In this document: piece by piece, positions 1 to 37,004 of the stretch | Layout: the number at the start of each line of letters is the position of its first letter | How positions within the stretch are numbered: the first letter of the stretch is position 1 | From: Acidimicrobiia bacterium | Lineage (GTDB): Bacteria; Actinomycetota; Acidimicrobiia; Acidimicrobiales; Bin134 | Direction: 5' to 3' | Assembly: GCA_022821445.1 (NCBI GenBank) | Contig: JAJEDQ010000190.1 | Coordinates: 1-37,004, forward strand | Length of the DNA stretch: 37,004 bases | Program-made: the position numbers and the translations under genes | The notes under the pieces: model-generated | What the model saw: only the letters and a program-made list of their open reading frames with translations | What the model was told of the DNA's origin: nothing | Databases searched by the model: none

Positions 1-303
1 GGTCCCCACCGTGGATCGGGGGTTGCGCGACGCGCTCTTCTGGTCGATGGATATGGCCGGTGACAGGCCGTCGATGAAATCCACGTCGGGCTTGTCCATT
101 TGGCCTAGGAACTGACGGGCGTAAGCCGACAGCGACTCCACGTAGCGGCGCTGCCCTTCGGCGTAAATGGTGTCGAAGGCCAGCGAGGATTTCCCCGACC
201 CGGAGATGCCGGTGAATACGATGAGCTGGTCGCGGGGTATCGTCAGGTGGACGTCGCGCAGGTTGTGCTCACGCGCCCCATGGATGACGATCTCGTCGGC
301 CAC
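1..303 (-). CDS. uvrA: UvrA, excinuclease ABC subunit A (N-terminal part only)
   Basis: ATPase that finds bulky DNA lesions and loads UvrB in nucleotide excision repair. Only the first 101 codons are present and the gene runs off the left edge. My translation begins [15 protein letters not shown] and contains the Walker A motif GISGSGKSS and the UvrA-typical stretches [22 protein letters not shown] and [11 protein letters not shown]. The GTG at 303-301 is chosen because a TAA lies four codons upstream in frame. It sits 6 nt behind a TANNNT box, so the mRNA may be leaderless. The gene is divergent from the oxidoreductase at 384 and is separated from uvrB only by that gene. I see no LexA-type box in the 80-bp divergent gap. 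Confidence 0.95.
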
Positions 304-309
304 GCAGTG

Positions 310-315
310 AACTTA
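310..315 (-). promoter_or_regulatory. Putative -10 box of uvrA (leaderless)
   Basis: TAAGTT read on the minus strand fits the actinobacterial TANNNT -10 consensus. It lies 6 nt upstream of the uvrA GTG, the spacing expected when transcription starts at the start codon. No convincing -35 was seen. Confidence 0.35.
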
Positions 316-383
316 TCGGCCCGCGCTGACAATTGAGACAGGAGAGATGGAAAGAGTCGGAGAAAAGGGACCCGAATAGCCCC

Positions 384-2363
384 ATGCCCTACCCCAACGT
401 GTTCCAGCCGCTCGACATCGGCGGCTGCACGCTGCCCAATCGAATCGTCCGGGCCGCCCACAGCACCGGCGCGGTGGGCGAAGACCTGATCGCCTACCAC
501 GAGGCCCGGGCCCAAGGCGGCGCCGCGCTCACCATCCTCCAGATCGCCGGGGTCCACCCCTCGTCGCCCACCGACATCCCGGTGTTCACCGACCGGGTGC
601 TCCCGTTCTACGAGGAGTTGGCCACACGCCTGCATGCCGCCGGCGGGAAGGTGTTCCAGCAGCTTTGGCACGGTGGCGCGGCCATCGAGCAGCGGTCGCT
701 CCAGAACTTCCAGCAGCCCTTGGCCCCCAGCGCCATCCCCAGCCCGATGGTGGGAGTGGTCCCCCAGGAGCTGACCCAGGCCATGATCGACGAGCTGGTG
801 GAGGCGTTCGCCACCGCGGCCCGTCGGTGCGAGCAGGGCGGACTCGACGGGGTGGAACTCCACGGCGCTCACGGCTACCTGATCGGCCAGTTCCTATCCC
901 CTGCCACCAACCTGCGAGACGACGACTACGGGGGCAGCTTGGAGAACCGCACCCGGTTCCTGCGGGAGATTCTGGCCGCCATCCGCAACGAGACCAGCCC
1001 CGGCTTCCCCGTCGGGATCCGCATCTCCGCCGACGACCAGATTGAAGGCGGGGTCGAGCCGGAGGAAGCCGCCGTCATCGCCAAGTTGGTGGAACCCGAC
1101 ATCGACTTCCTGGACGTGTCGCTCTCGTCGTACTGGCGCTTCCATCGGTTGCTGTCCACGCTGGACGAGGGACTGGGCTACGAGGTGCCCACCAGCGAGG
1201 TGGTCACCAAGGCGGTGGATGCGCCCACCATCGTCACCGGCCGCATCACCACCCTCGACCACGCCGAGCACCTGATCAAGAGCGGGGTGGCCGATCTGGT
1301 GTCCATCGTGCGGGGGATGATCGCCGACCCCGAGCTGGTAGCCAAGGCCCGCGACGGCCGGGAAAGCGAGATCCGGCCGTGTATCGGCACGTCGGTGGGT
1401 TGTGTGGCCCGCTTCATGGTGGCCGGAAAAATGCGCTGCGTTGTCAACACCGCGGCCGGCCAGGAGGCCAAGGTGCCGTTCGACCCGCTCGACCGGGTGG
1501 CCGAGCCCAGGCGGGTGCTCGTGGCTGGCGGCGGCCCAGCCGGTCTCGAGGCAGCCCGCACCGCGGCCCTGCGAGGCCACGATGTGATCGTCTACGAGAT
1601 GACCGGCGAACTGGGCGGCCAGGTGCGCATGGGGGCCTCGGCCCCGCCACGATCCGACCTGGGGGCGATCACCGCCTTTTTGGCCGACGAGCTCGACCGC
1701 CTCGGCGTGACCGTGAAGCTCCGCTCCCCCGTCGATCCCGACGTAGTGGCCGAGGAGCGGCCCGACGAGCTGATCATCGCCACCGGCACCACCCCCCGCC
1801 GGGGCTTCCAGATCTCCGCGCCGTCAACACCAGTCCTCGGTGCCGACCTGCCCCACGTCTACACCAGTTGGGAGGTGCTGGGCTTCGGCGGCCGAGCCGC
1901 TATCGGCCAAAGGGCAGTGGTGTTCGACGACACCGGCACGTTCGAGGCAATCTCGGTGTGCGATTCCCTGATGGCGGCGGGCGCAGAGGTGACCTTCCTC
2001 AGCCGCCACGAACAGCTGGGGGCCACCATCCTGTACCCGGCCGCCACCGTTGAGGCCAGCCGCGAACGGCTGCTAAGCGGACCGCTCTCCTTCACCCCCG
2101 CAGTGGCGCTCCGGGAGATCACCTCCGAGGCAGTGGTGGCCCGCGACCTGGGCACCTACACCGAACGGAGCTTCGAAGCCGACACCGTGGTGATCGTGAG
2201 CTATCACGACTGCAACAACGAGCTGGCCGATCACCTGCGCTCCGAAACGGATGAGCGATCCGGCACACCCCGCTTCAACATGCATCTGGTGGGCGACGTC
2301 AACGGCACCAACAGCATCATGGCCGCCATCCACGCCGGTGCCCGAGTAGGCCGGGAGATCTGA
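384..2363 (+). CDS. Old-yellow-enzyme-type NADH:flavin oxidoreductase with C-terminal FAD/NAD domain
   Basis: Member of the 2,4-dienoyl-CoA reductase/trimethylamine dehydrogenase family. It has an FMN TIM barrel (about residues 1-320; GAHGYLIGQFLSPATNLRDD is the family's HxGHGYL-like signature) followed by a two-dinucleotide-binding domain (VLVAGGGPAGLEAA near residue 375). Length of 659 aa is usual. Substrate unknown; a cytoplasmic enoyl or amine reductase is plausible. The [4Fe-4S] region, normally C-x2-C-x2/3-C-x11/12-C, reads C333-x2-T336-x3-C340-x11-C352, so one ligand position is Thr. ATG 384 is preferred over TTG 333 because homology begins at PYPNVFQPL and nothing precedes TTG. Stands alone on the plus strand; converges with uvrB 12 nt away. 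Confidence 0.85.
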   Translation: MPYPNVFQPLDIGGCTLPNRIVRAAHSTGAVGEDLIAYHEARAQGGAALTILQIAGVHPSSPTDIPVFTDRVLPFYEELATRLHAAGGKVFQQLWHGGAAIEQRSLQNFQQPLAPSAIPSPMVGVVPQELTQAMIDELVEAFATAARRCEQGGLDGVELHGAHGYLIGQFLSPATNLRDDDYGGSLENRTRFLREILAAIRNETSPGFPVGIRISADDQIEGGVEPEEAAVIAKLVEPDIDFLDVSLSSYWRFHRLLSTLDEGLGYEVPTSEVVTKAVDAPTIVTGRITTLDHAEHLIKSGVADLVSIVRGMIADPELVAKARDGRESEIRPCIGTSVGCVARFMVAGKMRCVVNTAAGQEAKVPFDPLDRVAEPRRVLVAGGGPAGLEAARTAALRGHDVIVYEMTGELGGQVRMGASAPPRSDLGAITAFLADELDRLGVTVKLRSPVDPDVVAEERPDELIIATGTTPRRGFQISAPSTPVLGADLPHVYTSWEVLGFGGRAAIGQRAVVFDDTGTFEAISVCDSLMAAGAEVTFLSRHEQLGATILYPAATVEASRERLLSGPLSFTPAVALREITSEAVVARDLGTYTERSFEADTVVIVSYHDCNNELADHLRSETDERSGTPRFNMHLVGDVNGTNSIMAAIHAGARVGREI

Positions 2364-2375
2364 AGAAGACAGCTC

Positions 2376-4415
2376 CTAGACCATCGCCCGAAGGTCGCGC
2401 TGCAAGTCCTTGATCTCGTCTCGCAGACGGGCGGCGTACTCGAACTTCAGCTCAGCGGCGGCGTCGTTCATCTCCTCGGTGAGGGTGTGAATGAGGCGCT
2501 CGATGCCCCCGGTGTCCAAGTCGATCACCTCGGGGCGCCGTCGAGACTGATCCATTGAGCGGGAGCGCTGGGCCCCGCCGGGAATGGGCACGCCGTCTTC
2601 GGCAGGACGCAGCTCGGCCAGGATGTCGCTGACTGCCTTGCGGATGGTCTGGGGGTTGATGCCGTGCTGCTCGTTGAAGGCCTGCTGCAATCCCCTCCGC
2701 CGGTGGGTCTCGGAGATGGCCCGTCTCATGGAGTCGGTCACTATGTCGGCGTACATGACCACTTGGCCGTCCACGTTGCGGGCTGCCCGGCCGATGGTTT
2801 GGATCAGCGAGGTCTCACTGCGAAGGAACCCCTCCTTGTCGGCGTCGAGGATGGCCACCAGCGACACCTCGGGCAGGTCCAGACCCTCCCGCAGCAGGTT
2901 GATGCCCACCAGCACGTCGAACTCCCCCAGCCGCAGGTCGCGCAGGATCTCGATTCGCTCGATGGTGTCGACCTCGCTGTGCAGATAGCGAACCCGCACC
3001 CCCAGCTCCAGCAGGTATTCGGTGAGATCCTCGGCCATCTTCTTGGTCAAGGTGGTCACCAGCACCCGCTGGCTCGCCTCGGTGCGGTCCTCGATGAGCT
3101 TCATAAGGTCGTCGATCTGGCCCTTGGTGGGGCGCACTTGCACTTCGGGGTCCACCAGACCGGTCGGACGCACGATCTGCTCTACCACCTGATCGGACAC
3201 GTTGATCTCGTAGTCGCTGGGAGTGGCCGACAGAAACACCACCTGGCCCACCCGCTCCATGACCTCCTCGAACCGCAGCGGCCGGTTGTCCACCGCGGAG
3301 GGCAGACGAAATCCATGGTCCACCAGCGTGTTCTTGCGACTGCGGTCGCCCTCGAACTGGCCGTGGAGCTGGGGAACGGCCACGTGGGATTCGTCGATCA
3401 CCGTGATGAAGTCGTCGGGGAAGTAGTCCAGCAGCGTGTAGGGCTGCTCGCCGGGGGCCCGGCCGTCGATGTGGCGGGAGTAGTTCTCGATGCCGTTGCA
3501 GAATCCGATCTCCTGCATCATCTCCAGGTCGTAGGTGGTGCGCATTCGCAGCCGCTGTGCCTCCAGCAGCTTCCCCTCTTTCTCGAAACAGGCCAGCCGC
3601 TCCTGGAGCTCTGCCTCGATGCCCTCGATGGCCTGGCGCATCCGCTCGTCGCCGGCCACGTAGTGGGTGGCCGGGAACACCACCACCTCGCTCAAGGCAT
3701 GGAGCCGCTCCCCAGTCACCGGATCGACGGTGGTGATCTGCTCTACCTCGTCGCCGAACAGTTGGATGCGAACCACAAACTCCTCATACGCCGGGTGGAC
3801 TTCGATGACGTCGCCCCGCACGCGGAACCGGCCCCGCACCAGGTTGGTGTCGTTGCGCTCGTACTGCATGTCCACCAGCCGCCGCAGCAGGTCGCGCTGG
3901 TCGTAGCTCTGGCCCGCTTTGGCAATGCACAGCAGGTTCTTGTACTCGTCGGGGCCGCCCAGCCCGTAGATGCACGACACCGACGCCACCACGATCACGT
4001 CCCGCCGGGTCAACAGCGCCTCGGTGGTGGAATGGCGCAGCCGGTCGATCTCGTCGTTCACCGACGAGTCCTTCTCGATGTAGGTGTCGGAGGCCGGCAT
4101 GTAGGCCTCGGGCTGGTAGTAGTCGTAGTACGACACGAAGTACTCCACCCGGTTGTCGGGGAAGAACTCCCGCATCTCGTTGGCCAACTGGGCGGCAAGC
4201 GATTTATTGGGGGCCAGCACCAAGGTAGGCCGCTGCACCTGCTCGATGGTCCACGCCATCGTGGCGCTCTTGCCCGACCCCGTTATGCCCAACAGCGTCT
4301 GGAACCGGTCGCCCCGCTCCAACCCCTCCGAAAGCGCGGCGATGGCCTTGGGCTGGTCTCCCGCAGGCTCGAACGACGAAACCATCCGAAAGGCTGCGTC
4401 CCCCAAGCTGCTCAC
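2376..4415 (-). CDS. uvrB: UvrB, excinuclease ABC subunit B
   Basis: DNA-damage verification helicase of nucleotide excision repair; receives DNA from UvrA and recruits UvrC. At 679 aa it is full length. Visible: Walker [10 protein letters not shown] (residues 43-51; Ser replaces the usual Thr of GKT), the DNA-clamping beta-hairpin with YYDYY (96-100) followed by QPEAYMP, helicase motif VI region ([19 protein letters not shown]), and a C-terminal UVR domain (about 640-675, [22 protein letters not shown]) that contacts UvrC. GTG 4415 is used; it lies 7 nt behind a TAGCAT box. It may also receive read-through from rpsA and the small gene upstream. Confidence 0.97.
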
Positions 4416-4422
4416 CTATGCG

Positions 4423-4428
4423 ATGCTA
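4423..4428 (-). promoter_or_regulatory. Putative -10 box of uvrB (leaderless)
   Basis: TAGCAT on the minus strand, 7 nt before the uvrB GTG. The same hexamer in the context GGTAGCATCG precedes the coiled-coil gene at 10065, which supports it as a promoter element. No clear -35. Confidence 0.4.
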
Positions 4429-4469
4429 CCGGCCTCAATCTGGCCGTCGGCATTGGGATCTACGAGTAT

Positions 4470-4781
4470 TCAGCCCTCTTCGACAGCGGGCAGGGCCGTC
4501 GGTACCCACAGCTCGGCGAACTCTCGCGCTGACAGGGATTCCAGATCCTGGAGAAGAACTGCGCCCTCCTCCCAGCTGCGCTCGCTGAGTACCTGGCCAG
4601 ACTCAATCATGAGCACCTGGAACTTATGGCTCGACGGGTGGACACCGTGGTTATCCATCACCACGAACCCCGATATGAGAGCTCCGAACACCCGGAGGGC
4701 ATTCCTCAAACCGGGAATGCGAACCTGCTCCACCTCGAAGACCGAATTAGCCGATGCTTCGGGGTCGTAAGACACCGACAC
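4470..4781 (-). CDS. Hypothetical protein, 103 aa, between rpsA and uvrB
   Basis: I do not recognise this family. The GTG start lies 3 nt after the rpsA TAA, so translation is probably coupled to rpsA. The protein alternates hydrophobic and charged stretches (NALRVFGALISGFVVMDN, KFQVLMIESGQVLSE, GAVLLQDLESLSAREFAELW) as a small folded cytoplasmic protein would; no signal peptide and no cysteines are visible. In mycobacteria this position holds coaE (dephospho-CoA kinase), but there is no P-loop here, so it is not a CoaE. It could be a lineage-specific gene; it could also be a non-coding open frame, although the position and composition argue for a gene. Confidence 0.55.
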   Translation of the reverse strand: MSVSYDPEASANSVFEVEQVRIPGLRNALRVFGALISGFVVMDNHGVHPSSHKFQVLMIESGQVLSERSWEEGAVLLQDLESLSAREFAELWVPTALPAVEEG

Positions 4782-4784
4782 GGG

Positions 4785-6269
4785 TTAGACCTGCTCGACT
4801 GCCTCTTCGTGGGTGCCTTCGAGAACTTCTGAGCCGCCTTCGGCAGTCTCGAAGTCGGGGGGAGATGCCTCAACGCTCTCGAAGTCGGGGGAAGATGCCT
4901 CAACGGCCTCGCCCTCGGCGGGAGTGGCCTCTTGGCCTTCCCCGGTCTCGGAGTAGTACTGGGCCCAGGCCTCGTCTTCATCAGCGGACACGTCCTCAGT
5001 GACCGCGCCTATGTAGTTGCCCTCGGCGTCGTAGGCGTGCTCGCCGAAGTGCTCCTGGAACTCGGCGGCCACCACGCCGCCCTCGGCGGCCTGCTTGATC
5101 GACAGGCTGATGCGGCGGCGGTTGATGTCGAGGTCGATGATCTTCACCCACAGCTCTTCGCCCGGGGTGACCACCTGCTCGGGCAGGTCGATGTGGTGGG
5201 AGGAGATCTCCGAGATGTGGACCAGGCCCTCGATGCTCTCGCCCACCTGCACAAAGGCCCCGAACGGCACCAGCTTGGTGACCCGGCCATACACCAGCTC
5301 GCCAACCTGGTGGCTGGTGGCGAACTCCTGCCATGGATCCTGCTGGGTGGCCTTCAGCGACAGGCTGATGCGCTCCCGGTCGAGATCCACTTCCAGCACC
5401 TGCACCTCGATCTCGTCGCCCACCTGCACCACCGCGCTGGGGTGATCGACGTGCTTCCACGACAGCTCGGACACGTGCACCAGGCCGTCCATACCGCCCA
5501 AATCCACGAACGCGCCGAAGTTCACCACCGACGACACCACGCCGCTGCGTCGCTCGCCCGGCTTGAGGTTGTCCAAGAATGCCTCGCGCTGTTCCTTCTC
5601 GGTCTCCTCCAGCCACGCCCGGCGGGACAGCACCACGTTGTTGCGGTTCTTGTCCAGCTCGATGATCTTGGCCTCCAGGGTCTGGCCGATATATGGCTGG
5701 AGATCGCGCACCCGGCGCAACTCCACCAGCGAGGCAGGCAAAAAGCCCCGCAGACCGATGTCCACGATCAAACCGCCTTTGACCACTTCGATCACCGGGC
5801 CCGAGACGGTGCCTTCCTTCGCCTTGACATCTTCGATGTTGCCCCATGCCCGCTCGTACTGGGCCCGCTTCTTCGACAGGATCAGGTGGCCGTCCTTGTC
5901 CTCCTTCTGGAGCACCAGGGCCTCGATCTCCTCGCCGAGGGTGACGATCTCGCCGGGGTCAACCACGTTGCGGATGGACAGCTCCCGAGTGGGGATGATC
6001 CCCTCCGACTTGTAGCCGATGTCCAGCAGCACCTCGTCGCGGTCGACCTTCACCACCTTGCCGGAGACGATCTGGCCGTCTTCCACCTGGATCATGGTGG
6101 CGGTGTATGCGTCGTCCAAGAACTGGTCTTCGATGTCCTGGTCGGTGATCTGGCGAGGGGTGTAGTTCCCCTCAGCATCAAAGGTTCCCACACCGTCGGG
6201 GGCGTCGATCACAGCCGTGGCGGCTGGCGGTGCGGGCTGGGGGGATGGGGCGGTATCGAGGTCGGACAC
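4785..6269 (-). CDS. rpsA: Ribosomal protein S1
   Basis: 30S ribosomal protein S1, which binds mRNA during initiation. The 494 aa hold four S1 (OB-fold) repeats at about residues 62-134, 152-217, 237-306 and 322-393; the last two are the best conserved (GVVSSVVNFGAFVDLGGMDGLVHVSELSW; GRVTKLVPFGAFVQVGESIEGLVHISEIS). Four domains is the usual actinobacterial form, against six in E. coli. The C-terminal tail (about 400-494) is acidic and contains a 10-residue tandem repeat. GTG 6269 has a GAGG about 10 nt upstream. The gene follows polA by 98 nt on the same strand, and that gap contains a TAGCAT box. Confidence 0.96.
   Translation of the reverse strand: MSDLDTAPSPQPAPPAATAVIDAPDGVGTFDAEGNYTPRQITDQDIEDQFLDDAYTATMIQVEDGQIVSGKVVKVDRDEVLLDIGYKSEGIIPTRELSIRNVVDPGEIVTLGEEIEALVLQKEDKDGHLILSKKRAQYERAWGNIEDVKAKEGTVSGPVIEVVKGGLIVDIGLRGFLPASLVELRRVRDLQPYIGQTLEAKIIELDKNRNNVVLSRRAWLEETEKEQREAFLDNLKPGERRSGVVSSVVNFGAFVDLGGMDGLVHVSELSWKHVDHPSAVVQVGDEIEVQVLEVDLDRERISLSLKATQQDPWQEFATSHQVGELVYGRVTKLVPFGAFVQVGESIEGLVHISEISSHHIDLPEQVVTPGEELWVKIIDLDINRRRISLSIKQAAEGGVVAAEFQEHFGEHAYDAEGNYIGAVTEDVSADEDEAWAQYYSETGEGQEATPAEGEAVEASSPDFESVEASPPDFETAEGGSEVLEGTHEEAVEQV
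4848..4905 (-). repeat. 30-bp tandem duplication in the rpsA tail
   Basis: Two 30-bp units starting at 4848 and 4878 differ at few positions and encode EASSPDFESV and EASPPDFETA in the acidic S1 tail. The period is a multiple of three, so frame is kept. Slippage is the likely origin. Confidence 0.8.
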
Positions 6270-6341
6270 GTTGAGTTGAGCCTCACAGGAGGAAGTGGAT
6301 AGGACAATGGGCGCGGCACAGCAGCCTGAACCGGCCCGATG

Positions 6342-6347
6342 ATGCTA
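6342..6347 (-). promoter_or_regulatory. Putative -10 box in the polA-rpsA gap
   Basis: TAGCAT on the minus strand, giving rpsA its own transcript with a leader of about 65 nt. This is the same hexamer as seen before uvrB, the coiled-coil gene and the antitoxin. No clear -35; no SECIS, riboswitch or other structured leader was recognised in 6270-6367. Confidence 0.3.
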
Positions 6348-6367
6348 GCAGCACGCTTTGAACTGGG

Positions 6368-9103
6368 CTACTTGGCGTCGGCCCAGGTGTGCCCCGACGA
6401 CAGGTGCACTTCGAGGGGAACCTTCAGGTCGTAGGCCTCGCCCATCGTTGTCACGGTGAGCTCGGCCACTCCGTCGTGCTCGCCCTCGGGAACCTCCAGG
6501 ATCAACTCGTCGTGTACTTGGAGGATGATGCGGCTGGCGAAGCCCTGGTCTTGGAGCGCGTGGTCGATTCTCACCAGGGCCACCTTGAAGATGTCGGCGG
6601 CCAGCCCCTGGATGCCGGCGTTCATGGCCTGGCGCTCGGCCGCTTGGCGAAGCCGGAAATTGGAGGAGTTGATCTCGGGAATCCGAAGCCGCCGCCCGAA
6701 CAGGGTCTCGGTGTAGCCCCGGGACCGGGCCTCGGCCACCGCTCGATCCATGTACTCCCGCAGCGCGGGGAAGGCCCCGAAGTAGGCGTCGAGGATCACC
6801 GCGGCCTCTCCCGTGGGGATGTTCAGCCGCGATCCCAAGCCGTAGGCCTCCATGCCGTAGGCCAGACCGTAGGAAACCATCTTGGCGGTGGACCGCTCCT
6901 CAATCCCCACCGCGCCGGGATCGATGCCGAACACCTGGGCGGCCACAGAGGTGTGGACGTCCTGGCCCGACTCGAACGCGTGGATCAGCCCGGGATCCTC
7001 GGCCAGGTGGGCGATGCAGCGCAGCTCGATCTGGTTGTAGTCGGCCACCAGCAGCTCGCAGCCCTCCGCAGCCACGAACACCTCCCGGAATACCCGCCCG
7101 GTCTCGGTGCGCACCGGGATGTTGTGCAGGTTGGGGGCATCGGAGCTGAGCCGCCCGGTGCGGGCCACCGTCTGGTTGAAAGTGGCCCGGATGCGGTTAT
7201 CGGGCTCAAGCCCCACGGCGGCCACCAGGCCCTCCCCGTAAGTGGAGCGCAGCTTCTCCACCTCCCGGTAGTCCAGCAGCGCATCCACCACCGGATGCTC
7301 GCCCCGCAGCTTCTCCAGGGTGCCGGCGTCGGTGGAGTAAGCCCCGGTCTTGGTCTTCTTCTGAGGGGGAAGGCCCAGCTTGTCGAACAGCAGCTCGCCC
7401 ACCTGCTTGGAGGAGTTCACGTTGAAGCTCCCCTCGCCCGCGGCATCGATCACCAGCGCCCGAAGCCGCTCGGCGTCGGCCACCAGCCGGTCGCGCAGGC
7501 CGGTCAACCCCTCCACGTCCACCCCGATGCCCATGTGCTCCATGCGGGCCAGCACCCGAACCAGGGGCACCTCCATGTCATCGTTGAGGCCTCTCAGGCC
7601 TTGGGCGTCCAAGGCGTCCAGGAGTGGAGCAGCCAGATGGGACACGGCCAGGGCCTGAAGGCCAGCCTGCATCGCCGGCACCACCGAATCGCCGGAATCG
7701 TCGTCGAACAGCCGGCCCTCGTCGGGCTGATCGATCCCCGGCAACTCCATCGCCGTGTGCGTCCGCATCAGATCGTCGAGCCCGAATCGCCCGCTGGCCG
7801 GGTCCAGGAGGTAGGCGGCGATCTGGGCATCCAGGGTAAGCCCGGCGGCATCGATGCCCTGTGAGAGAAGCCACAAGACAAACGGCTTGACGTCGTGGCC
7901 CATGAAGGGGGTTCCAGCACTGAAGAATGCGGCCAGGGCATCGTGGCCCGAGGATTCCAACAGCTCGGAGGGCAGCCACATGGTTTGGCCAGCGTCGCGG
8001 TCGGCAACCATGGCCAGGCCCAGCAGCCGGCGTCGATGGGGTTGGCTCCGGTCGAACGGGTCGCCCCAACCTGCGGCCAGGGCCACCGGCTCGCCGCTGT
8101 CGGCCAGCCGATTCAGCGCTTCGATGGCGGAATCTGCGGTCGAGATGGTCTCCACCGCGGCCTCCAATGCCCCACCAGCGTCGCCGTCGCCGCCCAGATC
8201 CACTTCCAGCACTTCGGCCACGAAGTCGCGGAGGCTTCTGAACTCCAAGAAGTCGAACATCTCCTCGATCTCGGCGGTCTTGGGCGGGGCCAAGCCCAGA
8301 TCGTCCACCCCCAGGTCGAGGGGGACGTCTCGCAACAGCTCCATCAGCTCCAAGTTGAGCTTCACCCGGTCTTGGGCCTCGTCCAGGTTCTCCTGGAGCT
8401 TCGGGGTCTGGTCGGCCACGTGCTGATACAGCTCGTCGATAGAGCCGTAGGCGTTGATGAGCTTGGCCGCGGTCTTCTCCCCCACCCCGTTCACACCGGG
8501 CAGGTTGTCGGAGGGGTCGCCTCGCAAGGCGGCGTAGGCCACGTAGTCCGACGGCTTCACCCCGGTGCGCTCCTCAATGCCGGCCTCGTCGTAGAGGGCG
8601 TAGTCGGACACCCCCCGCTTGTTGTAGAGCACCCGAACGTGGGGGTCTTCCACCAGTTGGTAGGCATCCCGGTCGCCGGTCACCACGATCACGTTCTCGC
8701 CCCGGTCGCGGGCCTGGGTGGCCAGCGTGGCGATCACATCGTCGGCCTCCACCCCGACGTGGTCCACCGCGGCGATCCCCAGCGTGTCCACCAGCTGGCG
8801 GACAATTCCCATCTGCTGGCGCAGCGCTTCGGGAGTCTCCTCCCGGTTGGCCTTGTAGCTCGACTCCCGCTCGTGGCGGAAGGTCGGCTCGCGCCGGTCG
8901 AAGGCCACCCCTACCCGGTCGGGACCGTGGTCGCGCAGGAGGGTCAACAGCATCCTGGTGAAGCCGTAAACCGCGTTGGTCACCTGTCCGCTGGCGGTGG
9001 TCATGTCCTCGGGCACGGCGAAAAAAGCCCGGTAGACCAGCGAGTTCCCGTCCACCAGCATGACGGTGCCCGGATCCTGGCCTGCGGCGCCCCCCTCAGC
9101 CAT
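6368..9103 (-). CDS. polA: DNA polymerase I
   Basis: Repair and Okazaki-fragment polymerase with 5' nuclease; 911 aa. Residues 1-300 are the 5'-3' nuclease (VDGNSLVYRAFFAVP, EADDVIATLA, GDPSDNLPGVNGVGEKTA). The central 3'-5' exonuclease fold (about 310-500) lacks the DxE metal motif, so proofreading is probably absent, as in mycobacterial PolA. Polymerase motifs: A with D688 (DYNQIELR; Asn replaces the usual Ser), B with K741 and Y745 (AKMVSYGLAYGM), C with D865 (VHDE). Tyr at 745, where E. coli has Phe762, is known to reduce discrimination against dideoxynucleotides in M. tuberculosis Pol I. The ATG overlaps the end of the ANTAR regulator gene by 8 nt, so the two are co-transcribed and probably coupled. 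Confidence 0.97.
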   Translation of the reverse strand: MAEGGAAGQDPGTVMLVDGNSLVYRAFFAVPEDMTTASGQVTNAVYGFTRMLLTLLRDHGPDRVGVAFDRREPTFRHERESSYKANREETPEALRQQMGIVRQLVDTLGIAAVDHVGVEADDVIATLATQARDRGENVIVVTGDRDAYQLVEDPHVRVLYNKRGVSDYALYDEAGIEERTGVKPSDYVAYAALRGDPSDNLPGVNGVGEKTAAKLINAYGSIDELYQHVADQTPKLQENLDEAQDRVKLNLELMELLRDVPLDLGVDDLGLAPPKTAEIEEMFDFLEFRSLRDFVAEVLEVDLGGDGDAGGALEAAVETISTADSAIEALNRLADSGEPVALAAGWGDPFDRSQPHRRRLLGLAMVADRDAGQTMWLPSELLESSGHDALAAFFSAGTPFMGHDVKPFVLWLLSQGIDAAGLTLDAQIAAYLLDPASGRFGLDDLMRTHTAMELPGIDQPDEGRLFDDDSGDSVVPAMQAGLQALAVSHLAAPLLDALDAQGLRGLNDDMEVPLVRVLARMEHMGIGVDVEGLTGLRDRLVADAERLRALVIDAAGEGSFNVNSSKQVGELLFDKLGLPPQKKTKTGAYSTDAGTLEKLRGEHPVVDALLDYREVEKLRSTYGEGLVAAVGLEPDNRIRATFNQTVARTGRLSSDAPNLHNIPVRTETGRVFREVFVAAEGCELLVADYNQIELRCIAHLAEDPGLIHAFESGQDVHTSVAAQVFGIDPGAVGIEERSTAKMVSYGLAYGMEAYGLGSRLNIPTGEAAVILDAYFGAFPALREYMDRAVAEARSRGYTETLFGRRLRIPEINSSNFRLRQAAERQAMNAGIQGLAADIFKVALVRIDHALQDQGFASRIILQVHDELILEVPEGEHDGVAELTVTTMGEAYDLKVPLEVHLSSGHTWADAK

Positions 9104-9782
9104 CGGCCCGGACCCCGCTCAAGGCTTTCAGCTGGTCGTCGCCCATCTCGACGATCTCGGCGGCCACCTCGGCCATGGGACGGCGCTCGCCCATGGCCTG
9201 GTGCTGGATGTGGCTGTAGGCGTCGGACTCCGACATGGCGACCACGTCCATTAGCCGCCCCTTGGCCCGGTCGATGGCCTTGCGGGCCTCCAATCGGGCC
9301 TCGGCCCGCTCCACCTGGTGGTTGAGCGCCACCAGCTCCTTGAACCGCACCAAGGCCACCTCCACCGCGGGCACCAGCTCCGCCCGCTCAAAGGGCTTCA
9401 CCAGATAAGCCAGCGCGCCAGCGTCGGCGGCTCGGGCAATCAGGTCCCGCTGGCTGAAGGCGGTAAGCAGCAGCACCGCGCACAGCCGCTCGTCGCGGAT
9501 CTGACCGGCAGCGGTGATCCCGTCGGTCCCCGGCATCTTCACATCGAGAATTGCTACATCGGGGCGCTTCTCCCGCACCAAATCGAGCACCTGGTCGCCC
9601 CGGCTGGTCTCCCCCACCACCACGTAGCCCTCCTCCTCCAGGGTCTCCCGCAAGTCGAGGCGGATGATGGCCTCGTCCTCGGCCAACACGATCCGCACCG
9701 GATCGGGAGATTGCGAAGAGCCGGGCTGGGCCGACGGATCGGCCGCCGAGGTGGAGTCGGGCTGGGCCGACGGGTCAGACAT
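9096..9782 (-). CDS. ANTAR-domain response regulator
   Basis: Two-component response regulator acting on RNA by antitermination. Receiver domain at residues 29-145, with acidic pair E35/D36, phospho-acceptor D80 (AILDVKMPG), T107 and K129; ANTAR three-helix domain at about 157-212 (AIDRAKGRLMDVVAMSESDAYSHIQ). ANTAR proteins bind paired hexanucleotide hairpins in target mRNAs. The usual mycobacterial counterpart is PdtaR, located near polA; the partner kinase is not in this window. Start ATG 9782 (228 aa) is chosen over longer options because it overlaps the preceding gene by 8 nt and the extra N-terminal residues would be antisense-like. The N-terminus carries a short Ser/Pro-rich linker with DPSAQP twice (residues 3-8 and 15-20). 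Confidence 0.9.
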   Translation of the reverse strand: MSDPSAQPDSTSAADPSAQPGSSQSPDPVRIVLAEDEAIIRLDLRETLEEEGYVVVGETSRGDQVLDLVREKRPDVAILDVKMPGTDGITAAGQIRDERLCAVLLLTAFSQRDLIARAADAGALAYLVKPFERAELVPAVEVALVRFKELVALNHQVERAEARLEARKAIDRAKGRLMDVVAMSESDAYSHIQHQAMGERRPMAEVAAEIVEMGDDQLKALSGVRADG

Positions 9783-10065
9783 CGGAATAGAACCTGTCCA
9801 GCAGATCGTCTTGCTGCTCCTCCAAACTGCCGATCTCCTCCCGGAGCCGGGCCCGATGCCGGGCCATGGTCTCGGCCTGGCGGGCAGCGTCGCGGTGTTG
9901 GCGCTCAGCGGCTGGGGTCTCCGATACCAGTGCCCGCAGTCGGGCATCTTCAGCCAGGTCCTCGAAGTGCAGGCACTGCTCCTCGGCTACTTCCAGGTCG
10001 GCTCGCAGCCGCTTCATACGGTCGGCCAACTCAGCCAACCGCCGCTCTGCCCTGCTCTGGACCAC
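9775..10065 (-). CDS. Small coiled-coil protein, first gene of the regulator-polA operon
   Basis: 96 aa, almost entirely predicted helix with heptad-like spacing (AERRLAELADRMKRLRADLEVAEEQ, ARHRARLREEIGSLEEQQDDLLDRF) and two cysteine-free ends; one Cys near residue 31. I do not recognise a family. It ends 8 nt inside the response-regulator start, so it is the head of a tightly overlapped operon with the ANTAR regulator and polA. GTG 10065 sits 6 nt behind a TAGCAT box, suggesting a leaderless transcript. It may serve as a partner or scaffold for the regulator, but that is only inferred from position. Confidence 0.65.
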   Translation of the reverse strand: MVQSRAERRLAELADRMKRLRADLEVAEEQCLHFEDLAEDARLRALVSETPAAERQHRDAARQAETMARHRARLREEIGSLEEQQDDLLDRFYSDV

Positions 10066-10071
10066 GAGCCG

Positions 10072-10077
10072 ATGCTA
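10072..10077 (-). promoter_or_regulatory. Putative -10 box of the coiled-coil/ANTAR/polA operon
   Basis: TAGCAT on the minus strand, 6 nt before GTG 10065, in the same GGTAGCATCG context as the uvrB promoter. The 108-bp gap 10066-10173 also serves the divergent DUF1214 gene, whose transcript could start from TAGCCT near 10134. Confidence 0.4.
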
Positions 10078-10173
10078 CCCACCCGCCACAGCCGCACACT
10101 GCTTCGGCTAGAAGCCAAAACCAGGAGCACCACTAGCCTTTTGGCGCACAGCGATGGCAGGAGGCGAATACCG

Positions 10174-11277
10174 ATGAGCGATGAGATCCAGGAGAACGCA
10201 GTCAATGGAAAGGTATGGGCCGACTTCTGCGACAACTTGAAAGAGGCCGGCCAGATCATCCTCGACAACAGCACCGACGACCTCGACCGGCTTGAGGGTT
10301 TCCGCTATCTGAGCCGTCTGACCCGAGGGGAGCTCGGTCGCCTTGAAAACCACGGCCCCGCCCACACCCAGATCTTGCCCATCGCCCACAACGTGAAGAT
10401 CGGATGCGACAACCCCGATGCCCTCTACCAGGGCGTCCCCATCAGCGGCGCATACGACTACCGCATCCGCGGGCCGCGGGGCACGGTTAACTATCTGAGC
10501 TTGAACGCACTCTCCGGCAGCTTCGGGATGGGAGGTGCGCCCCCCGGCCGGCAGGGCGCCCTGGCGTTCAACGATCCCCAACCGGGCGAGCAGGTGGACG
10601 TGATCGCCAGCGCGAGCGAACCCGAATTGGAGCCTGGACAGCGGTGGCTCCAGACGGGACCGGAGACCAACCAGATCGCCATCCGCAACTTCTACCTCGA
10701 CCGTTCCGCCGAGCGGCCCTCCGAGCTCCACATTGAGTGCCTCAACGGTCCCGACGAACTTCCTCCCCCGCTGAGCGCCCAACGGCTAACGCATGGTCTC
10801 GCCCGGGCCGCGCTGGGGGTTCACGGCATCGCGCGACGATTCGTCGAATGGCTGGACATGTTCCAAGAGCGGCCCAACACGCTCGAGTTCCTCCCCAAGC
10901 GGGGCGGTCCTGGCGGATGGGGCGACCCCACCCAGAAGTTCCGCCACGGCTATTGGGTGCTCGAGCCCGGCCAGGCCCTGGTGATCGACGTCCCGCCCAT
11001 CGACGTGTACTACTGGAACTTCCAGCTCAACAACATCTGGGAGGAGTCACTCGACTACGACTGGCTCCAGGTGACCGTCAACAAGCACACCGCGGTGTAC
11101 GAGCCCGACGGCACAGCCCGCATCATCGTGGCCGACGAGGACCCCGGCTTCGCCAACTGGATCCACACCGCCTACCGCCGCCACGGCACCATGGGCCTGC
11201 GCTACAACCAAGTGGCCGAAGACATCCCCCCCACCCTCCGAGTGATGAACGTCGCCGATCTGGAGAGCCTGCGTTAG
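10174..11277 (+). CDS. DUF1214-type protein of unknown function
   Basis: 367 aa. The C-terminal third resembles the DUF1214 fold as I remember it, with aromatic-rich strands (KFRHGYWVLEPGQALVID, DVYYWNFQLNNIWEESLDY, WIHTAYRRHGTMGLRYNQV). These proteins are common in mycobacteria, often linked to DUF1254, and have no settled biochemical role. No signal peptide or membrane span is visible. Start ATG 10174 is chosen because AGGAGG lies about 9 nt upstream (10159-10164); upstream codons in the same frame are antisense to the regulator operon. It is followed by ppk2 after 67 nt, which has its own promoter. Confidence 0.7.
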   Translation: MSDEIQENAVNGKVWADFCDNLKEAGQIILDNSTDDLDRLEGFRYLSRLTRGELGRLENHGPAHTQILPIAHNVKIGCDNPDALYQGVPISGAYDYRIRGPRGTVNYLSLNALSGSFGMGGAPPGRQGALAFNDPQPGEQVDVIASASEPELEPGQRWLQTGPETNQIAIRNFYLDRSAERPSELHIECLNGPDELPPPLSAQRLTHGLARAALGVHGIARRFVEWLDMFQERPNTLEFLPKRGGPGGWGDPTQKFRHGYWVLEPGQALVIDVPPIDVYYWNFQLNNIWEESLDYDWLQVTVNKHTAVYEPDGTARIIVADEDPGFANWIHTAYRRHGTMGLRYNQVAEDIPPTLRVMNVADLESLR

Positions 11278-11309
11278 CCAAAGACAAAACGCTAAGTCGA
11301 GCTGGCCCA

Positions 11310-11338
11310 TTGTTGGAGACCAGCACCCGAATTACGCT
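11310..11338 (+). promoter_or_regulatory. Promoter of ppk2
   Basis: TTGTTG (11310-11315), a 17-bp spacer, TACGCT (11333-11338), then 6 nt to ATG 11345. This is the most complete promoter in the window and it predicts a leaderless ppk2 mRNA. Confidence 0.55.
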
Positions 11339-11344
11339 TCACCC

Positions 11345-12190
11345 ATGAGTCCAGAACCTGACCGCGATGTTCTGGGAATCTCGGGAGCAGATGCCCCACG
11401 GCCTGAGCCGCGCCCGAGGATCAAGAAGAAGGACTACGAGCGGGAACTGTCTCGACTCCAAGAGGAGTTGGTGCGGTTGCAGCGCTGGATCCGCCACAAG
11501 GGGCTCAAGGTGGTGGTGATCTTCGAGGGGCGCGACGCGGCCGGAAAGGGCGGGGCGATCAAGCGGATCGCCGAGCGGACGAATCCCAGGGTGGTGCGGG
11601 TGGTGGCGCTGGGCACCCCCAGCGACCGGGAGAAGACCCAGTGGTGGTTCCAGCGCTATGTGGCCGAGTTGCCCGCCGAGGGCGAGATGATCCTGTTCGA
11701 CCGCAGCTGGTACAACCGGGGGGTGGTGGAGCCGGTGATGGGGTTCTGCACCGAGGAGGAGTACCGGGAGTTCCTGCGGTCGTGCCCGGAATTCGAGCGG
11801 ATGCTGGTGCGGTCGGGGATCATCTTGATCAAGTACTGGTTCTCGGTTAGCGACGAGGAACAGGAGCGCCGCTTCCACAACCGGATCAACGATCCGTTAC
11901 GGCGTTGGAAGCTCTCACCGATCGACATCGAGGGCCGAACCCGGTGGGTGGAGTTCTCCAAGGCCAAAGACACCCTGTTCGCCCACACCGATATCACGCA
12001 GGCCCCCTGGTATGTGGTCAACGCCGACTCCAAGAAGGCAGCCCGGTTGAACTGCATCTCGCACCTGCTGTCGATGATCCCCTACGAGGAAGTGCCCTGG
12101 GAAGAGGTCGAGCTCCCCGAGCGCCAGGACAGGACCGGCTACGTGCGCCCTCCCATGTCCGACCAGACTTTCGTCCCCGAGATCTACTGA
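11345..12190 (+). CDS. ppk2: Polyphosphate kinase 2 family protein
   Basis: Transfers phosphate between inorganic polyphosphate and nucleotides, typically making ATP or GTP from the diphosphate. 281 aa, the single-domain class I size. Walker A FEGRDAAGKGG (residues 60-70), Walker B DRSWYNRG (119-126), lid-module residues K/R in NRINDPLRRWKLSPID, and the family-typical C-terminal WYVVNADSKKAARLN. Subclass (ADP, GDP or AMP as acceptor) cannot be read reliably from motifs by eye. ATG 11345 is supported by the promoter 6 nt upstream. It converges with the carboxylesterase gene, 11 nt between stops. Confidence 0.93.
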   Translation: MSPEPDRDVLGISGADAPRPEPRPRIKKKDYERELSRLQEELVRLQRWIRHKGLKVVVIFEGRDAAGKGGAIKRIAERTNPRVVRVVALGTPSDREKTQWWFQRYVAELPAEGEMILFDRSWYNRGVVEPVMGFCTEEEYREFLRSCPEFERMLVRSGIILIKYWFSVSDEEQERRFHNRINDPLRRWKLSPIDIEGRTRWVEFSKAKDTLFAHTDITQAPWYVVNADSKKAARLNCISHLLSMIPYEEVPWEEVELPERQDRTGYVRPPMSDQTFVPEIY

Positions 12191-12201
12191 AGCGCTCCCA
12201 G

Positions 12202-13767
12202 CTAGCCGTCTGACGACGGCCGCCACATAGACCGCTCCCTTTGAAGCGGGTCGGATGCCAGGGTTGGGGTGTCGTCGAGAATCATGGCCATGCGCTGGTC
12301 GAGGTCGTAGCGGGGCCAGGGGCCGAGCTCGGCGGTTGAAGGGTCTCCAGTACGGGCAAAGGCCGCCCATGCCGTTCGCATGCCTCGGCCCAGCGCCTCG
12401 GCGGAGTTATCGGCGCCGATGAACTCGCGCCAGCCGTCCACGTGGAAGCTGTCGAAAGCGAAGGGCAGGTCGATGGCGTGGAACGCCCCTTTGTCCGGGT
12501 CGGCCTGGGAGCACCAGCGGAAGTCGTAGAGATAGGTCCTCGCCCCAGTGGAAGCCCGCAAGTCGGCGATGCGCTCGATCGGCTCCCTCATGGAGACATC
12601 GGTGTTGATGGCGGTCAGGATGTCGGAGTCTGAGGTCCAGTCGGTGCCCTCGGCAGCTTGGCGGTACTCCCCCACTACCGCCTCCACGTCGCTGGGAGAG
12701 GGCTCGATACCAGTCCTCTCGCCGATATGGCCGCCCACCGTGTGATGCAGGATCTGCTCGGAGCTCTCTTCGGGCAGTTGCTGGTGGAACAGGCGCAGTT
12801 CATGGGCAGTGGCGCCGATTATCACGTCGATATCAGTCGCCGCGCCCGTTTGGAGCAGCTCTGACGGGGGGCCCGGAATGAGCGATCCGTCGACCACAGG
12901 GTGGAACGGCATCGGCCCCACTGTGATCATCATGTCCATCACGGTCTTGAACTGGGCCTCAACAATTGCTTCCGGTTCCAGCCGCCGCAGCCCTGCCACA
13001 TCGCTCACCTCGGCGTTGTCCGTGAAGGAGCGGGCCACAGTGGCCGCAACATCGGGCGACTGGGTCATGTCGACGCCGGGGCTCTGCATGATGGCCCGCC
13101 GCAACACCGCCGAGATGCCCGGACTGCCGAGCAGATGCAGTATCGACCCCGCCCCTGCCGACTCGCCGAACGCGGTCAGGGTGCCCGGATCTCCGCCGAA
13201 ATTCCCCGCATTGGCCGCCACCCATTCGAGGCCGAGCCGCAGGTCATGAAGACCGCAGTTTGCCGTAGTTCCCTCCCCGCCCGGCACCTGGCGCAGGTCC
13301 ATGAACCCCAGCGCCCCCACCCGATAGTTCACCGAGGCCACCACTGCCTGCTGCTCCCCCGCCAGCCTCGCCCCGTTGTAGAGCGGGAACGAACCGCCGC
13401 CAGTGAGGAACGCACCCCCGAAGACCCACACCAACACCGGCAAATCAGACGTATCCCCCGCCGGCGCCCACACATTCAGGGTCAAGCAATCCTCCGAAAC
13501 CGAAGTCGCATCCGCCCCCGGAATCACCCCGGTGTACGGGCCGTCGACCACCTGGACGGGATCGGGCCCGAACGCAGTCGCATCGAGCACTTCCGTCCAA
13601 AGCTCTGCCCTCTCAGGCGCGCAGAACCGGCGCTCCCCTACCGGCGGCTTCCCATACGGAATCCCCAAGAACTGGCAAACCGGCCCATTGGGCGTATCAG
13701 CGACCGTGCCCCGAATAGGCCCATTCGTCGTCTCAACGACAGATCCCAATTCCGGGCGTCTATTCAT
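12202..13767 (-). CDS. Type-B carboxylesterase
   Basis: Alpha/beta hydrolase of the carboxylesterase/cholinesterase family, 521 aa. Signature 2 EDCLTLNVW, oxyanion loop VFGGAFLTGGG (about residues 115-125), nucleophile Ser203 in GESAGA, an acidic residue in the ATAHELRLF segment and the catalytic His in GAFHAIDLPFAF. No signal peptide, so it is probably cytoplasmic; the natural ester is unknown. The ATG at 13767 overlaps the permease stop by 8 nt (ATGAATAG), which favours it over the in-frame ATG at 13797 that would overlap by 38 nt. Co-transcribed with the permease, suggesting a shared uptake and hydrolysis role, though no direct evidence names the substrate. Confidence 0.88.
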   Translation of the reverse strand: MNRRPELGSVVETTNGPIRGTVADTPNGPVCQFLGIPYGKPPVGERRFCAPERAELWTEVLDATAFGPDPVQVVDGPYTGVIPGADATSVSEDCLTLNVWAPAGDTSDLPVLVWVFGGAFLTGGGSFPLYNGARLAGEQQAVVASVNYRVGALGFMDLRQVPGGEGTTANCGLHDLRLGLEWVAANAGNFGGDPGTLTAFGESAGAGSILHLLGSPGISAVLRRAIMQSPGVDMTQSPDVAATVARSFTDNAEVSDVAGLRRLEPEAIVEAQFKTVMDMMITVGPMPFHPVVDGSLIPGPPSELLQTGAATDIDVIIGATAHELRLFHQQLPEESSEQILHHTVGGHIGERTGIEPSPSDVEAVVGEYRQAAEGTDWTSDSDILTAINTDVSMREPIERIADLRASTGARTYLYDFRWCSQADPDKGAFHAIDLPFAFDSFHVDGWREFIGADNSAEALGRGMRTAWAAFARTGDPSTAELGPWPRYDLDQRMAMILDDTPTLASDPLQRERSMWRPSSDG

Positions 13768-15532
13768 GCGATACACCACTGCCTGGCGGGTTGACATGCA
13801 CGGTGACGATCGCGAGCTCGTGGTACTGCTGGTGGAGCACGGAGGTGGCGTAGTGCTGCAACAGCCGCAGTGAAACGTCTCGCTCGACCGGTCGGCCGGC
13901 CGTTGGCTCGTCGAGCACGGCCAAACGATCTTCGATGTTCTCCCCCCGGGCCGCAGCCACGAACTCGAGCACCGCCCGCCCGTCCTGTTTGCTGGCCGTG
14001 ACGCGCAGCGTTCGGTCGTCTGGAGCGTCTCCAGCCTGCTCGGCTTCGAGCAACGTCACCAGCGTCTCCTCGGCCACCGCGTCGAGCCGCTGCGACATCG
14101 AGGTCGCCCAGCCATGGCGCTTTGCAAAGCCCTTCAGGAACTCCTGGATGCCGGGGAGCTCCGGCATTGCCAGATTGGTGCGCAGTCGCTGGCGGCGGGA
14201 TTGAGTGGCCTCGGTGAACAGCGTCAACACGATGGCCACGAGGCCGCCTGAAGTCATGCCGTTCTCCAACAGCCCGCCGGCGAAGCCCTCCAGGTATTCC
14301 GGGAAGATCAGATTGTTCTGGAACCCGACGCCGAGCCAGAAGGCGATGCCCGCAATCAGGCCCTTTCGGTAGTCCGAAGCCTCTTCGGAGACGATCCTCA
14401 TGCCGACCACGAACAGCAGCGCCATCAGCACGGTGACATACGCCGCCACAACCGCGTCGGGGATGGCGAGCACCAGCGCCAAGAACTTGGGCAAGAACGC
14501 CAACATGATGAATGTGACACCAATGGCGACACCCACGCGGCGGGCGGCAACGCCGGTCAGCTCGGTGATCGAGACGCTCGTCGAATAGGTGGTATTGGGC
14601 ACCGTGCCGGCCACCCCCGACAGCAGATTGCCGGTGCCGTCGGCGGCCACTGCTCCCTGCACGACGCGGTAGTCCACCGCTCGCGGCTTGCGCCACGACA
14701 CCCGCTGGATGGCCACGGAGTCGCCGATGGTCTCCACCGCCCCGATGATCGTGACGATCACGAAGGCGGGCAGGAGGCTCCAGAACACCGAGCCGAACGA
14801 GACGTCAAAGCCAGGCCATCCGCCGTCGGGCGCACCGATCCAAGCGGCGTCGCCCACCTGATCGAATTCGTAGAGCCCAGAGGCGGCGGCCACGATCGAG
14901 CCGGCCACCACGCCGATGACTGGCGCCCACAGGCGCAGGCCGCCGGAGGACTTCAGCGCGATGGCGATCACCAACAGAATGGTGACCAGGGCGCTCGTCG
15001 GCGCGCTCCAGTCCGACTTGCCTTCCGGCGAAGCGCTCACCATGTCGAATATGAGCGGCATCACGGTTACCGCAATGAGCATCAACACGGTGCCGGCCAC
15101 CACGGGAGTGACCAGTCGTCTGAACAGCGAGAGCCTTGCGGCTAGCAAGAACTGGAACAGCGACGATGCCACCACGAGCACGGCCAGTAAGTCGGGGCCC
15201 CCCTGTACCAACGCCGCCACGCATACGGCGATAAAAGCGCCCGACGTCCCCATGAGCAGCACGTACCCGGCCCCGATGCGCCCAAACCGAACCGCTTGGA
15301 GAATTGTGCTGATGCCGCTGACTATTGCCGCCGCAAACACCGCCCAGGTCAGATACGAGCCACTGCCGCCCGCAGATCGAATGACGATCGCCGGCGTGAG
15401 CACAATGCCTGCGATCGACAGAATCGCGAACTGAAGCCCCATCCCCGCCGTCAGCGCAGTCGGCGGCCTATCGTCGGGCTCAAATCGAATCCGACGCTGA
15501 TCAGCGAGGTCACTCTGTTCCATGGCGCCCAT
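13760..15532 (-). CDS. NCS2-family nucleobase permease with C-terminal ATPase-like domain
   Basis: Inner-membrane proton-coupled transporter of the xanthine/uracil (SLC23) family. Residues 1-430 hold about a dozen membrane segments; TM8 has the conserved acidic motif GAVETIGDSVAIQRV, followed by GVAGTVPNTTYSTSVSITEL. The family signature normally has Asn-x-Gly after the TxY motif; here Ser and Ser occupy those sites, so substrate cannot be assigned. Residues about 450-585 form a soluble domain resembling the RsbW/anti-sigma HATPase fold (LDAVAEETLVTLLEAE, then LRLLQHYATSVLHQQYHELAIVTVHV) but without glycine-rich ATP-lid motifs. Total 590 aa, some 150 longer than usual. Two close ATGs (15532, 15523) are equally possible starts. 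Confidence 0.88.
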   Translation of the reverse strand: MGAMEQSDLADQRRIRFEPDDRPPTALTAGMGLQFAILSIAGIVLTPAIVIRSAGGSGSYLTWAVFAAAIVSGISTILQAVRFGRIGAGYVLLMGTSGAFIAVCVAALVQGGPDLLAVLVVASSLFQFLLAARLSLFRRLVTPVVAGTVLMLIAVTVMPLIFDMVSASPEGKSDWSAPTSALVTILLVIAIALKSSGGLRLWAPVIGVVAGSIVAAASGLYEFDQVGDAAWIGAPDGGWPGFDVSFGSVFWSLLPAFVIVTIIGAVETIGDSVAIQRVSWRKPRAVDYRVVQGAVAADGTGNLLSGVAGTVPNTTYSTSVSITELTGVAARRVGVAIGVTFIMLAFLPKFLALVLAIPDAVVAAYVTVLMALLFVVGMRIVSEEASDYRKGLIAGIAFWLGVGFQNNLIFPEYLEGFAGGLLENGMTSGGLVAIVLTLFTEATQSRRQRLRTNLAMPELPGIQEFLKGFAKRHGWATSMSQRLDAVAEETLVTLLEAEQAGDAPDDRTLRVTASKQDGRAVLEFVAAARGENIEDRLAVLDEPTAGRPVERDVSLRLLQHYATSVLHQQYHELAIVTVHVNPPGSGVSHE

Positions 15533-15544
15533 GCTTGCATCTAC

Positions 15545-15568
15545 AGAGTGCCCGGGAGAGTGCCCGGG
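15545..15568. repeat. 12-bp tandem duplication at the 3' end of tRNA-Leu
   Basis: AGAGTGCCCGGG occurs twice back to back (15545-15556, 15557-15568). The second copy contains the tRNA discriminator base and acceptor 3' strand (15561-15568); the first lies just downstream of the tRNA. Confidence 0.85.
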
Positions 15569-15644
15569 GAGGGAGTCGAACCCTCACTCCCTTGCGGGAA
15601 CCGGATTTTGAGTCCGGCGCGTCTACCAATTCCACCACCCGGGC
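15561..15644 (-). tRNA. tRNA-Leu (anticodon CAA)
   Basis: 84 nt on the minus strand without encoded CCA. Acceptor GCCCGGG pairs with CCCGGGC followed by discriminator A. The anticodon arm is CCGGA-CTCAAAA-TCCGG, giving CAA; a long variable arm (TTCCCGCAAGGGA region) marks a class II tRNA; the T arm is GAGGG-TTCGACT-CCCTC. Reads TTG codons. It lies between the permease and the divergent fab operon. Confidence 0.95.
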
Positions 15645-15650
15645 GGGGGG

Positions 15651-15662
15651 CCAGCATGCTGG
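15651..15662. promoter_or_regulatory. 12-bp perfect palindrome in the tRNA/fab divergent region
   Basis: CCAGCATGCTGG lies 7 bp upstream of the tRNA-Leu gene and 54 bp upstream of the fab -35 box. It could be an operator or a chance palindrome; no family is recognised. Confidence 0.25.
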
Positions 15663-15715
15663 CTGGGGGAAGGGCAGTTTACCCAGTGCTGTGGCGGGGA
15701 AGCTTGCTGGATAAC

Positions 15716-15743
15716 TTGGGCGGACGGGCTTGTCTCGTAGAGT
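15716..15743 (+). promoter_or_regulatory. Promoter of the fab operon
   Basis: TTGGGC (15716-15721), 16-bp spacer, TAGAGT (15738-15743). It implies a leader of roughly 30 nt before fabD, which has a GAGAGG ribosome site near 15764-15769. The rest of the 137-bp gap holds no gene. Confidence 0.45.
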
Positions 15744-15781
15744 GTTGAAACCCCACTGTTATCTGAGAGGTCTGACACCTG

Positions 15782-16957
15782 ATGATCTGTTTCACCTATC
15801 CCGGCCAGGGATCCCAAAAGGCCGGCATGGGTTCGGCCTGGGTCGACCATCCCTCGTGGGAGCTGGTGGCCGAGGCCTCTGAGGCAGCGGGGCGCGATGT
15901 GGCCCGGCTCCTGCTAGACGCTGATGACGACGAGCTGCGCCACACCCGCAACTCCCAGCTCGCCACGTTCATGGTGTCGATGATCGCGCTGGACGCCGTG
16001 ACCCGGGTGGGCATCGAGACCGCCGGCCACGCTGGCCACAGCCTGGGCGAGTACTCCGCGCTGGTGGCCGCCGGCGTGGTGGACTTCTTCGACGGCGTCC
16101 GCCTGGTGTCGGAGCGGGGCGAAGCCATGCAGGTGGCCGCCGAGGAGCAAGACGGCACTATGGCCGCGGTCATGGGCCTCGACGACGACTTGGTGGAGCA
16201 GGCGTGCGAGCAGGCCGATGGCGACGTGTGGGTGGCCAACTACAACGCCCCAGGCCAAGTGGTGATCGCCGGCGCCCCCTCGATGGTGGACGCAGCCGGC
16301 ACCCTCGCCAAAGACCTGGGGGCCAAGCGGGTCATGGCCCTGCCCGTGGGCGGCGCCTTCCACACCCCGTTCATGGCATCGGCCAAAGACCGGCTCCAAA
16401 AGGCCATCGGCAAGACCGAGTTCCGGGTGCCCGACCACCCGGTGTACGCCAATGTGGATGCCGCCGCCCACACCGGCGCCGACATCTGGTCCGACCTGCT
16501 CAACGATCAGCTCACCAGCCCGGTGCGCTGGCGCCAGTCGGTCCACAACATGTGCGACGACGGCTTCACCACGTTCGTGGAGCTGGGGCCGGGCGCGGTG
16601 CTCACCGGGACGGTGAAGCGCACCGCCAAAGACTGCCAGCAGCTCAAGGTGAACGCCCCCACCGACATCGACGCGGTGCTGGAAGCCCTGGCTGGGCCCC
16701 CAGTAGCCGCTGCCGGCCCGCTGGAGGGTGAGGCCCTGTTCGCCACCGAGCGGCTGGTGGTGAGCCCCGCAGCCGGCGTCTTCCAGCCCACCGAAGACAA
16801 TCTGCTGGGCACCGGAGTGACCGCCGGCCAGCTGCTGGGCCATGTGGGCGACACTGAGGTCCACACTCCCTGGGCTGGGGTGATCATGGGATTTTTGGCC
16901 GTGGACGGCGAGCGGGTCACGGCCAGCCAGCCCATCGCCTGGCTGCGCACACAATGA
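15782..16957 (+). CDS. fabD: Malonyl-CoA:ACP transacylase fused to a lipoyl/biotinyl-like barrel
   Basis: Loads malonyl groups onto ACP, the entry step of type II fatty acid synthesis. Residues 1-305 are a normal FabD: PGQGSQ (7-12), nucleophile Ser87 in GHSLGE, Arg112, His194 in GGAFHTPF, and VELGPG near 267. FabD is usually about 310 aa; this one is 391. Residues about 321-391 read as a barrel-sandwich hybrid (VVSPAAGVFQP ... VTAGQLLGHVGDTEVHTPWAGVIMGFLAVDGERVTASQP), like a BCCP or lipoyl domain. Where the modified Lys should sit there is a short GDTEV turn, so it is not biotinylated or lipoylated. First gene of the fab operon; 13 nt before fabH. Confidence 0.92.
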   Translation: MICFTYPGQGSQKAGMGSAWVDHPSWELVAEASEAAGRDVARLLLDADDDELRHTRNSQLATFMVSMIALDAVTRVGIETAGHAGHSLGEYSALVAAGVVDFFDGVRLVSERGEAMQVAAEEQDGTMAAVMGLDDDLVEQACEQADGDVWVANYNAPGQVVIAGAPSMVDAAGTLAKDLGAKRVMALPVGGAFHTPFMASAKDRLQKAIGKTEFRVPDHPVYANVDAAAHTGADIWSDLLNDQLTSPVRWRQSVHNMCDDGFTTFVELGPGAVLTGTVKRTAKDCQQLKVNAPTDIDAVLEALAGPPVAAAGPLEGEALFATERLVVSPAAGVFQPTEDNLLGTGVTAGQLLGHVGDTEVHTPWAGVIMGFLAVDGERVTASQPIAWLRTQ

Positions 16958-16970
16958 GGAGACAAGGACG

Positions 16971-17900
16971 ATGACGAGGGCGGCCATCACCGGTGTGGGC
17001 ACCGCGAAGGGCCACAAGGTGGTCACCAACCACGACTTGGCCCAAACCCTCGACACCAGCGACGAGTGGATCGTGGAGCGCACCGGCATCCACGAGCGCC
17101 GGGTGGGGGGCAGCTGCCTGGAGCTGGGCGGCCAAGCAGCCAAGATCGCCCTCAAGCAGGCCGAGATCGACGCCACCGACCTCGACCTGATCATCTGCTC
17201 CACCTGCACCCCCGACCAGGTGTTCCCCGCCGTGTCCAACCGCATCCAAAACGAGTTGGGGGCATCCTGCGGGGCGTTCGACCTGAACGCGGCCTGCTCG
17301 GGCTTCACCTACGGCGTGTCGTTGGCCCAGTCCCAGATCGCCGTCGGCATGGAGCGGGTGCTGGTAATCGGCGTGGACACGCTCAGCCGGTTCACCGACT
17401 GGGACGACCGCTCCACCGCCATCTTGTTCGGCGACGGGGCCGGCGCGGTGGTGCTGGAGCCGGCCATCCGCGATGACCGGGGCGTGCTCAGCACGTTCAT
17501 GGGCTCCGAGGGCCGCTTCGCCGACCTCTTGATCTGCGACTTCGGCGACTACATCAAAATGGACGGCAAGGAGGTGTTCCGCCAGGCGGTGCGGGTCATG
17601 GTCTCAGCCAGCCAGCGGGTGCTGGCCGACGCCGGGCTGGAGGCATCGGATGTGGCTGCGGTGATTCCCCACCAGGCCAACTTCCGGATCATCGAAAGCG
17701 CTATGAAACGCCTGGACATCCCCATGGACAAGGCCGCCACCGTGCTCGAGACCACCGGCAACACCTCATCGGCCTCCATCCCGCTGGCCATGGACGAGGC
17801 GGTGTCGAAGGGGGCCATAAACGACGGTGATGTGGTGCTGCTGGTGGGCTTCGGCGCAGGTATGAGCGTCGCCGCCGCGCTGCTACGCTGGGGCCAGTGA
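16971..17900 (+). CDS. fabH: 3-oxoacyl-ACP synthase III
   Basis: Condenses an acyl-CoA primer with malonyl-ACP to start fatty acid chains. 309 aa, usual length. Catalytic triad visible as Cys109 (NAACSGF), His234 (PHQANFRI) and Asn264 (GNTSSASIP). The primer preference (acetyl or branched) cannot be told by eye. AGGAG precedes ATG 16971 with normal spacing. The TGA overlaps the fabG GTG by 4 nt, so the two are translationally coupled. Confidence 0.96.
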   Translation: MTRAAITGVGTAKGHKVVTNHDLAQTLDTSDEWIVERTGIHERRVGGSCLELGGQAAKIALKQAEIDATDLDLIICSTCTPDQVFPAVSNRIQNELGASCGAFDLNAACSGFTYGVSLAQSQIAVGMERVLVIGVDTLSRFTDWDDRSTAILFGDGAGAVVLEPAIRDDRGVLSTFMGSEGRFADLLICDFGDYIKMDGKEVFRQAVRVMVSASQRVLADAGLEASDVAAVIPHQANFRIIESAMKRLDIPMDKAATVLETTGNTSSASIPLAMDEAVSKGAINDGDVVLLVGFGAGMSVAAALLRWGQ

Positions 17901-18619
17901 GCACATCCAGGGTTGTCCTGGTGACCGGCGGGAACCGGGGCATCGGGCTGGCGACAGCCGCTGAGTTCGCCCAAAACGGCCATCAGGTGGCGGTGACCTA
18001 CCGCAGCGAGCCCCCGCAATCCAACGGGCAAGTCGATCTGTTGGGCGTGTGCTGCGACGTGACCGACGAGAACCAGATCGAAGCCGCCTTCGCCGAGATC
18101 GAAGAGCGGCTCGGCCCGGTCGAGGTGCTGGTGTCCAACGCCGGAATCAACCGCGACAAGCTGCTGATGCGCATGAGCGAGGCCGACTTCACCGACGTGA
18201 TCGACGCCAACCTGACCGCCGGCTACCGGGTGGCCAAGCGGGCCACCAAGTCGATGATGCGCAACCGCTGGGGCCGCATCGTATTCGTGTCGTCGGTGGT
18301 GGGCGCCGTGGGTCAGGCCGGGCAGGCCAACTACGCCGCCTCCAAAGCGGGCCTGGTGGGGCTGAGCCGATCGCTGGCCAAGGAACTGGCCAGCCGCAAC
18401 ATCACCGTCAACGTGGTGGCACCCGGCCCGGTGGGCACCGACATGTTGAACCATCTCGACGAGGACCGCCGCTCGGCCATTATCGACGCGGTTCCCCTCG
18501 GACGATTGGGCGAACCCTCCGAAATTGCTGCCACCATTTCCTTCTTGGCCTCCGACGCCGCCGGCTACGTCACCGGAGCGGTAATTCCGGTAGACGGTGG
18601 CCTGGGCATGGGAGGATGA
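17897..18619 (+). CDS. fabG: 3-oxoacyl-ACP reductase
   Basis: NADPH-dependent short-chain dehydrogenase that reduces 3-oxoacyl-ACP. 240 aa. Cofactor motif TGGNRGIG (residues 10-17), NAG at 81-83, active-site Asn105, Ser133, Tyr146 and Lys150 (SSVVGAVGQAGQANYAASK), and the typical C-terminus FLASDAAGYVTGAVIPVDGG. GTG 17897 lies within the fabH stop (GTGA overlap). The context inside a fab operon makes FabG much likelier than another SDR. Confidence 0.93.
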   Translation: MSTSRVVLVTGGNRGIGLATAAEFAQNGHQVAVTYRSEPPQSNGQVDLLGVCCDVTDENQIEAAFAEIEERLGPVEVLVSNAGINRDKLLMRMSEADFTDVIDANLTAGYRVAKRATKSMMRNRWGRIVFVSSVVGAVGQAGQANYAASKAGLVGLSRSLAKELASRNITVNVVAPGPVGTDMLNHLDEDRRSAIIDAVPLGRLGEPSEIAATISFLASDAAGYVTGAVIPVDGGLGMGG

Positions 18620-18684
18620 ATGCCCGGATACGCATTGGAAAACCCATCCAAGGACCACCCGTCCACAAATAGGAGAGAACAAGC

Positions 18685-18924
18685 GTGAGCGACGACAACT
18701 TCACCCGCTTCCAGAACTGCACCGTGGAGGTGCTGTCGGTGGAGGCCGATCAGGTCACTCCCGAGGCCACCTTTGCCGAGGACTTGGACTCAGACAGCCT
18801 CGACTTGGTCGAGTTGGTGATGGCGCTCGAAGAAGAGTTCGACATCGCCATCGACGAGGAAGAGCTGGAGGGCATCGAGACCGTGGGCCAGGCCTTCGAC
18901 TTGGTGACCGTCAAACTGGGATGA
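18685..18924 (+). CDS. acpP: Acyl carrier protein
   Basis: 79-aa acidic carrier protein for fatty acid intermediates. The phosphopantetheine attachment site is Ser38 in DSDSLDLVEL; helix II (LDLVELVMALEEEFDI) is well conserved. GTG 18685 is preceded by AGGAG at about 8 nt. It follows fabG by 65 nt and precedes fabF by 55 nt. It contains one Cys at residue 12, unusual but harmless for an ACP. Confidence 0.96.
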   Translation: MSDDNFTRFQNCTVEVLSVEADQVTPEATFAEDLDSDSLDLVELVMALEEEFDIAIDEEELEGIETVGQAFDLVTVKLG

Positions 18925-18979
18925 CCTCGCCGCCATCTGACGAGACGAATTCCAACCCTCGGCCGCGGAGCACGAGCCC

Positions 18980-20161
18980 GTGACGGCGCCGCGCCGAGTG
19001 GCAGTCACCGGCATCGGGGTCTTGGCCTGGCCCGGCCTCGGCCGGGATGCCTTCTGGCAGGGGCTGCTGGAGGCCCCCGCCGAGGGGCGTCGGGTGATGG
19101 ACCACTTCGATCCCCTCCCCCATTTCGAAACCCCCAAGGAAGCCCGCCGCACCGACCGGTTCGCCCAGATGGCCCTGGCCGCGGCGGCCGAGGCGCTGGA
19201 GCAGTCGGGCGAGCTCAGCGCCGACCCCGGCCGCACCGGCGTGTGGGTGGGAACGGGCGTGGGAGGCCTGCGGACCCTGGAAGATCAGATCCAGGTCCGC
19301 ATCGACAAGGGCGAACGGCGGGTGTCGCCGTTTCTGGTGCCGATGCTTATGGCCAACGCTGCATCAGCGGCCATCTCCATGCGCTACGGCTTCTCCGGGC
19401 CGTGCGAGAACACGGTCACCGCCTGCGCCGCGGGCACCCAGTCGATTGCCAACGCGGCCATGTTGATCCGCTCCAATCGCTGCGATGCGGTGATCACCGG
19501 TGGGAGCGAGGCCTCCAACTCCATCACCGGCGAGGCCACCTTCTGGAACATGACCGCGGTGTCCCGATCGCACCTCAGCCGCCCGTTCGACTTGGAGCGC
19601 GACGGCTTCATCCAAGCCGAGGGAGCGGCGGTTTTTGTGCTGGAGGAGTTGGAAACGGCCCGAAGCCGAGGAGCGACCGTGCTGGGCGAGATCCTGGGGG
19701 GTGCCAGCAACGCCGACGCCCATCACATCACCGCCCCGTCGCCAGGGGGCGCGGGGGCAGTGCGGTGCATGGAGTTGGCCTTGGCCGATGCCGGGCTGGA
19801 AGCAAGCGACATCGTCCACATAAACGCCCACGGCACGTCCACCCCGCTGAACGACGCCGCCGAAGCCGAGGCCATCCAGAAGGTGTTCGGCACGCCGGGG
19901 CCGCTGGTCACCTCCACAAAGGGCGTGACCGGTCACGCCCTGGGAGCGGCAGGGGCCATTGAGGCGGCCGCGGTGCTGTTGGCCATGGAACACGGGTCGA
20001 TCCCCCCCACCTACGGGTACGAGACCCCCGACCCTGAGATGGCCCCCATCCAAATCGTGGCCCCCGATCCGGCCCCGTGGACGCCAGGGCCGTCGCTGTC
20101 GAACTCCTTCGGCTTCGGCGGCCACAACGGGACCATCGTGATCGGGCCCCCGCCCGAATAG
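18980..20161 (+). CDS. fabF: 3-oxoacyl-ACP synthase II
   Basis: Elongating ketosynthase of type II fatty acid synthesis. 393 aa. Triad Cys149 (TACAAGTQSI), His284 (NAHGTSTPLND) and His319 (KGVTGHALGAAG), with the C-terminal GFGGHNGTIV. The GTG at 18980 leads directly into the conserved first strand VAVTGIGV. Last gene of the operon; it converges with fabZ, with a GC-rich hairpin between. FabB-like specificity cannot be excluded. Confidence 0.94.
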   Translation: MTAPRRVAVTGIGVLAWPGLGRDAFWQGLLEAPAEGRRVMDHFDPLPHFETPKEARRTDRFAQMALAAAAEALEQSGELSADPGRTGVWVGTGVGGLRTLEDQIQVRIDKGERRVSPFLVPMLMANAASAAISMRYGFSGPCENTVTACAAGTQSIANAAMLIRSNRCDAVITGGSEASNSITGEATFWNMTAVSRSHLSRPFDLERDGFIQAEGAAVFVLEELETARSRGATVLGEILGGASNADAHHITAPSPGGAGAVRCMELALADAGLEASDIVHINAHGTSTPLNDAAEAEAIQKVFGTPGPLVTSTKGVTGHALGAAGAIEAAAVLLAMEHGSIPPTYGYETPDPEMAPIQIVAPDPAPWTPGPSLSNSFGFGGHNGTIVIGPPPE

Positions 20162-20186
20162 CCGGCATCTGCCCACTGGCACCTAC

Positions 20187-20208
20187 CGCCGGCGCTTGGC
20201 CGCCGGCG
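20187..20208. terminator. Hairpin between convergent fabF and fabZ
   Basis: CGCCGGCG repeated either side of a 6-nt loop forms an 8-bp all-GC stem. It has no T tract, so it could act on both strands only as a weak or Rho-assisted terminator. Confidence 0.4.
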
Positions 20209-20212
20209 CCGA

Positions 20213-20635
20213 TCAGTCGGCGTCTACCACCACGAACAGCAGCTCGCAGGAGCAGGCCAGATCGCCGCCAACCGACGCCCGCCCCTGGCCTCGGCCGGCC
20301 CGGGCCGACAGGCGGGTCATCTCCACTTCCAGGTCCAAGCGCTCACCGGGGACCACCTGGCGGCGGAAACGGGCGCTGTCGAGGCCGCCGAACAGAGGCA
20401 GCTTGCCGGCGAATCGGTCGTCGCAGAGGGCGATGTAGGCCCCGAGTTGGGCGATGGCCTCGGCCATCAGCACTCCCGGCAGCGTGGGACGCCTGGGAAA
20501 GTGGCCGGCGAAGAACGGCTCGTCGCCAGTGAGCTGCCAATAGCCCTCGGCCCGCTCCCCGATCACCATTGAGGTGACCTCGTCCAAGAACAGGAACGGG
20601 GGGCGGTGCGGGAGAACCTCAGCCGGAGGTCTCAT
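20213..20635 (-). CDS. fabZ: 3-hydroxyacyl-ACP dehydratase FabZ family
   Basis: Hot-dog fold dehydratase that removes water from 3-hydroxyacyl-ACP. 140 aa. [13 protein letters not shown] (about residues 8-20) and the catalytic helix [22 protein letters not shown], with His44 and Glu58-like positions, identify the family. It lies convergent to the fab operon that otherwise lacks a dehydratase, so it probably completes that pathway. It starts 18 nt after the peroxiredoxin stop on the same strand and is likely co-transcribed with it. MaoC-type dehydratases are unlikely because the FabZ helix is intact. Confidence 0.9.
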
Positions 20636-20653
20636 AAGGCTGCTCTTGTTCCG

Positions 20654-21118
20654 CTATTCCTCAGGCAGTGCCGCAGCCAGGTTGATCGCGGTGTTCTTGG
20701 GGCTGATCTTGTACCAGGCGCGCTCAATCCGGCCGTCTTCATCTACAAGGAAGGCGGAGCGGACAATGCCCCAGTAGGTGTTCCCGTACATCTTCTTCTC
20801 CCGCCACACCCCGAAGGCCTCGGCAGCCTCATGGTCGGGATCCGAGAGGAGGGAGTAGCCGAGGTCGCACTTCTCATCGAATCGCTTCTGGCGGTCGGGC
20901 TTGTCCCCGCTGATTCCCACTGCGGAGATGCCCCGTTCTGCGGCGATGTCACGCACGCCGATTGCCTGATTCGTTCAACCGGGAGTGAGCGCTTTGGGAA
21001 AGAAGAAAATCGCCAGCTTCCGTCCGGCAAAGTCACCCAGCGACACCTGATTGCCGTTCTGGTCCTCCAGGGCGAACGCCGGCGCTTGATCGCCGGGAGA
21101 CAACAGCCAATCATCCAT
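20654..21118 (-). CDS. bcp: Bcp/PrxQ peroxiredoxin, probable selenoprotein with in-frame TGA at the peroxidatic site
   Basis: Thiol-dependent peroxidase of the bacterioferritin-comigratory-protein family. Reading from ATG 21118 to TAG gives 154 codons in one frame, the normal family length, interrupted only by TGA at 20977-20975. That codon is residue 48, in FFFPKALTPG-[48]-TNQA, where the family has the peroxidatic Cys of TPGCT. The usual resolving Cys five residues later is absent (Ile53); Cys84 lies 36 residues on, a position used as resolving Cys in some PrxQ enzymes. Downstream sequence stays conserved (GISGDKP, LLSDPDHEAAEAFGVW, RSAFLVDEDGRI), arguing against decay. A TAGAGT box lies 6 nt before the ATG. 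A TGC/TGT to TGA error or mutation remains possible. fabZ follows 18 nt later. Confidence 0.8.
20941..20960 (-). promoter_or_regulatory. Putative bacterial SECIS hairpin
   Basis: Fourteen nt after the TGA the mRNA can form CGGCG-UG-[CGUGA]-CA-U-CGCCG: a 5-bp stem, one bulged U, 2 more pairs and a 5-nt loop with GU at its second and third positions. Distance from UGA to loop (about 22 nt) and a G near the loop start agree with the known bacterial SECIS pattern for SelB binding. Short GC hairpins are common here, so this alone is weak support. Confidence 0.5.
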
Positions 21119-21124
21119 GGATCG

Positions 21125-21130
21125 ACTCTA
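21125..21130 (-). promoter_or_regulatory. Putative -10 box of the peroxiredoxin gene
   Basis: TAGAGT on the minus strand, 6 nt before ATG 21118. It supports that ATG as the true start, and so the single frame through the TGA. It lies in the 17-bp gap after the HU stop. Confidence 0.4.
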
Positions 21131-21135
21131 TCGGA

Positions 21136-21414
21136 TCAGGTTCCCTTGACGGCTGCCTTCAGCCGGGCCCCAGCGCTCACCTTGCAGCCCTTGGCGGCGG
21201 CAATCTGGATGGTCTCGCCAGTGCGGGGGTTGCGACCGGTGCGAGCGCCTCGAGATGTCTGCTCGAAGGACACGAAGCCGGTGATCGATACCTTGTCGCC
21301 CAAGATCACCTGCTCAGTGACGACAGTCTCCAGGCTGCTGAGCACCGCGTCCACGGAACTCTTGCTCTCACCGGTGCGCTCGCTGATGGCGCTGACCAAC
21401 TCTGACTTGTTCAT
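21136..21414 (-). CDS. hup: DNA-binding protein HU
   Basis: Nucleoid-associated histone-like protein. 92 aa with the HU/IHF core MNKSELVSAISERTG, GFVSFEQTSRGARTGRNPRTGE (flexible DNA-binding arm) and the C-terminal KAAVKG. The lysine-rich tail found in mycobacterial and streptomycete HupB/HupS is missing, so it is the short form. ATG 21414 has a perfect AGGAGG (21420-21425) 5 nt upstream. Upstream is a strong candidate promoter overlapped by a 24-bp inverted repeat. Confidence 0.96.
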   Translation of the reverse strand: MNKSELVSAISERTGESKSSVDAVLSSLETVVTEQVILGDKVSITGFVSFEQTSRGARTGRNPRTGETIQIAAAKGCKVSAGARLKAAVKGT

Positions 21415-21430
21415 GGAATCCTCCTGAATA

Positions 21431-21470
21431 CTGAATTACGCGAGTGTAATTCAGTTGGAATTTGACACAA
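21431..21470 (-). promoter_or_regulatory. HU promoter with overlapping inverted-repeat operator
   Basis: TTGTGT (21470-21465), 16-bp spacer, TACACT (21448-21443). A perfect inverted repeat CTGAATTAC-N6-GTAATTCAG at 21431-21454 covers the -10 box and likely start site, the usual place for a repressor to act. The regulator is not known; HU autoregulation is possible. Confidence 0.55.
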
Positions 21471-21526
21471 AGTTCTCAGAGTCAATCAGTCCGCAGTGGA
21501 AAAATGCCAAGTTCTCAGGCTCAATC
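21470..21526. repeat. 18-bp imperfect direct repeat between HU and trpA
   Basis: AAGTTCTCAG-nn-TCAATC occurs at 21470-21487 and 21509-21526, differing only at the two n positions, 39 bp apart. The second copy overlaps the trpA stop codon. Confidence 0.7.
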
Positions 21527-22300
21527 CAAGGCTAGGCGGAATTGCCCAACCAGATCGCCCACCGCGGCGGGTCCGCCGTCGCCCAGCATCCGGCGCACCA
21601 CCGCCGAGCCCACCACCGCGCCGTCGGCCACTCGGCACACCTCCTGGGCCTGCTCGGGCGTGCCCACGCCCACTCCCACCAGAACGGGCACGTCGGTTAC
21701 CTGCTTGAGCCTCCCGGCCATAACCACCGCCGACGACGCCAGCTCGTCGCGCTCCCCGGTCACTCCCAGAAGCCCCACCCCGTAGACGAATCCCCGGGTT
21801 CGAGCGCAAATCCGACCCAGCCGCTCGTCGGAGGCGGTGGGCGCGGCCAACAGCACCGTCTCCACCCCCGCAGCGTCGGCCGCCTCGGTCCACGGCCCCG
21901 CTTCCTCCAGAGGCAAGTCGGGGAGGATGGCGGCAGCCACGCCCTGCTCAGCTAGCACCGAGGCGAACCGCTCCAAGCCGAATCGGAAGGCGATGTTGTA
22001 ATAGGTCATCACCGCCAGCGGGACGCCGATGTCGAGTCGCCCGAGGGCGTCCAAAACCGCCAGCGGGGTGATCCCGCCTGCCAGCGCTCGGTCGTTGGCC
22101 TGCTGGATGACCGGGCCGTCCATCACCGGATCGGAGAACGGTATGCCCACTTCGATCGCGTCGGCGCCCGCGTCGGCGGCGGCGGCCAGTCCGGCCTGCC
22201 AGTCGCCCAGCCCCCCGGTGAGATAGGGAACCAGCGCCTTGCCGCCTCGGGAGCGGCGGGCCCGCAGTGCGGCCTCCAACGGGCCGGGCTCAGCGCTCAT
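21521..22300 (-). CDS. trpA: Tryptophan synthase alpha subunit
   Basis: Cleaves indole-3-glycerol phosphate to indole, passed to TrpB. 259 aa TIM barrel. Catalytic Glu50 and Asp61 sit in [21 protein letters not shown] and [13 protein letters not shown], which bind the phosphate, are present. ATG 22300 overlaps the trpB TGA by 4 nt (ATGA), so the subunits are coupled. Last gene of the trp operon. Confidence 0.97.
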
Positions 22301-23487
22301 TCAGATTGTCCGTCGTCTCCGCTGGCGCTGCCGTCGGCCACCAGCCGGTCCATCATCTGGTCGACGTCTTTATCGCCCCGGCCGCTGAGGTTCAACAACA
22401 CCGACTGGCCGGCCAGCTCCTGGCGGGCCCGCGACACCCAGGCCAAGGCATGGGCCGGCTCCAGCGCGGGGATGATCCCCTCGGTGCGCGACAGCAGCTC
22501 GAAAGCGGCCACCACCTCGTCGTCGGTAACCGTCTCATAGCGGGCCCGGCCGATGGCTGCCAGATGAGAGTGCTCCGGGCCGATGCCGGGATAGTCCAAA
22601 CCGGCGGATATCGACTCAGCCTCCAGCACTTGGCCGTGCTCGTCTTGCATCAGAAACGACTTGGAGCCGTGGACCACACCGGGAACTCCCCGGCCTATGG
22701 CTGCCCCGCCCGCCGGCTCCACCCCCACCAGCGCGGCGTCGCCTTCTACGAAGCCGCTGAAGATGCCGATGGCGTTGCTGCCACCCCCCACACAGGCGGT
22801 GACCACATCGGGGTCACGCCCCATCAGCGCACGGCACTGCTCCCGGGCCTCGTCGCCGATCACCCGGTGCAGCTCCCGCACCATCCACGGGTAGGGGTGG
22901 GGGCCCATAACCGAGCCCAAGCAGTAGTGCGAGCTCTCCACGGTGGCCACCCAGTCGCGCATGGCCTCGTTGATGGCGTCTTTCAGCGTCCGGCTGCCCG
23001 ACAGCGCCGATCGCACCTCGGCCCCCAGAAGCTGCATTCGGAAAACGTTGAGGGCTTGGCGCTCCATGTCCACCTCGCCCATGTACACCACGCATTCCAG
23101 CCCCAGAAGGGCGGCCGCGGTGGCAGTGGCCACGCCGTGCTGGCCGGCGCCGGTCTCAGCCACCAGCCGGGCCTTGCCCATGCGAACGGCCAAAAGGGCC
23201 TGGCCCAGCACATTGTTGATCTTGTGAGAACCGGTATGGTTGAGATCCTCCCGCTTCAGCAGCAGCCGCAATCCCAGCTCTTCAGACAGGCGGTGGCACT
23301 CGGTGAGCGGCGACGGGCGCCCGGCGTAGTCGGCCAGCAACTGGTTCAGCTCGCCCCGAAAGCTCTCGTCGGCCCAGGCGGAGCGGAACGCGGCCTCCAG
23401 CTGCTCGCAGGCCGGTACCAGGGTCTCGGGCACAAACCGCCCGCCGAAATCCCCGAACCGCCCGCCTACGGGCTCGGCCATGGTCAT
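22297..23487 (-). CDS. trpB: Tryptophan synthase beta subunit
   Basis: PLP enzyme joining indole and serine to tryptophan. 396 aa. PLP Lys89 in [11 protein letters not shown], catalytic Glu111 in AETGAGQHG, phosphate loop [10 protein letters not shown], and the C-terminal LSGRGDKD. It is the TrpB1 type that pairs with TrpA, judged by length and operon. ATG 23487 or the in-frame ATG two codons later could be the start. It follows trpF by 43 nt. Confidence 0.97.
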
Positions 23488-23530
23488 CGCCGCACCACGC
23501 GGTCAACTCGTTGGGCAAACACAGCCACGA

Positions 23531-24238
23531 TCACTGAAACCGCTCTTCCTGCCAGTCGTAGGGGCCTTCGTCGTAGGGCTCTGTTTCATCGGGCTCATGG
23601 TCACCGAGCTCTTGGTCGGTGGAGTCGGGGCGAGATGGCTCGGTCTCCCGGACCGCGTTGATGAAGGCCCGCAGTCGGGCCGGGTCTTTGCGACCGGGCG
23701 AGAGCTCTACTCCGGTGGACACGTCCACCCCCCACGGGCGCACCTTGGCGATGGCCATGGCCACATTCTCCGGGGTGAGCCCCCCGGCCATGATGAGCCG
23801 GATCCCGCCGGGCGCACCCTCGGCCAGCGACCAGTCGAATACCTGGCCGGAGCCGGGGTTGTCGGAGTCCACCAGCACCATGTCGGCGCCGTAGCGGTCG
23901 GCCATGGCCAAAGCGGCGCTGCCTCCGGGAAACGCCTTGATCACCGCCGGCACCTTCTCGCGAATCAACTGCGTGTCGGCGATGCTCTCCCGTCCGTGGA
24001 GCTGGGCCACCTTGAGGCCGCAGCGGTTGACAATCTCCGCCACCCGCTGAGGGGCCTCGTTGCGGAACACGCCCACGGTGAGAACGCCGGGGGGAAGCAG
24101 CCCCACGATCTCCTGTACTCGGGGTGGGGCGATCTGACGGGACGATGGAGCCAGCACGAAGCCCACGGCGTCGGCGCCCAGCGCGGCGGCCAGCAGGGCG
24201 TCGGCGGCGGTGGTGATGCCGCAGATCTTGATGAACAC
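23531..24238 (-). CDS. trpF: Phosphoribosylanthranilate isomerase
   Basis: Third step of tryptophan synthesis, a TIM-barrel isomerase. From GTG 24238 it is 235 aa. Catalytic Cys6 (MFIKICGIT) and Asp172 (GVDVSTGVE) are in place; AQLHGRE and IMAGGLTPENV are typical. The last 35 residues are an acidic, Asp/Glu/Pro-rich tail not seen in most TrpF. TTG 24247 is the other possible start, but it overlaps a TAGTTT box placed 8 nt before the GTG. Streptomyces and Mycobacterium lack trpF and use PriA, so its presence is informative about this lineage. Confidence 0.95.
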   Translation of the reverse strand: MFIKICGITTAADALLAAALGADAVGFVLAPSSRQIAPPRVQEIVGLLPPGVLTVGVFRNEAPQRVAEIVNRCGLKVAQLHGRESIADTQLIREKVPAVIKAFPGGSAALAMADRYGADMVLVDSDNPGSGQVFDWSLAEGAPGGIRLIMAGGLTPENVAMAIAKVRPWGVDVSTGVELSPGRKDPARLRAFINAVRETEPSRPDSTDQELGDHEPDETEPYDEGPYDWQEERFQ

Positions 24239-24246
24239 TGGCTCCA

Positions 24247-24252
24247 AAACTA
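24247..24252 (-). promoter_or_regulatory. Putative -10 box of trpF
   Basis: TAGTTT on the minus strand, 8 nt before GTG 24238, the same hexamer and spacing as before hisD (33468-33473). It would give trpF-trpB-trpA a promoter apart from trpE. Confidence 0.35.
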
Positions 24253-24280
24253 CCGGCTGACCCGCCCCATACTTGGGTTG

Positions 24281-25132
24281 TTAACGGGGAACGGCTGACG
24301 CCCGGGCCGGGTAGTCGGCCACACACACCTCAGCCGGCATCTCCACGGCGCGCTTGATGTAGCCCAGCGCCACCGTGCTGCCGGTAACTGCGTCCCAGGC
24401 CGCGCTGGTGATGGTGCCGATCTCAGCACCGTCGGAAGAGGCAACGGAGTCGCCAGAGGCCAGCTCAACCCGGTGGTCCAGAATCAGCAGCCTAAGGTAC
24501 CGGGGGGCGGTGCTGCCCCGGGAGTCCATGCGGGCCACCAGCTCCTGGCCGGTGAAGCACCCCTTGGTGAAGCTCACCGTTAAGGTAACCACCTCCGCCT
24601 CGGCCGGGATGGTGCGCTCGTCGATGTCCACCCCCATGCGGGGAAACCCGCTCCTGATCCGATGGGCCTCCAGGGCTTCAGGGCTGATTCGGGGCACGTC
24701 GTTGGACACCGTCGGCGCGGGGCCGAGCACATCGACCCCGCCGGTGGGAACCGGGCCGACGACCTCCCCAGAAACAGCTGCCTGTTCAGCGCTTGGGCCG
24801 CGCACCGCGATGCACTGCCATTGGAGCGGATCAAGGGTCACGTCGGTGCGGAGCATGAACCGCTTGAGCCGGGCGGTCACCTGCTCCAGCGGCCCGTCGG
24901 TGTCGAGGATGAACCGGTCGGCGGCCTGGCGGGTCACCCGCACCAGGGCATCGATGCGCCCCTGGGGTTGCAGGATGAGCGACCAGGCGCACTGGCCGGG
25001 GGCCAAAGCGGCCACGTCTTGGCTGAGCTGGCCCTGCAAGAACGCCTCGGCGTCGGGGCCGGCCACGGCCAGCACCGCCCGCTCGGTGGGGCAGGCCCCC
25101 ACCGCAGTGCTCAGATCAATGGGAGTGCTCAC
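24281..25132 (-). CDS. ygfZ: YgfZ/GcvT-like folate-binding protein
   Basis: Folate-dependent factor that helps build or repair some iron-sulfur proteins. The family signature K-G-C-[FY]-x-G-Q-E is present as KGCFTGQE (about residues 190-197 of 283). Residues RTIPAEAEVVTLTVSFTKGC and SRGSTAPRYLRLL match the family. GTG 25132 is preferred; TTG 25156 would add eight residues and lies in a tandem repeat. Sits between trpE and trpF without an evident pathway link, probably carried in the same transcript. Confidence 0.88.
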   Translation of the reverse strand: MSTPIDLSTAVGACPTERAVLAVAGPDAEAFLQGQLSQDVAALAPGQCAWSLILQPQGRIDALVRVTRQAADRFILDTDGPLEQVTARLKRFMLRTDVTLDPLQWQCIAVRGPSAEQAAVSGEVVGPVPTGGVDVLGPAPTVSNDVPRISPEALEAHRIRSGFPRMGVDIDERTIPAEAEVVTLTVSFTKGCFTGQELVARMDSRGSTAPRYLRLLILDHRVELASGDSVASSDGAEIGTITSAAWDAVTGSTVALGYIKRAVEMPAEVCVADYPARASAVPR

Positions 25133-25139
25133 ACTGTGC

Positions 25140-25195
25140 CAATCACGCCGGGCCAATCATGCCGGGGCAATCATGCCAGGCCAGACATGCCGGGG
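25140..25195. repeat. Four-copy 14-bp tandem repeat between trpE and ygfZ
   Basis: Four units beginning CAATCA or CAGACA and ending GCCGGGG or close variants start at 25140, 25154, 25168 and 25182; a degenerate fifth start follows at 25196. It fills almost the whole gap between the trpE stop (25199) and the ygfZ start. No secondary function is recognised. Confidence 0.85.
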
Positions 25196-25198
25196 CAG

Positions 25199-26710
25199 TC
25201 AAGATTGCCGGCTTCGGCTCATCCGCCGGGCGGCGGGCACGGCCAGCAGCAGGGCTCGGGCTTTGTTGCGGCACTCCAGGTCTTCCTGTTCGGGGACGCT
25301 GTCGGCCACGATGCCGGCCCCGGCCTGCACCGAGGCCCGCCCGCCTTGGACAACCATGGTGCGGATGGCGATGGCGGTGTCGATGTTCCCTGAGAAGTCC
25401 AGGTATCCCACCACACCGGCATAGGGCCCCCGCTTCACCGGCTCCAGGTCGTCGATGATCTCCATGGCCCGCACCTTGGGCGCCCCCGACACCGTGCCCG
25501 CAGGCAGGGTGGCCCGCAGCACGTCCACCGGGGTGCGGCCCGGGGCCAGATCGCCCGACACCTGCGATGTGAGGTGCATCACGTGGCTGTACCGCTCCAG
25601 GGTCATCATCTCGTCCACCGTCTCGGTGCCGAAGGTAACCACCCGGCCCACATCGTTGCGGGCCAGATCGAGCAGCATGATGTGCTCGGCGATCTCCTTG
25701 GGATGCTCGGACAGCTCGGCGGCCATCCGGCGCTCATCGGCCTCGGTGCGGCCCCGACGGCGGGTGCCGGCGATGGGCCGGGAGATGACCCGCCCGTTGA
25801 GCAGCTGCACCATGGGCTCCGGCGAGCACCCCACCAGCGACACTTCGGGCACGCGCACGAAGTACATGTAAGGGCTGGGGTTCACCTGGCGCAGCGAGCG
25901 ATACACGTCGAATGGCTCGGCCTCCAGGTCGAAGTCGTAGCGCTGGGCCAGCACCACCTGGAATATGTCGCCGGCCAGGATGTGCTCCTTGGCCGCCTCC
26001 ACCGCGTCGCAGAAGCTCTGCGGGCCCATGGAGGACACCACCTCGGGAAGCTCCTCTTCTTCAACGGGGGGCTCCAGCAGCGGCTCGGCCACCGGCCGGG
26101 CCCCGTCGGCGGCCAGCTGCTCGAGGGCTGAAGCGGCGCGGTCATAGGCGGCGTCGATCTCGGCTTGGGAAGATCCCGGAGGAACGATCACGTTCTCGAT
26201 CAGGATCACCCGCTGACGCCAGTGGTCGAACACCGCCAGCTCGCCGATCACCGACAGCACCGCATCGGGAAGCTCCTGATCGTCCGCGGGCACATCGGGC
26301 AGATGCTCCACTTCTCGGACCACGTCGTAGCCCAGATAGCCCACAAGACCGCCGTGCAGCGGGGGCAGCTCGTCGATCACCGGCGACTGCCACTGCGACA
26401 ATATGTGCTCGATCGCGGCCAGTATCCCCTGGTCGAGCGGGGTTCCCTCGGGGAATTGCCCGGTGGCGGCCACCTGGCGGCCGCGGGCCACCAGGGTGCC
26501 CAGAGGGCGGCGGCCAATGAAGGAGAATCGGCTCCAGCGCTCGCCGTGCTCCACCGACTCCAGCAGGAAGCCGGGCTCGTCGCCCACGGTTCGCACGAAG
26601 GCGGCCACCGGGGTGGTGAGGTCGGCCACCAACTCCCGCCACACCGGCACCACCGACCACTCGGCGGCCAGCCGGTGGAACTCTTGGCGGTCGGGGCTTG
26701 TCGCGGTCAT
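25199..26710 (-). CDS. trpE: Anthranilate synthase component I
   Basis: Converts chorismate to anthranilate using ammonia from the TrpG subunit, which is not in this window. 503 aa. The feedback-binding motif LLES lies at residues 49-52; the chorismate-enzyme core has SPEPMVQL, RPIAGTRRRG, LDLARNDVGRV, HLTSQVSGDL, LPAGTVSGAPKVRAMEII and GAGIVADSVPE. ATG 26710 sits in ATGA overlap with the end of a 13-codon mini-ORF. Follows hisI by 48 nt on the same strand. It could be a PabB, but length and the neighbouring trp genes favour TrpE. Confidence 0.95.
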   Translation of the reverse strand: MTATSPDRQEFHRLAAEWSVVPVWRELVADLTTPVAAFVRTVGDEPGFLLESVEHGERWSRFSFIGRRPLGTLVARGRQVAATGQFPEGTPLDQGILAAIEHILSQWQSPVIDELPPLHGGLVGYLGYDVVREVEHLPDVPADDQELPDAVLSVIGELAVFDHWRQRVILIENVIVPPGSSQAEIDAAYDRAASALEQLAADGARPVAEPLLEPPVEEEELPEVVSSMGPQSFCDAVEAAKEHILAGDIFQVVLAQRYDFDLEAEPFDVYRSLRQVNPSPYMYFVRVPEVSLVGCSPEPMVQLLNGRVISRPIAGTRRRGRTEADERRMAAELSEHPKEIAEHIMLLDLARNDVGRVVTFGTETVDEMMTLERYSHVMHLTSQVSGDLAPGRTPVDVLRATLPAGTVSGAPKVRAMEIIDDLEPVKRGPYAGVVGYLDFSGNIDTAIAIRTMVVQGGRASVQAGAGIVADSVPEQEDLECRNKARALLLAVPAARRMSRSRQS

Positions 26711-26748
26711 GCGAGCGCTCGGCTGCGATCGGGAGCGGTCACGGTCAT
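26707..26748 (-). other. 13-codon mini-ORF overlapping the trpE start
   Basis: ATG 26748 encodes MTVTAPDRSRALA and stops at a TGA overlapping the trpE ATG. Its first eight codons resemble the trpE start (MTATSPDR), 18 of 24 bases being equal, so it looks like a degenerate duplication. It has no Trp codons, so it is not an attenuator leader peptide. Confidence 0.3.
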
Positions 26749-26758
26749 GCGGGCCGGA

Positions 26759-27133
26759 TTACTCCGAAGGCGGCAATGGCTCATCGAAAGAGCGGAAGAA
26801 GCACGAGTACTTCCCGAGGTGGCAGGCGCCGCTGCCCTCCTGCTCCACGATGAACAGCAGGGTGTCGCCGTCGCAGTCGTAGAACGCTTCCCGCACGTAT
26901 TGGCGGTCGCCGGAGGTCTCTCCTTTGCACCAGTACTCCTGGCGGGATCGGCTCCAAAACCAGGTGCGCCCGGTTTCCAGGGTGCGCTCCAGCGATTCCC
27001 GGTTCATCCACGCCATCATCAGCACCTGGCCCCCGTCATGGTCCTGCACGATGGCCGGAACCAGCCCGTCACTGTTGTACGTGACCTGGTCCAGCGTTCC
27101 CGGGGCAGCTTCTATTGGCGTGATAGCTGGCAT
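26759..27133 (-). CDS. hisI: Phosphoribosyl-AMP cyclohydrolase
   Basis: Third step of histidine synthesis, opening the PR-AMP purine ring. 124 aa, the cyclohydrolase domain alone (no fused HisE). Metal ligands are visible: D86, D88, D90 in YDCDGDTLL, and Cys87, Cys104, Cys111 in the CH..SCF segment. [16 protein letters not shown] is the family signature. ATG 27133 lies 6 nt behind TACGAT, so it has its own start site even though the other his genes end at hisF 28231. It heads the hisI-trpE-ygfZ-trpF-trpB-trpA run. Confidence 0.96.
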
Positions 27134-27139
27134 GGCCCC

Positions 27140-27145
27140 ATCGTA
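27140..27145 (-). promoter_or_regulatory. Putative -10 box of hisI
   Basis: TACGAT on the minus strand, 6 nt before ATG 27133. It predicts a leaderless transcript for hisI and possibly trpE. Confidence 0.4.
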
Positions 27146-27187
27146 GGAGCAGACTCCGGCCCAGTTAGAGCCATTTGCCAGCCGGGA

Positions 27188-27544
27188 TCAGAGGTAGAGG
27201 CCGGTGCTGCCCTCGTCGAGGCGGGGGGCGGCCACCGCATGGATGTCCCGCTCCCGCAATATGAGGTAGTCGGCGCCCCGCACCTCCACCTCGTAGCGGT
27301 CTTCGGGGTTGAACAGCACCTGGTCGCCCGACTCCACCGTGCGGACGTTGGGACCCACCGCAATGACCTCGGCCCAGGCTAGGCGCTTGCCCACCTGGGC
27401 TGTAGCCGGGATGAGGATGCCACCGGTGGTGCGCCGCTCCCCCTCGGGGATGTCGAGCTGCACCAAGATGCGGTCGTTGAGCATCTTGATGGGGAGTTTG
27501 TCCTCGGGCGCGACCGCACTCGCGCTCTTTGCTGCCTTGGCCAT
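27188..27544 (-). CDS. GroES-like co-chaperonin, orphan copy
   Basis: Cpn10 fold: LPIKMLNDRILVQLD (first strand), mobile loop ERRTTGGILIPATAQ with the GroEL-contact tripeptide as ILI, and GDQVLFNPEDRYEVEVRGADYLILRERDIHAV. 118 aa against about 95 for canonical GroES. There is an Ala/Lys-rich 17-residue N-terminal extension and an extra C-terminal PRLDEGSTGLYL. No groEL is adjacent. It may assist a GroEL elsewhere or act as a specialised paralogue. Divergent from the hydrolase at 27573, with only 28 bp between the start codons. Confidence 0.85.
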   Translation of the reverse strand: MAKAAKSASAVAPEDKLPIKMLNDRILVQLDIPEGERRTTGGILIPATAQVGKRLAWAEVIAVGPNVRTVESGDQVLFNPEDRYEVEVRGADYLILRERDIHAVAAPRLDEGSTGLYL

Positions 27545-27553
27545 GGGGTGCCA

Positions 27554-27563
27554 ACGCTACCGT
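27554..27563. promoter_or_regulatory. Overlapping face-to-face -10 boxes of groES and the hydrolase
   Basis: On the minus strand TAGCGT (27559-27554) lies 9 nt before groES ATG; on the plus strand TACCGT (27558-27563) lies 9 nt before hydrolase ATG. The two boxes overlap by two bases in the near-palindrome ACGCTACCGT, in the middle of the 28-bp gap. Confidence 0.45.
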
Positions 27564-27572
27564 GACGGGCAT

Positions 27573-28223
27573 ATGACCGACGATTTCGGGCCGACTGCCA
27601 CCACATTGACCCCAACCACATTGACAACAGCCGACGGCCTCAGCCTCGAGGCCCAGTGGACGGTGCCCGACGAGCCCCGGACCAGAGTGGTGATTTGCCA
27701 CCCCCATCCCCAGTACGGGGGCAACATGCACTCGCTGGTGGTCTCCACCCTGTTCACCCACTTGGTGGGTGCTGGGTGTGCGGTTCTGAGATTCAACTTC
27801 CGAGGAGTGGGAAGCTCTGAGGGCGAGCACGATTTCGGCGAGGGCGAGCAGCTCGACGTGCGGGCCGCGGTAGAGGCCATGGCCGCGGCCGGCGGCGGCC
27901 AGTGCCCCCTGGTGCTGGCCGGGTGGTCGTTCGGGGCCGACATGGCGCTGACCTGCGATACCCCTGAGCTGGCCGGTTGGTTCCTAGTGGCCCCGCCGCT
28001 GCGGGTGCTGAGCGCCGACCGGCTCAAGGCCGCCCCCGACCCCCGCCCCAAGTGGCTGGCCGTGCCCGAGCGGGACCAGTTCAATCCCCCCGATGAGGCC
28101 CGGGCCACCATCGCGAACTGGTCAAACGCAGAGATCCACCCCGTGGGCGGCGCCGATCACTTCCTCGTCGGCCGCACCGACCGCCTCAACACCCTGATCG
28201 ACGAGTTCCTGGCCGGTCTCTAG
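27573..28223 (+). CDS. Alpha/beta hydrolase (KANL3/Tex30-like)
   Basis: 216 aa. The N-terminal HPHPQYGGNMHSLVV and FNFRGVGSSEGEHD motifs, nucleophile Ser119 (GWSFG), Asp168 (ERDQF) and His196 (GGADHFL) give a complete triad. Such small serine hydrolases are widespread; substrate unknown. ATG 27573 is chosen since homology begins a few residues later and a TANNNT box lies 9 nt upstream. An in-frame ATG at 27543 would overlap groES. It converges with hisF, 7 nt between stops. In mycobacteria this position near hisA/hisF holds impA, which this is not. Confidence 0.85.
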   Translation: MTDDFGPTATTLTPTTLTTADGLSLEAQWTVPDEPRTRVVICHPHPQYGGNMHSLVVSTLFTHLVGAGCAVLRFNFRGVGSSEGEHDFGEGEQLDVRAAVEAMAAAGGGQCPLVLAGWSFGADMALTCDTPELAGWFLVAPPLRVLSADRLKAAPDPRPKWLAVPERDQFNPPDEARATIANWSNAEIHPVGGADHFLVGRTDRLNTLIDEFLAGL

Positions 28224-28230
28224 CTGCCGG

Positions 28231-29025
28231 TCAGGCGTCGGCGGGGCGGATGGGAATGCCGGCGGCGGCCATGTGAAGCTTGGCCTCGGCCACGGTGTGC
28301 TCTCCGAAGTGGAAGATGGAGGCGGCCAACACGGCGTCGGCCTTGCCTTCGAGCACGCCCTCCACCAGGTGGTCGAGAGTGCCCACTCCCCCGCTGGCGA
28401 TCACCGGCACGTTGGTCACATCCACCACCGCCCGGGTCAGCTCCAGGTCGAAGCCGTCGCGGGTGCCGTCGCGGTCCATGGAGGTGAGCAGGATCTCCCC
28501 TGCCCCCAACTCGGCCACCCGGATGGCGTACTCGATGGCGTCGATCCCGGTGGGGGCGCGGCCTCCGTGGGTGAATATCTCGAAGGGGAATGAGCCGCCG
28601 TTGGTGCGGCGGGCATCGATGGACGCCACCGCGCATTGGCTTCCGAACTCGTCGGCGATCTCGGCCACCAGCTCGGGGCGATTGACCGCCGCAGTGTTCA
28701 CCGACACCTTGTCGGCCCCGGCCCGCAGCAGGCGTCGGGCGTCGTCCACGGTGCGGATACCCCCGCCGATGGTGAACGGGATGAACACTTCCTCGGCAGT
28801 GCGATGCACCAGCTCCAAGGTGGTCTCCCGCTGATCCGACGACGCGGTGATGTCCAAAAACACCACCTCGTCGGCCCCCTGCTGGTCGTAGCGGGCGGCC
28901 AACTCCACCGGGTCGCCGGCGTCGGTCAGATCTACGAAGTTGACCCCCTTGACCACCCGGCCCTCGTCCACGTCCAGGCAGGGGATGATCCGGGCGTTGC
29001 TGGGCACGGTTGCGGTGGTGCTCAT
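28231..29025 (-). CDS. hisF: Imidazole glycerol phosphate synthase, cyclase subunit
   Basis: TIM-barrel cyclase that uses ammonia from HisH to make imidazole glycerol phosphate and AICAR. 264 aa. Catalytic Asp18 ([17 protein letters not shown]) and Asp137 (ASIDARR) are present, plus FTIGGGIRT and [11 protein letters not shown] phosphate-binding loops. ATG 29025 overlaps the hisA TGA by 4 nt, so translation is coupled to hisA. Longer in-frame starts are antisense-like and have no homology. Confidence 0.97.
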
Positions 29026-29747
29026 GACCGCAGAGTCTCCACGGCCTGCTCCACGGTGAAACACCCCTCATACAGCGCCCGGCCCACTATCACCCCCGAC
29101 AGCCGCCGATGGGTGTCGCCGATGGAGGTCAAGGCGGTCAGGTCGTCCAGCGATGCCACCCCGCCGGAGGCGATAACCGCCAATCCGGTGGCGGCCAGCA
29201 CCGCGGCGAGACCGTCGATGTCGGGCCCAGCCAGCGTTCCATCCCGGCTGATCTCGGTGGCCACCACCGCCTCGGCCCCTGACGACTCGAAGCGGGCCGC
29301 CATCTCCAGCAGATCACCCCCGCCGCCCTGCTCCCAACCGTGGGTGGCCACATCCCGGCCCCGGGCGTCCAACCCCACGGCCACCGGCTGGCGGGCGGCC
29401 ACTTGTCCCACAAGCTCGGGGTTCTCCACCGCGGCGGTGCCGATCACCACTCGGGCCGCGCCCACGTCGGCCAGCGCGGCGGCGGCGTCCAGGCTGCGGA
29501 CCCCGCCGCTGGTCTGCACCGGCACGTCCACCGCGTCGGCGATGGCGGCGATCACCGGCAGGTTCACCTGCTCCCCGGTGCGAGCCGCGTCCAAATCCAC
29601 CACATGCAGCCACGAGGCGCCGGCGTCGGAAAACTGCCGGGCCTGGCTTACCGGGTCGTCGTTGTAGACGGTTTCGGCGTCGTACGACCCCTGGTAGAGC
29701 CGCACGCAGCGCCCGCCCCGCAGGTCGATAGCCGGAAAGAGCTGCAT
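29022..29747 (-). CDS. hisA: Phosphoribosylformimino-AICAR-phosphate isomerase
   Basis: Fourth step of histidine synthesis. 241 aa barrel with Asp8 ([10 protein letters not shown]) and Asp127 (VAVGLDARG) as catalytic pair. The loop [10 protein letters not shown] resembles the bifunctional actinobacterial PriA loop (RGWxxDGGDL), but the PriA Arg before GW is His136 here. With a separate trpF nearby, a HisA-only role is likelier than dual function. ATG 29747 is preferred; a 12-bp repeat lies across it. Overlaps hisF by 4 nt. Confidence 0.95.
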
Positions 29748-29748
29748 C

Positions 29749-29805
29749 TCAGGCCCTTCTCGCGGTTGCGCGGATGGCACCCCGTTGCCCTGCGTTGGTC
29801 AACAT
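29749..29805 (-). other. 18-codon linker ORF between hisH and hisA
   Basis: ATG 29805 encodes MLTNAGQRGAIRATARRA and a TGA one base before the hisA ATG. It begins one base after the hisH TGA. Both junctions read GGGCCTGAGATG, an exact 12-bp direct repeat (29745-29756, 29803-29814), so hisH-stop/start context was duplicated around a 46-bp insert. Translation may pass from hisH through it to hisA. Confidence 0.45.
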
Positions 29806-29806
29806 C

Positions 29807-30433
29807 TCAGGCCCGCACGGCCGCGGTCCGGGCCTGGTTCACGAAGTTCTCCAACAGCCGCAGACCGGGCCGGGCCGACTTCTCGGGGTGGAACTGGGTG
29901 GCCCACACGTTGCCGTCGCCCACCACCGCAGCCACCGGGCCGCCGTAGTCGCACAACGCGGCCACGTTGTCGGCCATAGGCGCGGCATAGGAGTGCACGA
30001 AGTACAGCCAGGAGTGGTCCAGCCCTTCCAGTAACGGGCTAGGAGTTCGCACCTCCAGGCGGTTCCACTGCATTTGGGGCCGCTTCACATTCCCGGACAG
30101 CAGTTGCACGGTGCCGGGCAGGATGCCCAGCCCGGCCACGCCCGGCGCTTCCTCGGAGCCCTCGTAGAGAAGCTGCAAGCCGATGCAGATGCCCAGAAAC
30201 GGCCGGCCATCGGCCGCCGCCGTCCGGGCCTGCTCGTCGAGCCCGGTGTCGCGCAGCGCGGCCATGCACGGTCCGAACGCCCCCACGCCGGGCAGCACTA
30301 CCCCGGACGCGTCGGCGATCAGCCCGGTATCAGCGGTCAGGCGGGCGTCGGCCCCCATGCGCTCCAGGCTCTTCTGGGCCGAGCGGAGGTTGCCGATGCC
30401 GTAGTCCAACACCGCGATGAGCGGCCTGGTCAC
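29807..30433 (-). CDS. hisH: Imidazole glycerol phosphate synthase, glutaminase subunit
   Basis: Class I glutamine amidotransferase feeding ammonia to HisF. 208 aa. Nucleophile Cys83 in GICIGLQLL, His182 and Glu184 in FHPEKS, and LPGVGAFGPCM are present. The usual PHMGWN loop at the HisF interface reads PQMQWN (about 118-123), so two conserved positions are changed. GTG 30433 has AGGAG 5 nt upstream. It is 47 nt downstream of hisB. Confidence 0.95.
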   Translation of the reverse strand: MTRPLIAVLDYGIGNLRSAQKSLERMGADARLTADTGLIADASGVVLPGVGAFGPCMAALRDTGLDEQARTAAADGRPFLGICIGLQLLYEGSEEAPGVAGLGILPGTVQLLSGNVKRPQMQWNRLEVRTPSPLLEGLDHSWLYFVHSYAAPMADNVAALCDYGGPVAAVVGDGNVWATQFHPEKSARPGLRLLENFVNQARTAAVRA

Positions 30434-30480
30434 CGAACTCCTCTGCTCACAGAATGCTCCAGCTCATCGAGAGTAAGCCT

Positions 30481-31080
30481 TCACAAAACCCCTTTGGTGG
30501 AGGGGATGGCGGTGCCCTCCACCCGCACGGCGTCGCGCAGCGCCCGGGCCACGGCCTTGAAGCTGGCCTCGATGATGTGGTGGGTGTTGCGGCCTCTCAC
30601 CATGGTGATGTGCAGGGTCAGGGCGGCCGAGGTGGCGAACGCCCGCCAGAACTCCTCGCAGAGCTGGGGATCGAACGGCGGGTCGCCCAGGATCTTCTGG
30701 CCCGGAGGGCTCACGTCGTAGTGCAGGAACGGGCGACCCGACAGGTCCACCACGGCCTCCACCAAAGCCTCGTCCAGCGGCACCGCAATCGACGCGAACC
30801 GGCGAACACCGGCCTTGTCGCCCAGCGCCTCGGCGAAGCACGAGCCCAGCAGGATGCCCACGTCTTCCACCGTGTGGTGGGCGTCGATCTCCAAGTCGCC
30901 GGAGGCGTCCACCCGCAACTCGAAGCCGCCGTGGCGGCCGAGCTGGCTCAGCATGTGGTCGAAGAACGGGAGACCGGTGGTGGCCGTGCCCTGGCCGTCG
31001 CCGTCGATGTTTATGGCGATGTCGATGCTGGTCTCGGCGGTGGTCCGAGAGGCGGTGGCAGTGCGGGAAGGGGTTGTCAT
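30481..31080 (-). CDS. hisB: Imidazoleglycerol-phosphate dehydratase
   Basis: Manganese-dependent dehydratase, sixth step of histidine synthesis. 199 aa, monofunctional (no phosphatase domain). Metal-binding motifs DHHxxE-type: AHHTVEDVGI (His68, His69, Glu72) and THHIIEASFK (His167, His168, Glu171), with FFDHML at 39-44. ATG 31080 overlaps the hisC TGA by 4 nt. Confidence 0.97.
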   Translation of the reverse strand: MTTPSRTATASRTTAETSIDIAINIDGDGQGTATTGLPFFDHMLSQLGRHGGFELRVDASGDLEIDAHHTVEDVGILLGSCFAEALGDKAGVRRFASIAVPLDEALVEAVVDLSGRPFLHYDVSPPGQKILGDPPFDPQLCEEFWRAFATSAALTLHITMVRGRNTHHIIEASFKAVARALRDAVRVEGTAIPSTKGVL

Positions 31081-32159
31081 GTCAGCACCTCACGGAGAGC
31101 AGACAGGAAGGCGTCGTTTTCGGCCGGGGCGCCCACGGTAACCCGAAGGCAGCCAGCCAGCCGGGGCCAAGAGGAACAGTTTCTCACGAGCACCGACCGA
31201 TCCACGAGACCCTGCCAAACGGCGTCGCCGTCGCCGAAATCGGGGCGCATCAAGATGAAGTTGGCTCCCGATGCCCAGTGGCGGACCGGGAGCTGGTCGA
31301 GCCCGGCGGCTATCCGCTCCCGCTCGGTCACCAGCATGCCCACCCGCTCGTTCATCTCGTCCTCGTAATCGAGAGCCAGGCGTCCGGCGATCTGCTTCAT
31401 GGTGTCCAGGTGATAGGGCAACGTCGACTTCTCCAGCTCGGCCACCACCCACGATGGGGCCACCAGGTAGCCGAGTCTCGCCGCGGCCATCGACCACGTC
31501 TTGGAATAGGTGCGGGCCACCGCCAGCGGGCGGCTCTCATCCACCGAATCCACCGCGGTGTGGGGGTCGAACTGGCCGTAGGCCTCGTCCATCAACAACA
31601 GCCCGGGCAGCGCCGCCACGTCGGCCAGCAGCCTCTCCACCAACTCCGGGGGCTCCACCATGCCGGTGGGATTGTTGGGCGAGCACAGAAAGGTGACGGC
31701 CGGTCGGTGCTTGTCCACCATGGCCGACGCGTAGTCGGCGTCCAGCGAGAAATCCTCCTCCCGCTCGCCGGTGACCACCTCGGTGGCGGCCAGCCGCGAG
31801 ATGTGGGAGTGAAGTGCATAGGTGGGCTCGAACGTGAGCGCGGTCCGACCCGGCCCCCCGAACGCCAGCATCAGACACTGGAGCACCTCGTTGGAGCCGT
31901 TGGCAGCAAACACCTGCTCGGGCGCCACTCCCTCGTGCTTGGCCAAAGCGGCTCGGAGCTCGTGAGCACTCCGGTCGGGATAGCGGTGCCAATCGATATC
32001 GGCCTGGGCGGCCCGCAGAGCCTCGGCCCAACCTTCGGGAGGGGGCACCGGCGACTCGTTGGTGTTGAGCCGCACGGCCACGTCGAGCTGCGGCGAGTGG
32101 TAGCCCGACATCAGGGCCAGGCTCTCTCGCACCGCCAGGAGGTCGGGGCTACTTATCAT
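31077..32159 (-). CDS. hisC: Histidinol-phosphate aminotransferase
   Basis: PLP aminotransferase, seventh step. 360 aa. PLP Lys220 in TYSKTWSMAAARLGY, CSPNNPTG (159-166), MDEAYG (190-195) and LNTNESPVPPP at the N-terminus are visible. ATG 32159 overlaps the hisD stop by 11 nt; longer in-frame extensions are antisense-like. The operon context supports HisC rather than an aromatic aminotransferase. Confidence 0.96.
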   Translation of the reverse strand: MISSPDLLAVRESLALMSGYHSPQLDVAVRLNTNESPVPPPEGWAEALRAAQADIDWHRYPDRSAHELRAALAKHEGVAPEQVFAANGSNEVLQCLMLAFGGPGRTALTFEPTYALHSHISRLAATEVVTGEREEDFSLDADYASAMVDKHRPAVTFLCSPNNPTGMVEPPELVERLLADVAALPGLLLMDEAYGQFDPHTAVDSVDESRPLAVARTYSKTWSMAAARLGYLVAPSWVVAELEKSTLPYHLDTMKQIAGRLALDYEDEMNERVGMLVTERERIAAGLDQLPVRHWASGANFILMRPDFGDGDAVWQGLVDRSVLVRNCSSWPRLAGCLRVTVGAPAENDAFLSALREVLT

Positions 32160-33459
32160 CAGATCCTTCCTGGGCCTTGTCGCCGATACCGCGCAGGCGG
32201 ACCGACTGGGCATGGGCATCCAGCCCCTCGGCGTCGGCCATGGCCGCCACATGGGGACCGACCGCGGCCAATCCCGCAGCGTCCACAGAGATCTCGTGCA
32301 TGGGCTTGGTGAAGTCCCGCACGCTGAGGGCACCGGCGAAGCGGGCAGTGCCGTTGGTGGGCAGTACGTGGGAGGGGCCGGCCACGTAGTCGCCGATGGA
32401 TGCCGGCGCCAGCGGGCCACGGAAAATAGCCCCCGCGTTGCAAACCCGGTCGATCACTGCCTCGGGTGCATCGGTCATCACTTGCAAGTGCTCAGGGGCG
32501 ATGAGATTGACCACCTCGGCGGCGGCCTCCGGACCATCCACCAGCACGATGTGCCCGCTGCGGCTGAAGGTGGCCGCAATGTCGTCTCGGCGGGCTGCCG
32601 CCGACAGTAACTCAGCTACTGCGGACTCCACCGCGTCAGCGGCCAGCGCATCCCAAGCAATGAGCCAGGCCAATCCGTCGGGACCGTGCTCGGCCTGCAC
32701 GATGAGGTCGATGGCGGCGTATTCCGCCGGAACAGCGCCGTCGGCCACCACAACAACCTCCGACGGCCCGGCAAACGCCGCCGGCACCCCGACAGCGCCA
32801 GCCACCAACTGCTTGGTGATGGCCACGTACACGTTGCCCGGCCCCACGATCACGTCCACCGCGCCCACCGACTCGGTGCCATAGGCCATCGCGGCGATGG
32901 CCTGCGCCCCACCCACTGCGTACACCTCATCAACCCCGGCAATAGCGGCGGCAGCCAGAGTGACGTCGGCCACCCGGCCATCCGAATCCGGGGGCACGCA
33001 TAGCACCACCTCGTCCACTCCAGCGGCTCGGGCAGGCTGCGCGGTCATCAGTACGGTGGACGGGTAGGCGGCCCGCCCCCCGGGCACATAGCACCCGGCC
33101 CGGCGCACCGGCTGGTCCCAGCTCCGGATGGTGATGCCCTGGCGATTGTGGGTTTGCTCTTTCGAAACTTGCCCTTGGTGAAACTCGGCTATGGACTCAG
33201 CCGCTGCATCCAGCGCGGCCCTAAGCGAGGGCTCGATGCATTCTCGGGCCGCGGCTACCTCAGCGGGAGGAACCCGCCAACTTGAGGGCACAGCCCCGTC
33301 GAACTGCTTGGTGTAGCGAGCCAGCGCAGCGTCGCCTTCGGCGCGCACCGCGTCCAAAATCTCGCGGACCGCGGCCACCGAGCCCTCAGAAACGGGCTCA
33401 GGCCGGGGCAGGCGGCCAGCAATGTCGGCCACACCCCGCAGGTCCACTCGGCTCAGCAC
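32149..33459 (-). CDS. hisD: Histidinol dehydrogenase
   Basis: Zinc enzyme that oxidises histidinol to histidine in two NAD steps. 436 aa from GTG 33459. Zinc ligands Gln255 and His258 (VQAEHGPDG), Asp in SIGDYVAGPSH and His in KPMHEISVD; GPGNVYVAITKQ binds NAD. The common QAEHD reads QAEHG, a mild variant. TTG 33468 would add three residues, but it overlaps a TAGTTT box 8 nt before the GTG. First gene of the his operon D-C-B-H-A-F; hisG and hisE are not in the window. Confidence 0.96.
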   Translation of the reverse strand: MLSRVDLRGVADIAGRLPRPEPVSEGSVAAVREILDAVRAEGDAALARYTKQFDGAVPSSWRVPPAEVAAARECIEPSLRAALDAAAESIAEFHQGQVSKEQTHNRQGITIRSWDQPVRRAGCYVPGGRAAYPSTVLMTAQPARAAGVDEVVLCVPPDSDGRVADVTLAAAAIAGVDEVYAVGGAQAIAAMAYGTESVGAVDVIVGPGNVYVAITKQLVAGAVGVPAAFAGPSEVVVVADGAVPAEYAAIDLIVQAEHGPDGLAWLIAWDALAADAVESAVAELLSAAARRDDIAATFSRSGHIVLVDGPEAAAEVVNLIAPEHLQVMTDAPEAVIDRVCNAGAIFRGPLAPASIGDYVAGPSHVLPTNGTARFAGALSVRDFTKPMHEISVDAAGLAAVGPHVAAMADAEGLDAHAQSVRLRGIGDKAQEGSDDK

Positions 33460-33467
33460 GACCCCCA

Positions 33468-33473
33468 AAACTA
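33468..33473 (-). promoter_or_regulatory. Putative -10 box of hisD
   Basis: TAGTTT on the minus strand, 8 nt before GTG 33459. A possible -35 TTGGCG lies 15 bp further up, a short spacer. If it is not used, the his operon would depend on the toxin-antitoxin promoter. Confidence 0.3.
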
Positions 33474-33508
33474 CAGGCCGATATGTCCCGCCAACGAAGG
33501 GTTTGCGA

Positions 33509-33817
33509 CTAACAGCCGAGCGCGTAGGTCACTGCTTGGCAAATGTGTCGCATCGTCAGGTCGCTCAGTCGCCCGGCACGGTTAGTGAGCACCGAGCGTC
33601 TCACTGTGTACAGGCCGTCGCAGTTCACCACCGACGCCTTGGGCACTCCGGCCTCGTCCTCATCAACGGGCACTTCGACAACAAGTCTTCGGATGGCGGT
33701 TGTGAGCTCGGCGACGGTAACTGATTCGCGAACGTCGATGACATCTTGACGGGTGAGAAGCACAACCGGCCTCCGTTTGCCTTCTATTTCAGCCCACCAC
33801 ACCTCGCCGCGGTTCAC
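33509..33817 (-). CDS. MazF/PemK-type mRNA interferase toxin
   Basis: 102 aa. MNRGEVWWAEI, KRRPVVLLTR, VNCDGLYTVRRSVL and GRLSDLTMRHICQAV follow the MazF/PemK beta-barrel pattern, with the RPVV basic strand and a Ser/Thr near SVTVAEL. Members cut single-stranded mRNA at short motifs. ATG 33817 overlaps the antitoxin stop by 4 nt. The hisD start lies 49 nt downstream on the same strand. Confidence 0.88.
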   Translation of the reverse strand: MNRGEVWWAEIEGKRRPVVLLTRQDVIDVRESVTVAELTTAIRRLVVEVPVDEDEAGVPKASVVNCDGLYTVRRSVLTNRAGRLSDLTMRHICQAVTYALGC

Positions 33818-34050
33818 ACGCCACTTCCGGATTCAGCCTCATCCCATTCACCCCACGCTTGGGCCTTATCCCAGAAGTCGTCGGGCTCCTCTGGAAAGCG
33901 GAGATAGGCTTCTCGGTCAGCTTCCCCCAAGGCCCGCTTTACCGCGGCTATCACACCTTCTCGAGCTGCGGCAGAAATATTCAGCTCTAGCTTCCGGGCC
34001 TGCTGGGCTAGTTCTTCGTCAAGAGTAAACGTGGTCCGAGTTGTTGCCAC
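33814..34050 (-). CDS. Antitoxin, ribbon-helix-helix (CcdA/MazE-like)
   Basis: 78 aa from GTG 34050. The N-terminus TTRTTFTLDEELAQQARKLELNISAAAREGV fits a ribbon-helix-helix DNA-binding dimer; the C-terminal acidic, Trp-rich segment (EEPDDFWDKAQAWGEWDEAE) probably wraps the toxin. An adjacent GTG at 34053 is also possible; 34050 is 6 nt from the TAGCAT box, the spacing seen elsewhere. Pairs with the MazF-type toxin; the combination of CcdA-like antitoxin and MazF-like toxin is known to occur. Confidence 0.8.
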   Translation of the reverse strand: MATTRTTFTLDEELAQQARKLELNISAAAREGVIAAVKRALGEADREAYLRFPEEPDDFWDKAQAWGEWDEAESGSGV

Positions 34051-34056
34051 CACCTG

Positions 34057-34077
34057 ATGCTATCAGATCTGACAGCA
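34057..34077 (-). promoter_or_regulatory. Toxin-antitoxin promoter and operator
   Basis: TAGCAT -10 box (34062-34057) overlaps a 20-bp inverted repeat at 34058-34077, perfect save for one pair, centred on TCAGATCTGA. This is where an RHH antitoxin would be expected to repress its own promoter. A second short inverted repeat CAGCA-n5-TGCTG lies at 34073-34087. Confidence 0.55.
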
Positions 34078-34126
34078 CTTTCTGCTGAAAAAATCGATGG
34101 AGCAGATTTTGCGGTAGAACCTCTTT

Positions 34127-34330
34127 GTGAGCGACGAGTCTTTGGCGGCGGATGGGGCGGAGCTCAGTTCGCTGAGCAGTGTGATCCGGGATCTAGCGGA
34201 GCGGGTGTCGGAGGTGGCCCGGCGCTACGAGGGCACCGACCGGGAGGACGTATCGTTCGAGCTGTACGAGGTGGAGCGAGGCTTGCGGGGTGCTACCCGC
34301 CGTCTCGACCGGCTCACTCGAAGTCTGTAA
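34127..34330 (+). CDS. Small helical protein, unknown
   Basis: 67 aa, GTG start. Mostly charged helix (SSVIRDLAERVSEVARRYEG, EVERGLRGATRRLDRLTRSL), no Cys or Trp, cytoplasmic. Not a family I recognise. TAGAAC, a near-match to TANNNT, lies 6 nt upstream, fitting a leaderless start. It is divergent from the antitoxin (76 bp between starts) and 36 nt before the luciferase-like gene. Confidence 0.5.
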   Translation: MSDESLAADGAELSSLSSVIRDLAERVSEVARRYEGTDREDVSFELYEVERGLRGATRRLDRLTRSL

Positions 34331-34366
34331 ATCTACCTGTACCCATCGAGCTCACCGGGAGAAGAA

Positions 34367-35344
34367 ATGTTCAATCTGCGCTTTGATCTGCGGACCCCTC
34401 CGTTCACCGAGGTCACCCACGGCGATCAGTACCGGGCCATGTTGGAAATGGTGAAGTGGGCCGACACCCGAGGGTTCGCCGGGGCCATCACCAGCGAGCA
34501 CCACGGCACCGAGGACGGCTTCATGTCGGCGCCGCTGGCCATCTCTGCCGCCATCCTGGGCGCCACCGACAACCTGATGTGTACGCTGTCGGCCCTTTTG
34601 GTGCCCTACCACGATCCGCTGCGGCTGGCCGAGGACATCGCCGCCATCGATCTGATGGCGCCGGGCCGCTTCATCACCATCGCCGGGCTGGGCTACCGGG
34701 AGTTCGAGTTCGAGATGTTCGGCAAAGACCGCACCCGCCGGGGGCGCGACACCGAGGAAGCCATCAAGGTCATGCAGCAGGCCTGGACCGGGGAGCCGTT
34801 CGAGTACGAGGGGCGCACGGCGTGGGTAACCCCCAAGCCAGTGACCCAGCCCCACCCCATCGTCATGGTGGGCGGATCGGTGCCGGCATCGGCCAAGCGG
34901 GCGGCCCGGCTGCGGCTGCCCTACATGCCCCCCATCGGCGACCAAGAACTGGTGGACCTGTACTACGCCGAAGCCGCCGAGATCGGATTCGAAGGGGCAT
35001 TCGCCACGGCCCCCGACGGTCCGGGACTGGTGCTGGTGACCGAGGATCCCGACGCGCTGTGGGCCAAGATCGGCCCCAACATGCTGTACGACGCGGCGGC
35101 CTACGCCAGCTGGCAGTACCCCGACCAGCGCTCCGGCTGGCATGTGGAGGCCGAGGACATCGCCGGCCTCAAGGCCTCCGGCCAGTTCGAGGTGCTCACC
35201 CCCGACGAGTGCGTCGAGCTGGTCCGCACCAAGGGCGCGGCCACCCTCCACCCGCTGTGCGGCGGCATCGACCCCGCCATCGGCTGGGAGACGCTGGAGC
35301 TGGTGGTGAGCAAGGTCATGCCCGCCCTCGCCGAGGGCTCATAA
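34367..35344 (+). CDS. Luciferase-like (LLM class) flavin-dependent oxidoreductase
   Basis: TIM-barrel monooxygenase or F420-dependent reductase, 325 aa. EHHGTEDGFMSAPLAI, LLVPYHDPLRLAEDIAAIDLMAPGRF, GLGYREFEFEMFGKD and PHPIVMVGGSVPASAKRAARL are typical of the LLM fold. FMN or F420 use cannot be decided by eye; F420 is plausible in actinobacteria. Substrate unknown. GGGAGAAG lies just before ATG 34367. Converges with the alcohol dehydrogenase, 19 nt apart. Confidence 0.88.
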   Translation: MFNLRFDLRTPPFTEVTHGDQYRAMLEMVKWADTRGFAGAITSEHHGTEDGFMSAPLAISAAILGATDNLMCTLSALLVPYHDPLRLAEDIAAIDLMAPGRFITIAGLGYREFEFEMFGKDRTRRGRDTEEAIKVMQQAWTGEPFEYEGRTAWVTPKPVTQPHPIVMVGGSVPASAKRAARLRLPYMPPIGDQELVDLYYAEAAEIGFEGAFATAPDGPGLVLVTEDPDALWAKIGPNMLYDAAAYASWQYPDQRSGWHVEAEDIAGLKASGQFEVLTPDECVELVRTKGAATLHPLCGGIDPAIGWETLELVVSKVMPALAEGS

Positions 35345-35363
35345 CCCCGCCGGCAAAGCAGCG

Positions 35364-36398
35364 CTAGTTGGCCAGGTCGTCGATTACCGCCCGGCCGACA
35401 TACTTGCCCGACTGGAGCTCCTCGAAGATGTCGTCGAGCTCCGACAGGGCGCCGGTGCGCCCGATGTGGGTCTTGACCTGCCCGGCGGCGGCCATGTCCA
35501 CCAGCTCGCGCATATCTTGCACGGTGCCGACCGCGGAGTAGATGAGGGTGGCATCCCTCATGAAGAACTCGAACGGGTTCAGCTCGATGTTGCCCTCGCT
35601 GGTGGGAGGCAGCCCCACGGCCACAAACAGCCCCTTGGGCCGCAGCAGCCGGAATCCGAGGGTGAAGCCGGCCATCGCCGCGGAGAACACGATGCTGGCG
35701 TCCACCCCGCCGCGTCCGATCTTCTGCGGCACTGCCTCTAGAGCGTCGTCGGCGCTCACCACCACGTCGGCCCCGAGCGACTCCACGAACCCCAGCCGGT
35801 CGGCGCCGATGTCGACACCCACCACCTTGTAGCCCAGCGCCTTGGCGATCTGCACCGCGTAATGGCCCAATCCACCAGCCGCGCCGATGATCGCCACCCA
35901 GCGGCCGGGGGGCACATTGTTGCGGAACAGCTTCTTCACCGCTCCGTAAGCGGTGAGCCCCCCGCAGGCCAACGCGGCCTCCTCGTCGCCCACCGAATCG
36001 GGCAACACCACCAAAGACTTTGCCCATACGCAGAACTGCTCGGCGAAAGTGCCCATGATCCCCTGGGTCTGCGCACAGTGCCGGGGCTCTCCCTGCAAGC
36101 AGAACTCGCAAGCGCCGCACCAGTAGCCACCGCCGGTTCCCCCCAGCCCGAGGATCACCCGGTCGCCCACCTGGCTGTAGCGCTCCGCTCCCGGCCCCAG
36201 CGCCTCCACCACGCCGATGGCCTCATGGCCCAGCACCTCGATGCCGGACACCCCCATCCAGTCGCCTCGGGCCAAGTGCAGGTCGGAGTGGCACACCCCC
36301 GATGAGCTGATGCGGATCAGCGCTTCCTCGAACCCCGGTTCAGGCGCCGGTACGTCCAGAATCTGAAGGCTGCCCTCTACCAATCGTGCCGCTTTCAT
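35364..36398 (-). CDS. Zinc-dependent alcohol dehydrogenase
   Basis: Medium-chain NAD(P) alcohol dehydrogenase, 344 aa. Catalytic zinc ligands Cys36 (GVCHSDLH), His58-Glu59 (GHE) and Cys145; structural zinc cysteines 94, 97, 100 and 108 (CGACEFCLQGEPRHC). Rossmann motif GAAGGLG (172-178), with GVDIGADR suggesting NAD preference by Asp after the second strand. ATG 36398 has GGGAGGA upstream. Alcohol unknown. Confidence 0.92.
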   Translation of the reverse strand: MKAARLVEGSLQILDVPAPEPGFEEALIRISSSGVCHSDLHLARGDWMGVSGIEVLGHEAIGVVEALGPGAERYSQVGDRVILGLGGTGGGYWCGACEFCLQGEPRHCAQTQGIMGTFAEQFCVWAKSLVVLPDSVGDEEAALACGGLTAYGAVKKLFRNNVPPGRWVAIIGAAGGLGHYAVQIAKALGYKVVGVDIGADRLGFVESLGADVVVSADDALEAVPQKIGRGGVDASIVFSAAMAGFTLGFRLLRPKGLFVAVGLPPTSEGNIELNPFEFFMRDATLIYSAVGTVQDMRELVDMAAAGQVKTHIGRTGALSELDDIFEELQSGKYVGRAVIDDLAN

Positions 36399-36526
36399 GC
36401 CGCCGTCCTCCCGTATAGATGAGATGCGAATGCGAGATGACACCCTAGTGGTCCGAGGCGCTTCCATCTTTGGCTGGCCGGCAAGTCCGCTTAGCATGGC
36501 CTCCCGACTGGGAAGGTTGATCATCG
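36399..36526. promoter_or_regulatory. Divergent region between alcohol dehydrogenase and secreted protein
   Basis: 128 bp with no gene. On the plus strand TAGCAT (36492-36497) and GGGAAGG (36510-36516) are a likely -10 and ribosome site for the gene at 36527. On the minus strand TAGGGT near 36447 could serve the dehydrogenase. Confidence 0.35.
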
Positions 36527-37004
36527 GTGATTGCGGCAAAAGGGACATTGACAACAATGGCGGCGGTGCTGATCGTTGCTGCCGGACTAGGCATCGCCAA
36601 CACGGGGTTCGCCACAGCCGAGACGGTGGCTGATCGATGCTTCGACCACCATCAGTTCGGCCAGGAGCCCGTCCCGGTGGTCAAGACCGCCGACGACTCT
36701 GAAGTGCTCGCCCAGGTGGAGTGGGGGTGGAACGGCTCCATCGGCTGCTATCTCGTGCTCGATGACCACGCGGTTGACGTTCTGCGGGCCTACGCCTTCG
36801 ACCTCACCTCACCCCGCGACGAAGCAGCCGACCCCGACTGCGAAGACCGAAGCGGGCCCATACCCGTGGCCAAGACCGCTGACGGCACCAAAGTCCTCGC
36901 TTCAGTGCAATGGAAATGGAGCGAGGCCGCCGGCTGCCGCCTTACCCTCGACGATCAAGCGGCGAGAACAATCCGCGCCGCAGCAGAAATTCCCGTACCG
37001 ACCT
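36527..37004 (+). CDS. Secreted protein with tandem Cys-containing repeats (partial)
   Basis: Runs off the right edge; 159 codons visible. GTG 36527 gives MIAAKGTLTTMAAVLIVAAGLGIANTGFATA-like sequence (first 31 residues), a signal peptide with cleavage after ATA. Two repeats follow, Cys38-Cys74 and Cys105-Cys137, each with the core PVPVxKTADxxxVLAxVxWxW then GCxLxLDDxA. Each pair of cysteines may form a disulfide outside the cell. I do not recognise the family. ATG 36557 is an in-frame alternative but would shorten the positively charged n-region. Confidence 0.75.
   Translation, partial: MIAAKGTLTTMAAVLIVAAGLGIANTGFATAETVADRCFDHHQFGQEPVPVVKTADDSEVLAQVEWGWNGSIGCYLVLDDHAVDVLRAYAFDLTSPRDEAADPDCEDRSGPIPVAKTADGTKVLASVQWKWSEAAGCRLTLDDQAARTIRAAAEIPVPT

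Follow-up and report, generated by a model that had tools for sequence, protein, structure and literature searches.

Judging from its genome sequence, a marine actinobacterium of the class Acidimicrobiia appears to place selenium at the active site of a peroxide-destroying enzyme. The enzyme is a full-length peroxiredoxin, and its codon 48, an in-frame UGA, very probably encodes selenocysteine (Sec). This reading is supported by the Sec machinery of the genome, a conserved TGA, a SECIS-type hairpin and purifying selection downstream of the codon. The window, i.e., the whole stretch of 37,004 nucleotides that was analysed, is contig C64 of a 3.41-Mb draft genome in 256 contigs, 92.7% complete. 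Related records in GTDB are Acidimicrobiia metagenome-assembled genomes (MAGs), including Candidatus Poriferisocius and Sva0996 bin134, and the bin134 contig also carries a TGA form of the gene (L080).

The peroxiredoxin gene and its in-frame UGA

Features of the locus are collected in Table 1. The hallmark of Bcp/PrxQ proteins is the motif P-x3-T-x2-C/U together with a conserved downstream Arg. In the window gene, the sequence around codon 48 reads FFFPKALTPG-U-T, and P41, T45, G47, residue 48 and R120 are invariant in 30 aligned rows. With Cys substituted for Sec, the window protein matches Pfam AhpC-TSA (4e-30) and the NCBIfam Bcp model PRK09437.1 (154.9 bits, cut-off 140), which bears out the full-length Bcp/PrxQ proposed in the initial annotation. 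Among solved structures, 5enu, an AhpC/TSA family entry, matches best, and the next seven distinct sequences bear the name bacterioferritin comigratory protein. The start at ATG 21118 on the minus strand, the frame running unbroken to TAG at 20654 and the single TGA at codon 48 (20975-20977), where the family has its peroxidatic Cys, all stand as first described.

Table 1. Position of the predicted selenoprotein gene, its recoding elements and its immediate neighbours in the window.
Feature	Position	Strand	Remarks
Predicted Sec-containing Bcp/PrxQ peroxiredoxin gene	20654..21118	(-)	154 residues, ATG to TAG
In-frame TGA, codon 48, very probably read as Sec, in P-x3-T-x2-U	20975..20977	(-)	TGA in 20/20 genus orthologues
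Putative bacterial SECIS hairpin within the coding region	20941..20960	(-)	loop CGUGA at 20949-20953
HU DNA-binding protein, just upstream	21136..21414	(-)	TGA stop; neighbour in 13/14 genus loci
FabZ/FabA-like dehydratase, just downstream	20213..20635	(-)	TGA stop; neighbour in 14/14 genus loci

Orthologues with 60-99% identity are present in 20 of the 22 genomes of the genus; in G005 and G006, the genus search found only weaker relatives of the window protein. The comparison of this codon among relatives, proposed in the initial annotation, returned TGA in every one of the 20 orthologues, including those of the single-contig genomes G020 and G021, while TGC or TGT occupies the aligned position in all 16 Cys forms examined from the order. 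Among the 20 genus orthologues, the part upstream of the TGA has a median dN/dS of 0.154 and the part downstream 0.184 (from 181 and 173 of 190 pairs, respectively, in which dS exceeds 0.1). Decay of the downstream part, named at the outset as a possible sign against the Sec reading, was therefore not seen; this part is under purifying selection.

As the same TGA is found in all 20 orthologues from 20 of 22 genomes, chance or a sequencing error is excluded as its source. A misread or misassembled TGC or TGT could be suspected on a draft MAG contig such as this one, but as 20 genus genomes and 10 more from elsewhere in the order have an identical codon, its probability is negligible. Another explanation would be a decayed or truncated gene, in which UGA truly terminates translation after 47 residues. 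The use of TGA as an ordinary stop by neighbouring genes, which was claimed initially and holds for trpA and trpB as well as for HU and FabZ, would agree with it. However, a TGA fixed throughout the genus, a frame intact to its end, a dN/dS of about 0.18 downstream, and the invariance of active-site and downstream residues make truncation very improbable. The same usage of TGA speaks against UGA being read as Trp or Cys, either by general reassignment or by plain read-through. Since the adjoining HU and FabZ genes end in TGA, recoding must be local, and six f56 orthologues, which hold UGA both internally and as the terminal codon of the same gene, indicate that it depends on local context. Apart from the open frame, nothing points to such a non-Sec reading, and as the affected position is that of the catalytic Cys and the Sec machinery is complete, we regard it as highly unlikely. 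Gene calls that take UGA as a stop would truncate this enzyme.

Of 248 genomes sampled from the order, 202 gave a match with E <= 1e-20. The matches listed, down to about 5e-36, contain TGA forms from 18 of the 248 genomes, distributed as eight in the genus, two in f51, seven in f56 and one in G254 (f30). A tRNA-Sec is present in 17 of the 18 genomes with a TGA form among the matches listed, compared with 129 of the 230 others (one-sided Fisher p 7e-4, with relatedness ignored). These 129 genomes, holding tRNA-Sec and no TGA form among the matches listed, illustrate that the Sec trait does not imply this protein. The initial annotation considered such a protein noteworthy in this kind of actinobacterium. 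This stands insofar as no report from Acidimicrobiia was found; on the other hand, the gene is not a lone oddity, as Sec forms are carried by at least nine further genomes of the order (f51 and f56) and, in a separate branch, by G254. A class-wide overview search also revealed, in another order of the class, a 47%-identical relative with one TGA inside the match (G308:C45:116762-117220).

Selenocysteine machinery and the putative SECIS hairpin

All four components that the initial annotation had proposed to look for, selA, selB, selD and tRNA-Sec, are present in the genome. The tRNA-Sec, with anticodon UCA, scores 68.3 bits (cut-off 47), and selA (397.5 bits, cut-off 267.9) adjoins selB (301.2 bits, cut-off 242.25) on contig C243. 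A second tRNA-Sec match, on C78, was rejected as a second gene and looks like an assembly duplicate, because C78:1-309 is 97.4% identical to the end of C243, which it overlaps, and both have flanks matching the lone tRNA-Sec locus of the single-contig genome G021. The selD gene (G000:C91:27404-28348; 353.5 bits) itself contains one in-frame TGA. The selD sequences of four relatives (L127-L130) were read, and there the TGA lies in GAGUAGK, presumably encoding the catalytic residue, with a hairpin further down that has GGU in the loop region.

Across the genus, scores over the cut-off were obtained for selD in 22 of 22 genomes, for selB in 21 and for tRNA-Sec in 17; the five genomes with no tRNA-Sec over the cut-off are all drafts. 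In G014, which has the TGA form together with selB and selD, the tRNA-Sec search gave no match. The sole tRNA found in the window, tRNA-Leu(CAA) at 15560-15644 (-), is also weakly matched by the tRNA-Sec model (42.6 bits, under the cut-off). According to the available part of PMC5649159, most of the sponge symbiont bins, which come from various phyla, have both SelA and SelB; Acidimicrobiales bin134 is among the bins tabulated, and the majority is stated for the bins collectively, not for bin134 itself.

The putative hairpin spans nucleotides 18 to 37, counted from the U of UGA, with the five-nucleotide loop CGUGA placed 21 nt past UGA and an energy of -7.9 kcal/mol (24 nt, loop kept open). 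As given in the accessible text of PMC13188914, bacterial SECIS elements have a loop of 3-9 nt with G in the first two positions, a stem of 4-16 bp and a spacing of 16-37 nt, and the window hairpin lies within these limits for loop, stem and spacing. Within the order, the six pairs below the loop are complete in 29 of 30 Sec forms versus none of 16 Cys forms, if for every row, Sec or Cys, the more favourable of two registers is taken (one of them with a single bulged base). The 30 Sec forms comprise 22 distinct rows, in which 126 of 132 cells are base-paired, compared with 30 to 85 of 132 when the pattern is slid along the alignment; in the 16 Cys forms, 63 of 96 are paired. The stem is kept through other bases in L027, L028, L123 and L124.

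Codon choice in the loop is also restricted. The loop codons, at +8 and +9 from UGA, are Arg CGT and then GAC in all 20 genus orthologues and in all 10 Sec forms of the order outside the genus, whereas of the 16 Cys forms, 15 have a different Arg codon and one a Ser codon at the aligned position, and their loop is never CGUGA. Of the 334 Arg codons elsewhere in these genes, 24 are CGT. Beyond the order, CGT was also seen at the loop position in one Cys form, L093, and seven Sec forms of Desulfobacterales have CGG there. Mean pS is 0.142 over codons +4 to +12, whereas nine-codon windows have a median of 0.434; the two such windows in which synonymous change is least within the gene start at +6 and +4. 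The ten lowest windows further include those at +85 to +88, without an evident reason.

As 10% of random synonymous recodings of the window gene are at least as stable with the loop open, hairpin energy alone is weak evidence, and an unconstrained fold of 48 nt of the window sequence gave a different minimum structure. With the loop open, mean z is -1.43 in the genus, -1.26 in the other Sec forms of the order and -0.14 in Cys forms, with -0.92 in Desulfobacterales; Sec and Cys forms thus differ in mean z, but single genes do not always follow, L121 and L087 showing the opposite. In the fixed register, 94% of cells are paired versus 25-64% when slid (16 of the 22 distinct rows, taken without L013, L022, L107, L110, L111, L113 and L122), and double changes in these 16 hand-picked rows showed no excess over shuffles (72 of 500).

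As regards Sec insertion, peroxidase activity, the reductant and the reaction route, we infer the following scheme. SelB, bound to the in-frame hairpin just past UGA48, would bring Sec-tRNA(UCA), made via SelA and SelD, to the ribosome, and translation would then run on to TAG. Sec48 would act as the peroxidatic residue, its selenolate attacking the peroxide to give a selenenic acid.

Resolving cysteine and the probable reaction route

The initial annotation noticed that the resolving Cys at +5 is missing from the window protein, which has Ile, and this turned out to be a trait of the whole genus, where the residue is Ile in 15 proteins, Asn in two, Val in two, Lys in one and Cys in none of the 20. 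A +5 Cys is present in 15 of 16 Cys forms, in 10 of 10 Sec forms outside the genus and in none of seven Desulfobacterales, so that only this genus is devoid of it among the Sec forms seen in the order. The Cys-type orthologue L097 (G077:C2), with both HU and FabZ as neighbours, also has Ile at +5.

It was further suggested that Cys84, 36 residues past Sec48, lies at a position used by some PrxQ enzymes. The residue is indeed there, but its alignment and conservation do not follow the suggestion. In solved Bcp proteins (5iiz and relatives, presumably of Xanthomonas origin), the Cys at +36, which we take to be the helix-3 resolving Cys, aligns with Asp81 of the window protein, because those proteins have three more residues in between. 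Moreover, Cys at +36 or +37 occurs in 14 of the 20 genus proteins; among the remaining six, five have no Cys at all and one has Cys at +23. With neither a +5 Cys nor a Cys at the aligned helix-3 place, the protein does not classify as an atypical 2-Cys peroxiredoxin.

Sec forms of the other families of the order, which keep the +5 Cys, would form a Sec-Cys bond. In the genus, where this Cys is absent, the selenenic acid would more probably be reduced directly by an external thiol (1-Sec type). The alternative is a Sec48-Cys84 bond as in PrxQ of the helix-3 type, for which it can be said that Cys84 lies 36 residues on, just three residues off the aligned place, and is present in 14 of 20 orthologues. 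Against this bond, Cys84 is missing in the other six, the Cys at +36 of solved Bcp proteins faces Asp81, and the Sec forms of Desulfobacterales have no other Cys in seven of seven cases. The absence of Cys84 from a part of the genus and its offset from the aligned place favour a one-selenol cycle, and we consider the 1-Sec route alone to be the somewhat likelier solution and the Sec48-Cys84 bond rather unlikely; Cys84 could still serve as a facultative partner where it is present, in 14 of the 20 species.

Three stages are thus found in one order, partly with the same neighbours: Cys with a resolving Cys, Sec with a resolving Cys, and Sec without it. It may be, and we propose this only tentatively, that the resolving Cys became dispensable once Sec was acquired and a peroxiredoxin with two thiols became a one-selenol enzyme; the same course would have been taken independently in Desulfobacterales. 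The notion of a resolving Cys made dispensable by Sec is weakened by the tree being unrooted and by the Cys form L097, which is also without the +5 Cys. Tree and neighbours together provide a natural series for addressing why and how Cys was exchanged for Sec and what became of the resolving Cys.

Locus history and relation to known selenoproteins

In the single genus locus lacking HU, the contig starts inside the gene. The 10 Sec forms outside the genus have FabZ as a neighbour in nine cases, G254 being the exception, and HU in none, four of the ten stretches being short. A fabF-like gene lies past FabZ, and is also found in the six non-genus Sec loci that have longer flanks. The 16 Cys-type Bcp/PrxQ loci taken from the order, encoding proteins 59-64% identical to the window protein, have both HU and FabZ in four cases, only HU in five, only FabZ in one and neither in six. 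A plasmid search returned 22 records, and the five best listed were HU matches.

In an unrooted tree of 55 proteins, built with the catalytic residue masked, three Sec/Cys changes are required. The Sec forms of f1, f51 and f56 group in one clade (support 94/84); of the other two Sec placements, G254 falls inside the Cys forms and Desulfobacterales are separate. The FabZ side is common to the Sec forms of three families and to five Cys forms; for this part of the tree, this speaks for an exchange of Cys and Sec in situ over import of the gene. The isolated Sec form in the Cys branch (L124, G254:C201) has the same CGUGA loop, and neither HU nor FabZ was found in the short stretch examined; it possibly represents a separate Cys/Sec exchange.

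Selenoprotein peroxiredoxins were stated in the initial annotation to be known from other bacteria, and the literature agrees. In the parts available, PMC9312934 and PMC1088965 list peroxiredoxins with TxxU, COG1225 (Bcp), as a bacterial selenoprotein family, which also appears in PMC13188914, PMC1794560 and PMC5029168; 43 such genes are given for the Sargasso Sea in PMC1088965, and 91 proteins from 78 organisms in PMC5029168. The window protein belongs to this family as far as described there, sharing T-x-x-U with UGA at the peroxidatic Cys, and the genus form differs in having no +5 resolving Cys. No description of an Acidimicrobiia selenoprotein was found in the full-text literature searched, which was that available without subscription; the one paper in it that came up for Acidimicrobiia together with selenocysteine was PMC5649159. 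The window gene is accordingly a selenoprotein gene of a described family in a lineage for which no report was found, and adds a clear selenoprotein to Acidimicrobiia. Newer are the neighbours common to Sec and some Cys forms and the genus-wide absence of the +5 Cys.

Two other groups of Sec-peroxiredoxins can be compared. The Desulfobacterales forms (L084, L085, L087-L089, L091 and L092) carry Sec at the same place and a hairpin in six of seven cases, weak (-1.5 kcal/mol) in three, but differ in their separate tree branch, the loop CGGGA and the motif TSGUA. PrxU of Eubacterium acidaminophilum is reportedly a studied bacterial Sec-peroxiredoxin; the NCBIfam model peroxi_PrxU, which we take to represent it, gave the window protein 20.9 bits against a cut-off of 270.

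Further candidates were observed in the same genome. A second peroxiredoxin (L119, G000:C15:5482-5892), with one in-frame TGA in the motif TKGUT, is of a type 34-38% identical to the first and has the TGA in 17 of 22 genus genomes. In the eight copies examined, it has no Cys and a stable hairpin (mean z -3.27, loop open) in another register, with a longer loop beginning CGUGA and the loop codons CGT-GAT in all eight. Finally, a longer open reading frame (L120, G000:C213:2731-3012, and L029), of 388 aa in the window's own genome, has the motif WUGC, one in-frame TGA in the match and a redoxin domain (tested on L029), and is probably another selenoprotein.
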